This document shows positions 1 through 55,312 of a stretch of 55,312 nt of DNA, one piece after another (within the stretch, counting starts at the first letter, position 1; every line of letters starts with the position of its first letter). This DNA comes from a virus. Below the pieces are notes generated by a model. That model did no database searches. It worked only from the letters and a program-made list of their open reading frames with translations, and was not told the origin of the DNA. Position numbers and translations under genes: made by a program. The stretch spans positions 1-55,312 of the IMG/VR virus record IMGVR_UViG_3300020182_002848; one strand, 5' to 3'.

Positions 1-306
1 ACAGGTGATGATGTTATGTCTGCAGGATCAAATACATCAGGATATGGTAATAGAACATTATTTGGTCCTGAAGGAGCAATAGCATTAAATAATAAAGATA
101 CAGTTATAGCAGGTACAAATTTATTTCCTAAAGGAAATGATGTAGTATCAGGGCCTGCAGGTTCTGTACAAATGCCAGATAATTCAGAAGCTAAAAGAAC
201 AAATGCTTTACTATCAAAACTTATTAACAGACCTGATCCTGTAATCGAAATGAACGGTGATAAATTAGGTACAGCTATTGGGAAATATGCTTATTCTACT
301 CAATAA
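1..306 (+). CDS. C-terminal part of a tail protein, possibly tape-measure (partial)
   Basis: The reading frame is open from the first base, so the Met at base 16 is probably internal and the gene starts before the window. The visible 102 residues include a Gly-Pro-Glu-Gly stretch followed by LNNKDTVIAGTNLF. This glycine/asparagine-rich type of tail is common at the C-termini of phage tape-measure and other tail proteins in Bacteroidota phages. No membrane segment or enzyme motif is visible. It lies directly upstream of baseplate-type genes, which supports a tail role. The exact identity is an inference. Confidence 0.5.
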   Translation, partial: TGDDVMSAGSNTSGYGNRTLFGPEGAIALNNKDTVIAGTNLFPKGNDVVSGPAGSVQMPDNSEAKRTNALLSKLINRPDPVIEMNGDKLGTAIGKYAYSTQ

Positions 307-330
307 ACTATACTTTTACAATATTTATAA
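307..330 (+). promoter_or_regulatory. Candidate late-promoter-like motif ATATTTATAA
   Basis: The gap between the first two genes holds ATATTTATAATAAATG about 30 bases before the next ATG. The core ATATTTATAA recurs in gaps near 16031, 18594, 19531, 49436 and 53111, mostly before structural or envelope genes. It contains the reverse complement of the T4 late box TATAAATA. Promoter function is an inference from this recurrence. Confidence 0.4.
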
Positions 331-360
331 TAAATGTTTAACAATTAAAAATTCAAAATT

Positions 361-543
361 ATGCCTTTACTTAAAAAACTTGAAACTGAAGGATCTGTAT
401 TGACCCCATTACAAGGTCAACAACCAGTATCTTCATTACAATCAGGAGCAATTCCAGTAAATAATACATTCTCAAAAGGAACGTATGTTGATTATGTTTC
501 TGAAACACCAAGAGCAGTAGATACAACAGGTAACGTACAGTAA
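361..543 (+). CDS. Small hypothetical tail-region protein, 60 aa
   Basis: I do not recognise this protein. It is short and polar, with no signal peptide, membrane span or cysteines. It starts MPLLKK, and the next gene starts MPLI; both lie in the tail gene block. The stop is three bases before the next ATG, so the two are co-translated. Its place between a tail protein and a large baseplate-type protein suggests a small virion component or assembly factor, but nothing in the sequence proves it. Confidence 0.6.
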   Translation: MPLLKKLETEGSVLTPLQGQQPVSSLQSGAIPVNNTFSKGTYVDYVSETPRAVDTTGNVQ

Positions 544-546
544 CCT

Positions 547-2562
547 ATGCCCTTAATTAATCGAAGAACCGACCTTAAATCCTTAAGGTATGGAAGTGAT
601 AGAATAGATAATGGTTCAAGTAACCAACCTTATGTCAAATCTTCTATACCAAGTGGATCCGGCCCGGGTCTAGGCGATGCTGATTTCCTCTTAAGAGGGG
701 GATCATTATTACCTAGAACTGTGGGAAGGGATGTTTCTAGGTTAACACAAATGATGTTTGATTTTAAATCTCCAAATGGACTTTTATTTTCAGTAAAACA
801 GAATCTTTTATCAAGATCCGCTGTTAACCCAATGGCGACTTCAAATGATGGTTCTGTAATAAACCTGTTAAGTAACCCTAATAAGTTACCTTTAAATAAT
901 GGTATTTACTTACCAACATCAACTATACTACAAGCAGCTGCAAACCCTTTAGGGGGACATTTACTAAAACAGGGAATTAACCCTTTTAAAAGTACTAATG
1001 ATGTTGCTAAGGGTAATATCTTATCTACAGGGTTTGGACCTGATTTACCTTTATCTATGCCCATTTACTTGGATACAGATGCTTACAATGAAAGAGTAAA
1101 TACACAAGGAGAACCTACTAGTAGATTATTATCTTTTACAAATTCCTTTATAAAAAGGGGAATAAATGATCCATTTGAAGATACACCTGGTTATTTTGTT
1201 TTAAATAATGACCCAAATCTTTATTCATACTCAGGAGGTCCTGGGTCAACATTGGGAGTAGGAAAAACAATAGTTCCTATAAAAAGTAGAACAGGAGTAA
1301 ATAATCCATTTTTAGCTGGGTATAAATCTAAAACTGATAGATTTTTTAATAATTTTAAAAAAATAGGTAGTGGAATTAATGCCTTTGAAGATTATTCAGT
1401 ATTTAGTAAACCAAGATCAGTAAATTTTCAAGGTGCAAAGATATTTAATGGTACATTAAGTACAGTATATCAAAATATTACTAACACCGATTTATTCCAA
1501 AACCAATTTAAAAAAGTAAATAGTGATACTAGTGCCTTAAGAACAAAAGATAATAGTGTTTTCCAATCAGGTTCATTTGACCCACAAGCACCTTCAGTTG
1601 TTCCCGGCTTATCAGATACTCTTAATTACAACCAGTTAATGGTTGCAGGTAATTCTGGATCTGTAGATAATGCCATATTACAAGATTTTAGACAAAATAC
1701 AGAAAATAGAGATATAAAACCTAAATCTATAGACTATACATCTCCTAATCAAAGGTTAGATGGCAGAGTCAATCTAGGTTCCCCAGGATCAAAATTTGAA
1801 AGAAAAAGCTATGTAATAGGAAGAGGTACATCATTAGATAAAATTAATTCTTTACCTTTATATCAATCTAGTAAAGTTGATAATCAAAAAACAGTAAATG
1901 ATTTATGTAAATTTAGAATAGGTATAGTTAATAATAATGACCCTAACTTAAAAACATATATTCATTTTAGAGCCTTTTTAGATGGTATGGATGATTCTTA
2001 TGCTGCTGAATGGGCTTCTCAAAAATACATGGGAAGAGCAGAAAGTTTATATAATTATCAAGGATTTGATCGCACCGTTAATTTATCCTGGACAGTTGCC
2101 GCGCAATCAAAACAGGAATTAATACCTATGTATAAAAAACTAAATTATTTAGCATCTGTTTGTGCTCCTGATTATTCAGATTCTGGGTATATGAGAGGTA
2201 ATTTAATAGAACTAACAGTTGGTGGTTACATATATGAACAAATGGGGATAATGCAAGGAATTAGTTACACTGTACCTCAAGATTCTCCATGGGAGATAGG
2301 AATTAATGATTCTTCAATAAATACAGAGGGATTTGATAAAAATAGATCTGATGATACTGTAAAAGAATTACCTATGATGATTAAAGTATCAGGCTTTTCA
2401 TTTAAACCCATTCAAAACTTTGTACCTAATAAACAAATTAATACATTCCAAGAGGTTGGAAATGAAGGACCTAATTCAAATGGAGATATAGCTGGGTATG
2501 GTCCACAACAATTTATATCATTAAAAAATAGTCGAAGTAATAATTACGATTCAAATGGGTAG
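547..2562 (+). CDS. Large tail/baseplate structural protein, 671 aa
   Basis: A long protein rich in Asn, Ser and Gly, typical of phage structural proteins, without signal peptide or membrane span. The most conserved-looking part is residues ~455-620, with FRAFLDGMDDSYAAEW, then KYMGRAESLYNYQGFDR, then a repeated aromatic/beta pattern and the motif LTVGGYIY. This block is familiar from tail-tube or baseplate-associated proteins of marine T4-like phages. The gene overlaps the next one by 8 bases, and that gene is LysM/gp53-like, so both probably belong to the baseplate. I cannot tell whether it is the gp48, gp54 or another equivalent. Confidence 0.65.
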   Translation: MPLINRRTDLKSLRYGSDRIDNGSSNQPYVKSSIPSGSGPGLGDADFLLRGGSLLPRTVGRDVSRLTQMMFDFKSPNGLLFSVKQNLLSRSAVNPMATSNDGSVINLLSNPNKLPLNNGIYLPTSTILQAAANPLGGHLLKQGINPFKSTNDVAKGNILSTGFGPDLPLSMPIYLDTDAYNERVNTQGEPTSRLLSFTNSFIKRGINDPFEDTPGYFVLNNDPNLYSYSGGPGSTLGVGKTIVPIKSRTGVNNPFLAGYKSKTDRFFNNFKKIGSGINAFEDYSVFSKPRSVNFQGAKIFNGTLSTVYQNITNTDLFQNQFKKVNSDTSALRTKDNSVFQSGSFDPQAPSVVPGLSDTLNYNQLMVAGNSGSVDNAILQDFRQNTENRDIKPKSIDYTSPNQRLDGRVNLGSPGSKFERKSYVIGRGTSLDKINSLPLYQSSKVDNQKTVNDLCKFRIGIVNNNDPNLKTYIHFRAFLDGMDDSYAAEWASQKYMGRAESLYNYQGFDRTVNLSWTVAAQSKQELIPMYKKLNYLASVCAPDYSDSGYMRGNLIELTVGGYIYEQMGIMQGISYTVPQDSPWEIGINDSSINTEGFDKNRSDDTVKELPMMIKVSGFSFKPIQNFVPNKQINTFQEVGNEGPNSNGDIAGYGPQQFISLKNSRSNNYDSNG

Positions 2563-2857
2563 ATATTCAGGAGTAATAACAAAAAGCACAGTTGGAGGAA
2601 AGAGGTATAAAAAAACAGTAAAATACCCTAACATTCCCCTAAGTTTTGATGATATCTATGTTTATACAGAGATACTTGATAGATTTGACATATTAGCTCA
2701 ATCTTATTATGGCGATCCACAACTATGGTGGGTAATTTCAATAGCTAATCCTCAATTAGAACAAGGCTCAATATACCCACCAGAGGGAATACAGATAAGA
2801 ATTCCGGGGAATATTGGTGGAATAATATTATCTTATGAGAAATTAAATGGAATTTAA
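2555..2857 (+). CDS. Baseplate wedge gp53-like / LysM-type protein, 100 aa
   Basis: The centre of this protein reads FDILAQSYYGDPQLWWVISI followed by Ala-Asn-Pro. This is the LysM-like signature of small baseplate proteins, of which T4 gp53 is the best-known case. It then has an Ile-Pro-rich end, as in LysM domains that close with a hydrophobic strand. In T4, gp53 links baseplate wedges around the hub. The gene overlaps the upstream structural gene by 8 bases and is followed after two bases by the hub-like gene, a tight baseplate operon. No cysteines or signal peptide are present. Confidence 0.7.
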   Translation: MGRYSGVITKSTVGGKRYKKTVKYPNIPLSFDDIYVYTEILDRFDILAQSYYGDPQLWWVISIANPQLEQGSIYPPEGIQIRIPGNIGGIILSYEKLNGI

Positions 2858-2859
2858 TT

Positions 2860-5800
2860 ATGGCCGGAAATATAATAGGAGAACCAATAGATGCAACTAT
2901 ACTCGAGCAAATAGATAACAGACAATCTGTTAGTGGTGCTGGATATAATAGTAGTTCTATTCCAAGATCTCCTCAAGTTTTAAATTTTTTAAATAATAGA
3001 AGTTCTTGGGTAAAAATGGCTTCTGGTGTTTCTTTAGAAGAAGATGCCTTATTTCAGTTAGAAGAAATATCAAAACAAGAAGGAGGATACATTAGTGAGG
3101 ATGAAATTCAAAATCTTAAAGGTACAAGCTTAGCTAAAAATTTAGTATTATTCAATACAATCCAATCCTTTGATGCCCAGGGTAAAAAGGAATATACCCC
3201 AAGAAGTGGAGTTAGAAATGATAATTTACTTCAAAATAACCTTGGTAAAATGTATGGTGGTTTGGGTGGTAATTCCCAAGGATTACAACCTATAGGAGGT
3301 ATTACTGATATTAGTGTAGAGAATATTAATAGGGGATCGATTGCAAAAGCAACAGTAAATATTAAAGTATATAATCGTTTCCAATTTAATTTAATAGACT
3401 TAGCTTATTTAAAACTAGGTTATATAATGATGTTAGAATGGGGTTGGGATAAATATATTGATAATGTTGATAAAGAAAATAATAGTGTTACTATTAAGGA
3501 TATGCCTTATACCATAATTGAAAAAGAATGGTTTGATGGAAAAAGTTATACCCAAAAAAATATCTTAAATTTAATTAATCAAAAAAGATTTCAACATAAA
3601 GGAAATTATGATGGGTTTTTTGGTAAAGTATCTAATTATACTTGGAAAGCAAACCCTGATGGTAGTTTTAATATAACTATAGATTTAATTACCTTAGGTA
3701 GTGTAATAGAATCCCTAAAAGTTAATCTATCTCCAGAAGTACCTATTGATGAAGCAACACTTAAAAATAATCAAAAAAAGTTAGCTGAATTATTAGATGT
3801 AGACGAAGGAGAAGAAGGAGAATATGATAGCCCCTTAATTAATAATATGGGAGGAGATAAATTATCTATATTTTTATCTTCAACTGTAGTTAATTTCCCT
3901 GAAAAAAACTTAGATCATGTTTTTTTACCTGCTTTAACAACAGAACTTATTCCTTTATCATACGGTAATATAGCAACAATAGGTGCCATCCCAGTAGTGG
4001 GAACGTTGGCTGCTCCCGCCTTAGCACTTGCCAAATATTTAACTTCTTACACAGGTAATATTCCTGAAGAAGATCGTTATTTTGTAAGATTAGGTTTATT
4101 TTTAGATAAATTAAAAGGATTAACTATCCCTTATGTAAAAAATGGGGATTCATTAAAACAACCTTCTTTAGATGTAGATACTGGTGTAACTAATAATATT
4201 TGTAATTATGTTACTAATTTAATACCCTTAGATCCTTCTATATGTGTTTTTTCAATTCAATTATCTGAGGAATATGATAGAATAACTTATTTAGATGTCC
4301 CTAAATATAATTCTAATATGCGAACCTTTGCAATTAACAATGATGGGGTAGTATATGGACAAATAATGAATATTAACATGAATATTAATTTTCTTCAAAA
4401 AGCTATTGTGGATAATGTTGATAAAGATGGTAATTTAACTTTATTTAGTTTATTAGAAACTATATGTGATGGGATAAACCAATGTACCGGAGGAGCTACT
4501 ATGTTAGAACCTGCTATTAAAAATGATAATATCATATATATATTAGAACAAAACTCAATTAAGGGTTTCGGATTTGACAAAACAGATACAGCCCCAATAG
4601 ATATCCAAGGATACTCAGAAAATGGTCAATCAAATTTTGTACAAGATTTTTCATTTAATACCAAAATAACCCCTGATATGATGTCAATGATATCAATTGG
4701 AGCGACAGCTGAGGGAATTGATAGCAGACAAATAAATGCTTCTCCTTGGAAAAAATGGTATAAAGGAGTAAAAAATAGATTTGAGGAATCTTATGTAACT
4801 AAAGATAAGACAGTTGCAGAACCTTCTTTAGCTGAAAGGTGGCAAACACCTGAAAAAACAATTATAGCTAGGTTTAAAAGTGATCTTTTAGCTGGAAATA
4901 TAGATTATGACCATATTGCTCTTGCAGGATATGATTGGGAATGGAATAATCACGATTTAGCAGATATAGACCCTCCTGGTGCTTTTAATAGTGGGTTTTT
5001 TACTAGTAATAAAACAGCAGCAGATGAGTTAATTGGTAAGGATGGTATATTATCCCCACTAGCACAGGAAGTTGTAAGAAGAGTATGGGAAGTTGAAGAT
5101 GAAGATTATGAATTCCAAGTAGCAAATAATCTTACTGTAGTAGCAGATGAAACTGATGTACCTGAAGGTGAAGAATATAAACAATATTTTGTAAATGCCT
5201 TTGGTGGTAAAACGGGAACAGCGGATAAAAGAACTTTTTGGCCTGGTTATAGAGAGCTAGATGTAGATAGGGACGATAGTTTATGGTGGTATGGTAAGGA
5301 TAATAGTGATTTTATTAATAGAGGTAAAACTGCATTTAATACCTATATTGCCGACATAAACAATGCAGAATCTAAAGCAAACCCAGATAATGCCGCTAGT
5401 ACTAATGGTTTTATTCCTGTTGAGTTAGGTTTAACAGTAGATGGTATAAGTGGAGTAAAAGTATACCAAAAATTAGAAGTAACTCAAAGATTTTTACCTG
5501 TATCTTATAGTAAAGCATTAAGATTTGTTATACGTGGGGTTAACCATAAAATAACAGGTAATCAATGGATAACAGATTTAAAGACCATCTCTACATCTAT
5601 AAGTGATATGAAATCTAATGTTGAAGCTAAAACTACTTATAAGAAGAAAAAGACTAATTCTACGGCTCCTAAAACACCCGTTAAGATAATAGGTCCTTTA
5701 CCTCCAAAAAATCCAAACGACAAATTAAAAATTTATGATAATAGGACAGTAGCAGGAATACCTTATGACCCAAATACATACGGATCATACCAGAGTATAG

Positions 5801-6252
5801 ATTGGTTAGTTGGTGAGATGAATAAAAATACTCAAGATCAATGGAGAGGATTTTTAAATGCTTTAAACGAAAGATATCCTGGATATGAATTAAAAATTAA
5901 TGCTACTTATCGTACATATCAAAGATCAATAGAATTAAAGGCTATCAACTCAAGCAATGCTACTCCTGGGAAATCACCTCATAATTATGCCTTAGGTGTA
6001 GATATGAATGTTAAGGATCCAAACGGTAAAGTTTATCTTAAAAAGGACTATAGCTCTTGGAAGGCATCAGGAATCCCAGAAATTGCAGTTAAAGAATTTA
6101 AAATGAGATGGGGAGGTGATTTTAGTGGATACTTAGATTGTGTTCATTTTGATGTTTCAAGAGCAACTCCTACTATACTAGCAAACGCTAAAAAAGAAAA
6201 CCCAGGTCTCCCTCAAAAACAATGGGATACTCAAAATACTAGCTTAACATAA
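2860..6252 (+). CDS. Baseplate hub-like protein with C-terminal M15 peptidase domain, 1130 aa
   Basis: The N-terminal ~950 residues are Asn/Asp-rich phage structural sequence, including a beta-type block near residues 150-200. After a Lys/Pro linker around residues 925-960 comes a domain with the M15 (VanY/L-Ala-D-Glu peptidase) metal sites: SPHNYALGVD at ~1040 (the SxHxxGxAxD motif) and DCVHFD at ~1093. Such enzymes cut the peptide stems of peptidoglycan. Fused to a hub-type protein, it would open the wall during injection, the job done by gp5 lysozyme in T4. The stop overlaps the next ATG. The peptidase call is strong; the hub call rests on position and size. Confidence 0.7.
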   Translation: MAGNIIGEPIDATILEQIDNRQSVSGAGYNSSSIPRSPQVLNFLNNRSSWVKMASGVSLEEDALFQLEEISKQEGGYISEDEIQNLKGTSLAKNLVLFNTIQSFDAQGKKEYTPRSGVRNDNLLQNNLGKMYGGLGGNSQGLQPIGGITDISVENINRGSIAKATVNIKVYNRFQFNLIDLAYLKLGYIMMLEWGWDKYIDNVDKENNSVTIKDMPYTIIEKEWFDGKSYTQKNILNLINQKRFQHKGNYDGFFGKVSNYTWKANPDGSFNITIDLITLGSVIESLKVNLSPEVPIDEATLKNNQKKLAELLDVDEGEEGEYDSPLINNMGGDKLSIFLSSTVVNFPEKNLDHVFLPALTTELIPLSYGNIATIGAIPVVGTLAAPALALAKYLTSYTGNIPEEDRYFVRLGLFLDKLKGLTIPYVKNGDSLKQPSLDVDTGVTNNICNYVTNLIPLDPSICVFSIQLSEEYDRITYLDVPKYNSNMRTFAINNDGVVYGQIMNINMNINFLQKAIVDNVDKDGNLTLFSLLETICDGINQCTGGATMLEPAIKNDNIIYILEQNSIKGFGFDKTDTAPIDIQGYSENGQSNFVQDFSFNTKITPDMMSMISIGATAEGIDSRQINASPWKKWYKGVKNRFEESYVTKDKTVAEPSLAERWQTPEKTIIARFKSDLLAGNIDYDHIALAGYDWEWNNHDLADIDPPGAFNSGFFTSNKTAADELIGKDGILSPLAQEVVRRVWEVEDEDYEFQVANNLTVVADETDVPEGEEYKQYFVNAFGGKTGTADKRTFWPGYRELDVDRDDSLWWYGKDNSDFINRGKTAFNTYIADINNAESKANPDNAASTNGFIPVELGLTVDGISGVKVYQKLEVTQRFLPVSYSKALRFVIRGVNHKITGNQWITDLKTISTSISDMKSNVEAKTTYKKKKTNSTAPKTPVKIIGPLPPKNPNDKLKIYDNRTVAGIPYDPNTYGSYQSIDWLVGEMNKNTQDQWRGFLNALNERYPGYELKINATYRTYQRSIELKAINSSNATPGKSPHNYALGVDMNVKDPNGKVYLKKDYSSWKASGIPEIAVKEFKMRWGGDFSGYLDCVHFDVSRATPTILANAKKENPGLPQKQWDTQNTSLT

Positions 6253-7091
6253 TGTATTATCCAAAATCTCAAATATTACCTAATTTATACACTAATGGTG
6301 AAGAATATATTTATTCATCAAATAGTAAAGAATATATAGGTTCTTATTTTGCAACTGCTGATGGTAAATTTTTTACAGGAGTTAACCCAAATGATAAACC
6401 TAACCATAGATTAACCCCATTATCAAATACCCCTGAAAGTAAAGACCCAACATATCAATCAGAAGATATCCCAGAAGATTACTATGTAATAGATGATTAT
6501 TATTATTATGCTAAAGGGGTAAATATATTTAATATGGGAACTCCACCACCTCTCCCTAAAAGCGCATTCCCAACTCCATCTCAAAAAGATTATGAAATAG
6601 GTGAAATTCAAAGGTATTTTATTAAAAAATATAATGAAGTATTATATATAGAAATTGATAAAGAAGATTACCCTAAATATGTTAAAAGAACACAACAAGT
6701 AAATTCTAGCTTATATTTACCCTTTACACTTCCTTGGATTATAACAGGTAATAGAAAAGAGGCATTTAAAATAAATAAAGCATCGGTTAATAGAATAGAA
6801 AGAAATAATTCAATACAAGGTTTTAAATCCTACTTTAAAGGAAGATTTGACCAATTATTTAAATATTCTAAAAATGAAAACTTGTACACTGAAGGGAAAG
6901 AATATAGATTATCTTCAAATGGTAAATTTTATAAAGGTTATTATCATATCCACCCACAAAAGGGAGCAATGGAAGGAAGACAACATACAAATACCCCACA
7001 TAATATATTAATACCTGTTAGTGGTTCAAATACTCAATTTATAGTTAATAAAACAGAAACACAAGTAATTAATAAATCTAGTGGTTATTAG
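6252..7091 (+). CDS. Tail-region protein with an internal repeat, 279 aa
   Basis: Two diverged copies of one module are visible. Residues ~12-57 begin LYTNGEEYIYSSNSKEYIG and residues ~211-256 begin LYTEGKEYRLSSNGKFYKG. The second copy continues with YYHIHP and a His-rich stretch ending PHNIL. Between them is a Pro-rich and basic region. I recall similar YxGYYHxHP modules in virion genes of Bacteroidota phages, but their function is unknown to me. The ATG overlaps the stop of the hub-like gene and the next gene has its own promoter, so this is the last gene of the tail operon. Confidence 0.6.
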   Translation: MYYPKSQILPNLYTNGEEYIYSSNSKEYIGSYFATADGKFFTGVNPNDKPNHRLTPLSNTPESKDPTYQSEDIPEDYYVIDDYYYYAKGVNIFNMGTPPPLPKSAFPTPSQKDYEIGEIQRYFIKKYNEVLYIEIDKEDYPKYVKRTQQVNSSLYLPFTLPWIITGNRKEAFKINKASVNRIERNNSIQGFKSYFKGRFDQLFKYSKNENLYTEGKEYRLSSNGKFYKGYYHIHPQKGAMEGRQHTNTPHNILIPVSGSNTQFIVNKTETQVINKSSGY

Positions 7092-7112
7092 ATAAAGGTT
7101 TCGTATATTCAA
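7081..7112 (+). promoter_or_regulatory. Promoter of the common 20-bp-spacer type, copy 1
   Basis: GTGG at 7081 is followed, after 20 bases counted from GTG, by TATATT at 7104-7109 in the context TTTCGTATATTCA. This is the same geometry as ten other copies in the window. It overlaps the end of the upstream coding region. The ATG of the polymerase gene follows 18 bases after the TATATT box, behind the leader AATAAGGTTAT. Confidence 0.65.
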
Positions 7113-7127
7113 GTAAAATAAGGTTAT

Positions 7128-8399
7128 ATGTACTGGCTTGTAGAAAACAGGGAACAGTTAAATGTTTTAATAAATAGTAGTTATAAAAAAGCGTTCATTG
7201 AGGTAATACCCTTTAATGACACAATACACCCCGTACTAAATCGTGTAAGTTTAGTGTATATTAGACCACTTGAAGCAACAAAAGGCTTTATGGTATGTAT
7301 TGCACATAGTGAATCTTTAAATGTATTAAACACGGGTATAGACAAATTAATAGAAAAATTTGAAGTGTTGTATTGTCGTGATAAAAAGGAAATGTTACAT
7401 TATTTTCCAAACAAAACTCTTTATGACATAACACCACCTCCTCATACGTATATACGTCCTACAACACAAACCCACGATTTATACTACCGTAAACATCAAG
7501 ATAACCGCGAGTTAAACTTAATTATACCGATTGTTAAACACTATGAATTGTGTGAGACGATTTTTAGAGATCTAAAAGCGAATATTAACATAGAAAAAAC
7601 AAAATATGATGAATTCTTTAACAATAAAGTATCCTTGGTATTCAACGCTATCGAGAGAAATGGAGTACGAATACACAATAAAACCTTCGAAGAATATTTC
7701 CATCCCGTTGATGGTGAATACGTCTACACTCAGTTCAACTTAAAAACAACAACAACAAGACCATCAAATAAATTTAAAAATGTAAATTATGCCGCACTTA
7801 ATAAAGAAAACGGATGTAGAAAAAGTTTTATACCACGTAATAATAGGCTTGTGGAAATTGACATCAGCGCTTACCATCCTAGCTTGTCTGCTCGCCTTAT
7901 TGGTTATGATTTTGCCAATGTTGATATTCACGCTCATTTTGCAACCCTATATGGAGTGGATTATAAAAAATCGAAAGAACTTACCTTCAAACAGCTCTAT
8001 GGAGGCGTTTTTGATAATTACAAAGGCTTGGAATTCTTTCAAAAAATCGAAAAATACGTATTAAGTCTCTGGAGTAAGTTTGAAAGCGACGGGTTTGTAG
8101 AATGTGAGGTTTCTGGATATAGATATGAAAAGGAAAAATTGCAAAATATGAATCCGCAAAAACTCTTTAATTATATATTACAAAATTTGGAGACGTCAAT
8201 GAATGTTCGTATATTATGGGATATGTTTTGTATACTAAGAAATTGCAAAACAAAATTGGTATTATATACTTATGATTCGTTTTTATTTGATTTAGACGAT
8301 AGTGAGGAAAATATACTAGAAGAAATTAAAAATGTATTTAAAAAATACAAATTAAATATTAAAGAAATAGAAGGTTATGATTACAATTTTACAGAATAG
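7128..8399 (+). CDS. Divergent family A DNA polymerase (palm/fingers), 423 aa
   Basis: The C-terminal half carries polymerase A landmarks in order. TTTTRPSN near residue 208 resembles the TGRLSS motif. LVEIDISAYHPSL near 242 is motif A, with Asp-Ile-Ser in place of Asp-Tyr-Ser, followed by DIHAHFA. KELTFKQLYGG near 283 aligns residue for residue with the O-helix KAINFGLIYG of E. coli Pol I, keeping Lys, Phe, Tyr and Gly. YTYDSFLFD near 380 is motif C. The N-terminal ~170 residues show no recognisable exonuclease motif, and the protein is short for Pol I. T4 has no such gene; this phage also encodes a family B polymerase. It may act in repair or special synthesis. Confidence 0.7.
   Translation: MYWLVENREQLNVLINSSYKKAFIEVIPFNDTIHPVLNRVSLVYIRPLEATKGFMVCIAHSESLNVLNTGIDKLIEKFEVLYCRDKKEMLHYFPNKTLYDITPPPHTYIRPTTQTHDLYYRKHQDNRELNLIIPIVKHYELCETIFRDLKANINIEKTKYDEFFNNKVSLVFNAIERNGVRIHNKTFEEYFHPVDGEYVYTQFNLKTTTTRPSNKFKNVNYAALNKENGCRKSFIPRNNRLVEIDISAYHPSLSARLIGYDFANVDIHAHFATLYGVDYKKSKELTFKQLYGGVFDNYKGLEFFQKIEKYVLSLWSKFESDGFVECEVSGYRYEKEKLQNMNPQKLFNYILQNLETSMNVRILWDMFCILRNCKTKLVLYTYDSFLFDLDDSEENILEEIKNVFKKYKLNIKEIEGYDYNFTE
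8186..8218 (+). promoter_or_regulatory. Possible internal copy of the common promoter
   Basis: Inside the polymerase gene, TTTGG at 8186 is followed at the usual 20-base distance by TTCGTATATT, with TATATT at 8210-8215. The match is as good as the intergenic copies, but here it also encodes protein. It could serve the downstream hypothetical gene at 8377. Chance or codon constraint cannot be excluded. Confidence 0.3.
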
Positions 8400-8844
8400 A
8401 ACCAATACGTATAATGCGAATTATGATGTTATAAAAGACATCCAAAACGCAGGAGATTTGAATAATAAATTATTTTGTACGTTTACAGACCTAGATGGTT
8501 TAGACGCACTTATTGAAGATATACAGTCAAAATATACAATTATATACAACAAAATGTTTGTCCTCGAGATCGTGGGTAAAGATGAATATGTTGTAACTTA
8601 TAATGTAGACCAAGGAAATGTACATACAATACCAGATAATACTATTTTAGTACATAGAAAAAAGGAATCTAATACCTTATACACAATTAATGCCCTTAAC
8701 GAACTTATTAAAAAGTTAAATGGTGGTGTAGTAGACACTAAATATAAAGTAGATTGGCAACATTATAGAAATTGTGTTTTACTTACACAGCACAATGATT
8801 TAAATCAATTAAATACAAAAATACATAAAATAATCGAAGTATAA
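8377..8844 (+). CDS. Conserved-looking hypothetical protein, 155 aa
   Basis: The gene overlaps the polymerase gene by 23 bases in another frame and begins MITILQNRTNTYN. It has alternating alpha/beta character, one Cys near residue 32 and no membrane span or signal peptide. The C-terminal part, with LYTINALNELIKKLNGG followed by a VDWQHYRN segment, has the look of a conserved domain that I have seen in marine T4-like phage hypotheticals. I know no function for it. The tight overlap suggests expression with the polymerase. Confidence 0.65.
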   Translation: MITILQNRTNTYNANYDVIKDIQNAGDLNNKLFCTFTDLDGLDALIEDIQSKYTIIYNKMFVLEIVGKDEYVVTYNVDQGNVHTIPDNTILVHRKKESNTLYTINALNELIKKLNGGVVDTKYKVDWQHYRNCVLLTQHNDLNQLNTKIHKIIEV

Positions 8845-8877
8845 TTTGGTTCCCCAAATTCCATTTCGTATATTAGG
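8845..8877 (+). promoter_or_regulatory. Common promoter, copy 2, before the SSB gene
   Basis: TTTG at 8845-8848, a 20-base spacer starting GTTCCCC, then TATATT at 8869-8874 in TTTCGTATATTAGG. The SSB start codon lies 42 bases downstream, leaving room for a leader. This is an intergenic copy with good matches in both boxes. Confidence 0.65.
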
Positions 8878-8916
8878 TTACATATAAACAGTTATAATTA
8901 AAAATAAGTTACAATT

Positions 8917-9750
8917 ATGGATTTAAATGCACTAAAGCAGAAATTGGATACCCTCCAATCCAAACCACAGGGTCAAAAAACAGATTACTCAACCATTTTT
9001 TGGAGACCTACAGTAGGTAAACAGCAAATTAGAATCGTACCATCAGCGTATGATGCTTCAAACCCATTTACTGAGTTGAAGTTTTATTATGGTATTACTA
9101 ATAAGGTAATGATTTCACCTACTAATTTTGGTGAAAAAGACCCAATTGCTCTATTTGCTGGAAAACTACGTGAAGGTGAGTATAATAAAGAGAACTATGT
9201 GTTAGCTAAAAAGTTAGATGCTAAAAACCGTATTTTCGTTCCTGTAGTAGTACGTGGAGAAGAAGATAAAGGTACTAGATTATGGCAATTTGGAAAGCAA
9301 GTATATGAAGAATTATTAGCACTTGCTGTCGATGATGAAATTGGAGATTACACTGATATTGTAAATGGTAGAGACCTTACAGTTGAAACAGTAGGACCAG
9401 AATCAACTGGTACTCCTTATAATAAATCATCAGTACGTGTTCGTTTAAAAACTTCTCCACTTAGTGAAGATGCTTCTCAAGTAGAAGAATGGACAAATAA
9501 ACAACCAAACCCAAAAGATGGTTTATTTAAACGTTTCAGTTTTGATGAAATGAAATCAGCGTTAGAAAAATGGTTATCACCAGAAGAAGATTCTGAAGAA
9601 ATCGTAGCAACACCCGTTACATCAACACCAAAACCACCTTCAAATTTTAGTTTAGATACTAATCAAGCTAAACAAAGCAAGGTAGATAAATTTGATTCTT
9701 TATTTGACAGTAAAGATAGTACTAACGAAGTTGATGATCTACCTTTCTAA
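8917..9750 (+). CDS. Single-stranded DNA-binding protein, gp32-like, 277 aa
   Basis: The order IFWRPTVGKQQIRIVP, then a beta-rich core with FVPVVVRG and WQFGKQVYEEL, matches the gp32 family of T4-like phages, which coats single-stranded DNA during replication and recombination. The tail after residue ~205 is acidic and disordered and ends DDLPF, the type of tip SSBs use to bind partner proteins. T4 gp32 holds a zinc ion through Cys and His residues. This protein has no cysteine at all, so that zinc site is absent. It heads the replication operon uvsX, rnh, helicase and has its own promoter. Confidence 0.85.
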   Translation: MDLNALKQKLDTLQSKPQGQKTDYSTIFWRPTVGKQQIRIVPSAYDASNPFTELKFYYGITNKVMISPTNFGEKDPIALFAGKLREGEYNKENYVLAKKLDAKNRIFVPVVVRGEEDKGTRLWQFGKQVYEELLALAVDDEIGDYTDIVNGRDLTVETVGPESTGTPYNKSSVRVRLKTSPLSEDASQVEEWTNKQPNPKDGLFKRFSFDEMKSALEKWLSPEEDSEEIVATPVTSTPKPPSNFSLDTNQAKQSKVDKFDSLFDSKDSTNEVDDLPF

Positions 9751-9752
9751 AT

Positions 9753-10826
9753 ATGGCAAGAAAACCATCGAAGTCTCTCTCGGCGGCAGTGTCCGCCGAG
9801 ATTAAGAGCAAATTTGATTTAAATAAGTTTAAATCGTCTAAAGGTTTAGATAAAAACGTTAAATTTAAGGAACAAAAATGGATACCATTATCTCCTGCTT
9901 TTCAAGAAATTGCTGGAGTACCTGGAGTACCAATGGGACATATTTCATTACTTAGGGGACACTCTGATACAGGAAAAACAACTGCTCTACTTGAAGCAGC
10001 AGTATCAGCACAAAAAATGGGGATATTACCTGTTTTTATTATTACTGAGATGAAATGGAATTGGGAACATGCCGCTCAAATGGGATTAGAAGTTAAACTA
10101 ATCAAAGATGATGAAGGTAATGTTATTGATTATGAAGGAAACTTTATTTATGTTGATAGAGAAACTTTACATACTATTGAAGACGTAGCAGCATTTATAA
10201 TGGATCTACAGAATGAACAGAAAAAAGGTAATTTACCGTATGATTTAGCATTTTTCTGGGATAGTATTGGATCAATTCCTTGTGCAATGTCAGTTGAAAA
10301 ATTGAAAAATAACAATGAATGGAATGCGGGAGCAATGTCAACACAATTTGGTAACACGGTTAACCAAAGTATTGTAATGTCTCGTAAAGAATCATCACCA
10401 TATACTAATACTTTAATTTGTATTAATAAAGTATGGACTGCCAAAGCAGAATCACCTATGGGACAACCAAAAATGATGAACAAAGGTGGAATGGCAATGT
10501 GGTATGATGCAACATTTGTAGTTACATTTGGAAATGTCTCTAATGCTGGAACATCTAAAATTAAAGCAATTAAAGGTGGTAAACAAGTTGAATGGGGTAA
10601 AAGAACAAACTTACAAATTGATAAAAACCATGTTAATGGTATGCAGTCAAGAGGTAAAATTGTTATGACAAACCATGGATTTATCCAAGATACAGATAAG
10701 GATAAAAACAACTATAAGAAAGAACACTCAGATGAATGGACTAAAATCTTAGGTGGTGGAACATTCAAAATTGTAGAAGACCAAGAAGATGTAACCCCTG
10801 TACTTTACGACGTACAAGACTTATAA
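9753..10826 (+). CDS. uvsX: UvsX/RecA-like recombinase, 357 aa
   Basis: A RecA-fold strand-exchange protein. Walker A is GHSDTGKTT at residues ~69-77. A Walker-B-like strand reads LAFFWDSIGSIP near 165. The segment GGMAMWYDATFVVTF, then TNLQIDKNHVNG, fits the UvsX branch seen in T4-like phages rather than cellular RecA. It would promote recombination-dependent replication and repair together with the SSB three bases upstream. The length is close to T4 UvsX. The first residues are rich in Lys and Ser. Confidence 0.85.
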   Translation: MARKPSKSLSAAVSAEIKSKFDLNKFKSSKGLDKNVKFKEQKWIPLSPAFQEIAGVPGVPMGHISLLRGHSDTGKTTALLEAAVSAQKMGILPVFIITEMKWNWEHAAQMGLEVKLIKDDEGNVIDYEGNFIYVDRETLHTIEDVAAFIMDLQNEQKKGNLPYDLAFFWDSIGSIPCAMSVEKLKNNNEWNAGAMSTQFGNTVNQSIVMSRKESSPYTNTLICINKVWTAKAESPMGQPKMMNKGGMAMWYDATFVVTFGNVSNAGTSKIKAIKGGKQVEWGKRTNLQIDKNHVNGMQSRGKIVMTNHGFIQDTDKDKNNYKKEHSDEWTKILGGGTFKIVEDQEDVTPVLYDVQDL

Positions 10827-10834
10827 ACAAAAAC

Positions 10835-11875
10835 ATGAAACACAAAGAGTTATTTAATCTTCTGGATGATATCCAGGAAGATCAGGAGATCCCTACCCAA
10901 AATAGACACGACAGAGTATTAATCTTAGATGGTTTAAATTTATTTTTTAGAAATTTTGCTATGATGAATATGGTTAATCCTGATGGAGTTCATATTGGTG
11001 GGTTAGGAGGATTCTTTCGCTCTTTGGGTGCTATGATTAGACAAACAAATCCAACTTCTGTTTATGTAGTATTCGACGGAGCAGGTTCAACAGTAAATCG
11101 TAAGAACCTGCTCTCCGAGTACAAGGGAACAAGAAATTTATCTAGGATTACTAATTGGGAAGCATTTGATAACATTGAGGAAGAACATGACTCAAAAATC
11201 GACCAAATTGTACGTATAATACAATATCTAAAGCTATTACCTGTTAAAACCACCATACTCGATAAAGTAGAAGCGGATGACATTATAGCCGTGTTAGCTG
11301 AAAAATTAGTAGAAAAACACGATTCAACTTGTTTTATAGTATCTAGTGATAAAGATTTCCTACAGTTAGTAACAGATAAGATTATTGTTTATAGGCCAAT
11401 GGAAAAAGAATATTATACTCCTAAAACTGTAGAAGAAAAATTTGGTTTAAAACCCTCTAACTTTATTTTACACAAAACACTATTAGGAGATAGTTCAGAT
11501 AATATCCAAGGTATTAAAGGATTAGGTGCAAAAGGTATATTTAAAAAATTTCCTGAATTAAAAACCCATGATTTAACTTTAGATGATATTTTCGACATAT
11601 CTGCTAGGAAGTTCAAGGACCATGTTGTATATTCCCGCATTGTTCAAGAACAATCTAGGATTGAAACTAATTACAAAGTTATGGATTTAAGCACTCCAAT
11701 GATTGATGATAAAGGAAAAGAACATATAGACAATTTAATAGATGAAGATTTACCTGAATTTAATTCTGAAATGTTTATCTCATTTTACAATGAAGACAAA
11801 CTAGGAGGAATGATCAGAAATTTAGATTCATGGTTAAAAGATATATTTGCTCTATTTCCAACTTATGAAAAATAA
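10835..11875 (+). CDS. 5'-3' exonuclease / RNase H-like flap nuclease, 346 aa
   Basis: The sequence has FEN-family acidic motifs: VLILDGLNLFFRNF near residue 25, VVFDGAGSTVNRK near 80, VEADDIIAVLAE near 148 and IVSSDKDFLQLV near 170. The helix-hairpin-helix region is LGDSSDNIQGIKGLGAKG near 220. T4 Rnh, of this family, removes RNA primers and flaps from lagging-strand fragments. The gene sits between uvsX and the helicase, matching a replication role. It begins eight bases after the UvsX stop. All expected aspartates appear to be kept. Confidence 0.85.
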   Translation: MKHKELFNLLDDIQEDQEIPTQNRHDRVLILDGLNLFFRNFAMMNMVNPDGVHIGGLGGFFRSLGAMIRQTNPTSVYVVFDGAGSTVNRKNLLSEYKGTRNLSRITNWEAFDNIEEEHDSKIDQIVRIIQYLKLLPVKTTILDKVEADDIIAVLAEKLVEKHDSTCFIVSSDKDFLQLVTDKIIVYRPMEKEYYTPKTVEEKFGLKPSNFILHKTLLGDSSDNIQGIKGLGAKGIFKKFPELKTHDLTLDDIFDISARKFKDHVVYSRIVQEQSRIETNYKVMDLSTPMIDDKGKEHIDNLIDEDLPEFNSEMFISFYNEDKLGGMIRNLDSWLKDIFALFPTYEK

Positions 11876-11886
11876 AAAGGTTATAA

Positions 11887-13260
11887 ATGACATTAAATAG
11901 TATAAATCAGTACGGACATGATTTTCAAATTAAAGTATTATCGTCTCTGTTAACTCATAAAGAATTCCTTACGAATATTCATGATATTATATCAGAAGAA
12001 TATTTCGAAAACCAGGCACAAAAATGGGCGATTAAAGAGGTACTTAACTATTATGATAAGTACCATACTACTCCCTCATTAGATATATTAAAAGTAGAAT
12101 TACAAAAGGTAGATAATGAAGTACTACAGATATCTATTAAAGAACAATTAAAACAAGCATTTGTTAGCTCGGATGATGATTTAGAATACGTACAAGAAGA
12201 ATTTACTAATTTTTGTAAAAACCAACAATTGAAGAAGGCCTTAATGTCGTCTGTGGACTTATTGAAAGCAGGCGATTTTGATGGTATTCGTTTTATTGTA
12301 GATAATGCTTTAAAAGCAGGACAGGATAAAAATATAGGACATGAATATGTTAAAGATATTGAAGAACGTTATAGAGAAAATTCAAGAGAAACTGTACCTA
12401 CCCCTTGGGACAAAATTAATAACTTATTACAAGGTGGATTGGGAAATGGAGATTTTGGTCTCATATTTGGTAATCCAGGAGGTGGTAAATCTTGGTCATT
12501 AGTAGCATTAGGAGGACATGCTGTAAGATTAGGATATAATGTCTTGCATTATACACTTGAATTAGGGGAAGAATATGTTGGTAAAAGATATGATGCTTTT
12601 TTCACTAAAATCCCAGTTAATAAAATAGATTCTCAAAGAGAAAAAGTGGAAGAAATCATACCTCAATTGCCAGGTAAATTAATAATTAAAGAATACCCAA
12701 CAGGTAGAGCATCAGTCTCAACTATTGAGTCACATATTGCGAAAAGCACAAGTATGGGAGTTAAACCAGATTTGGTAATTATTGATTATGTAGACTTACT
12801 TTCATCAAGAAAAACAAATCGTGAACGTAAAGATGAAATTGATGATATTTATACAAGTACTAAGGGATTAGCTAGACAGTTAGATATACCAATTTGGTCT
12901 GTTTCACAAGTTAATCGTGCAGGTGCAAACGATAACGTGATACAAGGAGATAAAGCAGCAGGATCGTATGATAAAATAATGATAACTGATTTTTGTATGT
13001 CTCTCTCACGTAAAAAAGAAGATAAAGTTAACAACACTGGTAGATTCCATTTAATGAAAAATAGATATGGAATGGATGGAATTACCTTTGGTATTGAAGC
13101 TGATACTTCTACTGGACATTTTATAGTAAAAAATGAATATGTTGAAGGGGATGAACCTGAAGCAGCAGCATTACAACCACGTTCTAATAAATTTGATACT
13201 GATGTAGATAATTTCGATAAACAATTGTTACGTAAGAAATTTTTTGAATTAAATCCTTAA
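11887..13260 (+). CDS. DnaB-type replicative helicase, gp41-like, 457 aa
   Basis: An N-terminal helical domain (residues ~1-150) precedes a RecA-like ATPase core. Walker A is GNPGGGKSW at ~195. Walker B is DLVIIDYVDLLSS near 300, and SVSQVNRAG near 340 is the DnaB sensor/arginine region. DnaB-family helicases unwind the fork and recruit primase; T4 gp41 is the phage counterpart. The gene lies between the flap nuclease and nrdB in one operon. No primase domain is fused, and no primase gene is visible in the window. Confidence 0.85.
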   Translation: MTLNSINQYGHDFQIKVLSSLLTHKEFLTNIHDIISEEYFENQAQKWAIKEVLNYYDKYHTTPSLDILKVELQKVDNEVLQISIKEQLKQAFVSSDDDLEYVQEEFTNFCKNQQLKKALMSSVDLLKAGDFDGIRFIVDNALKAGQDKNIGHEYVKDIEERYRENSRETVPTPWDKINNLLQGGLGNGDFGLIFGNPGGGKSWSLVALGGHAVRLGYNVLHYTLELGEEYVGKRYDAFFTKIPVNKIDSQREKVEEIIPQLPGKLIIKEYPTGRASVSTIESHIAKSTSMGVKPDLVIIDYVDLLSSRKTNRERKDEIDDIYTSTKGLARQLDIPIWSVSQVNRAGANDNVIQGDKAAGSYDKIMITDFCMSLSRKKEDKVNNTGRFHLMKNRYGMDGITFGIEADTSTGHFIVKNEYVEGDEPEAAALQPRSNKFDTDVDNFDKQLLRKKFFELNP

Positions 13261-13273
13261 ATAAAAAAACTAA

Positions 13274-14260
13274 ATGGCAAAAAAAGACATCACACAAGAA
13301 AGAATTGTTTACAAACCTTTCGAATACCAACAAGCCTCAGATTATTGGCTTAAACAACAACAAGCACACTGGTTACATACCGAAGTCCCAATGATGAGTG
13401 ATGTTAATGATTGGAAACAGAATTTAGAACCCCATGAAAAAAACATTATTGGTACAATTTTAAAAGGTTTTGCTCAAACTGAAACTGTAGTAAATGATTA
13501 TTGGACTACCTTAGTAACTAGTTGGTTTAGAAAACCTGAAATAATTAAAATGGCTGTTACATTTGGAGCATTTGAAACTATCCATGCTGAAGCATATTCA
13601 TTATTAAATGAAGAATTAGGATTAGATAATTTTGCAGAGTTTTTAGAAGATGAAGCCACTATGGCAAAAATTGAGGCATTAACTGAAGTTAGAGATTCAC
13701 ATGATGGTACTCCTAATTGGCATGAAAGAGCAAAATCATTAGCAGTCTTTTCTGCGTTTACGGAAGGAGTTAATTTATTTTCTTCATTTGCAGTATTATT
13801 ATCTTTTAAATTAGACAATAAACTTAAAGGAGTAGGTCAAATTGTAGAGTGGAGCATCAGAGATGAATCATTACATTCAGAAGCAGGTTGTTGGTTATTC
13901 AGAACGCTAATGCAAGAACATCCAGAATACAACACACCAGAATTACAAGCTGATATAGAAGAAGCAGCTAAATTATCTTTAAAATTAGAATTAGATTTTA
14001 TTGATAAAGTGTATGAAATGGGAGATTTAAAAGGTTGTCCCAAATATGATTTAATTTCATTTATTAAACATAGAGTAAACACTAAAATGAGTGATTTAGG
14101 ATATGGACCTATAGTTAATGGGATAGATAAAGATGCAGTAAAAAGAATGAAATGGTTTGATAGCTTATCAGCAGGAAAACAACATACAGATTTTTTTGCA
14201 AACAGAGTAACAAATTATAGTAAAGGTGTTCAAAATTGGGACGCAAACAGTTTATTTTAA
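13274..14260 (+). CDS. nrdB: Class I ribonucleotide reductase small subunit, NrdB, 328 aa
   Basis: The di-iron protein that makes the tyrosyl radical for deoxyribonucleotide synthesis. Ligand motifs are visible: E70 in TETVVNDYW, ETIHAEAY at 101-108 (Glu, His and the radical Tyr108), FTEG near 165 and RDESLHSEAG near 195. The length is typical for phage NrdB. It is four bases from nrdA and follows the replication genes. The two subunits would supply dNTPs for this AT-rich genome. No intron or homing gene interrupts it, unlike several T4-like nrdB genes. Confidence 0.9.
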   Translation: MAKKDITQERIVYKPFEYQQASDYWLKQQQAHWLHTEVPMMSDVNDWKQNLEPHEKNIIGTILKGFAQTETVVNDYWTTLVTSWFRKPEIIKMAVTFGAFETIHAEAYSLLNEELGLDNFAEFLEDEATMAKIEALTEVRDSHDGTPNWHERAKSLAVFSAFTEGVNLFSSFAVLLSFKLDNKLKGVGQIVEWSIRDESLHSEAGCWLFRTLMQEHPEYNTPELQADIEEAAKLSLKLELDFIDKVYEMGDLKGCPKYDLISFIKHRVNTKMSDLGYGPIVNGIDKDAVKRMKWFDSLSAGKQHTDFFANRVTNYSKGVQNWDANSLF

Positions 14261-14263
14261 AAT

Positions 14264-15979
14264 ATGGAAAACAACGCATTACAAGTAGATTATACAAATT
14301 GGGAAAAAGGAAAAAACTACCCAGAATGGATGGATGAAATTTCTTTAGCAACTATATCTAAAGGTTATTTACTCCCAGGAGAAGATGTAAAAAAAGCATA
14401 TAGAAGAGTTTCTAATGCCTCTGCTAATAGACTTAAAAAACCAGAATTAGCTAATAAATTCTTTAAAATTATGTGGAATGGTTGGTTAGGATTAGCATCA
14501 CCTGTATTATCAAATATGGGAACTGATCGTGGTTTACCAATTTCGTGTTTTGGTGTTGATACACCCGATTCAATACGTGGAATCGGTTTAACTAACGCGG
14601 AACTAATGAAATTAACAGCATCCGGTGGGGGTGTAGGTATTTCGTTAAATCGCATTAGAGAACGTGGAACTGAAATCTCAGGAAATGGTAAAAGTGAAGG
14701 TGTAGTACCCTGGGCTAAAATATTTGATTCATCAATTATTGCTACTAACCAAGGTAATGTTCGAAGAGGAGCAGCATCTGTTAATTTAGATATAGAACAT
14801 GGAGATATAGAAGAATTCTTACAAATTCGTAGACCAAAAGGTGATCCAAACAGACAATGTCTAAATTTACATCAATGTGTTGTTGTAGGAGATTCATTTA
14901 TGAGAAAGCTAGAAGCAAGAGACCCAGAAGCAATGAATAGATGGGCTACTGTTTTAAAGTCAAGAATGGAAACAGGTGAACCCTATATAATGTATAAGGA
15001 TAATGTTAATAAAGATAACCCAATAGCTTATAGACTAAATAATTTAGATGTAAGTATGACAAATATTTGTTCTGAAATTACATTATTTACAGATGAAGAA
15101 CATAGTTTTATTTGTTGTCTATCTTCTATGAATTTATCTAAATATGATGAATGGAAAGATACAGATGCCGTTGAATTAGCTACTTGGTTCCTAGATGGAG
15201 TAATGCAAGAATTTATTGATAAATCAGCAGGTAAAACTTCATTAGAAAGAACATATAACCATGCTCGTAAAGGTAGAGCTTTAGGTTTAGGTGTAATGGG
15301 TTGGCATTCTTTCTTACAACAAAAAGAATTACCCTTTAATTCAATAGCATCTACAGCACATACTCATAATATATTTTCAGACATTAGGAGTAAAGCAGAA
15401 AAAGCATCTATGGCCTTAGCTCAAGAATATGGAGAACCATTATGGTGTAGAGGTACAGGTATGAGAAATACACATTTATTAGCAATTGCTCCAACAGTAT
15501 CTAATTCAGTTATTTGTGGGGGTATTAGTGCTGGTATTGAACCTCTACCTGCTAATATTTACACTTTTAATGGTGCTAAAGGTACTTTTATTAGAAAAAA
15601 TAAAGTATTACAATCCATTTTAATTGAAAAGGGTGAAGATAAAGATAAATGGTGGGATCAAATGTTAGCTGAGGATGGTTCAGCACAAGGTTTACCAGAT
15701 AATATTCTAAACCCAGAAGAAAAAGAATTGTTTTTAACATTCCCTGAAATTAATCAATTAGAATTAGTGCGCCAAGCGGCAATTAGACAACGTTATATTG
15801 ATCAAACACAATCGTTAAATCTATCTTTTGATGTGAATGATTCACCAAAATGGATTAATCAAGTACATTTAGAAGGTTGGAAATTAGGAATTAAAACATT
15901 TTATTATCTAAGAACTGATAGTGTTATTAAAGGAGATTTAGGTTCTCGTATGGCCGATTGCGTTTCATGCGATGGTTAA
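14264..15979 (+). CDS. nrdA: Class I ribonucleotide reductase large subunit, NrdA, 571 aa
   Basis: The catalytic subunit that reduces ribonucleotides. The active-site set NICSE is at residues 267-271 (Asn267, Cys269, Glu271). An early SCFG cysteine near residue 99 and the Gly-rich GGGVGIS loop are present. The protein ends ADCVSCDG, giving a C-terminal CxxC pair for re-reduction by thioredoxin or glutaredoxin; a thioredoxin gene lies at 24387. At 571 residues it is much shorter than E. coli NrdA (761) and has no N-terminal ATP-cone, so it probably lacks dATP activity control through that domain. Confidence 0.9.
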   Translation: MENNALQVDYTNWEKGKNYPEWMDEISLATISKGYLLPGEDVKKAYRRVSNASANRLKKPELANKFFKIMWNGWLGLASPVLSNMGTDRGLPISCFGVDTPDSIRGIGLTNAELMKLTASGGGVGISLNRIRERGTEISGNGKSEGVVPWAKIFDSSIIATNQGNVRRGAASVNLDIEHGDIEEFLQIRRPKGDPNRQCLNLHQCVVVGDSFMRKLEARDPEAMNRWATVLKSRMETGEPYIMYKDNVNKDNPIAYRLNNLDVSMTNICSEITLFTDEEHSFICCLSSMNLSKYDEWKDTDAVELATWFLDGVMQEFIDKSAGKTSLERTYNHARKGRALGLGVMGWHSFLQQKELPFNSIASTAHTHNIFSDIRSKAEKASMALAQEYGEPLWCRGTGMRNTHLLAIAPTVSNSVICGGISAGIEPLPANIYTFNGAKGTFIRKNKVLQSILIEKGEDKDKWWDQMLAEDGSAQGLPDNILNPEEKELFLTFPEINQLELVRQAAIRQRYIDQTQSLNLSFDVNDSPKWINQVHLEGWKLGIKTFYYLRTDSVIKGDLGSRMADCVSCDG

Positions 15980-16003
15980 AAATATTATGAAAGAGAGATT
16001 AAG

Positions 16004-16030
16004 GAGAGTGCATTAGCACTCTCTTTTTTT
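16004..16030 (+). terminator. Rho-independent terminator after nrdA
   Basis: A perfect 8-bp stem GAGAGTGC / GCACTCTC with the loop ATTA is followed by seven T residues. It lies 25 bases after the nrdA stop, closes the replication/nrd operon and separates it from the envelope gene block. Confidence 0.9.
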
Positions 16031-16073
16031 ATATTTATGAGCAAATAAAGTTGTTAAATAATATAGTTATCTA
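16028..16073 (+). promoter_or_regulatory. Late-type promoter/leader element A, first copy
   Basis: ATATTTATGAGCAAATAAAG, then TTGTTAAATAATATAGTTATCT. A close relative is found at 18593-18632, where ATATTTATAACAAAATAAAG is followed by TTTCACCAAATAGTTATCT. The shared parts extend about 40 bases, far longer than a core promoter box. It starts at the T tract of the nrdA terminator and precedes the envelope gene at 16097. Confidence 0.5.
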
Positions 16074-16096
16074 CGTAAATAAATAAATCAAACTAT

Positions 16097-17299
16097 ATGA
16101 AAAAAATATTATTAATATTTGTATTTTTAATAACTTTACCTTCTTACGGTCAAGAACCAGCGACACCAGGTAAAAACAAATTTTTTAAATCACTTTATAA
16201 AGATTTTCTTAAATATGGAACAGTCTACGGAGCTGGAGATATAAATAACTCTGTAGAAGCAGCAGAACCTACTTATTTTTTAAGAACTAACCCAGATGGA
16301 AGTTTATATTCCATCCCAGACGTAGTAGATAATACAGAAACATTTCCATTTGATTATAGATATGGATTTGGTATTAGAAAATTAGCAAGGTTTGATTATG
16401 AAAGAAAACCTAAAAACTATTATGATGGTACAGAAGAACAATTAGTATTTGGTGCACCAACATCTGCGGTACAAGGTTTAGAATATCAATTCCATTATGA
16501 AAAAGAAAGATGGAGAGGTGAAGATTTTACTAATTTTAATTATTTTTTAAAACATACAGGTAAATACCATATTGTAAAAGTACAATCAAGAGAAGTAGGT
16601 AAAATTAACTTAAATTATAAATCAGCAGAAGTAAGAGCTAGATTACCTATTGGAAAAAAATTCTCATTTTCAGCTGGGGCAATAGCTAGAGGACATGAAA
16701 GAGCTTATGGGTATAATCCTATCGAAATATGGTTAAATGAAACTGATGAATTCGGAAACGCAATTAACCAATGGTATACATTAGGATATGAAAATGGATA
16801 CACTGATGTTTTCTATACATCAACAGATGCTAATGGTAATGTAACTAACGATTGGTGTTGGATAGATGAGAATGGAGTACAGGTAGCACACTCTGACTTA
16901 AGCTTTAGAGAAAATATAATGCCTATGTTAATGAATGAGTTTAATGGAAGAGCTTGGGATTTATTAGATCCTTGGATTGAAGTTGCTCCTATAGTAGGGT
17001 TTGATTTTTACCACTACAAAAGAAATTTTTGGTTACATGCTTACGGAAATTTAATTTTACCATACCACAAATATGTTGCTGGAGAAGAAGAATTCAGTTA
17101 TCTTAATAGAAACAATTGGGGTAGGGGTGGATTAAGACAAAATGCAGAATTAGAACAATGGACTGATTACTCATTTGGGGCATCATTAGGAACTAAAATA
17201 GGAAAAAATTTAGGAATTTTCATAGAAGGTGAATATTCTAAAATGTGGGATAGCAAGTTGTATCAAACAACATTCGGATTAAATTATACGTTTAAATAA
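16097..17299 (+). CDS. Secreted beta-barrel-like envelope protein, 400 aa
   Basis: MKKILLIFVFLITLPSYGQ is a clear signal peptide, with cleavage likely before Gln19. The mature part is rich in Tyr, Trp, Asn and Gly with alternating strands. It ends TTFGLNYTFK, the aromatic final strand typical of outer-membrane beta-barrels. I do not recognise the family. A phage gene for an outer-membrane-type protein is unusual; it could alter the host surface, for example to block superinfection, or take part in lysis. Two bases separate it from the lipoprotein gene. A secreted soluble protein is the alternative. Confidence 0.6.
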   Translation: MKKILLIFVFLITLPSYGQEPATPGKNKFFKSLYKDFLKYGTVYGAGDINNSVEAAEPTYFLRTNPDGSLYSIPDVVDNTETFPFDYRYGFGIRKLARFDYERKPKNYYDGTEEQLVFGAPTSAVQGLEYQFHYEKERWRGEDFTNFNYFLKHTGKYHIVKVQSREVGKINLNYKSAEVRARLPIGKKFSFSAGAIARGHERAYGYNPIEIWLNETDEFGNAINQWYTLGYENGYTDVFYTSTDANGNVTNDWCWIDENGVQVAHSDLSFRENIMPMLMNEFNGRAWDLLDPWIEVAPIVGFDFYHYKRNFWLHAYGNLILPYHKYVAGEEEFSYLNRNNWGRGGLRQNAELEQWTDYSFGASLGTKIGKNLGIFIEGEYSKMWDSKLYQTTFGLNYTFK

Positions 17300-17301
17300 T
17301 T

Positions 17302-17874
17302 ATGAAAAAATTAATATTACTTTTAGCACTTGCTATTTTCTTTGGTTGTACTAAGGATGAGATAGTAGTTAATGATGGACAACTAGTATTTGAAATTGCA
17401 TTAGATGGTGATTCATTTGACCCATACGAAAGATACTCAGTTATAACCTCTTATGGTGGAGAAACATTAGGAATTGATGGTAAATTAAAAAAAATATTTA
17501 TACTGTATCTTCAAATAGATGATGGAGAACCGAGATTAGATAGACAACATTTTGCAATGTATTTACTAGATTCAGATGCAGAAGATAATGGTTTATTATT
17601 GGATACAGGTACATATACTTGGGAAAATCCTAATAACAAATATGCTGGAGTAGAAATACCTGGTAACGATGAGTATATAGTTTGGAACGAAGTTATAGTA
17701 GGAGAGATTATCGAACCAGATGCTTTTTATGACCCTTCGTTAATTTGTTTAACTGCTGAGGGAGAATTTTATAACCCCTACATTCAACGAACTATGACAT
17801 TATCAATGAGATTAGAAAACTTCCCAATAGGGCAAGATATAACATCAACACCTTACGGGTATTTATTAGATTAA
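17302..17874 (+). CDS. Lipoprotein with surface-export-type start, 190 aa
   Basis: The N-terminus MKKLILLLALAIFFGC is a type II signal with the lipid-carrying Cys at position 16. It is followed by Thr, Lys, Asp and Glu. In Bacteroidota, a Lys plus two acidic residues just after the lipidated Cys is known to act as a surface-export signal, so the protein may face outward. The mature domain is beta-rich and acidic with no enzyme motif that I recognise. It lies between a barrel-like protein and a small membrane protein. It could instead be the outer-membrane partner of a spanin pair, though it is large for that. Confidence 0.65.
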   Translation: MKKLILLLALAIFFGCTKDEIVVNDGQLVFEIALDGDSFDPYERYSVITSYGGETLGIDGKLKKIFILYLQIDDGEPRLDRQHFAMYLLDSDAEDNGLLLDTGTYTWENPNNKYAGVEIPGNDEYIVWNEVIVGEIIEPDAFYDPSLICLTAEGEFYNPYIQRTMTLSMRLENFPIGQDITSTPYGYLLD

Positions 17875-17879
17875 ATAAA

Positions 17880-18164
17880 ATGGCAAAACAAATAGGTGAG
17901 GATACTAAAGTAATCCTCGATTTAAAAACAATAGCAATGATAGTAGGATTTGTAGTCTCATTATCTACAGTATGGTTTACATTAAAAGCAGATATTGCTA
18001 GAGCAATGGTTCTACCAGAGCCCGTTATTGAAAGAGTTGAATACGACTTAAAAGATGAGTTGGTTCGTCAAACTATAATGGATACTCAAGAAGATGTAGA
18101 AATGCTTTTAGAAAAATTTGATAAACTAGAAGAACGTCTATATGAGTTATCTAAAAAACCATAA
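17880..18164 (+). CDS. Small membrane protein with periplasmic coiled coil, inner-spanin-like, 94 aa
   Basis: One membrane span at residues ~17-36 is followed by a charged helix (~50-92) with heptad-like spacing, as in KDELVRQTIMDTQEDVEMLL. A single N-terminal span and a periplasmic coiled coil is the layout of inner-membrane spanins, which join with an outer-membrane lipoprotein to fuse the two membranes at lysis. A lipoprotein gene is immediately upstream and holin- and endolysin-like genes are downstream. This is an assignment by topology and context, not by sequence family. Confidence 0.5.
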   Translation: MAKQIGEDTKVILDLKTIAMIVGFVVSLSTVWFTLKADIARAMVLPEPVIERVEYDLKDELVRQTIMDTQEDVEMLLEKFDKLEERLYELSKKP

Positions 18165-18165
18165 A

Positions 18166-18594
18166 ATGAAAAACATTATTCTTCTATTATTAATAACCCT
18201 TCCTATATTTTCTATTGCACAATCTCAATATGAAGTAACCCCTAAAAAATACTGGATTAATGATGTTAATTTTGAAGATAAAATTCATCCTAAAGATGCA
18301 TTTGGAGATGATGATTCTTCTTTAGTTATAGTAGAATTTTGGGCTAAATTTAATGAAGATAACTGTTTTAAAGATTGGAATAAATTAAAAAATGTTACTT
18401 ACTATAGAATAGATATAGCAACAGCCCCAATAGCTAGAAAAAAATATAGAGTTAGAATGGCCCCTACATTAATTTTATTTGTAGATGGGGTTAAAACTAA
18501 TGTATTTAAAGCAGGTTTAGATTTAGTACTTAAAGAAGATCTACTAGAAATACAATCCTCAATTGACGAAGCAAAACTTTCTAGTCAATTTTAA
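18166..18594 (+). CDS. Secreted thioredoxin-fold protein, 142 aa
   Basis: I chose the ATG at 18166 because it begins a signal peptide, MKNIILLLLITLPIFSIAQ, one base after the previous stop; an in-frame ATG at 18142 would bury it. The mature part has VIVEFWAKFNEDNCFKDW, then a YYRIDI strand and MAPTLILFVDG, which is the thioredoxin fold with its cis-Pro loop. The usual CxxC pair is reduced to one Cys, so redox activity in the normal way is unlikely. It would act in the periplasm. Its role with the neighbouring envelope genes is unknown. Confidence 0.6.
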   Translation: MKNIILLLLITLPIFSIAQSQYEVTPKKYWINDVNFEDKIHPKDAFGDDDSSLVIVEFWAKFNEDNCFKDWNKLKNVTYYRIDIATAPIARKKYRVRMAPTLILFVDGVKTNVFKAGLDLVLKEDLLEIQSSIDEAKLSSQF

Positions 18595-18632
18595 TATTTA
18601 TAACAAAATAAAGTTTCACCAAATAGTTATCT
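18593..18632 (+). promoter_or_regulatory. Late-type promoter/leader element A, second copy
   Basis: AATATTTATAACAAAATAAAG, then TTTCACCAAATAGTTATCT, ends one base before the ATG of the holin-like gene. It shares the ATATTTAT core, the AAATAAAGTT segment and the AGTTATCT segment with the element at 16028-16073. Confidence 0.5.
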
Positions 18633-18633
18633 T

Positions 18634-18888
18634 ATGTTAAACAAATTAAAAGAAAAATGGATGGCATTTAGAGATATTTTTAAAGATAGTAATGATATAA
18701 ATGAAAAAACTGTAGTAGGTTTTGCTTCATTTGCCATTATGACTATATTTGCAATAGTAGACTTAGTAACAGGATACTTTGGAAAAGATTTAGTTATTAA
18801 TGAATTTATATATGACTCATTTTTATTTATTACTTTAGGTAGTTTTGGTATTGCTGAGTTAGGTACTATTTTTAAGAAAAGAAAATAA
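18634..18888 (+). CDS. Holin-like membrane protein, 84 aa
   Basis: Two hydrophobic spans are visible, at residues ~27-48 and ~60-78, with a charged N-terminus and the basic tail KKRK. This is the size and layout of a class II holin. The next gene six bases downstream encodes a signal-less YkuD-like enzyme that would need a holin to reach the wall. No sequence family is recognised, so the call rests on topology and position. Confidence 0.55.
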   Translation: MLNKLKEKWMAFRDIFKDSNDINEKTVVGFASFAIMTIFAIVDLVTGYFGKDLVINEFIYDSFLFITLGSFGIAELGTIFKKRK

Positions 18889-18894
18889 AACACT

Positions 18895-19503
18895 ATGAAC
18901 TGTTATACAAGAGAACAAATAGAAGCTACTATGGCTAGTAAAGGTTATAAATACTTTACAGGAGGGGATTATGATGTAAACATTATTGGAGTTAGAAACT
19001 CAGAGACTAAAAATAGAGTTACTAATGCCTTTGATGACTGTATAACTTTATCATATAAAATAGAAGGTGAATGGCAATTTCATTGTTTTAAATGTACTAC
19101 AGACCCGGGAACACATTGGGTAGAAAATGTAATAAATGAAAATGGGGTTGCAATACTTAAACCAGGTCAATATAGGGGTTCACATAAACTGAGATTACAC
19201 CAAGGAAAATACTTAGCTTTGGGGCAACAAAAACCAGTCAAAGTATATCGAGACAATGACAGAGATAGTAAATATGATCTATTTGAAGAAAGAGTAGAAG
19301 AAGGTATATTTGGAATTAATATCCATAGAGCAACTAGTAGATCTGGTGGTACTTCTACCAGAGTAGACAAATGGTCAGCGGGTTGTCAAGTTATAGCTGA
19401 TAACGATGATTGGCATGAATTTTTAGATATATGTCAAACCGCAAGAGAAATTTGGGGTAATTCCTTTACTTATACTTTACTTGAATCAAAAGATATAGTA
19501 TAA
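18895..19503 (+). CDS. YkuD-like L,D-transpeptidase-type protein, candidate endolysin, 202 aa
   Basis: The C-terminal part has GINIHRATSRSGG at ~140-152 and KWSAGCQVI at ~159-167. His144 followed by Ser-Ala-Gly-Cys164 matches the HxnSxGC active site of YkuD L,D-transpeptidases, which act on peptidoglycan stem peptides. There is no signal peptide or membrane span. Just after a holin-like gene, it is best read as the lytic enzyme or another wall-modifying enzyme. The N-terminal ~90 residues hold four extra cysteines (Cys3, Cys49, Cys64, Cys67) that could bind metal. YkuD enzymes normally cross-link, so cleavage is an inference. Confidence 0.6.
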   Translation: MNCYTREQIEATMASKGYKYFTGGDYDVNIIGVRNSETKNRVTNAFDDCITLSYKIEGEWQFHCFKCTTDPGTHWVENVINENGVAILKPGQYRGSHKLRLHQGKYLALGQQKPVKVYRDNDRDSKYDLFEERVEEGIFGINIHRATSRSGGTSTRVDKWSAGCQVIADNDDWHEFLDICQTAREIWGNSFTYTLLESKDIV

Positions 19504-19508
19504 TTCCT

Positions 19509-19543
19509 TGGCTTGTAGCCACCCCCTTATTATATTTATAACC
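19509..19543 (+). promoter_or_regulatory. Short hairpin and ATATTTATAAC motif before the EF-hand gene
   Basis: TGGCT-TGT-AGCCA (19509-19521) forms a 5-bp hairpin followed by C residues, at best a weak terminator. Then TTATATATTTATAACC-type sequence, with ATATTTATAAC at 19531-19541, ends two bases before the ATG at 19544. If it is a promoter box, the transcript would have almost no leader, so a later Met such as residue 9 may be the true start. Confidence 0.35.
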
Positions 19544-20731
19544 ATGCTGAAAAAAATAAAACAAGGAATGTTTCCATTCCTAATCGGACTTTCTGCTTTG
19601 TCAGTTTCTGCTTCTGCTGCTTTCTATTCTGTTAGTGGTCTAAGTAAACTATTTGCAGGTGCTTCTTTAGAAGTTATTATAATGGCGGGTTCATTAGAAT
19701 TTGCTAAATTAGTAACTGCTTCACTTTTATATCAATATTGGGATACTATTAATAAAACTTTAAGAACTTATTTAGCAATCTCTACAGTAGTATTAGTATT
19801 AATTACTAGTATGGGTATTTATGGGTTTTTAAGTGCTGCTTATCAAGAAACATATTCTAAACTATCCTTAGTTGAAAATCAAAAAGGTTTTATCCAACAA
19901 AAAATTGACTTTTACCAAAATGATGTAACAAGATATAATGAAGAAATTAAAAGAATATCTAGTAATATTAGTACTTTATCTAATGCAAAAGCTTCGACCA
20001 TCCAAGTACGAGACACCTCGGTATCTGGGGGATTTAGACAAACAATCTCTACAACTGAGCTTAGAATGGCGCAGAATCGTATTAATATTGAGGAGGAGAA
20101 TCGTAAGTTGGCGCAATCAAAACGAACAGTAGCATCAGATAGTTTACAAAAATTCCAATTACAAGTACTGAAACTTGATAATAATACCGAGGTAGCTGGA
20201 GAGTTAGGACCACTGCAATATTTATCGAGTTTAACGGGTTATCCTATGGATAAAATTATAAATGTACTACTACTTATTATAATATTTGTATTTGATCCCC
20301 TAGCTATATCTTTAGTAGTTGCTGCAAACTTTGCTTTTGATAAAGCATATCCAAAAAAGAAATACAAAGAAAATTTGTATGGGGAAGAAGTAGAATTAGA
20401 TTTTGAAGTTAAAGATGCTGAAGAAATGAAAACTCAAGAGGAATTTATAAAAAATTTAGATAAACTTGAAAAGATAAGAGATTGGGAGGCAGCAGAACGA
20501 AGAATGGAAATCATAGGCCAAAATGGCAATGATGGAGAACACTACTCAGAATTAGATTTAAATAAGGATGGGAAAATAGACCAAAAGGAAATTAAATTTG
20601 CTTTAAAAAGAATAAAACAAATAAAAAATACAAAAGGTGGGGATTTAAAACCTAATAGTGAAATAGAAAGAGAATTAAAGTCTTTAAAAAAATTAATAGA
20701 TGATTCTAATGATTTAACTAAAACTTATTAA
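19544..20731 (+). CDS. Four-span membrane protein with coiled coil and one EF-hand loop, 395 aa
   Basis: I start at 19544 (MLKKIKQGMFPFLIG), because the upstream frame overlaps the intergenic motif. Spans appear at residues ~9-31, 40-62, 73-97 and ~240-265. A charged helix (~100-215) lies between spans three and four. Near residue 338 the loop DLNKDGKIDQKE has every EF-hand position: Asp1, Asn3, Asp5, Gly6, Ile8, Asp9 and Glu12. This suggests calcium binding on the C-terminal side. I have seen the N-terminal SVSASAAFYSVSGLSKLF type in marine phage hypotheticals; the function is unknown. It follows the lysis-type genes. Confidence 0.6.
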   Translation: MLKKIKQGMFPFLIGLSALSVSASAAFYSVSGLSKLFAGASLEVIIMAGSLEFAKLVTASLLYQYWDTINKTLRTYLAISTVVLVLITSMGIYGFLSAAYQETYSKLSLVENQKGFIQQKIDFYQNDVTRYNEEIKRISSNISTLSNAKASTIQVRDTSVSGGFRQTISTTELRMAQNRINIEEENRKLAQSKRTVASDSLQKFQLQVLKLDNNTEVAGELGPLQYLSSLTGYPMDKIINVLLLIIIFVFDPLAISLVVAANFAFDKAYPKKKYKENLYGEEVELDFEVKDAEEMKTQEEFIKNLDKLEKIRDWEAAERRMEIIGQNGNDGEHYSELDLNKDGKIDQKEIKFALKRIKQIKNTKGGDLKPNSEIERELKSLKKLIDDSNDLTKTY

Positions 20732-20747
20732 AAGTAATATATGGAGA

Positions 20748-20780
20748 TTTGGTTACCCGGAATAGGGTTCGTATATTCAC
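20748..20780 (+). promoter_or_regulatory. Common promoter, copy 3, with ACCC/GGGT arms
   Basis: TTTG at 20748-20751, a 20-base spacer with ACCC and GGGT arms, and TATATT at 20772-20777. The following leader, ATGTTGAGCGATTAAGCACA, can pair TGTTG with CAACA and is nearly repeated after the promoter at 51904. This promoter would drive the modification island. Confidence 0.7.
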
Positions 20781-20806
20781 CATGTTGAGCGATTAAGCAC
20801 AACACA
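20781..20806 (+). promoter_or_regulatory. Leader hairpin shared with 51938-51960
   Basis: TGTTGAGC and GCACAACA pair with one A-A mismatch around a six-base loop GATTAA. The same hairpin with loop AGTTAA follows the promoter at 51904. The stem is kept while the loop varies, which suggests an RNA role such as mRNA stability or start control. Confidence 0.45.
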
Positions 20807-20818
20807 AAAATAAAGGTC

Positions 20819-20932
20819 ATGAAAGAATTTATCAAGTCAATTAAAGAAAATCCAAGAGAATTTGTAGAAACTATAGTGCTAATGAGTACACTATCAGTAT
20901 TGTTTTATGTTTCAATGTGGATATTTTATTAA
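20819..20932 (+). CDS. Small single-span membrane protein, 37 aa
   Basis: ATG with leader AAATAAAGGTC opens a 37-residue protein: a charged start MKEFIKSIKENPREF, then a hydrophobic helix TIVLMSTLSVLFYVSMWIF to the stop. The next gene starts inside the stop codon (TAATG). It is the first gene after a strong promoter copy, and the start context matches its neighbours, so I consider it real. The function is unknown. Confidence 0.55.
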   Translation: MKEFIKSIKENPREFVETIVLMSTLSVLFYVSMWIFY

Positions 20933-21450
20933 TGTATAGTCCTTATAGTCCTGTAACGTCGAGAAAGGAGTTAGATAAGAAGTTTTCTAAACTACGTAAA
21001 CTAACCTATAATGCCTTTAGATGGTGGAGAATGTATGATAATCCAAATAAACCTTTGTGCAATAGATCACCCTTCCGTGATCGTATATTAAATGGTGATT
21101 TTGATTATTCACACTACAAATATCAAGCAGATTGGTGCGAACATGAAATGAATGATATTGCACAAGAATGTGGTGATGATATAGGTAAATTTGTTGAAAA
21201 AACATCTTTATTACGTTCTCGAAGAAAACGTTTGCTTGAAGATTTTGAAAAAGATGAAAATAGTAAATTAGAAATGTTAATAAAGGCATTTACTGTTCAT
21301 TTTAGATGTAATAAAGAACAAGTTTATGAAGAAATTGAAAAATGTAGTGGTTCCCTGATAGATCTTTATTATATTATAGAAGAGAAATATAAAATAGTCC
21401 ATATGCCTTATCCATTAAAGCGTAGAGGACGACCAAAAAAAGTTATATAA
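20932..21450 (+). CDS. Hypothetical charged protein with AT-hook-like end, 172 aa
   Basis: The ATG at 20932 overlaps the previous stop; a GTG five codons upstream would overlap the small membrane gene, so ATG is preferred. The protein is rich in Lys, Arg, Asp and Tyr, with a helical centre around residues 90-135. It ends RRGRPKKVI, an AT-hook-like Arg-Gly-Arg-Pro tail that could bind AT-rich DNA. No family is recognised. It directly precedes the DpdA-like gene with no spacing, so it may be part of the same modification operon. Confidence 0.6.
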   Translation: MYSPYSPVTSRKELDKKFSKLRKLTYNAFRWWRMYDNPNKPLCNRSPFRDRILNGDFDYSHYKYQADWCEHEMNDIAQECGDDIGKFVEKTSLLRSRRKRLLEDFEKDENSKLEMLIKAFTVHFRCNKEQVYEEIEKCSGSLIDLYYIIEEKYKIVHMPYPLKRRGRPKKVI

Positions 21451-22248
21451 ATGAAAGTATCACACGAAGTACCTAGATGTTTACTAAACGCATCACAAGT
21501 TTTTAATGATTATGATTATTGTTTACCTCATCTATTAGATCAAGATGAAGAATATAAACAATATTTTGAAAAGGCTAGGGATGAAGGACGTTATGTTATT
21601 ATGGATAACTCACTTCATGAATTAGGAGAAGCATATGATTATGATAGATTAAGATATTGGGTTAATGAATTAAAACCTAATGAGTTTATAGTACCAGATG
21701 TTTGGATGGATTGTTCTCAAACAGCAGCACAAGCTAAGTACTGGAAACAATTCAAATATCCTAAAAAAACAAAATTAATTGCTGTAATTCAAGGTGAAAA
21801 TAAAAACCAAGCATATCTATGTGCTAACCTATTAGCTGAATTAGGATATGACAAATTATGTGTATCTTATGGTGCTACTTGGTATAATGATTTCTTCCCA
21901 CATACTAACGCAGATATGGGAAAGGCATTAGGTAGAGTAAGATTTGTACAGGGTCTATTTAAATTAAAACAATTAAAAGATATTAAATTTCATTTACTAG
22001 GGTGTTCAATACCACAAGAATTTGGATGGTATGATGATGGATTTCCATCAAGAATTGAATCAATTGATACTTCAAACCCTATAATGGCAGCTTTGGATGG
22101 AACTAGATATAATAGTAATGGTATGAATTACAAACCAAATGCTAATATGAATGATTTTTTTGATATTGAATATGAAGATATAAATTATATCGATATACTT
22201 TATAATACAACTAAATTTAGAGAAATTAATAATTTAAAAACCAAATAG
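21451..22248 (+). CDS. DpdA-like 7-deazaguanine DNA transglycosylase (TGT superfamily), 265 aa
   Basis: The sequence pattern MKVSHEVPRCLL, then MDNSLHELGEAYD near residue 51, FIVPDVWMD near 79 and KLIAVIQGE near 106 fits the TIM-barrel tRNA-guanine transglycosylase superfamily in its phage form, as I recall it. Phage DpdA proteins swap guanine in DNA for a 7-deazaguanine base. The assignment is strongly supported by context, since FolE, QueD, QueE and QueC, the whole route to preQ0, lie within 5 kb downstream. It lacks the C-terminal extensions of tRNA enzymes. The exact base inserted cannot be read from the sequence. Confidence 0.65.
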   Translation: MKVSHEVPRCLLNASQVFNDYDYCLPHLLDQDEEYKQYFEKARDEGRYVIMDNSLHELGEAYDYDRLRYWVNELKPNEFIVPDVWMDCSQTAAQAKYWKQFKYPKKTKLIAVIQGENKNQAYLCANLLAELGYDKLCVSYGATWYNDFFPHTNADMGKALGRVRFVQGLFKLKQLKDIKFHLLGCSIPQEFGWYDDGFPSRIESIDTSNPIMAALDGTRYNSNGMNYKPNANMNDFFDIEYEDINYIDILYNTTKFREINNLKTK

Positions 22249-22250
22249 TT

Positions 22251-22442
22251 ATGATGTCACTTTATGATTACCGAGGTCACGCAGATAAAGACGGGACAGG
22301 ATTAAAAGTTAATGCTTATGCAATATTAACAAACCAACCTTATAAAAAAAGGTTATTAGAATTTAATAATATGGAAGTATTTTTATATAGGAAAGAATTC
22401 TTAGATGAATATTTTAAAGTTCAAGAAATTTTCAATAAATAA
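22251..22442 (+). CDS. Hypothetical protein, 63 aa
   Basis: I do not recognise this short protein. It is mixed alpha/beta in appearance, with Tyr- and Lys-rich ends and no cysteine or membrane span. It may start at either of the first two Met codons (MMSLYDYRG). It is two bases after the DpdA-like gene and three bases before the next gene, so it is translated within the modification operon. Confidence 0.55.
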   Translation: MMSLYDYRGHADKDGTGLKVNAYAILTNQPYKKRLLEFNNMEVFLYRKEFLDEYFKVQEIFNK

Positions 22443-22445
22443 ATT

Positions 22446-22643
22446 ATGGCTAAATTAACAAGAACAGTAAATTATGCTAACTTCAGATGGGAAGAATACG
22501 TGCTAACAGAAGAAGAACTAACAAAGTGGAAAACAGGTGATGAAGATCTTCAACAAGAAATTATAGATGATGCGGATTGGGATCTAGTAAGAGATAAACC
22601 AATTGATGATTACAGTGACGTAGAATTTAAAGAAGACGAATAA
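22446..22643 (+). CDS. Acidic hypothetical protein, 65 aa
   Basis: A small protein whose C-terminal half is strongly acidic, ending YSDVEFKEDE. The N-terminus has a short beta-like stretch, RTVNYANFRWEEYVL. No family is recognised. It is tightly packed between two other small genes of the modification operon and shares their A-rich start context. Confidence 0.55.
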   Translation: MAKLTRTVNYANFRWEEYVLTEEELTKWKTGDEDLQQEIIDDADWDLVRDKPIDDYSDVEFKEDE

Positions 22644-22644
22644 T

Positions 22645-22830
22645 ATGGCAGAATTTATAAAACACGCATTAGGTCTTTGTGGAGAGCACTTTCATCCAAA
22701 TTTATGGACACTTCTTATAGGAGGGGTTGGATTCTCTACTTTCTTTTCATATGTTCGATCATATATAAAATGTAAATTTAATCAAGCGTTGGCCTATACG
22801 CAAAATACCTGGCAAAAATTAAATAAATAA
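22645..22830 (+). CDS. Small membrane-associated hypothetical protein, 61 aa
   Basis: A moderately hydrophobic stretch at residues ~18-38, LWTLLIGGVGFSTFFSYV, could span or touch the membrane. Charged ends flank it, with Cys residues near 12 and 43. The function is unknown. It is one base after the previous stop and two bases before queC. Confidence 0.5.
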   Translation: MAEFIKHALGLCGEHFHPNLWTLLIGGVGFSTFFSYVRSYIKCKFNQALAYTQNTWQKLNK

Positions 22831-22832
22831 AT

Positions 22833-23651
22833 ATGGCACATTGTGTAGTAAGTTTAAGTGGTGGAATGGATAGCAGCACCCTATTGTTAAGAGCTATCGA
22901 AGAGTATGATACAGTAACTGGTATCTCATTTGACTATGGTCAAAAACACAAAGTAGAGCTAGAAAGAGCTCAATCATTAATTGATTACCTTGCAAGTAAA
23001 GGTCACAAAGTAAATTATCGTCAAATTAAACTAGATGGATTAGTAGATTTACTAGATTCTGCATTAGTAGAAGGTGGAGATGATGTACCTGAAGGACATT
23101 ATGAACAAGATAATATGAAAGAAACTGTTGTTCCTAACAGAAACAAAATGTTTGCTTCTATTACTCAAGCAGTAGCTTTATCTATAGCAAATAAAAAAGA
23201 AGATGTTTGTGATATTGCTTTAGGAATTCATGCTGGTGATCATGCTGTTTATCCTGATTGTAGACAAGAATTTAGAGATGCAGATGATGCAGCTTTTAGA
23301 ATGGGAAATTGGGATGCTGATAGAGTAGGTTACTTTACTCCTTATTTAAATACTGATAAATTTGGTATTTTACAAGATGGAGAAAAATTATGTGAATCGT
23401 TAGGAATTGATTTTAACGAAGTATATAAAAGAACAAATACCTCTTATAAACCAATGAAAGTTTACAGCAGACCTGAAACAAATGCTTGGGAATGGTATAG
23501 TGATTATAAATCAGCTTCATCAGTAGAACGTATTGAGGCTTTTATTAAATTAGGTAGACCTGATCCTGTTGGATATGCTGATGAAACAGGTGTAGTTAGT
23601 TACCAAGTTGCAAAAGCTCATGTTGAGAAAGTTCTTGCTGAATACGTATAG
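22833..23651 (+). CDS. queC: QueC-like ATP-dependent enzyme lacking the zinc cysteines, 272 aa
   Basis: QueC turns 7-carboxy-7-deazaguanine into the amide and then into preQ0, using ATP and ammonia. The PP-loop SLSGGMDSS is at residues 8-16, and VPNRNKMF near 99 and YPDCRQEF near 134 are kept family motifs. Cellular QueC binds zinc through four cysteines (a Ser-Cys-Tyr and a CxxCxxC near the end). Here the aligned positions read NTSYK and DYKSASSVER, so all four are Ser or Asp. The enzyme may have lost zinc or changed its end product. It sits in the same operon as DpdA. Confidence 0.8.
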   Translation: MAHCVVSLSGGMDSSTLLLRAIEEYDTVTGISFDYGQKHKVELERAQSLIDYLASKGHKVNYRQIKLDGLVDLLDSALVEGGDDVPEGHYEQDNMKETVVPNRNKMFASITQAVALSIANKKEDVCDIALGIHAGDHAVYPDCRQEFRDADDAAFRMGNWDADRVGYFTPYLNTDKFGILQDGEKLCESLGIDFNEVYKRTNTSYKPMKVYSRPETNAWEWYSDYKSASSVERIEAFIKLGRPDPVGYADETGVVSYQVAKAHVEKVLAEYV

Positions 23652-23656
23652 ATACA

Positions 23657-23664
23657 TATAAATA
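23657..23664 (+). promoter_or_regulatory. Exact T4-type late box TATAAATA
   Basis: TATAAATA lies just after the queC stop, 15 bases before the next small ORF and upstream of the structured RNA and the tRNA. It is identical to the T4 late promoter core. Only one other intergenic match on this strand was noticed (38660). Use as a promoter is an inference. Confidence 0.4.
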
Positions 23665-23679
23665 TTTAATAATACAGTA

Positions 23680-23826
23680 ATGACAACAAATCAACAATCA
23701 AACAACGGACAAACCCAAGTTAATAGTGCTAGGGAAACGTTTAATTCAAAGGTATCTCGACTAAGTATGTTAGGGAAATCTAAAAAAGTTGCCTGGGATA
23801 GTTTTAGAAGAAACAGGTCAATTTAA
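23680..23826 (+). CDS. Small basic hypothetical protein, 48 aa
   Basis: ATG at 23680 opens a 48-residue frame: a polar, Gln/Asn-rich start, then a basic helix with VSRLSMLGKSKKVAWDSFRR. The C-terminal part is compact and basic and could bind nucleic acid. It fills the gap between queC and the structured RNA and has a late-type box just upstream. I consider it a probable gene of unknown function. Confidence 0.5.
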   Translation: MTTNQQSNNGQTQVNSARETFNSKVSRLSMLGKSKKVAWDSFRRNRSI

Positions 23827-23830
23827 ATTA

Positions 23831-23923
23831 TAGAGAGACAGTAAAGCTGATTAAATTGAGATTATGGTAAAGGTTAACCACTCATTAACGCAGTAACCTT
23901 GAAAGACCCGAAATGTCTCTCTT
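23831..23923 (+). ncRNA. Candidate structured RNA with a perfect 9-bp closing stem
   Basis: AGAGAGACA (23832-23840) pairs perfectly with TGTCTCTCT (23914-23922), enclosing about 73 bases. Inside, AAGGTTA (23870-23876) pairs with TAACCTT (23894-23900) around a 17-base loop. TGAG (23857-23860) can also pair with CTCA (23881-23884) in that loop as a pseudoknot. The outer hairpin is followed by TTAAAA, not a T tract, so it is not a simple terminator. Five bases later a tRNA begins, so it may be processed with it. It fits no tRNA, preQ1 riboswitch or ribozyme consensus that I could apply by eye. Confidence 0.5.
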
Positions 23924-23927
23924 AAAA

Positions 23928-24000
23928 TGTCCTGTGGTGTAATTGGTAACACGTCTGTTTTTGGTACAGAAGAGTATAGGTTCGAGACCTGTCGGGACAA
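23928..24000 (+). tRNA. tRNA-Gln (anticodon TTG)
   Basis: The 73-base cloverleaf is complete. The acceptor TGTCCTG pairs with CGGGACA with one G-T pair. The D arm is GTGT/ACAC. The anticodon arm is TCTGT/ACAGA with loop TTTTGGT, giving anticodon TTG. The T arm is ATAGG/CCTGT with loop TTCGAGA, and the discriminator is A. CCA is not encoded. Gln CAA codons are very common in the phage genes, so the tRNA would support their translation. Confidence 0.93.
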
Positions 24001-24011
24001 CAAAAAGTTAT

Positions 24012-24248
24012 ATGAAAAAATTTATAGAATTTTCTCTAATTTGGTACAGCCAACAAATGGCAATTCCCTTTTGGGTTGTAGGTCATGTCCACCTTAGTAT
24101 AAATACCTATAAAGATATTCATGAAATAATTACTAGCTTAGGTTTAAACCTTCTAGTAGCAATTGGGTTTATAATAGATTATAAAAAAACAACAAAAAGT
24201 TATGAAAAAACAAAAACTACCAGACGCAAGAAAACACCAACAAATTAG
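24012..24248 (+). CDS. Small membrane protein, 78 aa
   Basis: I start at the ATG at 24012 because the longer frame would run back through the tRNA. The protein has two hydrophobic stretches, at residues ~5-26 and ~41-57, and a strongly basic tail KTTRRKKTPTN. The function is unknown. It overlaps the next small membrane gene by 47 bases in another frame, as tightly packed phage genes often do. Confidence 0.5.
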   Translation: MKKFIEFSLIWYSQQMAIPFWVVGHVHLSINTYKDIHEIITSLGLNLLVAIGFIIDYKKTTKSYEKTKTTRRKKTPTN

Positions 24249-24366
24249 CTTTATCAAATCAGGAATCCGTATTTTAGGGTACGGAGCTTTATGGTATAGC
24301 TTGGATATTGCAGTTATTTTACTTATATTGAGTGAAATAGTAGGAATAGGAGAAGAATTAGTATAA
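24202..24366 (+). CDS. Small membrane protein, 54 aa
   Basis: ATG at 24202, preceded by AAAAAGTT, opens a 54-residue frame: a basic N-terminus KKQKLPDARKHQQISFIKSG and a hydrophobic helix around residues 25-48, then an acidic end. It overlaps the previous gene but reads on to just before the thioredoxin gene. The basic-inside, acidic-outside layout suggests a single span. The function is unknown. Confidence 0.5.
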   Translation: MKKQKLPDARKHQQISFIKSGIRILGYGALWYSLDIAVILLILSEIVGIGEELV

Positions 24367-24386
24367 ATAAATTTAAATCAAAAATA

Positions 24387-24635
24387 ATGAAAACAATCCT
24401 TTATTTTACCGCTTCATGGTGTGGTCCATGTAAAGCATTAGCACCTAGAATGGAAAAACTAGCAAGTCAAATTAATTATAGAAAAATTGATGTTGACTCA
24501 AATCAAGATATGTCTATGAAATATGGAGTTCGAAATGTACCCTCTTTAGTATTAGTAGATGAAAATGGGACAGAATTAAATAGGATGGTTGGAGTACAAC
24601 CAGATCAAGCAATCTTAAATTTTTATAATGGGTAA
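24387..24635 (+). CDS. Thioredoxin, 82 aa
   Basis: The active site WCGPC is at residues 11-15, the cis-Pro loop NVPSLVLV is near 51-58, and the last helix ends the protein at 82 residues, short but typical of phage thioredoxins. It would reduce disulfides in the cytoplasm; there is no signal peptide. Likely clients are the phage NrdA, whose tail has a CxxC pair, and other phage enzymes. It overlaps queD by 8 bases. Confidence 0.9.
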   Translation: MKTILYFTASWCGPCKALAPRMEKLASQINYRKIDVDSNQDMSMKYGVRNVPSLVLVDENGTELNRMVGVQPDQAILNFYNG

Positions 24636-25092
24636 ATATCAATCAAGTAAAGTATTTGACGGTTTTAGTACAGTGTTTCGTCAATGGAGAGCAGAAAGTA
24701 CACACTGTAGATTTGTACACGGTTATGGAATTTCATTCAAAGTATATTTTGAAGGGGAATTAGATGACAGAAATTGGGTTTGGGATTTTGGAGGTATGAA
24801 ACGCGCTAAAACTCTAATTGATGGTAAACAACCAAAAGCTTGGATGGATTATATGTTTGATCATACAATGATTATAGCAGAAGATGATCCATGGATAGAA
24901 GCATTTAGACAAATGGATGAAGCAGAAGTTGCTCAAGTAAGAATCATACCAGCTACTGGCGCTGAGAAATTCTCAGAATATATTTATAATAAGTTAAATG
25001 AATTTGTAAAGACTGAAACTGATAATAGGGTTAGAGTTACTAAAGTTAAATTCATGGAACATGGTAAAAATGCAGCCTATTACTGCGAATAA
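24628..25092 (+). CDS. queD: QueD-like 6-carboxy-tetrahydropterin synthase, 154 aa
   Basis: QueD makes 6-carboxy-tetrahydropterin from the FolE product, the second step to preQ0. The family core is visible: THCRFVHGYGISFKVYFEG at ~25-43 with Cys27 and His31, WVWDFGGMK near 50-58 and FDHTMII near 77-83. The usual His-Gly-His zinc motif reads His-Gly-Tyr here, so one standard ligand is replaced unless another His, such as His26, takes over. I recall this variant from marine phages. It lies between thioredoxin and queE and overlaps both neighbouring frames slightly. Confidence 0.75.
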   Translation: MGKYQSSKVFDGFSTVFRQWRAESTHCRFVHGYGISFKVYFEGELDDRNWVWDFGGMKRAKTLIDGKQPKAWMDYMFDHTMIIAEDDPWIEAFRQMDEAEVAQVRIIPATGAEKFSEYIYNKLNEFVKTETDNRVRVTKVKFMEHGKNAAYYCE

Positions 25093-25135
25093 TAAGTTAT
25101 TAGTGAATGAAAAACCACTTAAAAAAATTAACAAT

Positions 25136-25921
25136 ATGCACAAACAATTGAAACGTATTGAGGATTACGATAAAAACCTCCCAATTGTAGAAATATATAC
25201 TGCAGTTCAATCTGAAGGCTCTAGAGCAGGATATCCAACAGTAGTAATTAGAACAACAGGGTGTACCCACAGATGTTATTTTGGTGAAGGGGGATGGTGT
25301 GATAGTTGGTATACAAGCATCCATCCAGAAAAAGGACATTTTAATTTTAAAGACATTATTCAAGCATATAAGGATAATCCTCATATTAAAGAGATGATGT
25401 TAACAGGAGGATCTCCTACTATGCATCCGGCATTAGTAAACGAATTAACACATTTTGCACATGAAAACAATATCTTTATTACTATTGAAACTGAGGGATC
25501 TCATTTTCTTCCTACCGATTATCCTATTAATTTGCTTAGCATTAGTCCTAAGTTTAGTAATAGTATCCCCGTTGTTGGTGTTGAAACTCCTCAAGGATCC
25601 ATTACCGACGAAAGAATGGTAAAACGTCATAATAAGTTTAGACTTAATTATGAAGCTATTTCACAATCAATTTCATACCATTCAGATTATCATATTAAAC
25701 CTGTATGGGATGGTAAGGATGAAGGTTCATTAGAAGAAATTCTTAATTTTATTAAAATTATGGATGTACCCCAAGATAAAGTATGGTTTATGCCTGCTGG
25801 GGATTCAAGAGAGGGTTTATTTAAATCTTATCCTTTAGTATTTGATTGGGTTAGAGATAATGGTTATAGAATGACTTGGAGACCACATATTATTGCTTTC
25901 GAAGATCAGCGAGAAGTATAG
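25136..25921 (+). CDS. queE: QueE-like radical SAM enzyme with CX3CX7C cluster motif, 261 aa
   Basis: QueE converts carboxy-tetrahydropterin to 7-carboxy-7-deazaguanine using SAM and a 4Fe-4S cluster. The N-terminal PIVEIYTAVQSEGSRAG and TTGCTHRC match the family. The cluster cysteines fall at 43, 47 and 55, giving CX3CX7C instead of the common CX3CX2C. LTGGSPTMHP near 85 is the SAM-binding GGE-like motif with Ser in place of Glu. I start at 25136, where the conserved part begins; the frame is open back to 25061, overlapping queD. Context with folE, queD and queC supports the call. Confidence 0.75.
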   Translation: MHKQLKRIEDYDKNLPIVEIYTAVQSEGSRAGYPTVVIRTTGCTHRCYFGEGGWCDSWYTSIHPEKGHFNFKDIIQAYKDNPHIKEMMLTGGSPTMHPALVNELTHFAHENNIFITIETEGSHFLPTDYPINLLSISPKFSNSIPVVGVETPQGSITDERMVKRHNKFRLNYEAISQSISYHSDYHIKPVWDGKDEGSLEEILNFIKIMDVPQDKVWFMPAGDSREGLFKSYPLVFDWVRDNGYRMTWRPHIIAFEDQREV

Positions 25922-25952
25922 TGGATAAGCAAGAAGCCCTTCGTATATTAGA
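25920..25952 (+). promoter_or_regulatory. Possible internal copy of the common promoter before folE
   Basis: AGTGG at 25920 and TTCGTATATTAG at 25941, with TATATT at 25944-25949, keep the exact 20-base spacing. The site lies in the 46-aa ORF between queE and folE, 95 bases before folE. It may give folE its own transcript, but it is inside coding sequence and unproven. Confidence 0.35.
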
Positions 25953-26061
25953 GGAAATAGAAGAGAACATCAATGTCTGTTGTGCTATAACAATGGAACC
26001 AGATGAAGTATTAGTATTAGTAGATAAATTAAAAAGTTATATAAATGGAGAACAAACGTAG
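25921..26061 (+). CDS. Small acidic helical protein, GTG start, 46 aa
   Basis: The GTG start overlaps the queE stop (TAGTG), and the end overlaps folE by 17 bases. The protein looks helical, with KQEALRILEEIEENINVCC and DEVLVLVDKLKSYI. An alternative is that this stretch is mainly a promoter region, because a good promoter match lies at its start. The function is unknown. Confidence 0.45.
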   Translation: MDKQEALRILEEIEENINVCCAITMEPDEVLVLVDKLKSYINGEQT

Positions 26062-26740
26062 AAAAGTTCACGAAGAATTAGAAGTAGTAAAAGTAGGTTA
26101 TGCAAACGGGGTTGCCGAAGGATTTCCCTTTACAGATAAAGAAAAATTAAAAATGATTGATAAAGCAGAAAAAGCTTATGGTAAGTTTTTAGATGCTTTA
26201 AAATGTGATTGGAGAGATGATCCCAATTCAATGGAAACACCTCGACGAGTAGCTAAAGCTTATGTGAATGATTTATGGGCTGGTAGATATACAGCAATGT
26301 CCCCTATAACATCCTTTCCTTCGGATGGGTATGATGGAATCGTTATTGAAAGAAACATCCCTCTTACCTCAATGTGTTCACACCACCACCAAACAATTGG
26401 AGGTGTGGTACACATTGGTTATATTGCAGGAGAAGGTGGTCAAGTAATTGGATTATCTAAATTAAATAGAATTGTAGAATTATTTGGTCGTAGAGGAGCA
26501 ATACAAGAACAATTAACATCAGCTATCCATAATGCTGTAGATAAAATTACAGCAGGGAATAAAGGTGTTATTGTTACTATAGTAGGTACTCATAATTGTG
26601 TATCTTGTAGAGGTGTTAAACATCAAGGTGCAGCAATGGTTACAACTAAGGCATCAGGTGTATTTAGAGAAAATGATAATTTATCTCGTAAAGAGTTTTT
26701 TGATAGTTTAAAAATTAATAACGGAGGACATAATATATAA
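26045..26740 (+). CDS. folE: GTP cyclohydrolase I, FolE, 231 aa
   Basis: FolE opens GTP to dihydroneopterin triphosphate, the first step of both folate and 7-deazaguanine synthesis. The zinc and catalytic motifs are present: SMCSHHHQTIGGVVHIGYI around 109-127 (Cys111, His113, His114), GLSKLNRIVELFGRR at 136-150 and HNCVSCRGVKHQGA around 183-196 (Cys188). The usual His-x-Cys-Met becomes His-Asn-Cys-Val. In this operon, with queD, queE, queC and a DpdA-like gene, its role is base modification of phage DNA rather than folate. Confidence 0.88.
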   Translation: MENKRRKVHEELEVVKVGYANGVAEGFPFTDKEKLKMIDKAEKAYGKFLDALKCDWRDDPNSMETPRRVAKAYVNDLWAGRYTAMSPITSFPSDGYDGIVIERNIPLTSMCSHHHQTIGGVVHIGYIAGEGGQVIGLSKLNRIVELFGRRGAIQEQLTSAIHNAVDKITAGNKGVIVTIVGTHNCVSCRGVKHQGAAMVTTKASGVFRENDNLSRKEFFDSLKINNGGHNI

Positions 26741-26745
26741 GAGAT

Positions 26746-27198
26746 ATGGCATTAAAAGCAGACAATAAAATATATTTATGTTGGGCGGACATTAATGACG
26801 CAGTTGATAATTTATGTAATAAAATTAGACACGATCAACCTAATATAGATTCTATTCATGGTATTGCTAGAGGAGGACTAATCCCAGCAGTATTAATATC
26901 GCATAAATTAGGTTTACCTTGGACGGATGTTATATTACCTAATACTTTAGTAGTAGATGACATATGTGATTCAGGAGCAACATTAGAAAAAGCCCCTGGA
27001 GTTTGGACAGCAGTATTACATTATAAACCCCACACATCATGTTTTCAACCTAGTATATGGTCTGAAATACATGAAGGGGATGAATGGTTAATTTATCCTT
27101 GGGAAACCAAAGATTCCAAACCTATTCAAGATTATTTAAAACCTGGAGCTAAAGAATGGAGAGATAAAGCAGATGAATATTATAAATCAAATAAATAA
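26746..27198 (+). CDS. Xanthine-guanine phosphoribosyltransferase-like protein, 150 aa
   Basis: The PRPP-binding motif LVVDDICDSGATL is at residues 68-80 and the early GIARGGLIPAVL at 39-50 is the usual PRTase glycine loop. The end, DEWLIYPWETKD, resembles the tail of XGPRT enzymes. Such enzymes join a purine base to PRPP to make the nucleotide. Placed six bases after folE, it may restore the guanine that DpdA-type exchange releases, or handle a modified base. The substrate cannot be fixed from the sequence. Confidence 0.7.
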   Translation: MALKADNKIYLCWADINDAVDNLCNKIRHDQPNIDSIHGIARGGLIPAVLISHKLGLPWTDVILPNTLVVDDICDSGATLEKAPGVWTAVLHYKPHTSCFQPSIWSEIHEGDEWLIYPWETKDSKPIQDYLKPGAKEWRDKADEYYKSNK

Positions 27199-27200
27199 AT

Positions 27201-27398
27201 ATGGAATATTGGCAAATTAAAACTCAAAACGAATTTGAGAATGAAAGAGGTAGGATACAAAAAACAACTGAATTATATTTAGTGGTAGCAGTATCAGCAA
27301 CTGATGCAGAAGCTAAGATGTACAAACATAATGAAGGTATGTCTAATTTTAGAGTTGTAGAAGTAAAGAAAACTAAATTTTTAGAAGTAATAAGCTAA
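27201..27398 (+). CDS. Small DUF4494-like protein, 65 aa
   Basis: The pattern of a short beta strand, YWQIKTQNEF, then KTTELYLVVAVSATDAEAKM and a C-terminal strand VVEVKKTKFLEVI, recalls DUF4494-type proteins common in Bacteroidota and their phages. The function of that family is not known to me. Its stop overlaps the start of the MazG-like gene by one base. Confidence 0.5.
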   Translation: MEYWQIKTQNEFENERGRIQKTTELYLVVAVSATDAEAKMYKHNEGMSNFRVVEVKKTKFLEVIS

Positions 27399-27940
27399 TG
27401 GGAAAACAATTAAATTTTGGGTTTAATGACCCCGTAAACAAAGCAGTAGATGTGCCTTTTGTTAACGAAGTAGAAACATTTAATGGCACATTCGGAAAAC
27501 CAAATAATTATGAACCAACAATACCAGAAAAAAAGGAGTGGGAATTCGTATACGACTTTGTACTTGAAGAATTGGAAGAATATAGACAGGCTTGCGAAAA
27601 CGGAGACATCGTGGAAGTTTTGGATGCTTTGTGTGATATTGCTTATGTTTCCCTTGGGAACGGTACTATGTTACACGGTCTTAAAGGTAAGATATGGCCC
27701 GCGTATCAAGAAGTACAAGGAAGCAATATGTCGAAGTCTTGTAGCACTAAAGAGGAAGCCATGGAGACTGTCACCCTCCGCTCTAAAGAACAAGCTGAGC
27801 CATGTCACTTTGAACAGATCGAAGACCGATTCGTAGTATATAGAACACGTGATCGTAAAGTAATGAAGTCTATTAATTACTATAGACCAGATTTGAAACA
27901 ATTCTTTACACAAGAAGAATTAAAGAAAAAATATCTGTAA
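27398..27940 (+). CDS. MazG-like nucleotide pyrophosphohydrolase, 180 aa
   Basis: The central helices carry LEELEEYRQACENGD followed by EVLDALCDIAYVSLGNG. This is the ExxE...ExxD pattern by which MazG-type enzymes bind magnesium and cut NTPs or dNTPs to monophosphates. A C-terminal domain after residue ~110 is not recognised. Phage MazG proteins are thought to adjust nucleotide pools or alarmones. It is the last gene before a hairpin and a new promoter, so it closes the modification operon. Confidence 0.75.
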   Translation: MGKQLNFGFNDPVNKAVDVPFVNEVETFNGTFGKPNNYEPTIPEKKEWEFVYDFVLEELEEYRQACENGDIVEVLDALCDIAYVSLGNGTMLHGLKGKIWPAYQEVQGSNMSKSCSTKEEAMETVTLRSKEQAEPCHFEQIEDRFVVYRTRDRKVMKSINYYRPDLKQFFTQEELKKKYL

Positions 27941-27945
27941 AAAAC

Positions 27946-27979
27946 TTAGGCTCCCGTAGGGAGCCTTTGTATATTCACC
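27946..27979 (+). promoter_or_regulatory. Common promoter, copy 4, before the split DNA polymerase
   Basis: TTAG at 27946-27949, exactly 20 bases and TATATT at 27970-27975 in TTTGTATATTCACC. The whole spacer is a hairpin. The polymerase ATG follows 21 bases after the box. Confidence 0.55.
27948..27968 (+). terminator. Terminator-like hairpin fused to the next promoter
   Basis: AGGCTCCC (27948-27955) and GGGAGCCT (27959-27966) form a perfect 8-bp stem with the loop GTA, only eight bases after the MazG-like stop. Only two T residues follow before GTATATT, so termination on this strand may be weak. A run of A on the 5' side could make it work on the other strand. The stem lies inside the promoter spacer. 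Confidence 0.6.
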
Positions 27980-27996
27980 CAAATAAAAGTTATATA

Positions 27997-29748
27997 ATGT
28001 ATAAAAAGTGTTATCAAGGTAAAAAATTAGGAGATAATTATTTTGAAATGCATCTATGGGAAGAAGATGGTGGTCATCAAATAGTACCCTATAGAAATGT
28101 AGTATACCAGGAGTGTACTGAAGAAGAACATACACATAAGGGGTTAAATGGTGAATTCCTAAAACCTATATCTAAGTGGTTTTATTCTAAAAACCCTGAT
28201 TATAGTGCTAAAAATACTCCTAATTTACATTTTCATGATATGAAACCCCACCAAAAGTTTTTAGTTGAGCGTTATGGTGTAAATGATGTTCCTTCTAAGG
28301 GACATAGAGAAGTTTTTTTTGATATTGAGTGTGAAATAGGAGGAGCATTAACTGAAGAATATATTGAAGATGCTCCTATGCCCATTACTTCTATTGCTTG
28401 GTGGGACAAACAAAAAGACTATTGGTCTATTCTTATTTTAGATAAAAAAAGTCAATTAGCACACACTAAAACAGGCAAAAATAAAAATAAAGAAATTATC
28501 CCTTGTACTACAGAAAATGAATTATTAGCTAAGTTTGTTGAAGCAATAAGAGAAATGGATCCTGATATTTTAGTAGGATACAATTCAGATTATTTTGATA
28601 TACCTTATTTATATTACAGAATGTGTAGAACCATAGGTAAAGATTGGGCTGATCATTTATCTCCTATTGGTAAAGTAGTTTCTAAGAAAAACAACAAATA
28701 CTTCTTTAAACAAAACCAATATGTAGATATTGTAGGTATTGAATCTTTAGATTACATTCGTTTACATAAAAAATATAGTTGGAAAGATGAACCTAGTTGG
28801 AAATTAGATGCAATTGGAGCCAAATATGTAGGTATGAATAAAGTTGAATATGAAGGAAACCTAGATCAATTATTTGAAACAGATATCCATAAATTCATTC
28901 AGTATAACTTTGTTGATGTTGAAATCTTACAAAAATTAGATGAAAAATTACAATATTTAGCTTTAACTAAAAATTTATCTCATAAGGGAAAACATAATTA
29001 TAGTGAAGTATATGCTAATAGTATATCCCAAGATGGTGCTATTTCAGCCTATTTACTCTCCCAAGACATAGTACCACCCCCAAAAGAACCATTCCCCCAA
29101 AAGAAAGATAGTTATGCAGGAGGGTATCTTTTTTGCCCTAAAGCAGGGTTATATAAGTATATGTTTGATGAAGATTTAACTTCGCTATATCCATCTATAA
29201 TAATGTCTATAAACATAGGTAAGGAAACATTTGTGGGGCGTATTGTAGATGCTGATGACCGTAATAATAGACTGGGTCTTAACGATTTAAAAGAACGTGA
29301 TCCTGAAGAAGAATTACTAGTTGAAAATAAAAAACGACAACAAACTAGTGTAAATGTTGGTAGATTAATAGCTATGATTGAACAAAATAACTTGGCAGTA
29401 GCAGCTAATGGTTCAATGTTTAGAACAGATAAAGAATCAGTTTTATCTACTATTCTAAAGAAATGGTTTGAAGAACGAGTTGTTTATAAAAACCGCATGA
29501 AAAAGGCTTATAAGGCAGGAGATAAGGAATTAGGTGAATATAACTATTTAATGCAATACACAATGAAAATTCTACTTAACAGTTTATATGGGGCTACAGC
29601 ATTACCTTCATTTAGATATGGTATGAACTTTCAAACCTTAAGTGAAGCAATCACCTTAAGTGGACACAGAATAATACAAGAATCGGCTTTATGTGCAAAC
29701 CGCCATATGAATAAAGTTATGCGTGAAGAAATAAAATTAGAAATATGA
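27997..29748 (+). CDS. Family B DNA polymerase, N-terminal half (exonuclease, motifs A and B), 583 aa
   Basis: I start at the ATG at 27997, after the promoter. The 3'-5' exonuclease motifs are FFDIECE near residue 107, GYNSDYFDIPYLYYR near 195 and YNFVDVEILQKL near 305. Motif A is DLTSLYPSII near 395 and motif B is KILLNSLYGATALPSFRYG near 523. The protein stops soon after, before motif C. That motif and the thumb are encoded separately at 30403. The two parts must assemble in trans to form an active gp43-type replicase. Two unrelated small genes lie between them. Confidence 0.88.
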   Translation: MYKKCYQGKKLGDNYFEMHLWEEDGGHQIVPYRNVVYQECTEEEHTHKGLNGEFLKPISKWFYSKNPDYSAKNTPNLHFHDMKPHQKFLVERYGVNDVPSKGHREVFFDIECEIGGALTEEYIEDAPMPITSIAWWDKQKDYWSILILDKKSQLAHTKTGKNKNKEIIPCTTENELLAKFVEAIREMDPDILVGYNSDYFDIPYLYYRMCRTIGKDWADHLSPIGKVVSKKNNKYFFKQNQYVDIVGIESLDYIRLHKKYSWKDEPSWKLDAIGAKYVGMNKVEYEGNLDQLFETDIHKFIQYNFVDVEILQKLDEKLQYLALTKNLSHKGKHNYSEVYANSISQDGAISAYLLSQDIVPPPKEPFPQKKDSYAGGYLFCPKAGLYKYMFDEDLTSLYPSIIMSINIGKETFVGRIVDADDRNNRLGLNDLKERDPEEELLVENKKRQQTSVNVGRLIAMIEQNNLAVAANGSMFRTDKESVLSTILKKWFEERVVYKNRMKKAYKAGDKELGEYNYLMQYTMKILLNSLYGATALPSFRYGMNFQTLSEAITLSGHRIIQESALCANRHMNKVMREEIKLEI

Positions 29749-30008
29749 CATTAAAAAAACAATCTATTAGGAAAAACCAAGTAATCACGGTAAATGGAGA
29801 ACCCATTTCTAAAGATGAGCTTATAACTAGAAGTAAAGAATGGAGTGAAATCCAAGAAAACTTTTTTAGAAAAATGCTTAAACAAGGAGGAACTTTTAAA
29901 GTAGCAGGAATAAAATATAAAGTAGAACTAATCGAAAGAAGTGATTTAGATTCTAATGGAAACAAACCAATAACAGTACCACCCTTACCAGGTGAAAGAA
30001 CATTTTAA
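29745..30008 (+). CDS. Hypothetical protein inside the split polymerase locus, 87 aa
   Basis: The ATG overlaps the stop of the polymerase N-terminal gene (ATGA). The protein is small, helical in its first two thirds and basic. It shows ITVNGEPISKDELIT, then FKVAGIKYKVEL as a likely strand pair, and a Pro-rich end, PPLPGERTF. No nuclease motif is visible, so it is not a recognisable homing gene. The function is unknown. Being co-translated with the polymerase part could mean a link to it, or only a gene that entered there. Confidence 0.6.
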   Translation: MTLKKQSIRKNQVITVNGEPISKDELITRSKEWSEIQENFFRKMLKQGGTFKVAGIKYKVELIERSDLDSNGNKPITVPPLPGERTF

Positions 30009-30019
30009 AAAATAAATAT

Positions 30020-30403
30020 ATGTTAGTAGAAGTATCAAATGGAGAATTATTAGACAAAATTTCAATTTTAGAGTTAAAATTACTTAAAATTGAGGATGAA
30101 GAAAAGTTAGTAAACATTCAAAAAGAATTTGACACACTAAACCCTTTAGTTGTAGAATTATTTGAAAAGTATGATGGTCAATTACAAAATCATTATCTTG
30201 AATTAGCAAAAATTAATGGTGAACTTTGGAATATAGAAGATTGGATTAGAGATTGTGAACGTGAAAAGAGATTTGATAAGGAGTTTGTAGAGTTGGCTCG
30301 TTCTGTTTATATTACCAATGATAAAAGATGTGAAGTTAAAAAAATTATTAATTTAATGACATCATCAGGTTTAGTAGAGGAAAAATCGTATAAAGAATAT
30401 TAA
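30020..30403 (+). CDS. DUF6165-like protein inside the split polymerase locus, 127 aa
   Basis: The start MLVEVSNGELLDKISILELKL, then a helical region with KLVNIQKEFDTLNPLV and YLELAKINGELWNIEDWIRD, resembles the DUF6165 type that I know from phages and surface-glycan gene clusters. No function is established to my knowledge. Its stop overlaps the start of the polymerase C-terminal gene, so translation is coupled. No homing endonuclease motif is present. Confidence 0.6.
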   Translation: MLVEVSNGELLDKISILELKLLKIEDEEKLVNIQKEFDTLNPLVVELFEKYDGQLQNHYLELAKINGELWNIEDWIRDCEREKRFDKEFVELARSVYITNDKRCEVKKIINLMTSSGLVEEKSYKEY

Positions 30404-31338
30404 TGAAACATTTAGAAGAAACACCTTGGTGGATTTGTGATGAAGGGGATGAGAATTATTGTGCTTATGTAGATACAGACTCTAATTACTTTAATGCTGA
30501 ACCCTTACTTCTTAAATTACATCCTAATTTCGAAGAACTATCAGCAGAAGAAAAAGATGATATTTTAGAAAAAGTAGCAATGAAGTATCAGGACGTAATT
30601 AATGAGGATTATGATAGATTAGCTAAAGAATGTTTCAATGTAACAGAACATAGACTTGAAATGAAAACTGAGTGTGTTATTCGTTCAGCTTATTTTAGAG
30701 CAACTCGTCGTTATGCTCAATGGATCACTAAACAAGAAGGAATTGCTAAAGAATCTTTGGATATTAAGGGTTTAGAATTTATGAAAGCAAATTTTCCACC
30801 TATTTTAGGATCATTTTTTAATGATATTTTACAACAAGTATTAAAGGGTGAAGAAAAAGCTAGTATTTTAGATCAAATTAAAGTATTTAAAAAACAAATA
30901 CTAGATGGTACAATACCACTTACTAAATTAGGTAACCCTTCAGCAATTAAAAAACTAGAAAAGTATTCAGGTAAAAATACTAGAGCAGGAGAAATGTTTA
31001 CAGAAATACTTAAAGGAGCCCCTGCACCTGTACGTGCTACAATTCGTTATAATGATCTGTTAAGATTATGGCAATTAGATAAAAAACATAATTTAATTAC
31101 CCAAGCAGATAAAGTAAAATGGATTTATTGTAAAGATAATCCTTATAAAATAGAAGCATTAGCGTTTCAGGACTTTGATGTACCAGAAAAAATTAATGAC
31201 TTTTTAAATGCTTATGCTGACAGACAAAAAGTATTCGATTCAATATTATTAAATAAATTAGAAGGATTTTTCTCGGATCTCCAATGGTCATTAGATTTAA
31301 ACCCTTACACAAATGCATTAGCATCCTTTGAGATATAA
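30403..31338 (+). CDS. Family B DNA polymerase, C-terminal half (motif C and thumb), 311 aa
   Basis: The N-terminus carries YCAYVDTDSNYFNAEPL near residues 19-35. The VDTDS sequence is polymerase motif C, the second catalytic aspartate pair that the N-terminal gene lacks. The rest fits the palm end and thumb, with YIRS-like TECVIRSAYFRATRRYAQW near 88 and KGLEFMKANFPPI near 125. It begins by overlapping the DUF6165-like gene and has its own ATG. Together with 27997-29748 it would form one replicase. The C-terminus ends ASFEI; whether it binds the clamp is not clear. Confidence 0.85.
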   Translation: MKHLEETPWWICDEGDENYCAYVDTDSNYFNAEPLLLKLHPNFEELSAEEKDDILEKVAMKYQDVINEDYDRLAKECFNVTEHRLEMKTECVIRSAYFRATRRYAQWITKQEGIAKESLDIKGLEFMKANFPPILGSFFNDILQQVLKGEEKASILDQIKVFKKQILDGTIPLTKLGNPSAIKKLEKYSGKNTRAGEMFTEILKGAPAPVRATIRYNDLLRLWQLDKKHNLITQADKVKWIYCKDNPYKIEALAFQDFDVPEKINDFLNAYADRQKVFDSILLNKLEGFFSDLQWSLDLNPYTNALASFEI

Positions 31339-31358
31339 AATAAATTTCATATATTACA
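31327..31358 (+). promoter_or_regulatory. Weak promoter match before the sliding clamp gene
   Basis: TTTG at 31327-31330 and TATATT at 31350-31355 in TTTCATATATTACA. The spacer is 19 here, not 20, and the box has CA in place of CG. The ATG follows only six bases after the box, so a transcript would be nearly leaderless. Confidence 0.35.
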
Positions 31359-31361
31359 ACT

Positions 31362-32084
31362 ATGGTAAATAAAGCAACACTAACATCAGTTATTTCAAAA
31401 TATTATTTAAACGGATTAAATAATCAAGTAAAATGGCGTATTAAAGATAATCAACTAACGGTTTATGCTGGAGATAATGGTAGAGTATGTAAAGTAGTAC
31501 ATAATAACTTTAACCTTGAAGATGCAGAATTAGGTGTATTTGATACTCATAAACTTAGTAAATTACTTTCTATTACTAACGGTGAATTAAGTATTTCACT
31601 TGAAAAAATTAAAGCAGTTTATACTAAAATGAATATAGCTGATTTAAATTTTGATTTAACATATTCATTAGCTGATATTCTAATTTTAGGTAAAAATACT
31701 TATTATGAGGATCCTGAAGAATTTGAAATACAGATTGATTTAACTAGTGAAGATATTACACATTTAATTAAAGCAAAAAGTGCTTTAGCTGATGTGAACA
31801 ATATGTTAATTACTACAACAACAGATTTTGATGGTGAGAATATATGTGAAATTATATTTGGTGATAATACTGGCTTTTCAAATAAAATTACTTATCAACT
31901 TAGAGGTAATATTACTAAAGGAGATATTCAAATCCCATTCGACTCAGATATATTTAAAGATATATTAAATGCTAATAAAGATATGGAAAGTGGTACACTA
32001 AAAATATCAGAAGTAGGAATGTTAAAAGCAAATTTTAAAACATCAGAAACAGAAAGTGAATATTTCATCGCTAGAAATGAATAA
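31362..32084 (+). CDS. Sliding clamp, gp45-like, 240 aa
   Basis: The size and repeated two-domain beta pattern fit the T4 gp45 type DNA clamp, which rings DNA and tethers the polymerase. Visible landmarks are LSKLLSITNGELSISLE near residue 66, LTYSLADILILGK near 95 and the late strand GTLKISEVGMLKANFKT. Its place just after the polymerase and before the clamp loader genes (35395, 36555) is the usual T4-like order. No catalytic motif is expected or seen. Confidence 0.75.
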   Translation: MVNKATLTSVISKYYLNGLNNQVKWRIKDNQLTVYAGDNGRVCKVVHNNFNLEDAELGVFDTHKLSKLLSITNGELSISLEKIKAVYTKMNIADLNFDLTYSLADILILGKNTYYEDPEEFEIQIDLTSEDITHLIKAKSALADVNNMLITTTTDFDGENICEIIFGDNTGFSNKITYQLRGNITKGDIQIPFDSDIFKDILNANKDMESGTLKISEVGMLKANFKTSETESEYFIARNE

Positions 32085-32181
32085 TCACATATGTATAATG
32101 GAACATAAAATTGCAGCTAGGGCGCGTTGTTATGTTTAAATTAAATTAACCGAGAGCTTCGGCCTCACAAAACCAAATGAT
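32085..32181 (+). promoter_or_regulatory. 97-base leader with a UUCG hairpin before the HSP20 gene
   Basis: This gap has no ORF of note. It contains TATAATGG near 32094 and, near its end, GAGAGCTTCGGCCTC. That can fold as GAG/CTC and GC/GC with a UUCG tetraloop and one bulged A. Such a loop is very stable and may shape the HSP20 mRNA start. There is no clear common-type promoter. Confidence 0.4.
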
Positions 32182-32601
32182 ATGAGTACATTATTCAACG
32201 AACAATCAAAGTTCGACTTACTATTCCGTAACCTATTTAAGGCAGACGGAGTTTTTCAACCAACAACGTTTGAAAACAAACAACCCCACCCACTAGATAT
32301 TTTTTATGACGATGAAGGACTTCATTTTGAAGTTGCTTGTACTGGTCTAACTAAAAAAGATATTCAACTAGAAATTGATGGAGATCTTTTAAAGATTATC
32401 TATGATAAACCTAATGAAGAAGAATTTGATTATAGTGGCTACATCTATAAAGGATTAGCTAAACGATCTTTTAACTTAGGTTATAAAGTAGCAGCTAAAT
32501 TCGAACTAGAGAAATTAGAAGCAGAAATGAAAGATGGTTTGCTTCACCTATTTATTCCAATTGCGGAATCTAAAAAAGCAAAAACAATTAAAATAAAATA
32601 A
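32182..32601 (+). CDS. Small heat-shock protein, HSP20 family, 139 aa
   Basis: An alpha-crystallin core is visible: PLDIFYDDEGLHFEVACTGL, then KKDIQLEIDGDLLKIIYDK, and near the end MKDGLLHLFIPIAE followed by AKTIKIK. HSP20 proteins hold unfolded proteins without ATP. It lies 365 bases before groES/groEL, so three chaperone genes are clustered. HSP20 genes occur in several marine T4-like phages. The C-terminal IxI-like tail KTIKIK may serve oligomer assembly. Confidence 0.88.
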   Translation: MSTLFNEQSKFDLLFRNLFKADGVFQPTTFENKQPHPLDIFYDDEGLHFEVACTGLTKKDIQLEIDGDLLKIIYDKPNEEEFDYSGYIYKGLAKRSFNLGYKVAAKFELEKLEAEMKDGLLHLFIPIAESKKAKTIKIK

Positions 32602-32618
32602 AAGTTTTACCAAAAACG

Positions 32619-32652
32619 CGTGTCCTAGCGCAATATTATTCGTATATTCACG
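32619..32652 (+). promoter_or_regulatory. Common promoter, copy 5
   Basis: CGTG at 32619-32622, a 20-base spacer and TATATT at 32643-32648 in ATTCGTATATTCACG. The next ATG is 22 bases downstream behind AAATAAATAAGTTAT. It would drive the groES/groEL transcript. Confidence 0.55.
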
Positions 32653-32670
32653 TCTAAATAAATAAGTTAT

Positions 32671-32988
32671 ATGACAACAAAAAGAAAGTCTATTCAGACT
32701 ATTACCGACCCTTTGCTTGAACCCTTCTTTATTACTAAAGATGAATACAGCTATACTGTAAAACAAAATGTGACATCTGATGCTTCCCATTTCAGGGCTA
32801 AAGGTAAGGCAAAAACCTATGAAAAATCATTATATTACTATGCTAATTTTGAACAAGCTTTACAAAAAATAGCTAATTTAAAGGCAGATGTAGAAAATTT
32901 TGATAATTTAGAAGAATATATTAACAATTATAAATCAATTAGTAATCAAATTAAAAATTATACAGATGGAATTAGAAGCGTTATTTAA
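32671..32988 (+). CDS. Hypothetical protein, 105 aa
   Basis: I do not recognise the family. The protein starts with a basic stretch, has a Tyr-rich centre and a helical end with QALQKIANLKADVENF. It overlaps groES by 23 bases in another frame. As the first gene after the promoter of the chaperonin transcript, it may be expressed with GroES and GroEL. No cysteines or membrane spans are present. Confidence 0.6.
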   Translation: MTTKRKSIQTITDPLLEPFFITKDEYSYTVKQNVTSDASHFRAKGKAKTYEKSLYYYANFEQALQKIANLKADVENFDNLEEYINNYKSISNQIKNYTDGIRSVI

Positions 32989-33331
32989 TGCAGTCATTGT
33001 AAAACCAATTGAAGCCGAAGAAAGTACTTATGGTTCAATTATTGTACCTGATTTGGGAAGTGAAAAAAACCAAACAGGTAAAGTTGTATCCGTTGGCCCG
33101 GGTCAAAAAACATTAATGGGGGAATTTGTTCCTACTATTAGTAAAGTAGGAGATATTGTTGTCTTACCTACCCAAGGATTTACAAAATTACCTTATAATG
33201 GGGATGAGTATTATGTAGGTCCTGAAAACCAAATTTTAGCTAAAGTAAATACTCCTATAGAAGAAGTATTAGCACAAACACAAGTCACAAAAGAAGAAAT
33301 TAACCACTTAACAGATTTATCAAATGAGTAA
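32966..33331 (+). CDS. groES: Co-chaperonin GroES, 121 aa
   Basis: The GroES fold signs are present: FNAVIVKPIEAEE at the start, then a mobile-loop region with STYGSIIVPDL, and TGKVVSVGPGQK around residues 36-48, followed by VGDIVVLP and the glycine-rich GDEYYVGPENQILAKV. The protein is longer than bacterial GroES (about 97 aa), with extra residues at the C-terminus. It caps the GroEL chamber. Its end overlaps the GroEL start by 8 bases. T4 supplies only a gp31 co-chaperonin; this phage has both parts. Confidence 0.88.
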   Translation: MELEALFNAVIVKPIEAEESTYGSIIVPDLGSEKNQTGKVVSVGPGQKTLMGEFVPTISKVGDIVVLPTQGFTKLPYNGDEYYVGPENQILAKVNTPIEEVLAQTQVTKEEINHLTDLSNE

Positions 33332-34940
33332 ACAAGTTACATTAGGAAAAACAGCTAGAGAAAATTTAGTAAAAGGTATAGATATATTAGCTGATGCTGT
33401 AGTATCAACTTTAGGACCAAATGGAAGAAATGTAGTTATTGCAAATAATGGCTCACCACAATCAACAAAAGATGGTGTTACAGTTGCAAAATCAATTACA
33501 TTATCAGAACCAGAACAAGAATTAGGAGTACAATTAGTAAAGCAAGCAGCAATTCAAACCGCAGAAAAAGCAGGAGATGGTACTACAACTTCTACTTTAC
33601 TAGCACGTGAAATGGTAAAAGCAGGATTAAATGCTTTAAATAATAGTGAAAATGCGGTACAAATTAAAAGAGATATTGACGCTACAGTAAAATTAGTAAT
33701 TTCTAATTTAAAAAATAAAATATCTGAAGAAATCTCAGGTGAAGAACAATTAGAACAAATCGCATCCATTTCTGCAAATAATGACCCAGAAACTGGAAAA
33801 TTAATAGCAACTGCTATTGATAAAGTAGGAATGGAAGGAGTAGTTCATATTGAAGAATCTCGTACTGGTGAAACTTATCTTGAAACTGTTGAAGGATTGC
33901 AATTTGATAGAGGTTTTAAATCTCCATATTTTGTTACAGATAACAACAGTATGACATCAACCTTAGATAACCCACTTATTCTAATTGCTGATCAAAAATT
34001 AACACAGGTAAAGGAATTATTGCCCATTTTAGAAGCAGTAGGAGCTCAGGCAAGATCTTTATTAATTATTGCTGAAGATATAGATAATGAAGCTTTAGCT
34101 ACTTTGATAGTTAATAAAATGAGAGGAACATTAAGTGTATGTGCGGTTAAAGCCCCGGATTTTGGAGATAGACGTAAATTAGCTTTAGAAGATATAGCAG
34201 TTACAACAGGTGGAATTGTTTTTGATAAACAAAAAGGAATGAAGCTTGATAAATTTTCATGGGAATGGTTTGGTGAAGCTCGTACTGTAACTGTAGAAAA
34301 AGAACAAACAACAATTGTAGATGGAAAAGGAGGAATTGAACAAATTGAAGCACGTATTGAAGAATTACAACAACAAATCGATAAAGCAACAACACCGTTC
34401 GAAATCGAAAAACTTCAAGAAAGGTTGGCGAAATTCACAGGAGGAGTAGCTATCATTCATGTAGGTGGAAACACTGAAACTGAAATGAGGGAAAAGAAAG
34501 ATAGAGTTGATGATGCTTTACATGCAACAAAAGCAGCTATTGAGGAAGGAATAGTACCTGGAGGTGGAACTGCATTACTATATGCTTCCTCTGGTTTAGA
34601 AGCTAAAACAACAGGCGCACAAATTGTAATATCAGCATGTGCTAAACCATTTAACCAAATTCTTGTTAATGCTGGATTTGATGAAGTTAAAGGGCAAATT
34701 TTAGCTGATAATTTAGTTAATTCCGGAGATGATTTTTGGGCTGGGTATGATATTAAAACAGAACAAACTGTTAATATGAAAACAGCAGGTATTATCGACC
34801 CAACTAAAGTAGCTAGAACAGCACTACAAAACGCAGCATCAGTAGCAGGTACTGTTTTATTAACAGAATGTACTGTAGTTGATGAACCTAGTGATGATAA
34901 TAAACAACAACAAATGGACCCAATGATGGGTATGATGTAA
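33324..34940 (+). CDS. groEL: Chaperonin GroEL, 538 aa
   Basis: The full-length chaperonin is encoded. Landmarks are STLGPNGRNVVI near residue 29, KDGVTVAKSI near 50, AGDGTTTSTLLARE near 86, the apical domain with VEGLQFDRGFKSPYF near 190, and VPGGGTALLYA near 411. The end QQQMDPMMGMM is the Met-rich flexible tail of GroEL. At 538 residues it is near the bacterial length. Paired with GroES in one operon, it should form a complete folding chamber for phage proteins. It resembles cellular GroEL and was probably acquired from a bacterium. Confidence 0.93.
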   Translation: MSKQVTLGKTARENLVKGIDILADAVVSTLGPNGRNVVIANNGSPQSTKDGVTVAKSITLSEPEQELGVQLVKQAAIQTAEKAGDGTTTSTLLAREMVKAGLNALNNSENAVQIKRDIDATVKLVISNLKNKISEEISGEEQLEQIASISANNDPETGKLIATAIDKVGMEGVVHIEESRTGETYLETVEGLQFDRGFKSPYFVTDNNSMTSTLDNPLILIADQKLTQVKELLPILEAVGAQARSLLIIAEDIDNEALATLIVNKMRGTLSVCAVKAPDFGDRRKLALEDIAVTTGGIVFDKQKGMKLDKFSWEWFGEARTVTVEKEQTTIVDGKGGIEQIEARIEELQQQIDKATTPFEIEKLQERLAKFTGGVAIIHVGGNTETEMREKKDRVDDALHATKAAIEEGIVPGGGTALLYASSGLEAKTTGAQIVISACAKPFNQILVNAGFDEVKGQILADNLVNSGDDFWAGYDIKTEQTVNMKTAGIIDPTKVARTALQNAASVAGTVLLTECTVVDEPSDDNKQQQMDPMMGMM

Positions 34941-34965
34941 ATTAATAATTAATAAATAATAAAAA

Positions 34966-35133
34966 ATGACAAAACAAGAAATTTTTGAGGTAATTGAAGA
35001 AAACTTTAATACCTTAGCAGAAAACAACGATGGGACAACTAAAGCAAGTCAAGCACGAGCTAGAAAAGCAGCACAAGCTATTAAACGAGTAATTACAGAT
35101 TACAAAAAAGCATCTGTGGCTGAGTCAAAATAG
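34966..35133 (+). CDS. Histone H1-like small basic protein, 55 aa
   Basis: The ATG at 34966 gives a 55-residue protein: an acidic helix, MTKQEIFEVIEENFNTL, then a basic Ala/Lys/Arg helix with KASQARARKAAQAIKR and the end YKKASVAESK. This layout strongly resembles the small H1-like (Hc1-type) proteins of Bacteroidota and their phages, which bind DNA without clear sequence preference. It could help compact DNA or act in regulation. It lies between groEL and a hypothetical gene. Confidence 0.7.
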   Translation: MTKQEIFEVIEENFNTLAENNDGTTKASQARARKAAQAIKRVITDYKKASVAESK

Positions 35134-35147
35134 TTTCGTATATTATG
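35115..35147 (+). promoter_or_regulatory. Common promoter match overlapping a start codon
   Basis: TGTG at 35115-35118, 20 bases, then TATATT at 35139-35144 in TTTCGTATATTATGG. The box abuts the ATG at 35145. If active, transcripts would begin inside the annotated gene, so either that gene starts later, the mRNA is made from upstream, or the match is fortuitous. Confidence 0.4.
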
Positions 35148-35414
35148 GCTACAAAGATTGAAGAAAAAAATATCCTAATCGCTCGGAGAGTACCTCCGGG
35201 CGATAAATGGAGATTAGTTGCAAATGAACCTGATGGTCCTACACACAAAACATTAACTGATACTTTAGAAGCCTACATGATTAAAACAGGATTTAAAGGT
35301 CATTACAGATTAGAACCATTAAAAAGTAGTTTATATGCAATTGATTCAACAGAAACAGAAGTAATACCTGAACCAGAAAAGAAATATTCAATATATGGTG
35401 AATACGGAGAATAG
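35145..35414 (+). CDS. Hypothetical protein, 89 aa
   Basis: I do not recognise the family. It is a small, mostly polar protein with ARRVPPGDKWRLVA near the start and a Pro/Glu-rich tail ending YGEYGE. A promoter-like box abuts the ATG, leaving the real start in some doubt. It overlaps the clamp loader gene by 20 bases, so it would be co-translated with it. Confidence 0.55.
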   Translation: MATKIEEKNILIARRVPPGDKWRLVANEPDGPTHKTLTDTLEAYMIKTGFKGHYRLEPLKSSLYAIDSTETEVIPEPEKKYSIYGEYGE

Positions 35415-36306
35415 TTTATTAGTAGAAAAATATAGACCATCTAAGTTAGAAACTTATGTTGGGAATGAAAATATTAAAAAATCAATTTCTAAATATTTAG
35501 AACAAAATGATATTCAAAACTTAATATTTTATGGACCAGCTGGTACAGGAAAAACTACTTTGGCAAAACTTTGTGTTCAAAATCTTGATTGCGATCATCT
35601 TTATATTAACGCCTCGGATGAAAGAGGTATTGAAACGATTCGTGATAAAGTGCAAGGATTTGCAAGCGTTGCTTCTTTTAAACCACTTAAAGTGGTCATT
35701 TTGGATGAAGCTGATTTTCTTACTATCCAAGCGCAAGCTTCACTCCGTAATATCATCGAAACTTTCTCTCGTACGACGCGTTTTATTATGACTTGTAATT
35801 TTGTAGAGCGTATCATTGATCCTTTACAATCTAGATGTCAAGTACTTAAAATTGTACCTCCAACTAAAAAAGATGTTGCTAAACATTTAAATTGGATACT
35901 ACAACAAGAGTCTATTGAACATGATATAAATGATTTAGTACCTTTAGTTAATCAATATTATCCCGATTTACGTAAATGTATTAATACTATACAGTTATCT
36001 ACACAAGATAATACATTAAAATTAGACCATTCAATATTAGTATCATCTAATTATATAGATAAAGTAATTAAAGCATTATCAAATAAATCTAAATTTAATG
36101 ATATTCGTCAAATTATAGCTGATGCTAATGTAAATGATTTCGATGAGTTATTTAAATTATTATATGAAAGAGCATCTGATTACTTACCAGGTAAAGAAGG
36201 AACAGCATCTATTTTAATAAATGAACACCAATATAAAGCAAACTTCCGTATTGACAAGGAAATAAATATAATGTCATTAATTCAACAAATATTAAATAAT
36301 AAATAA
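35395..36306 (+). CDS. Clamp loader large subunit, gp44-like, 303 aa
   Basis: An AAA+ ATPase. VEKYRPSKLETYVG at 10-23 is the usual start, Walker A is GPAGTGKTT near 46-54, and VVILDEADFL near 99-108 is the DEAD-box-like Walker B. SRCQVLKI near 146-153 is the SRC motif with the arginine finger. It loads the sliding clamp (31362) on DNA using ATP. The C-terminal collar region follows after ~200. The gene order with 36555, the likely small subunit, is as in T4. Confidence 0.88.
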   Translation: MVNTENSLLVEKYRPSKLETYVGNENIKKSISKYLEQNDIQNLIFYGPAGTGKTTLAKLCVQNLDCDHLYINASDERGIETIRDKVQGFASVASFKPLKVVILDEADFLTIQAQASLRNIIETFSRTTRFIMTCNFVERIIDPLQSRCQVLKIVPPTKKDVAKHLNWILQQESIEHDINDLVPLVNQYYPDLRKCINTIQLSTQDNTLKLDHSILVSSNYIDKVIKALSNKSKFNDIRQIIADANVNDFDELFKLLYERASDYLPGKEGTASILINEHQYKANFRIDKEINIMSLIQQILNNK

Positions 36307-36308
36307 TT

Positions 36309-36554
36309 ATGCAACAACAAGCACCACCACAACCACAAATTGATTTAAAAAGCACTACTGCTATTACTAATTCAGAAGGAAAAAGTTTATTCCAATCAGG
36401 GGTTATTTTAAGAAAAATTTCTAAATTTGTAGCAGGGACAGATAATGATGCAATCATGCCTATTCCTGTATTTTTTGATCCTACTAATGGTAAGATTGTA
36501 AAAGATGGTTTACCTCTAGAACTTAGAGAAGAACTTAAAGATGAAATTTGTTAA
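36309..36554 (+). CDS. Hypothetical protein between clamp loader genes, 81 aa
   Basis: It begins with a Gln/Pro-rich stretch, MQQQAPPQPQIDLKS, then has GKSLFQSGVILRKISKFVAG and PIPVFFDPTNGKIVKDG, probably a small beta fold. No family is known to me. It is two bases after the gp44-like gene, and its stop abuts the ATG of the gp62-like gene, so all three are likely made together. Confidence 0.6.
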   Translation: MQQQAPPQPQIDLKSTTAITNSEGKSLFQSGVILRKISKFVAGTDNDAIMPIPVFFDPTNGKIVKDGLPLELREELKDEIC

Positions 36555-36968
36555 ATGAAAAATATCTTTGATTGGTTAAAAGCAATTAATAATACTAAAC
36601 CTCCTGTTGAATCTTTTACAAGTAAAGATTGGGAGGTTTGGAATAGTTATATGATTCATAGATTCATCTCAATGAACCCTGACTATATTGAAATTGTCAA
36701 TTATGTTCAAGATTTACCACCACAGGAAAAAAGAATGATTTATAATATATATAAAGAATTTATACCTAAAAATAATAAGTGGAATAAATATATTAAATCA
36801 AAAACTAAAGAACCAAACAAAGAATTAATTGAACATTTGAGAGATTACCTAAAGTGCTCCAGTAAAGAGGCAAAAGAAGCAATTACTTTGTTGGATAACA
36901 CAAAAATAAGTCGTATATTATCCAATAGAGGATTAGAAACTAAAGAAATTAAAAAAATATTAAAATGA
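36555..36968 (+). CDS. Clamp loader small subunit, gp62-like, 137 aa
   Basis: The pattern IFDWLKAINNTK, then YMIHRFISMNPDYIEIVNYVQ and later a helical end with KEAKEAITLLDN, fits the gp62-like clamp loader subunits of marine T4-like phages, which differ greatly from T4 gp62 and lack ATPase motifs. It would complete the gp44/gp62 loader. It begins directly at the stop of the preceding gene and overlaps the next by four bases. The call depends in part on gene order. Confidence 0.65.
   Translation: MKNIFDWLKAINNTKPPVESFTSKDWEVWNSYMIHRFISMNPDYIEIVNYVQDLPPQEKRMIYNIYKEFIPKNNKWNKYIKSKTKEPNKELIEHLRDYLKCSSKEAKEAITLLDNTKISRILSNRGLETKEIKKILK
36890..36923 (+). promoter_or_regulatory. Possible internal copy of the common promoter
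   Basis: GTTGG at 36890 and AGTCGTATATTATCC, with TATATT at 36914-36919 and the usual 20-base spacing. It lies near the end of the gp62-like gene, 45 bases before the ATG at 36965, the same distance as intergenic copies have. The spacing and distance support it, but it also encodes protein. Confidence 0.4.
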
Positions 36969-37189
36969 GTAAATTAGTAGATATGTTACGTACATCTGCA
37001 CAGGCAGATAAAGCAAAAGCCTTATTATCACTTGAATTATTAGGTAATAAAGCAGTTGGTATTGGAGACCATTCAACAGGAGATTTTTACAAAAATGCTG
37101 AAGAAGCACTTATTATGTTAGTAGATGCTGACGATAGGTTAGAAGCATTAGACAAATATTTCAATACCAAAGGATTACTAAATGGGTAG
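36965..37189 (+). CDS. Small hypothetical protein, 74 aa
   Basis: A helical, Ala/Leu-rich protein with KAKALLSLELLGNKAVGIGDHS near the middle and EEALIMLVDADDRLEALDKY at the end. No family is recognised. Its ATG overlaps the gp62-like stop (ATGA) and its stop overlaps the next gene by 8 bases. Confidence 0.6.
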   Translation: MSKLVDMLRTSAQADKAKALLSLELLGNKAVGIGDHSTGDFYKNAEEALIMLVDADDRLEALDKYFNTKGLLNG

Positions 37190-37664
37190 TTCAGTAACAA
37201 AATATTTAGAAGAAAATGAGGGTCATTTTGGTAACAAAATAAAACAAATAACTATGAGCGATAGAGAAATTATGAATGCTAAATATCCAAATAAAAAAAT
37301 CAAAGAATTTATGGATGATGAAACAAATCAAATCATAACTATTTTTGAAGAAGAATACCCAGAATTATCTAATGAATTTCAAAACATACAAGATGAAATG
37401 TATGAAATGTTTGCTCGTAAACATATGGATTATGGGTTAAATAACATAGCATTAGGTGGAGATATCGTTAATAATAGCGATGATAAAAAATTCTCATTAA
37501 CTGGGTTAGCTATTAGACTAACCGATAAAATATCACGTTTAAGAAATTTAATGGTTAATGGGAAAAATTATGTTAAAGGTGAAAGTATGGAAGATACTTT
37601 CATAGACGTTGCTAATTATGGTATAATCGGTCTTTTAGTAGGTCGCGATAAATGGAAAAAATAG
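37182..37664 (+). CDS. DUF1599-like protein, possible nucleotide-modification helper, 160 aa
   Basis: The C-terminal part has MFARKHMDYGLNNIALGG near residue 72, then IRLTDKISRLRNLMVNG near 108 and MEDTFIDVANYGIIGLLV near 136. This is the pattern of the DUF1599 family, which is linked by gene context to modified nucleotides in phages. In this genome a 7-deazaguanine pathway is present, so the link is attractive but only inferred. The catalytic role is not known. It overlaps the previous gene by 8 bases. Confidence 0.65.
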   Translation: MGSSVTKYLEENEGHFGNKIKQITMSDREIMNAKYPNKKIKEFMDDETNQIITIFEEEYPELSNEFQNIQDEMYEMFARKHMDYGLNNIALGGDIVNNSDDKKFSLTGLAIRLTDKISRLRNLMVNGKNYVKGESMEDTFIDVANYGIIGLLVGRDKWKK

Positions 37665-37665
37665 T

Positions 37666-38640
37666 TTGGCTAAAAAAATCCCAAAAATAGTAAAGGAGAT
37701 TAGAAATAATCCCCCACCACTTATTAATTATGCATATCAAAAGAATATATCATATTCTCAGATGTCCATATTTAGAGGATGTCCTCATAGATGGAAACTT
37801 CAGTACAAAGATAAAATTAAACGATTTACGTCTTCTATCCATACTGTATTTGGAACCGCTATGCATGAATCAATGCAATATTATTTAGATTATGCTTATG
37901 AAAAATCATTTGCTGCAGCCGATAGAAATATAGATTTAAAAGAAGATTTTCAAGGTAGGTATATAAGCGAATACCAAGTACAGTATAAAAAGAATAATGA
38001 TTCCCATTTTTCAGATGCAACTGAAATGAGAGAGTTTTTTGAAGATGGGGTTGCTATTTTAGAATGGTTTAAGAAAAAACGTAGCAGATATTTTAGCAAA
38101 AAAGGTACCTATTTAGTTGGTTGTGAAATACCTATTGTAGTAGCACCAAATAAAATGTTAAATAACGTATTATACATGGGGTATCTTGATGTTGTCACAT
38201 ACCATGAAGCAACAGAGACATTCAAAATAATTGACATAAAAACAAGTACTGGTGGTTGGAATGATTATGCTAAAAAGGATGAAAATAAACAATTCCAATT
38301 ACTACTATACAAACAATATTTCTCAGAGCAATATGGGATACCTTTAGATAAAATTGAGATTGAATTTTTCATTCTTAAAAGAAAAGTATTAGATCCGGAT
38401 GATGAAAAACTTATGTCACCCTATCAAGCTTATAGGGTACAACAATTTTCTCCACCTAGTGGTAAAATTAAACTAGGTAGAGCAAAAAATGCTATTAATG
38501 ATTTTATTAATGAATGTTTTAATTCAAGCGGTAAAATAAAAGAATCAGATTACCCAAAATCTCCCTCTAAATGGAATTGTAATTTTTGCCCTTATGGAGA
38601 AGATAAAGAATTATGTGGAGCCAAAGAACATTTTTCGTAA
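37666..38640 (+). CDS. PD-(D/E)XK nuclease with Cas4/RecB-like Fe-S cysteines, TTG start, 324 aa
   Basis: The nuclease core is seen as YMGYLDVVTYH near 170 and FKIIDIKTS near 186-194, giving the Asp ... Asp-x-Lys set, followed by KQFQLLLYKQYF with the QxxxY motif. Cys39 in RGCPHRWKLQY and Cys305, Cys308 and Cys317 near the end form a likely 4Fe-4S site as in Cas4 and AddB. It could process DNA ends in recombination. No in-frame ATG exists before Met33, so TTG at 37666, one base after the previous stop, is the best start. Confidence 0.75.
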   Translation: MAKKIPKIVKEIRNNPPPLINYAYQKNISYSQMSIFRGCPHRWKLQYKDKIKRFTSSIHTVFGTAMHESMQYYLDYAYEKSFAAADRNIDLKEDFQGRYISEYQVQYKKNNDSHFSDATEMREFFEDGVAILEWFKKKRSRYFSKKGTYLVGCEIPIVVAPNKMLNNVLYMGYLDVVTYHEATETFKIIDIKTSTGGWNDYAKKDENKQFQLLLYKQYFSEQYGIPLDKIEIEFFILKRKVLDPDDEKLMSPYQAYRVQQFSPPSGKIKLGRAKNAINDFINECFNSSGKIKESDYPKSPSKWNCNFCPYGEDKELCGAKEHFS

Positions 38641-38659
38641 GTTCACACATACGTATATA

Positions 38660-38667
38660 TATAAATA
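38660..38667 (+). promoter_or_regulatory. Exact T4-type late box TATAAATA before the glycan cluster
   Basis: TATAAATA in the gap after the nuclease gene, 21 bases before the ATG at 38689. The surrounding run TATATATATAAATAATG is AT-only. This gap starts the transcript that would include the ribbon-helix-helix gene and the glycan genes. Confidence 0.45.
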
Positions 38668-38688
38668 ATGTTTTAATAAATAAAGACT

Positions 38689-38889
38689 ATGACAAATAAA
38701 AAACAAATGACACTAACTAGTGTTAAAGTCAAAAGCGATTTATTCGAGAATTTTAAAATTGAATGTGTAAAACGTAAATTTTCTTTCCAAAAACTTGCAG
38801 ACCGTGCTTTGTTTTTGTATCTCACAGATGAAAGTTTCCGTAAACAAATTACTAATCAAATTAATCTCGAAATAAAAGACAATGAATAA
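38689..38889 (+). CDS. Ribbon-helix-helix-like DNA-binding protein, 66 aa
   Basis: The N-terminal TLTSVKVKSDLFENFKIE gives a beta ribbon followed by helix 1, and RKFSFQKLADRALFLYL gives helix 2, as in small CopG/Arc-type repressors. Such proteins bind DNA as dimers. It is the first gene of the glycan transcript and overlaps the first glycosyltransferase gene by 8 bases, so it may regulate that operon or a wider set of phage genes. The fold is inferred from pattern only. Confidence 0.55.
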   Translation: MTNKKQMTLTSVKVKSDLFENFKIECVKRKFSFQKLADRALFLYLTDESFRKQITNQINLEIKDNE

Positions 38890-40321
38890 AGACTTTAAGT
38901 ATCTTCCTAAGGATAAAAGAAAAAAAATACTTCTAATATGTGATGATATTAGAGTCCATTCCGGTGTAGCAACTATAGCAAAAGAAATAGTGCTCCATAC
39001 TTCCCAACATTTTAATTGGGTACAAATAGCTGGATCAATAAAACACCCAGATAAAGGAAAAATTTTAGATTTATCTAAGTCAACTAATGAAGCTGTAGGT
39101 CTAACAGACGCAAGTACTATATTATACCCAGTAGATGGGTATGGAGATTCAACCGCTGTTAGAGAAATTATAGCACGTGAAAACCCTGATGCTGTAATGT
39201 TGTTTACTGATCCAAGATATTTTATGCATATTTGGAATATGGAACAAGAAATTAGAAAGAAAATTCCTATTACTTACCTAAATATTTGGGATGATTATCC
39301 TGCTCCAATGTATAATAAACCTTATTATGAAGCTTGTGATTTATTAATGGGTATTTCAAAACAAACAGTTAATATCAATAAATTAGTATTAAAAGGATCA
39401 GAAAAAAATACAATATTCAAGTATTTACCACACGGTAAAAACCAAAATGTATATACCCCTGTAGAAGATACAAATCCTGATCTAATGGGGTTTAGAAAAC
39501 AATTATTTCCTAATCAACAAGTAGATTTTGTATTATATTTTAATTCAAGAAATATAAGGAGAAAGCAAATCCCTGATACTATAATGGCTTATAGATTGTT
39601 TTTAGATTCTTTACCTAAAGAAAAGGCAGATAAATGTCGTTTTGTAATAAAATCTGAAAAAATTACAGATGCTGGTACTAATTTACACAAAGTATGTGAT
39701 TATATATTAGGTGAAGATTATGAAAATAGTTATATAATTTTAGATCGTAAATTCACAGAAACTCAATTAAACTATCTATATAATATAGCTGATGTACAAA
39801 TATTATTAACATCCAATGAAGGTTGGGGGTTAACAATTACAGAAGCAATATTAGCAGGTACACCAATTATAGCTAATACTACAGGTGGAATGCAAGATCA
39901 AATGAGATTTACTGATGATAAAGGAAAATGGTTTGAACCCGATGCTGATGTTCCTTCTAACCATAGAGGTACATACAAAAATCATGGTGAGTGGGCTTTT
40001 CCAGTTTATCCAACCTCTAGATCAATTCAGGGTTCTCCTCCTACTCCTTACATTTATGATGATAGATGTAATTTTGAAGATGCTACTAAAAGAATTATTG
40101 AGTGTTATGAATTAGGTAGAGAAAATCTAAAACAAAGAGGATTGAAGGGTAGAGAATGGGCTATAAGTGATGAAGCCGGGTTTACTTCTGAACATCAAGG
40201 AGAAAAAGTAATTAATGCTTTTGATGAATTATTTGAAATTTGGGAACCTAGAGAAAAATATGAAGTAATTAATGCCACAGAGTATAAAGGTAAATTTTTA
40301 AACCATAAAATTATATATTAA
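38882..40321 (+). CDS. GT-B glycosyltransferase (GT4-like), 479 aa
   Basis: A two-domain GT-B enzyme is suggested by KKILLICDDIRVHSGVATI at the start and by NEGWGLTITEAILAGTPIIA near 315, followed by TTGGMQDQM, which are the donor-binding E-x7-E and glycine motifs of retaining glycosyltransferases. It transfers a sugar from an activated nucleotide donor; the acceptor is unknown. It opens the 12-gene glycan cluster, and its stop abuts the next glycosyltransferase ATG. No signal peptide or membrane span is seen. Confidence 0.78.
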   Translation: MNKDFKYLPKDKRKKILLICDDIRVHSGVATIAKEIVLHTSQHFNWVQIAGSIKHPDKGKILDLSKSTNEAVGLTDASTILYPVDGYGDSTAVREIIARENPDAVMLFTDPRYFMHIWNMEQEIRKKIPITYLNIWDDYPAPMYNKPYYEACDLLMGISKQTVNINKLVLKGSEKNTIFKYLPHGKNQNVYTPVEDTNPDLMGFRKQLFPNQQVDFVLYFNSRNIRRKQIPDTIMAYRLFLDSLPKEKADKCRFVIKSEKITDAGTNLHKVCDYILGEDYENSYIILDRKFTETQLNYLYNIADVQILLTSNEGWGLTITEAILAGTPIIANTTGGMQDQMRFTDDKGKWFEPDADVPSNHRGTYKNHGEWAFPVYPTSRSIQGSPPTPYIYDDRCNFEDATKRIIECYELGRENLKQRGLKGREWAISDEAGFTSEHQGEKVINAFDELFEIWEPREKYEVINATEYKGKFLNHKIIY

Positions 40322-41619
40322 TGAATAAGCCACGTTTTGTAATAAGTTGCCCATTTGATACCTATTCGGGTTATGGAGCACGTAGTAGAGATATAGTAAA
40401 AGCTATTATTAAAACTAATAAATATAAAGTTGAATTATTATCCCAAAAATGGGGGGAAACTTCATGGGGTTTTTGTAAAGAAAACCCTGAATGGGCTTTT
40501 TTGATACAACATTTAGCAAAACCAGATTGGAACCAAGTAGAAAAACCTGATATTTGGATGCAAATAACTATACCTAATGAATTTCAACCTATAGGAAAAT
40601 TTAATATAGGATGTACTGCAGGAATTGAATCAACAGCCTGTAAAGGGGAGTGGGTTGAAGGTTTAAATAGAATGGATATGAATTGGGTTTCATCAAATCA
40701 TGCTAAAAAGGTATTTGAATCTTCTCGTTTTGATAAAATAGATAAGAGAACAAATAAAAGTACGGGTCAAAGTATAGTATTAAATAAACCTATAGAAGTC
40801 ATATTTGAAGGAGTTAATTTAGATATATACAAACCATTAAAAACTAATGAATTAAAAACATTCGATTTATCAGATATAAAAGAATCATTTTGTTATTTAT
40901 TTGTAGGACATTGGATGAATGGCGAACATGGTCATGATAGAAAAAATGTAGGGGTTTTAGTTAAAGAATTTTTTGATACCTTTAAAAATCAAAAACAAAA
41001 ACCAGCATTAATTCTAAAAGCCTCTGTTGGTACTTCCTCTTATATGAGTAGAGAAGAAATCTTGGATAGAATTAGGAATATTAAAAAAACAATCAATTCT
41101 AAAGATTTACCTAATATATATCTAATAAATGGGGAGTTTAGTGACTATGAAATGAATGAGTTGTATAATAATCCTAAAGTTAAGGGAATGGTAACTACTA
41201 CTAAAGGTGAAGGATTTGGTCGACCTCTACTAGAATTTTCAGCTATTGGTAAACCAATAATTGCCTCTGGGTGGTCAGGTCATTTAGATTTTTTAAATCC
41301 TCAATATGTTACTTTACTCCCTGGATCCTTAGAAAATGTTCACCCTAGTGCCGCAAATAATTGGTTAATACAAGAAAGTCAATGGTTTCAAGTTAGTGGT
41401 AGTCATTTAAGATCTTCTTTTAAAGACGTATTTAAAAAATATAAATCATTTAGTGTTAAAGGAAAACAACAAAAACATTATGTTAAAACTAACTTTAGTT
41501 GGGAAGAAATGTATAAATTAGTTGATATTAGTCTTGATAAGGCAACATCTGGTTTACCAAAACAAGTAGAACTATCTCTTCCTAAATTAAATTTACCTAA
41601 AATGAAAAAATTAAATTAA
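40321..41619 (+). CDS. GT-B glycosyltransferase, second copy, 432 aa
   Basis: The C-terminal half carries TKGEGFGRPLLEFSAIGKP near 297-315 and IIASGWSGHLDFL, the usual nucleotide-sugar binding loop of GT-B enzymes. The N-terminus starts RFVISCPFDTYSGYGARSRD, a likely first Rossmann strand and acceptor loop. Sequence similarity to the enzyme just upstream seems limited to these motifs. The function in the cluster is sugar transfer; donor and acceptor are not known. Confidence 0.75.
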   Translation: MNKPRFVISCPFDTYSGYGARSRDIVKAIIKTNKYKVELLSQKWGETSWGFCKENPEWAFLIQHLAKPDWNQVEKPDIWMQITIPNEFQPIGKFNIGCTAGIESTACKGEWVEGLNRMDMNWVSSNHAKKVFESSRFDKIDKRTNKSTGQSIVLNKPIEVIFEGVNLDIYKPLKTNELKTFDLSDIKESFCYLFVGHWMNGEHGHDRKNVGVLVKEFFDTFKNQKQKPALILKASVGTSSYMSREEILDRIRNIKKTINSKDLPNIYLINGEFSDYEMNELYNNPKVKGMVTTTKGEGFGRPLLEFSAIGKPIIASGWSGHLDFLNPQYVTLLPGSLENVHPSAANNWLIQESQWFQVSGSHLRSSFKDVFKKYKSFSVKGKQQKHYVKTNFSWEEMYKLVDISLDKATSGLPKQVELSLPKLNLPKMKKLN

Positions 41620-41620
41620 T

Positions 41621-42064
41621 ATGAATTTTGATAAAATAATAGATTGCCCTAAATCCGGTGGTGATTTATGTTATAAAACGGAAATAAATAAAGATATTAC
41701 TAATTATTATAGTTTATCATGTGGGTTTCATACTAATACTTTAATGTTAGAAGGTTCTGAATTTTATGAAGAGCAAGTAAGTGTTTTACCTGAAATCTAT
41801 AAGGATTTAGCATGGGTTGACCCTGAAACTAAATTAATATGGTTACCCAATATTGTTAATGTTAAAGAAAATGGAATGGTATTTGCCTCAGGGGCTGATA
41901 TAGAAAATTGGAGTTGGGGTGCAGTAAAAGCTATTGAAATACCAAAAGAAGAACAAGAAAAATATAAAGGTGAAAAATATAGAGCCGATATGACTACTAT
42001 AAAATATTTTAAAGAACGTGATTTTATGGATGCTCTTTCGTATATTGGATTATTACCAGAATAG
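41621..42064 (+). CDS. Hypothetical protein in the glycan cluster, 147 aa
   Basis: The start NFDKIIDCPKSGGDLCYKTE has two cysteines that could bind metal, and NYYSLSCGFHTN follows. The second half has WVDPETKLIWLPNIVN and a helical end. No family is recognised, though I recall similar genes in other phages beside glycosyltransferases. A promoter-like site lies inside its last 50 bases. Confidence 0.55.
   Translation: MNFDKIIDCPKSGGDLCYKTEINKDITNYYSLSCGFHTNTLMLEGSEFYEEQVSVLPEIYKDLAWVDPETKLIWLPNIVNVKENGMVFASGADIENWSWGAVKAIEIPKEEQEKYKGEKYRADMTTIKYFKERDFMDALSYIGLLPE
42017..42049 (+). promoter_or_regulatory. Possible internal copy of the common promoter before a GT gene
   Basis: CGTG at 42017-42020, 20 bases, then TATATT at 42041-42046 in TTTCGTATATTGG. 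The ATG at 42067 follows 20 bases later, matching the short-leader copies at 7104 and 51427. It lies at the end of the upstream coding region. Confidence 0.45.
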
Positions 42065-42066
42065 AT

Positions 42067-42693
42067 ATGAAGATAAGTTATGCGATAACAGTATGTAATG
42101 AGTTTCTTGAAATACAGAAACTTATTCCCTTTCTGTTAGAAAATAAAAGAATAAAGGACGAAATAGTTATTTTGTATGATAGTAAAAATGGTGATCCTGA
42201 AGTATTAAGTTATTTATTAAAATTTAATAAATTGCCTAATGTACAAACATGGAGAGGATTTGATTTTAATGGTCATTTTGCTGACTGGAAAAACCAGTTA
42301 ACAGAATATTGTTCAGGAGATTACATATTCCAAATAGATGCTGATGAAATTCCTCATCAAGTATTATTAGGTTACCTCCCAGAGATATTAGGTAATAATC
42401 CTGATAACGAAGTATATTTAGTTCCTAGAATAAATACAGTTGAAGGAATAACTGATGAACATATTAAAAAATGGGGTTGGAATGTTAATGATAAAGGATG
42501 GGTAAATTATCCTGATTACCAATGGCGTATATGGAAAAATAAACCTGAAATTAAATGGAAAAATAAAGTACATGAGGTTTTAGAGGGTTTTAAAACATAT
42601 GCCCCTATCCCTTCAACTGAGCAACTATCTTTATATCACCCTAAAACAATTGATCGTCAAGAAAAACAAAACGCTTACTACAATACATTATGA
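42067..42693 (+). CDS. GT2-like glycosyltransferase (GT-A), 208 aa
   Basis: The start SYAITVCNEFLEIQKLIPFL is the nucleotide-binding strand and helix of GT2 enzymes. FQIDADEIPH near residue 91-100 gives the metal-binding Asp-Ala-Asp. The later stretch YQWRIWKNKPEIKWKNKVHE is a known pattern in short GT2 enzymes. It adds a single sugar to an unknown acceptor. Its end overlaps the next gene by four bases. Confidence 0.78.
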   Translation: MKISYAITVCNEFLEIQKLIPFLLENKRIKDEIVILYDSKNGDPEVLSYLLKFNKLPNVQTWRGFDFNGHFADWKNQLTEYCSGDYIFQIDADEIPHQVLLGYLPEILGNNPDNEVYLVPRINTVEGITDEHIKKWGWNVNDKGWVNYPDYQWRIWKNKPEIKWKNKVHEVLEGFKTYAPIPSTEQLSLYHPKTIDRQEKQNAYYNTL

Positions 42694-43622
42694 TAAAAGG
42701 AAAAAAAATATTCATTACTGGTGGAGCAGGATATTTAGGTAAAAACTTAGTTAAACGTTATTATAATGATAATGAAATTACTGTCTACTCCAGAGATGAA
42801 GCAAAACATTATTATTTAAAAAAAGAATTTCCTAATATCAAATGTATAATAGGAGATATTCGTAATTACGATTTATTAACCCGTTCTGCTTTTGGACATG
42901 ATATAGGAATATTTGCCGCTTCTTTAAAACAAATAGAAGCTGTGGATCAAAATGTTGAAGAATCAGTTAAAGTTCTTGTAGATGGTGCCATTAATTCTAG
43001 AAGAGCAGCAGAAGATAATAATTTTGAAGCAGCATGCTTTATATCTTCAGATAAATCAAGAGCGGCAACTACATTATATGGCGCAATGAAATTTGTAGCT
43101 GGTGAGTCATTTATAGTGAATGCAGAAAATTCTAATGTGCGTTTATCTACAGCGATATACGGTAATGTTATTAATTCTACTGGTAGTATTATACCATTAA
43201 TTTGGGATTCAATTAATAAAAAATACTCATTAACTTTATATTCAGAACAAATGACACGTTTTGTAATTGATATAGAAGGAGCTATGAATTTAATTGAACA
43301 GGGATTGAAAGTTACAGGATATAATGTAATCCCTAATTTAAAATCATTTAAAATAAAAGACTTATTTGAAATATATAATGAAGAATTTAATTTAGAGTAT
43401 ATATTAGGAACTCCCCGTATATCAGAGAAACTTCATGAAATGATGATTTCAAAAGAAGAACTACCAAGAACATATTATAACTCATCTGATAACACTTATT
43501 ATATGCATTATAAAGAAATACAGGAAAAATGGGATAGCCGTGAATTTACTAGTGATGTTGTATGTATGTCTAAAGATGAATTAAAAAATATACTGAAAAT
43601 CTATAATTATTTTAAACCATGA
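42690..43622 (+). CDS. SDR nucleotide-sugar dehydratase/epimerase, PseB/CapD-like, 310 aa
   Basis: The NAD(P)-binding motif TGGAGYLG is at residues 10-17. ISSDKSRAATTLYGAMKF carries the catalytic Tyr130 and Lys134 with the SSDK stretch typical of UDP-GlcNAc 4,6-dehydratases and 5-epimerases. Such enzymes begin synthesis of rare amino-sugars. It overlaps a reductase-like gene (43619), as in capsule pathways where a dehydratase/epimerase precedes a reductase. Substrate specificity is an inference. Confidence 0.75.
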   Translation: MIKGKKIFITGGAGYLGKNLVKRYYNDNEITVYSRDEAKHYYLKKEFPNIKCIIGDIRNYDLLTRSAFGHDIGIFAASLKQIEAVDQNVEESVKVLVDGAINSRRAAEDNNFEAACFISSDKSRAATTLYGAMKFVAGESFIVNAENSNVRLSTAIYGNVINSTGSIIPLIWDSINKKYSLTLYSEQMTRFVIDIEGAMNLIEQGLKVTGYNVIPNLKSFKIKDLFEIYNEEFNLEYILGTPRISEKLHEMMISKEELPRTYYNSSDNTYYMHYKEIQEKWDSREFTSDVVCMSKDELKNILKIYNYFKP

Positions 43623-44350
43623 AAGTATTAGTATTAGGACATAAAGGGATGTTAGGACATATGGTACTAAAGTATCTAAAATATAATAATCCTTATAGTG
43701 AATTTGTAACAATAGATAAAAGGTGGCCTTCACCTAAATTTAAAGAATCTATTAAAGAATTTAACGGAGAATTTATTATTAATTGTATAGGAGCAATACA
43801 TCAAAGAACAAACCAATTTGATATTAATTGGGAGTTACCTCAATGGTTAGATGAAAATGCTGATTGTAAAATTATACACCCTGGTACTGATTGTGAAATA
43901 GATAATGATGATTATGGTAATTCTAAAAGAATAGCAGCAGAATGGATTAAATCATCAAGTAAAAATACTAAAATAATTAAAACTTCTATTTTAGGTCCTG
44001 AACTTAACACAAAAGCAAGTTTAATGGAATGGTTTTTATCTCAAAATGGAACAATAAATGGCTATTCAGAATGTTATTGGAATGGAAATACCACTTTAAC
44101 GTGGGCTAAACATTGCACCTTTTTAATGGCTAATTGGGGTACACAACAAATAGAAACTATATTAGAAGGTGAACGGGTTTCTAAATATAAATTACTATTA
44201 ACCTTAAAAGAAGTATATAGTCGATATGATATTAATATTAACCCAGTTAATGAACCTGTAATAGATAAATGTTTAAAAGGTAATATTAAAACCCCTAATT
44301 TAAAATCACAACTAATAGATTTACAATACTTTAATAATATTGAAGGATAA
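43619..44350 (+). CDS. RmlD/CapF-like nucleotide-sugar reductase, 243 aa
   Basis: The start MKVLVLGHKGMLGHMVLKYL is the NAD(P)-binding motif of the RmlD type (GxxGxLG). HPGTDCEIDNDDYGNSKRIAAE around 92-114 keeps the Tyr and Lys of the SDR active site. It would reduce a 4-keto sugar made by the preceding enzyme. It overlaps the neighbouring genes by 4 and 11 bases. The protein is shorter than cellular RmlD. Confidence 0.72.
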   Translation: MKVLVLGHKGMLGHMVLKYLKYNNPYSEFVTIDKRWPSPKFKESIKEFNGEFIINCIGAIHQRTNQFDINWELPQWLDENADCKIIHPGTDCEIDNDDYGNSKRIAAEWIKSSSKNTKIIKTSILGPELNTKASLMEWFLSQNGTINGYSECYWNGNTTLTWAKHCTFLMANWGTQQIETILEGERVSKYKLLLTLKEVYSRYDININPVNEPVIDKCLKGNIKTPNLKSQLIDLQYFNNIEG

Positions 44351-45017
44351 ATTAAACATAACTATATCAATTGATGATATTAACCCATTAAAAGGTTGGG
44401 GGGCTGAAGGTGATATTCAGATGTCTTACTTAGAAGACCTACATAGAGAATTTGGTGCTAAATTTACACTATTTATTCCTTCTAATTATCACAAACAAGC
44501 TCCACTATCAAAGCATAAAGATTGGGTTAATTGGTTAAAATCAAAAAAATATTTTGAATTAGCTGCTCATGGGCATTACCATGAATGTGAAAATGAAGGG
44601 ATTGGTGAATGTGAATTTTGGGAGTTAAATACAGAAAAAAAAGCTAAGGACAGAATTAATTTAATGTTTAAAGAATGGGAAGCTGTAGGACATAAACCAG
44701 AAGGGTGGAGAAATCCTGGTTGGTTAGGTAATCCTATTGCTATTAAGGAATTAGGTAAACATTTTAAATATTCGGCAGTACATTATGAACATAATCGTAA
44801 TAATAAATGGTTATGTGAAACCTTTTATGGAGCAGATGGTATTGATATAACAGATATTAAAGTTCATAATAACAATATGATAATGTTTCAATCTCATATA
44901 GCTGGGGATTGGAATGATAATGTTTGGAATGAAAATAATTACCAGCAAATGAGAATATCTTTAGAACATTTATGCAAAATGAATTTCAAATTTAAAACAT
45001 TAAACGAATGTCTATAG
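44340..45017 (+). CDS. Polysaccharide deacetylase-like (NodB-type), 225 aa
   Basis: ISIDDIN at 10-16 gives the Asp-Asp metal motif, AAHGHYH around 75-81 gives His77 and His81 (HxxxH), and WRNPGWLG near 118 gives the Arg-Pro motif of carbohydrate esterase family 4. These enzymes remove N-acetyl groups from sugars. In this cluster it may act on a glycan precursor or on host surface sugars. There is no signal peptide, so it acts inside the cell. Confidence 0.7.
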   Translation: MKDKLNITISIDDINPLKGWGAEGDIQMSYLEDLHREFGAKFTLFIPSNYHKQAPLSKHKDWVNWLKSKKYFELAAHGHYHECENEGIGECEFWELNTEKKAKDRINLMFKEWEAVGHKPEGWRNPGWLGNPIAIKELGKHFKYSAVHYEHNRNNKWLCETFYGADGIDITDIKVHNNNMIMFQSHIAGDWNDNVWNENNYQQMRISLEHLCKMNFKFKTLNECL

Positions 45018-45898
45018 CATTTTTTACAGAAATGGGTTTTAATGGTAAAATTCCTAGTAATCATAATAATATGAGGACTGAATTTGCCTGGATGGTAGCT
45101 TTAAATGCCGACCATTATAACATTAATAATGTTCCAGATAAAAAATATGATTTAGGAATTACTATTATACCAAAAAATAACCCCCAATTTGATCTTAAAA
45201 GATTAAAGCAATATTGTGGTAAGGTAGCTGTAATGCAAGAAGGCCCCCACTGGTATTTTCAAGATTATAATTTAAATGATCAAATTAATTACTTTAATGC
45301 TTTAACATCAGCCGATATAATATTTGTTCATAATAAAGCCGATAAAATATACTATAGGGGATTAACAGGACATAAGGATGTTAGAGTAATGAGATCCCTT
45401 ATGATTGAAGAAGCTATTGGAGAAACAAAAATAGTTAATAGAAAAGGAGTTATTATTGGGGGTAATTTTGTAAATTGGTATGGAGGTTTTGATTCATATA
45501 TGGTAGCAAACAGTCAATTTGATGTTGTATCAGCACCAACAATGGGTAGAAAACAAGAAGGGGAAGAACAGTTATTGACTTTACTTCCATATATGAACTG
45601 GAAAGAATGGATTCATAAACTTAATGAATTTAAGATTGGAGTGCATTTAATGAGAACCCATGCTGCTGGTACGTTTGCTCTAAATTGTGCTTATTTGGGT
45701 ATTCCTTGTATAGGTTATAAGGGATTAGATACCCAAGAGCTATGTCACCCTGAACTCACAGTTAATGTTGGTGATTTGGGGCATGCTAAAGAATTAATAA
45801 AAGAACTTAATAATAATAGCGAATTTTATAGTGAATGTAGTAAACAAGCTAAAGATTATTATAGTATTTACTACCACGAAAATAATTTTAAAATATGA
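45008..45898 (+). CDS. Putative GT-B-like glycosyltransferase, 296 aa
   Basis: The C-terminal third holds GVHLMRTHAAGTFALNCAYL, then GIPCIGYKGLDTQELCHPEL, a pattern like the donor-binding loop of GT-B enzymes. The N-terminal part has IAFFTEMGFNGKIP and AVMQEGPHWYF. No exact family is recognised. It overlaps the deacetylase gene by 10 bases and the next epimerase by 4. A sugar-transfer role is likely from context and pattern only. Confidence 0.55.
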   Translation: MSIAFFTEMGFNGKIPSNHNNMRTEFAWMVALNADHYNINNVPDKKYDLGITIIPKNNPQFDLKRLKQYCGKVAVMQEGPHWYFQDYNLNDQINYFNALTSADIIFVHNKADKIYYRGLTGHKDVRVMRSLMIEEAIGETKIVNRKGVIIGGNFVNWYGGFDSYMVANSQFDVVSAPTMGRKQEGEEQLLTLLPYMNWKEWIHKLNEFKIGVHLMRTHAAGTFALNCAYLGIPCIGYKGLDTQELCHPELTVNVGDLGHAKELIKELNNNSEFYSECSKQAKDYYSIYYHENNFKI

Positions 45899-46740
45899 AA
45901 GCATTAGTAACAGGAGGAGCAGGATTTATAGGAACAAACCTAATCAAACGTTTATTAAAAGATGGACATAATGTTGTATCCTTTGATAATTATAACACTG
46001 GGTTAAAAAATAACCATATTGGGGGAGCGATTTATGTTGATTTAGATATAACTAATTTCCCACAAAATGATAGTAGTTATTGGGAAAAGTTCGATGTTGT
46101 ATTTCATATGGCGGCAATTGCCAGAATACAACCTTCATTTGAAAACCCTAAAAATTACTTTAATACTAATGCTATGGGTACTTTAAATATAGTTGAAATG
46201 TGTTCAAAGGCAAATATCCCTTTAATATATGCTGGTTCATCTTCAAAACATAGTGGTAGATTTAAAAATCCTTATACCTTTTCTAAGGATGTAGGAGAGG
46301 ACATCATTGAGTTATATACTAAACATTATAATTTATTAGCAACAACTACTCGATTTTATAATGTATATGGTCCTCACCAATTAACTGAGGGTGGGTATAC
46401 TACATTGGTAGGTCGTTGGTTAAACAACATAAAAAACAACATACAATGTGAAATCTATGGTGATGGAGAACAGCGTAGAGATTTTACTCATGTTGATGAT
46501 ATTGTTAATGCCCTAATTGCAATCATGGAGGGTAATCATTATGGTTATGACTTTGAATTGGGTCGTGGGAAAAACATATCAGTTAATGAAGTAGCTAAAA
46601 TGATGGAAATAACACCTACATACAAACCTTCTAAACCTGGAGAAGCAAGACATACTCTAAATACAGATACTACAGCTAATGAAATATTAAGTTGGAATCC
46701 CCAAAAAGAATTATTAGATTACATAAAAACACAAATATGA
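45895..46740 (+). CDS. NAD-dependent nucleotide-sugar epimerase/dehydratase, GalE-like, 281 aa
   Basis: TGGAGFIG at 6-13 is the NAD-binding loop. The catalytic Tyr127 and Lys131 lie in NPYTFSKDVGE. RFYNVYGPHQ near 152 and RRDFTHVDDIVNA near 198 are typical of extended SDRs that act on UDP- or GDP-sugars. It converts one nucleotide sugar to another for the cluster. The length is slightly short for GalE. The substrate is not fixed by sequence. Confidence 0.82.
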   Translation: MKALVTGGAGFIGTNLIKRLLKDGHNVVSFDNYNTGLKNNHIGGAIYVDLDITNFPQNDSSYWEKFDVVFHMAAIARIQPSFENPKNYFNTNAMGTLNIVEMCSKANIPLIYAGSSSKHSGRFKNPYTFSKDVGEDIIELYTKHYNLLATTTRFYNVYGPHQLTEGGYTTLVGRWLNNIKNNIQCEIYGDGEQRRDFTHVDDIVNALIAIMEGNHYGYDFELGRGKNISVNEVAKMMEITPTYKPSKPGEARHTLNTDTTANEILSWNPQKELLDYIKTQI

Positions 46741-47420
46741 GCCAAGATAAACAAATAAAAAATGTCAAAGTATCAGATAATACTGCCATTAAAGATTTTA
46801 ATAGATTTACTTACCCTGCATCCTCTACTTCTATTGATAGATATGTCTTTGCTAATACTTGGACTAAAGGTAAAACAGTATTAGATGCTGCAACCGGACA
46901 AGGTTATGGGGCTGGGATATTATTATCTTTAGGTGCTAAAAGTGTAGTAGGTATAGATACAGATGAACACGCAGTAGAAGTAGCAAATAATTTACTTCAA
47001 TCTCCAAAAGCAAATTTTTCAGTATGTGATATATTTGACTTAGAAAAAGATTTTAAAGAAAATGAATTTGAAGTATGTGTTTCTCTTGAAACTTTTGAAC
47101 ATTTACCTCCTGAAAGATTAGATGAATATTTACAGTCTATAAGAAAAGTAACATCAGAAACTTTAGTTATATCAACACCTCAAAGAAAAACTGAAGAATG
47201 GGTATATGATGGGGGAACACATTTATATGAATACAGTGCTGAAGAATTTTTAGAAGCTTTAAAAAGAAATTTTCCTAATGATGAAATAGGTGGGTTTGGA
47301 ATTATAGAAGCACCTTTAAAAACAGATTACCCAAACATTGATTATCAATGGGGATCAACCATAACTACTAATTTAAGTAGAGCTTGGGTAATGGTGGGAA
47401 TAATTTCATTAAATAAATAA
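46737..47420 (+). CDS. SAM-dependent methyltransferase, 227 aa
   Basis: I start at the ATG at 46737 (ATGA overlap); a Met 15 codons upstream would extend into the epimerase frame. VLDAATGQGYGAGILLSLGA near 48-67 is motif I for SAM binding, VVGIDTDEHAV is motif post-I and CVSLETFEHLP near 118 is motif II. It belongs to the class I methyltransferases common in glycan clusters, where they methylate sugars. Methylation of DNA or of the modified base is possible but has no support in the sequence. Confidence 0.78.
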   Translation: MSQDKQIKNVKVSDNTAIKDFNRFTYPASSTSIDRYVFANTWTKGKTVLDAATGQGYGAGILLSLGAKSVVGIDTDEHAVEVANNLLQSPKANFSVCDIFDLEKDFKENEFEVCVSLETFEHLPPERLDEYLQSIRKVTSETLVISTPQRKTEEWVYDGGTHLYEYSAEEFLEALKRNFPNDEIGGFGIIEAPLKTDYPNIDYQWGSTITTNLSRAWVMVGIISLNK

Positions 47421-47422
47421 AT

Positions 47423-48592
47423 ATGACAGATAAGATAACTTTTGTAATACCTAGTAGAAATAATTTAGAATTTTTACAACTAGCCTATGAGTCAATTCGT
47501 AATTTAAATACTACACATGAAATATTAGTATTAAATGATGCTAGTACAGATGGTACTGAAGAATGGATTAATTCTCAAAATGATAAAGATCTAATAGTAC
47601 ACCATAACCCAGGACCAGAAAGAATTGGGATTGTAGGAATGTTTGATAAAGGTATTGAAATGGCTCGTACTGATATTATTATAGCTTTTCATGCAGATAT
47701 GGTTGCTTGTAAAGATTTTGATATTAACATCCTAAAACATCTAAAAAAAGGTACAGTAGTAACAGGAACAAGAGTAGAACCACCTCTACATCCAGATGGT
47801 CCTGAAAAAATATTAAGAAACTTTGGTATTGAAGTTGATGAATTTAGTATGGAAGAATGGTATGAAAAAAGTGATTTACTAAAAAATGAAAGAATAACAG
47901 AAGGTATATTTGCTCCTTGGTGTATGTATAAAGATGATTTTTTATCTATTGGGGGACATGATGAATTATTTGCCCCTCAATCTAAAGAAGATTCTGATTT
48001 ATTTAATAGATTTCATTTAAATGGTTATAAGTTTATACAACCTTGGGATGCTCTTGTATATCATTTTACATCACGTGGTTCTAGATTTAATAAACACTCA
48101 GGTGGATCAGCAGGTAAAAATAGTGATGAATGGATTCAAACTACTACTAAAAACGGAAGGAATTTTATTCGAAAATGGGGGTGCTTTATTAAACATGACC
48201 CCTTAATGAAACCTATTGTGCCCCCTAAATACGATATTGGATTTATTGTTAAGACCTGTAATGCTTCTTTACTACACGCTTTAGAACCTTGGTGTAGTAA
48301 TATATACATCGAAGACGATATGGAGGTTATTAAATCACATTATATAGATAAAGAACAGAAAAATACAGAATATATTTTAAACTATAAGATTAAACCTTAC
48401 GACAATGAAAAACTAAATGAGATACTAGTTGAAATAGATGGTAAAACATTTAATGAAGAAGATTGGAAAATATTAATGCAACTATCAGAAATAATTAAGG
48501 ATAGTGGAAGTATAGGAAGATTTCAATTAAATAATATTATAATAGAAATAATTCAAATGAATGAATATCAAAATACTTTAATTGATTTATGA
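47423..48592 (+). CDS. GT2 glycosyltransferase with C-terminal extension, 389 aa
   Basis: The GT-A domain covers residues ~1-260: ITFVIPSRNNLEFLQLAYES at the start, LVLNDASTDGTEEW near 38, FHADMVACKDF near 87 as the Asp-x-Asp-like site, and GGHDELFAPQSKEDSDLFNR near 176 as the catalytic Glu-Asp region. A further ~130 residues follow, with a Cys pair near 275-290, not recognised. It transfers a sugar to an unknown acceptor. It overlaps the next gene by four bases. Confidence 0.8.
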   Translation: MTDKITFVIPSRNNLEFLQLAYESIRNLNTTHEILVLNDASTDGTEEWINSQNDKDLIVHHNPGPERIGIVGMFDKGIEMARTDIIIAFHADMVACKDFDINILKHLKKGTVVTGTRVEPPLHPDGPEKILRNFGIEVDEFSMEEWYEKSDLLKNERITEGIFAPWCMYKDDFLSIGGHDELFAPQSKEDSDLFNRFHLNGYKFIQPWDALVYHFTSRGSRFNKHSGGSAGKNSDEWIQTTTKNGRNFIRKWGCFIKHDPLMKPIVPPKYDIGFIVKTCNASLLHALEPWCSNIYIEDDMEVIKSHYIDKEQKNTEYILNYKIKPYDNEKLNEILVEIDGKTFNEEDWKILMQLSEIIKDSGSIGRFQLNNIIIEIIQMNEYQNTLIDL

Positions 48593-49410
48593 ATATAGGA
48601 ATAATAGGACAGGGTTTTGTTGGTAACGCTATATATCAGAGATTTAAAAATTACTATGATATTTTTACTTACGATTTAGATGTGAGTAAGTGTAACTCAT
48701 CTATCCAAAGAGCAATGGATAATGAGATTGTATTTGTATGTTTACCAACACCTATGAACCCAGATGGTAGTTGTAATGTTAGTATAGTAGATGAAACGAT
48801 TGATAGAATATTTAAATTTGGTGTAACTAAAATTGTGGTAATAAAATCCACAGTACCACCTGGTACAACAAAAACACTCAATGAGAAATACCCATCATTA
48901 GAAATTGTATTTAATCCTGAATTTTTAACTGAAATTAACGCTGTAGAGGATTTTAATAACACAACTAGAATTATATTAGGAGGTCCACGTAAAGCAACTA
49001 CAACATTAAAACGAATATATAGTAAAGTATTTGCTTATGCCCATATAGTAAAAACAGGATCTACACACGCCGAAATGGTAAAGTATGTAACTAATGCTTT
49101 TTTAGCTACTAAAGTATCCTTTGCTAATGAAATACATCAAATATGTGAAGGTTTAGATATCGATTATGATAAAGTTATAGAATATGCTACATTAGATAAA
49201 AGATTAGGTAAATCACACTGGCAAGTACCAGGTCCAGATGGTGATTTTGGTTATGGTGGGCATTGTTTACCAAAAGATGTTAAAGCATTAATTCATTTAG
49301 CAGAAGAATTGGAATTGTATCCAACTATGTTAAGAACCACCGATAAGAAAAACAATGTGGTTCGAAAAAATAGGGATTGGGAAGGAATGAAAGGAAGAGC
49401 CGTAATATAA
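48589..49410 (+). CDS. UDP-glucose/GDP-mannose dehydrogenase family, short form, 273 aa
   Basis: IGIIGQGFVGNAIYQRF at 3-19 is the NAD-binding start, CLPTPMNPDG and STVPPGTT follow in order, and YGGHCLPKDVKAL near 222-235 has the catalytic Cys226. Enzymes of this family oxidise a nucleotide sugar to its uronic acid. At 273 residues it lacks the C-terminal UDP-binding domain (usual length about 400), so it is truncated or a reduced phage form. It ends the glycan cluster. Confidence 0.8.
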   Translation: MNIGIIGQGFVGNAIYQRFKNYYDIFTYDLDVSKCNSSIQRAMDNEIVFVCLPTPMNPDGSCNVSIVDETIDRIFKFGVTKIVVIKSTVPPGTTKTLNEKYPSLEIVFNPEFLTEINAVEDFNNTTRIILGGPRKATTTLKRIYSKVFAYAHIVKTGSTHAEMVKYVTNAFLATKVSFANEIHQICEGLDIDYDKVIEYATLDKRLGKSHWQVPGPDGDFGYGGHCLPKDVKALIHLAEELELYPTMLRTTDKKNNVVRKNRDWEGMKGRAVI

Positions 49411-49443
49411 TTGGTTACTATATATTTCTTTCATATATTTATA
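49410..49443 (+). promoter_or_regulatory. Common promoter, copy 6 (TTGGTTAC form)
   Basis: ATTG at 49410-49413 in ATTGGTTACT, 20 bases, then TATATT at 49434-49439 in TTTCATATATTTATATG. The box has CA in place of CG and overlaps a TATTTATA late-like motif, so two promoter types may share the site. The next ATG is 30 bases downstream. Confidence 0.55.
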
Positions 49444-49469
49444 TGCTGTAAGAATAAAAAATAAAAAAT

Positions 49470-49727
49470 ATGAAGTTAAAAATGATTTCTTGTATTAAAT
49501 GTGGAGAGGATATGCCTGAGTTAAGATTAACTCAATATGGTTATAAAGTATGTGTTAATTGTTCTACCGTAAGTACTAAACGTGGTGTACCAGTAACAAA
49601 AGGTTCAGGTGATCATACTTGGACTGAAACTGTAATAATGGAAGAAGACCAATATGAATCTTTTGTAAACTCAACTGCTAAAGAAAGAGGTAGTAGTGGT
49701 GATACTGTAACTTTTAAATTAAATTAA
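49470..49727 (+). CDS. Zinc-ribbon protein, DksA/TraR-like, 85 aa
   Basis: Cys8 and Cys11 in SCIKCGED and Cys28 and Cys31 in VCVNCST form a four-cysteine zinc site, with PELRLTQYGYK between, like the C-terminal finger of DksA/TraR proteins that bind RNA polymerase. The rest is polar, with no second domain recognised. It could regulate transcription or simply bind nucleic acid. It has its own promoter copy and overlaps the HNH gene by one base. Confidence 0.6.
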   Translation: MKLKMISCIKCGEDMPELRLTQYGYKVCVNCSTVSTKRGVPVTKGSGDHTWTETVIMEEDQYESFVNSTAKERGSSGDTVTFKLN

Positions 49728-50344
49728 TGCCTAAGGCAAAACCATTATCAAAAGAACAAATATTAGCTGCGCAGGCAAAAACTAAATCAAATATGGCCGC
49801 AGCTAGATATCTTCATGTATCTTATCAACACTATAAGAAATGGGCTAAATTATATAAATTATTTGATAATCATAAAAACCAAAGTGGTAAAGGAATACCT
49901 AAATTCCTAAGAGGCCCTAAAAAAATGCCTCATATGTTGGAAATAATTGAAGGTAGAATAGCAGCTTCATCATTTGATCCTAATAAACTCAAATACGCCT
50001 TAATAGAACAAGGATACCTATCAGAAGAATGTGCAGTGTGTGCTTTTAAAGAAAGAAGGGTGCTAGATTATAAAATGCCTTTATTACTACACTTCCAAGA
50101 TGGTAATAGTAACAATTATAGTTTAGATAATGTTCAATTGTTATGTTATAACCATTATTTTCTAAATGTAGGAGATGTTTTTAATGAGAAAGATGTAAAA
50201 CAAATAGAATCTAAACAAGAACATTTTGGTACTAGTGAAAAAGTAGAATGGGAAGTAGATGATTATCATTTACAACGTTTAAAAGAATTAGGCTTAGATG
50301 GTGAAGATAATGATGACCCTAATCAATATGTAAGTAGAGTATAA
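49727..50344 (+). CDS. HNH nuclease-like protein with helix-turn-helix, 205 aa
   Basis: An N-terminal helix-turn-helix-like part has KSNMAAARYLHVSYQHYKKW at 20-39. The HNH-like core has Cys102 and Cys105, LLLHFQDGNSNNYSLDNVQL around 119-138 with His122, Asp125 and Asn130, and Cys140 and His143 in LLCYNHYF. HNH proteins nick or cut DNA and are often homing nucleases. The usual Asp-His pair reads Leu-His here, so activity is uncertain. The C-terminus is acidic. Confidence 0.6.
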   Translation: MPKAKPLSKEQILAAQAKTKSNMAAARYLHVSYQHYKKWAKLYKLFDNHKNQSGKGIPKFLRGPKKMPHMLEIIEGRIAASSFDPNKLKYALIEQGYLSEECAVCAFKERRVLDYKMPLLLHFQDGNSNNYSLDNVQLLCYNHYFLNVGDVFNEKDVKQIESKQEHFGTSEKVEWEVDDYHLQRLKELGLDGEDNDDPNQYVSRV

Positions 50345-50517
50345 TGGCTAAAAAAATTAAATTACTAAATAAAAAATATCATAAAATAACTAAAGATTAT
50401 GATAAACAAAAAGAACGCCATTTAGAAAAACTTGCGTCAAAAAGTTTGGATAATGATGAAACCTTTCGTAAATTGAAGGATAAGAAAATCAAGGGTGATT
50501 TCTTAAAAAATTTTTAA
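50344..50517 (+). CDS. Small basic Lys-rich protein, 57 aa
   Basis: ATG at 50344 overlaps the HNH stop region (ATAATGG). The protein is very Lys-rich and helical, with KKIKLLNKKYHKITKDYDK at the start and FRKLKDKKIKGDFLKNF at the end. Its charge suggests nucleic acid contact. No family is recognised. It is one base before the lysozyme-like gene. Confidence 0.55.
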   Translation: MAKKIKLLNKKYHKITKDYDKQKERHLEKLASKSLDNDETFRKLKDKKIKGDFLKNF

Positions 50518-50518
50518 T

Positions 50519-51100
50519 ATGAAAAATCTATTTAAAATTGGTGTATTAACTTTATCAGTTTTTTTATTAGCATTTAAAACTTATAGAGCTAAAATTGTAA
50601 ACCCAATAGTTAAATTACCAGTTAAAGGTATAACTCATATTGAAATTGCACCTTTAACAACACCCAAAATTGAGTTAAAAACTAATTCACACAGTGATTT
50701 TTTAAACGCAATTGGGTTTAAAGAATCAGGTAACAGATATGATATTGTAAACCGTTTTGGGTATATGGGTAGATATCAATTTGGTAAAAGAACACTTAGG
50801 GGTTTAGGGTTTAAAATAAGTAGAGAAGAATTTCTTAATTCACCTAAAATACAAGAGGAAGCAATGTACAAGTTACTTCAAACTAATAAAAGATATCTTA
50901 AAAAGTATATTGCTAAATATGAAGGCAAGTATGTACACGGAGTATTAGTAACAGAATCAGGATTATTGGCTGCTGCCCATTTAGGTGGAGCAGGAAGTGT
51001 TAAAAAATGGTTTAGAACTGGTAAAGTAAGAAAAGATGGTAATGGTGTAAAAATAACTACTTATATGGAGCGATTTTCTGGTTATGATTTATATTTATAA
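50519..51100 (+). CDS. Membrane-anchored lysozyme/transglycosylase-like protein, 193 aa
   Basis: A hydrophobic N-terminus, MKNLFKIGVLTLSVFLLAF, is a signal or anchor. The domain from ~58 on has FLNAIGFKESGNRYDIVNRF with Glu69 as the likely catalytic acid, followed by GYMGRYQFGKRTL and later LAAAHLGGAGSVKKWF, the pattern of lysozyme-like glycosidases acting on the sugar backbone of peptidoglycan. I recall this form from Bacteroidota genomes. It would act in the periplasm, perhaps in lysis beside the YkuD-like enzyme. A virion role is also possible. Confidence 0.65.
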   Translation: MKNLFKIGVLTLSVFLLAFKTYRAKIVNPIVKLPVKGITHIEIAPLTTPKIELKTNSHSDFLNAIGFKESGNRYDIVNRFGYMGRYQFGKRTLRGLGFKISREEFLNSPKIQEEAMYKLLQTNKRYLKKYIAKYEGKYVHGVLVTESGLLAAAHLGGAGSVKKWFRTGKVRKDGNGVKITTYMERFSGYDLYL

Positions 51101-51113
51101 ACAAAAATAGATT

Positions 51114-51248
51114 ATGGCTAAAATAGTTGTTGGTGATTATAAATCCAATAGTAGAAAAAAACGACCAGGTATACATTCAAAGAATAATACTAGCAGTAGT
51201 AAAAACAGTAAAAATTATGTTAAAGCTTATAGGGGACAAGGAAGATAG
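51114..51248 (+). CDS. Small basic conserved-looking protein, 44 aa
   Basis: ATG at 51114 gives a 44-residue, strongly basic protein with SNSRKKRPGIHSKNNTSSSK near the middle and the end YVKAYRGQGR. This Lys/Arg/Ser pattern with a final RGQG is one I recall from tiny proteins of other T4-like phages. The function is unknown; nucleic acid contact is likely. Its stop is one base before the next ATG. Confidence 0.6.
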   Translation: MAKIVVGDYKSNSRKKRPGIHSKNNTSSSKNSKNYVKAYRGQGR

Positions 51249-51249
51249 T

Positions 51250-51402
51250 ATGGATTTAAGTACTTTATCTTTATTTAATCATATGACTGATGAAGATTTT
51301 TTAGCTGTTCATAATGCCGGTCAATTAAAAAATATGTGTTTAGCTTTAAGTTTAGATATGCAATCTCTTAAAGATAAGAAACTTAAAACTTATGAAGCAT
51401 AA
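51250..51402 (+). CDS. Small hypothetical protein, 50 aa
   Basis: I start at the ATG at 51250, since the frame upstream overlaps the 44-aa gene. The protein is helical: MDLSTLSLFNHMTDEDFLAV, then KNMCLALSLDMQSLKDKKLK. No family is recognised. It precedes the promoter at 51403. Confidence 0.5.
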   Translation: MDLSTLSLFNHMTDEDFLAVHNAGQLKNMCLALSLDMQSLKDKKLKTYEA

Positions 51403-51436
51403 CTAGGAATCCACAATAATATTTCGTATATTCACG
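51403..51436 (+). promoter_or_regulatory. Common promoter, copy 7
   Basis: CTAG at 51403-51406, 20 bases, then TATATT at 51427-51432 in TTTCGTATATTCACG. The -33-like box is weak but the TATATT part is a full match. The ATG at 51452 follows after AAATAAAGGTT. Confidence 0.55.
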
Positions 51437-51451
51437 TATAAAATAAAGGTT

Positions 51452-51892
51452 ATGCTATACGAATTTTCAAATCTCAACAAACACGGTAATATTAGATCAA
51501 GAATAATATCTTGGCCTAAAGGCAAAGCATTTGGAATCAATCCAAATGGTTTTGGTAGTTTTATTGCTGTAAAAGTATTCAAATATGAATACCATCATGA
51601 ACTCAACCCACCAAGTTTAGCTAATATAGGTGGAAAAAAATATTTACTTCCAACTTGGCAAGAAGTATTACCTGAAACTGAATTGAGTGATATAAAATGG
51701 GTCAAACCAAAACCAAAGGTTAAACAAGAACCAATTATTGAAACCCATACTAGTAGTAGCAACGCAAATAAAACGTATAAAACAATGTATTATCCAGAAT
51801 CAGGTAAATTCCATTGCGATTGTCCAGGTAGATGGAGAGCGTTTGATAACCGTTGTAAACACATAAAAGAATTAGAAAAAAAAGTAAAGTAA
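51452..51892 (+). CDS. SWIM zinc-finger-like protein, 146 aa
   Basis: The C-terminal region reads KFHCDCPGRWRAFDNRCKHI around 119-138, with Cys122, Cys124, Cys135 and His137. This CxCxnCxH set is the SWIM zinc motif, which binds DNA or protein partners. The N-terminal ~75 residues hold a beta-rich domain with SFIAVKVFKYEYHH. A Lys/Pro linker joins them. It has its own promoter. The biological role is not known. Confidence 0.65.
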   Translation: MLYEFSNLNKHGNIRSRIISWPKGKAFGINPNGFGSFIAVKVFKYEYHHELNPPSLANIGGKKYLLPTWQEVLPETELSDIKWVKPKPKVKQEPIIETHTSSSNANKTYKTMYYPESGKFHCDCPGRWRAFDNRCKHIKELEKKVK

Positions 51893-51903
51893 TGCGCAGG
51901 AAA

Positions 51904-51937
51904 TGTGGTTACCGCAGTAAGGGTTCGTATATTCACC
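51904..51937 (+). promoter_or_regulatory. Common promoter, copy 8
   Basis: TGTG at 51904-51907 in TGTGGTTACC, 20 bases, then TATATT at 51928-51933 in GGTTCGTATATTCACC. The downstream leader (51938-51960) repeats the TGTTGAGC ... GCACAAC hairpin seen after 20772. The promoter lies 11 bases after the SWIM gene stop. Confidence 0.7.
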
Positions 51938-51960
51938 ATGTTGAGCAGTTAAGCACAACG
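51938..51960 (+). promoter_or_regulatory. Leader hairpin, second copy
   Basis: GTTGAGC and GCACAAC flank the loop AGTTAA. The arms are the same as at 20781-20806 while the loop differs by two swapped bases, and both follow the same promoter at the same distance. Confidence 0.45.
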
Positions 51961-51978
51961 TTAAAACCAATAAGAGTT

Positions 51979-52197
51979 ATGTATATTCAAGTTAAAAACA
52001 CAGCAAAGAAAAGAAACAATCAATTTAGAGTTCAAACAATGTCTGCTGGATTAAAAGAAATTAAATCTAGAGGATGGATTGTTAACGATTGTAAATTTGA
52101 ACAATTAAGAGATGAGTTAGTTACTAACAAGTACAAAGAGTTAGACGGTAGAATGAATACTCGTGGAAAACAATTTGCACAAAGAGCTGGATTATAA
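51979..52197 (+). CDS. Hypothetical basic protein, 72 aa
   Basis: I start at the ATG at 51979, after the promoter and leader; the longer frame from 51892 would run through them. The protein is basic, with MYIQVKNTAKKRNNQFRVQT near the start and a Lys/Arg-rich end, KQFAQRAGL. It may be a small alpha/beta fold. No family is recognised. It has a strong promoter copy, so it may be made early or in large amount. Confidence 0.6.
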   Translation: MYIQVKNTAKKRNNQFRVQTMSAGLKEIKSRGWIVNDCKFEQLRDELVTNKYKELDGRMNTRGKQFAQRAGL

Positions 52198-52200
52198 GAT

Positions 52201-52695
52201 ATGAAATTATCACCAACAAGAGAAATGCTTAGACCATATTCAGATTTGATTTTAGCATCATTAGATGTAAATCAAGTAGCAACTAGAGTAGGTGCTGTGG
52301 CTGAATTTATTTTAATGAATCATTATGGTTGGTTAAAAAATGGAGATATAGGAAACGAAAAAGGATATGATGCCACAGATAAAGATGGTAATAAACATGA
52401 AATAAAAGGTATGTCTTATGAAACAAAAACACACTATGTTGCCTATAAACATTCTTCAAAAATAGATAAATATGACTATTTAAGTATTCTTCATTTTAAT
52501 GAAAAAAGGGTAGCACATATTCCTAGAGAAGAAATAAATAAATTTATTGAAGAAAATAAACTACCAGGTAGAAAAACTAAATCATTACGTTTATGTTTTA
52601 ATGATCCTATTTTAACTAAACTTGGGAAACCAAGAAAAAAGTCATTATTTTTAGCATTATTTTTAAAATACGAAGATAAACAATTTACATTTTAA
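52201..52695 (+). CDS. Candidate PD-(D/E)XK endonuclease, 164 aa
   Basis: GAVAEFILMNHYGW at 31-44 is a helix with Glu35. GYDATDKDGNKHEIKGMSYE at 56-75 has Asp57 and then Glu67-x-Lys69, the D-x9-ExK layout of restriction-type nucleases. HYVAYKHSSKIDKYDYLSIL follows, as in the core of such folds. It could degrade host DNA, which lacks the phage base change, or resolve junctions. The rest is basic, with RKTKSLRL. No exact family is recognised, so the enzyme call is tentative. Confidence 0.5.
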   Translation: MKLSPTREMLRPYSDLILASLDVNQVATRVGAVAEFILMNHYGWLKNGDIGNEKGYDATDKDGNKHEIKGMSYETKTHYVAYKHSSKIDKYDYLSILHFNEKRVAHIPREEINKFIEENKLPGRKTKSLRLCFNDPILTKLGKPRKKSLFLALFLKYEDKQFTF

Positions 52696-52696
52696 T

Positions 52697-53110
52697 ATGA
52701 GTAGAGGAAGACCAAAAGAACAAGAAGCAATTCCATGGCAAAAATACACTCAAGAATTTCTTGAGGTACCAACTAAACCTGAATTAGGTAGTAGATCAGT
52801 TTGGCATTATGATAGAAGTAAATTTGCAAATGGACCTTGGAAAGTAGAAAATTGGGAAGTTAAAGGAACCAAACAAGCAAAACCTCAAATTGACCAACGT
52901 TTATATTCTAAAGGTATGTGTACAGTAGTAGTATTTAAAACATCAAATCGTTCAAATGCTAAAACTAAAATGAAGGTGATTAATAAAAATATTGATTATG
53001 TTCTATCAGCTAAAAAAATACCAGGTATACCTGCTATTGCTGAGTGGCTTGAAGTAGGAGTTGGTAATTCATTTATTAACAAATATAAGCAAAAATATAA
53101 TTTAGCCTAG
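52697..53110 (+). CDS. Hypothetical protein with AT-hook-like start, 137 aa
   Basis: The N-terminus SRGRPKEQE has the Arg-Gly-Arg-Pro of an AT-hook. The remainder is Trp/Lys-rich, with SVWHYDRSKFANGPWKVENW and a C-terminal helix PAIAEWLEVGVG. It starts one base after the nuclease-like gene and may work with it on DNA. No family is recognised. Confidence 0.55.
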   Translation: MSRGRPKEQEAIPWQKYTQEFLEVPTKPELGSRSVWHYDRSKFANGPWKVENWEVKGTKQAKPQIDQRLYSKGMCTVVVFKTSNRSNAKTKMKVINKNIDYVLSAKKIPGIPAIAEWLEVGVGNSFINKYKQKYNLA

Positions 53111-53152
53111 TCTTTATATATTTATAACAAAATATTAATTAATAAATTTATT
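53111..53152 (+). promoter_or_regulatory. Late-type ATATTTATAAC motif
   Basis: The gap holds TATATATTTATAACAAAATA and then TTAATTAATAAATTTATT before the ATG at 53153. The ATATTTATAACAAAAT part is identical to the element at 18594-18609. It would drive the membrane protein with the calcium-type loop. Confidence 0.45.
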
Positions 53153-53437
53153 ATGTTAAAAATTATAGGTCTTATAGTAGTAATTCTAGTAATCGGAGCT
53201 GCCGTTTATTATTTTGGTTTTTATAAAAAAGGAAAAATAAATGATCGTGATGGTGATTTTATTCCTGACGAAATCGAAGATGCAGTTGAAGATGTAAAAG
53301 AAGTAGTTAAAGAAACTAAGCGTAGAGCTAAAGCAGTAAAAAAAGAACTTAAAGATGTAGTTGATCAAGTAGGTGATGTAGTTGATGCTGCAAAAGGAAA
53401 AAAACGTAGAGGTAGAAAACCAAAATCAAAAAAATAA
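53153..53437 (+). CDS. Membrane protein with calcium-type loop and basic tail, 94 aa
   Basis: One N-terminal span (residues ~4-23) is followed by DRDGDFIPDEIE at 31-42, a DxDGDxxxD..E loop of the thrombospondin-3/dockerin/EF-hand kind that binds calcium. Then comes a long amphipathic helix with EDVKEVVKETKRRAKAVKKE and a basic tail GKKRRGRKPKSKK. The tail looks like a DNA-binding AT-hook or lipid-contacting end. It is the second calcium-type protein in this window, after 19544. The function is unknown. Confidence 0.6.
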   Translation: MLKIIGLIVVILVIGAAVYYFGFYKKGKINDRDGDFIPDEIEDAVEDVKEVVKETKRRAKAVKKELKDVVDQVGDVVDAAKGKKRRGRKPKSKK

Positions 53438-53441
53438 AAAC

Positions 53442-54329
53442 ATGAGTAAATATAATTTAACAGACATTTTAGAACAATATAGAATTGGATCAGGCTTTAC
53501 TACAGATTTTGACTATGAAGGAATGTTAAAAGCAGGATTAGAAACAGGAGTTGATACTGATATTAAGATTTTAAAAGCAATATTTGAAGATTTTACTGAT
53601 GTAAATTATCATAGAGAAGCAGAACATTTATCTTATGCTATTGATGCATTAGAAGAAGGTGCCATAAAAGAAGCAAGTATGTTTTTTGGGGATTTCCATG
53701 CTGCAATTAAAGCAACTATGGAACAATTTGGGATGGATATTGAACCAACGTTAGGTAAATTTATGGCTTCTAAAATGGAAGAAGGTGAAGAAGCAGTTGA
53801 TTTAGCAATTGAAGCATCTCAAGAAAAAGCAGGTATTAAAGAAGCAAGAACATATGCTTCTGTTGATAGAGAAGTAGCTGAACGTATTGAAGGTTTTTTA
53901 AACATACCAATGAAAGCGAAATTTTTAAATGCATTTGAAGATTTAATTTATGATTTATTAGATGATGAACCATTTTACGTTGATGATGTAATTGCTCATT
54001 TAAGTAATGAAATGGGAAAACGAATAGATGGTAATCAAATAGCAGGTGATAGATTAGCTGGTATAGATGAAGCAGCAGCTATTGATGAAGAAGATTCAGT
54101 TGAAGAAGGGTATATAGAAACAAAAGGTAAAGCACTTTATCCTATCCTCAAAGCAGGAGCAAATGCAACCGGAGATGAAGTTGAAATGTATGTAAAATCA
54201 TTAGCTAAAGATATTGAATTAAATGGTAAAGAACAATATAAAGACTTCACATCAGAAGATTTTGTTGAAGACTTTAAAGAATACATAGCAGATAAATCAT
54301 TACAAGAACATTTTAAAAGATTTATATAA
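53442..54329 (+). CDS. Acidic helical hypothetical protein, 295 aa
   Basis: I start at the ATG at 53442; the frame upstream overlaps the basic tail of the previous gene. The protein is acidic and Ala/Glu-rich, mainly helical, with IDALEEGAIKEASMFFGDFH near 66 and MASKMEEGEEAVDLAIEASQ near 107. It ends with a segment like KEQYKDFTSEDFVEDFKEYI. No family is recognised. Strongly acidic helical proteins in such phages include scaffold and inhibitor proteins, but no motif decides this. A terminator follows its stop. Confidence 0.6.
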   Translation: MSKYNLTDILEQYRIGSGFTTDFDYEGMLKAGLETGVDTDIKILKAIFEDFTDVNYHREAEHLSYAIDALEEGAIKEASMFFGDFHAAIKATMEQFGMDIEPTLGKFMASKMEEGEEAVDLAIEASQEKAGIKEARTYASVDREVAERIEGFLNIPMKAKFLNAFEDLIYDLLDDEPFYVDDVIAHLSNEMGKRIDGNQIAGDRLAGIDEAAAIDEEDSVEEGYIETKGKALYPILKAGANATGDEVEMYVKSLAKDIELNGKEQYKDFTSEDFVEDFKEYIADKSLQEHFKRFI

Positions 54330-54358
54330 AAATAAATTTAAAATAAATTAAAGATAAG

Positions 54359-54390
54359 CGCGGTAACATTTGGTTACCGCGTTTTTTTTT
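54359..54390 (+). terminator. Strong terminator fused to a promoter
   Basis: CGCGGTAAC (54359-54367) and GTTACCGCG (54373-54381) form a perfect 9-bp stem with a five-base loop, followed by nine T residues. The -33-like TTTG of the next promoter lies in the loop, and its GTTACC is the 3' arm. One short stretch both ends one transcript and starts another. Confidence 0.92.
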
Positions 54391-54402
54391 CGTATATTCA
54401 CG
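54369..54402 (+). promoter_or_regulatory. Common promoter, copy 9, inside the terminator
   Basis: TTTG at 54369-54372, 20 bases that include the hairpin arm and T tract, then TATATT at 54393-54398 in TTCGTATATTCACG. The ATG at 54446 is 47 bases downstream of the box behind AATAAAGGTTAT. Confidence 0.7.
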
Positions 54403-54445
54403 TGTTCGAATGGTTCGGGCAATTAAAAATAATAAAGGTTATATT

Positions 54446-54736
54446 ATGAAAACATTTAAAGACATTAAATTCAAACCACATAAAGTAGGTAAAGGAGCAA
54501 TTCAGGGATTACTTATGTTAGATAATGGTATTGAATTTTCAGTTGTAGCAGGTGCTGGTATGTACAGTACAGGTAAAGGTGGTGTTAGAGAAGCAATTGA
54601 TAAAGTTGAAGATGCTTCATCATTCGAAGTAGCTATATTTGATCAAGCTGGTAATTTTATTGGTGCTGATAATGATTTAGTTTTAGGTTGGCAATCAAGA
54701 GAAGATATTGATACATTAATTCAAATACACTCATAA
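54446..54736 (+). CDS. Hypothetical protein, 96 aa
   Basis: I start at the ATG at 54446 after the promoter leader; an earlier Met at 54410 lies in that leader. The protein looks like a compact beta-rich fold with a Gly-rich stretch, SVVAGAGMYSTGKGGVREAI, and the end LGWQSREDIDTLIQIHS. No family is recognised. It is two bases before the next small gene. Confidence 0.6.
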   Translation: MKTFKDIKFKPHKVGKGAIQGLLMLDNGIEFSVVAGAGMYSTGKGGVREAIDKVEDASSFEVAIFDQAGNFIGADNDLVLGWQSREDIDTLIQIHS

Positions 54737-54737
54737 G

Positions 54738-54977
54738 ATGGATAAAGAAAACAAAAGATACGTAGTAAAAATGGAAATGTATGTCTATGCTGATAATGAT
54801 TATATGGCTAAGAAACGAGCACATGATCTAAAATTATCAATTGAAAATAGACGTCATTCCGATTGTATAGAGGTAGTAGAAATGGGTGAACAACCATTTG
54901 CTAGTTTTGAATACCGAAAAATAGATGATCCTAAGTTTTATCCTAAGGGTTTAGTTGATGAACCATTACCATTTTAA
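54738..54977 (+). CDS. Hypothetical protein, 79 aa
   Basis: A small, charged protein with RYVVKMEMYVYADNDYMAKK at the start and a C-terminal part ending LVDEPLPF. The first half looks like a ferredoxin-like or strand-helix fold. No family is recognised. It is tightly packed between its neighbours in the small-gene operon. Confidence 0.6.
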   Translation: MDKENKRYVVKMEMYVYADNDYMAKKRAHDLKLSIENRRHSDCIEVVEMGEQPFASFEYRKIDDPKFYPKGLVDEPLPF

Positions 54978-54978
54978 T

Positions 54979-55116
54979 ATGAAAAAAGGAGATTGGATAA
55001 CATATAACAATAAACGTAAAAAGTGCTTTGGTATACATCATAATGGTAACATTTTAATAAAAATGAATGGTACCTTAGTACAAGTAAGTAAGGAAAAATG
55101 TAATATTTCCGCATAA
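54979..55116 (+). CDS. Small hypothetical protein, 45 aa
   Basis: ATG at 54979, one base after the previous stop, opens a 45-residue frame with KKGDWITYNNKRKKCFGIHH at the start and then GNILIKMNGTLVQVSKEKCN. It looks like a small beta-barrel or SH3-like fold with two Cys. The function is unknown. The packing and the promoter right after its stop support a real gene. Confidence 0.55.
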   Translation: MKKGDWITYNNKRKKCFGIHHNGNILIKMNGTLVQVSKEKCNISA

Positions 55117-55119
55117 ATA

Positions 55120-55153
55120 TGTGGTTACCCGGAGGAGGGTTCGTATATTTACC
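55120..55153 (+). promoter_or_regulatory. Common promoter, copy 10, with ACCC/GGGT arms
   Basis: TGTG at 55120-55123, a 20-base spacer with ACCC and GGGT arms, then TATATT at 55144-55149 in GGTTCGTATATTTACC. It is nearly identical to copy 3 in the spacer. A short GGC/GCC hairpin follows, then AAATAAAGGTT and the ATG at 55202. Confidence 0.7.
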
Positions 55154-55201
55154 AGGTAAATGAGGCGCAAAGCCAATAGAACACAAATTAAAATAAAGGT
55201 T

Positions 55202-55312
55202 ATGTCAAACGCAATTCAATTAGATTTATTTCAAGGAAAAGTATTAACAACTGAGCAGGAGCAAGAAATTGCTACTTGGATAGAAAATCAAGCTAAAAGA
55301 GCTGTTAAAGCT
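55202..55312 (+). CDS. Start of a hypothetical protein (partial, 37 aa visible)
   Basis: Only the N-terminus is inside the window: SNAIQLDLFQGKVLTTEQEQ, then EIATWIENQAKRAVKA with no stop yet. The leader AAATAAAGGTT and the promoter copy at 55120 support this start. The visible part looks helical and polar. Nothing more can be said about function. Confidence 0.6.
   Translation, partial: MSNAIQLDLFQGKVLTTEQEQEIATWIENQAKRAVKA

Follow-up and report, generated by a model that had tools for sequence, protein, structure and literature searches.

A compact RNA of bacterial viruses that occupies tRNA slots, occurs in circularly permuted forms and may dock tRNAs

The locus and the fold of the RNA element

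The window, by which we mean the whole analysed stretch of 55,312 nt (positions 1-55,312 of the viral record IMGVR_UViG_3300020182_002848), encodes at 22833-26740 genes that, judged by sequence reading only, resemble queC, queE and folE, a set that fits 7-deazaguanine synthesis; a thioredoxin-like ORF lies at 24387-24635. The RNA element studied here occupies 23831-23923 on the plus strand. On one side of it lies a 48-aa ORF, itself downstream of queC, and on the other the gene for tRNA-Gln (UUG), which was called by ARAGORN at 23928-24001, scores 61.4 bits with the Rfam tRNA model and follows directly on the same strand. Both this location near queC and tRNA-Gln and the presence of a structured RNA agree with the original prediction, although the latter turned out to be larger in scope than that prediction supposed. 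The covariance model R1 scores the element at 72.1 bits (E 2.6e-11), the window copy itself belonging to the alignment from which R1 was built. The longest ORF across the element is an antisense frame of 50-51 aa. Thermodynamics alone makes the element only mildly unusual: its folding energy is -20 kcal/mol (z -2.16), and 6 of 200 shuffles fold equally well. The strong support is comparative, namely the R1 score and the covariation of the homologs. A ‘late-type box’ upstream, TATAAATA at 23657, had also been put forward; it lies about 170 nt away and has 16 matches in the window against 20.5 expected, and is thus no evidence for the element.

The fold consists of a closing stem P1, an internal loop with two highly conserved strands, a P2-P3-P4 stem, and a pseudoknot from the loop of P4 to the strand adjacent to P2. 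It was examined in an alignment of 68 sequences (A1), from which duplicates and a few chance matches had been removed. P1 is the 9-bp outer stem noticed earlier: its 5' arm AGAGAGACA (23832-23840) pairs as claimed with TGTCTCTCT (23914-23922; 3' arm UGUCUCUCU), and both sides change at 11 of 11 P1 pairs. The nested helices of the window copy read CTG/CAG (P2), TGAG/CTCA (P3) and TGGT/ACCA (P4) in the DNA. P2, formed by CUG (23847-23849) and CAG (23891-23893), is paired in 98.5% of the alignment cells and covaries at two of its three pairs. In the minimum free energy fold, P3 joins UGAG (23857-23860) to its complement CUCA (23881-23884), while P4 joins UGGU (23865-23868) to ACCA (23877-23880); between the window and L084 a U-A pair of P4 is swapped for A-U.

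The 7-bp ‘inner stem’ of the original prediction stands as far as its complementarity goes (AAGGTTA 23870-23876 with TAACCTT 23894-23900), but it is not a nested stem: since P2 is real too, this helix, between AAGGUUA in the P4 loop and UAACCUU after P2, is a pseudoknot. It is paired in 91.8% of cases, with both-side changes at two pairs. The swaps at one end run through GGUUA/UAACC, GGUUU/AAACC and GGUUC/GAACC, and at the other from AAAGG/CCUU to AAGGG/CCC. The covariation score over the 68 sequences is 0.380; shuffled controls give 0.186 and slid ones no more than 0.202. Two conserved strands face each other inside P1: the 5' junction strand GUAAAG (23841-23846; AGURAAG in the family), for which a T-loop-like role is possible, and the 3' junction strand GAAAGACCCGAAA (23901-23913), which together with the preceding ACCUU matches the 23S L1-stalk strand ACCUUGAAAUACC.

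A viral RNA family at tRNA slots

The 93 nt are very likely a single-copy member of a phage RNA family. A pattern built on the conserved single strands recovered copies in two further viral contigs, a broader 3' motif gave at least 120 matches in viral contigs, and more than 100 distinct copies were gathered from T4-like, T5-like, Vequintavirinae, jumbo, Herelleviridae, crAss-like and other phages. The family is found almost only in bacterial viruses: a strict pattern that has at least 120 matches in viral contigs occurs just twice among 84,980 genomes of bacteria and archaea, and one of these two cellular matches adjoins phage-like lysis genes. The plasmids searched gave no match. Searches of 30 whole records found exactly one element in 29; the whole record of Bacillus phage Eldridge, which carries a permuted form, has no match to the P1-type model. 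A permuted core was also observed in a bacterial metagenome-assembled genome (L248:547-620), just 5' of a tsaD-like ORF.

The isolate carriers, found by R1 and blastn, infect hosts that span several bacterial phyla. They include Klebsiella RaK2 and its relatives; Pectobacterium PM2 (T4-like); Escherichia G2469 (Mosigvirus); Morganella Rgz1, Erwinia Hena1 and Klebsiella KP12 (Vequintavirinae); Klebsiella KP13-26 of the Stephanstirmvirinae; Erwinia Hallingskeid and Pseudomonas Milchi; the T5-like My1, IME260 and PM135; and the Cellulophaga phages phi14:2 (Crassvirales), phi10:1, phi19:3 and Nekkels. Weaker or permuted matches come from phages of Rhizobium and Vibrio, Flavobacterium immuto, Bacillus Eldridge and one Zobellviridae phage. 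Blast matches of 19 nt in nrdD of Felix O1-like phages were set aside as most likely due to chance.

The element goes unannotated in the isolate phages inspected, and it matches none of the 4,227 Rfam 15 models at gathering or permissive limits; scans of the other copies returned no family except RNAs that enclose the element. Full-text literature searches did not find a description of such an RNA. Large lists of computed candidate RNAs exist (e.g. PMC8040213) and may include the family without name or function. We found no named family to which it belongs and regard it as a previously unnamed one: an RNA of about 90-130 nt that numerous large phages from several bacterial phyla carry and that Rfam does not list.

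The preferred setting of the element is among tRNA genes. A same-strand tRNA lies within 30 nt in 58 of 97 copies, and on both sides in 25. The median gaps are 1 nt from tRNA to element and 4 nt from element to tRNA, as compared with 6 nt between tRNAs; the element is thus spaced as a tRNA gene would be. A filled and an empty site are provided by G2469, where the element sits exactly between tRNA-Met and tRNA-Arg, and its relative RB69, where these two are adjacent. Among the isolate phages bearing the element, 18 of 21 have tRNA genes at the search cut-off and the other three show none. The suggestion of a processed small RNA is borne out to the extent that this is an independent, conserved, single-copy RNA occupying tRNA slots. 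It is not a degraded tRNA, being called neither by ARAGORN nor by RF00005 and having a different covarying structure. As for signals of its own, a promoter-like TAnnTTTG precedes 4 of the 62 copies that have no tRNA upstream, against a control rate of 3.9%, which is not significant; the T-run after P1 is uninformative (3.8 versus 3.4 T per 9 nt).

Other phage RNAs of tRNA arrays offer partial parallels. Phage T4 likewise encodes small stable RNAs without an assigned function, C and D, amid its tRNA genes, but these do not have the conserved core of the element; identity with either was rejected, R1 having no match in L205. On the minus strand of phage T4 (L205:3032-3128), the leader that separates trna.2 from tRNA-Gln has the same P1 arms as the PM2 element, TTATTAAC/GTTAATAA; they enclose a different core of about 60 nt, so that this may be an element that has decayed or been replaced. 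GOLLD RNA (RF02032) is also a phage non-coding RNA of tRNA arrays, but it is several hundred nt long, and no relation in sequence or structure was found. Both occur in L137, where one phage tRNA array (1-12600) holds 24 tRNAs, tmRNA, GOLLD RNA and the element.

Circular permutations and insertion into other RNAs

About 20 copies are circularly permuted, with the 3' half first and the AGUGAAG-CUG half second. In these, which include phi10:1, phi14:2, Eldridge, L112 and others, P1 is closed as a hairpin and the open ends lie at P3. The expected downstream half was found in 18 of 22 permuted copies tested, with no more than 2% of block-shuffled controls equally good. Natural circular permutations are otherwise recorded for the hammerhead and twister ribozymes, 5S rRNA and group II introns (PMC10085705). 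The hammerhead and twister ribozymes thus share with the element the permutation of one compact core, but differ from it in sequence and helix order. Several records (L101:2476-2584, L132:4510-4561, L172, L192) have the permuted element inside the loop of a hairpin resembling attC, AAGTAGTGGC...GCCATTACTT, a setting suggestive of an integron cassette.

The element is also carried inside larger RNAs. In Klebsiella KP12 it occupies 1188-1290 of L246, within a group I intron (RF00028, 1086-1390, E 2e-15). Four phage RNase P-like RNAs hold it exactly at the position of the specificity domain: in L189 it spans 12838-12940 within an RF00010 match at 12720-13005 (E 1.7e-15), and in G047 436-539 within a match at 376-654; L110 and L191 do not reach the RF00010 threshold and were identified from their alignment, which is like that of L189. 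Both L189 and G047 have the catalytic core and the conserved 3' region, with the specificity-domain columns unmatched; in the RF00010 alignment of L189 these include the columns of the homologous helices P7-P14. These cases may represent a single lineage.

With the specificity domain of bacterial class A RNase P (RF00010) the element therefore shares a position in those phage RNase P RNAs, one in which the window copy is not placed. Both are built of stems around conserved single-stranded junctions and have a GUGAA strand in common. The element differs in its pseudoknot and helix order, and is itself unmatched by every Rfam RNase P model. Two further phage RNase P RNAs were observed: one of about 235 nt with a bare long hairpin as its specificity domain (G052:C1:121410-121644; L321), and a near-complete one in a 177 kb viral contig (G054:C1:112110-112412; L322), which at 178 bits is above the Rfam cut-off.

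Possible tRNA docking and its alternatives

The best explanation we can offer, though we hold it with slightly less than even confidence, on the strength of the covariation, the single copy, the tRNA slots, the RNase P placement and a T-loop-like strand, is that the element is a portable tRNA-docking RNA domain. The specificity domain of RNase P docks the tRNA elbow via two interlocking T-loops, a motif common to the L1 stalk of 23S rRNA and the T-boxes (PMC4810234, PMC4919913). The internal loop adjacent to P1 may form such a pair of interlocking T-loops; since the L1 stalk, RNase P and T-boxes all use this motif to stack on the elbow, the element would in the same way stack on and dock tRNAs. 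In a comparison made post hoc, once the motif had been seen, the 3' junction motif ACCYYGAAANACC proved to occur once in the E. coli rRNA operon, at 23S 2163-2175, and 0.09% of permuted versions of the motif match anywhere in that operon. We take this stretch to be the L1-stalk T-loop strand that holds A2169. The 13-nt ACCUUGAAAUACC fits the family motif, and both structures are internal loops between two helices; they differ in the surrounding helices, the element being a small free RNA with a pseudoknot. Copies of the Vibrio type carry an extra hairpin in the 3' strand, placed between UGA and AAUACCC, as T-loops allow. Of the two strands that would face each other as T-loops, the 3' strand matches the L1 stalk and the 5' strand fits only partly. 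The GUGAA of the latter is found again within the conserved GUGAAA of RF00010, and its variants in proteobacterial phages, AGUAACGC, GAGUACGC and AGAAACGC, show no clean T-loop fit.

That the RNA grips tRNAs is thus a plausible but tentative reading of its sequence. It is possible, if somewhat more doubtful, that the RNA is a free-standing domain for gripping tRNAs, which occurs alone in tRNA arrays, takes two circularly permuted forms, replaces the specificity domain in phage RNase P RNA and serves to control tRNAs in infection. The enzymes that normally process tRNAs would release the element from the tRNA transcript, and it would act in trans. In phages with the element in RNase P RNA, precursor tRNA would be docked in cis, in place of the specificity domain; elsewhere the free element may, in the infected cell, hold or shield tRNAs of phage or host, or sequester them. 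Counting against docking are the group I intron copy, in which it has no obvious role, the three element-bearing phages that show no tRNA at the search cut-off, and the variable 5' strand. If docking holds, this would be the fourth natural RNA class with that device, of which reviews of the motif anticipated further cases among non-coding and viral transcripts (PMC4919913, PMC4810234), and the reason for which phages carry tRNA arrays could then be tested directly. Irrespective of docking, circular permutation together with domain swapping in RNase P RNA is rare and informative.

We rank the alternatives in the order protein-binding decoy, trans-acting specificity domain, ribozyme and riboswitch. 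A portable aptamer or decoy for a host or defence protein, rather than for tRNA, could be carried in any stable RNA scaffold, be it a tRNA array, RNase P RNA, group I intron or attC-like hairpin. Such a decoy fits the single copy and near restriction to viruses noted above, the gain or loss between close relatives, the occurrence in unrelated phages of several host phyla and the stem-borne insertion into unrelated RNAs. However, no protein partner or defence link was identified, and the specificity-domain position in RNase P and the preference for tRNA arrays are left unexplained; we consider it somewhat unlikely. The element might instead be solely a co-factor of tRNA maturation, a free specificity domain given in trans to the RNase P of host or phage. 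Some phages do have it fused to RNase P RNA, while the RNase P RNA of G052 is without such a domain and the element is separate but adjacent there, in a tRNA-Tyr/tRNA-Phe slot about 440 nt upstream. But 35 of the 40 element-bearing records searched are without an RNase P RNA match and host RNase P already has its own specificity domain, and such a role appears improbable.

A new self-cleaving ribozyme with a permutation-tolerant core is quite unlikely. The highly conserved junction strands and pseudoknot would suit one, and the circular permutations, with open ends in P1 or P3 like those of the hammerhead and twister ribozymes, keep the ribozyme-like part of the original prediction in play; yet 5S rRNA and group II introns are likewise permuted (PMC10085705), the element occurs once per genome, and no Rfam ribozyme model matches it. 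Self-cleavage is further disfavoured because it would be harmful inside the group I intron and the RNase P RNAs, where the element is intact. Least probable by far is the proposed cis-acting riboswitch for preQ0/preQ1 or another 7-deazaguanine, despite the nearby queC in the window and a compact pseudoknotted fold that resembles aptamers. Most copies lie beside or between tRNA genes, without a protein gene to control. On the basis of 80 queC loci and close relatives we reject a queC-linked riboswitch: the element is within 4 kb of queC at only 11 of them, where it lies downstream of queC and not consistently 5' of queuosine genes. The closest queC relatives lack both the element and tRNA-Gln, and L012 has tRNA-Gln without the element; hence the queC neighbourhood is incidental.
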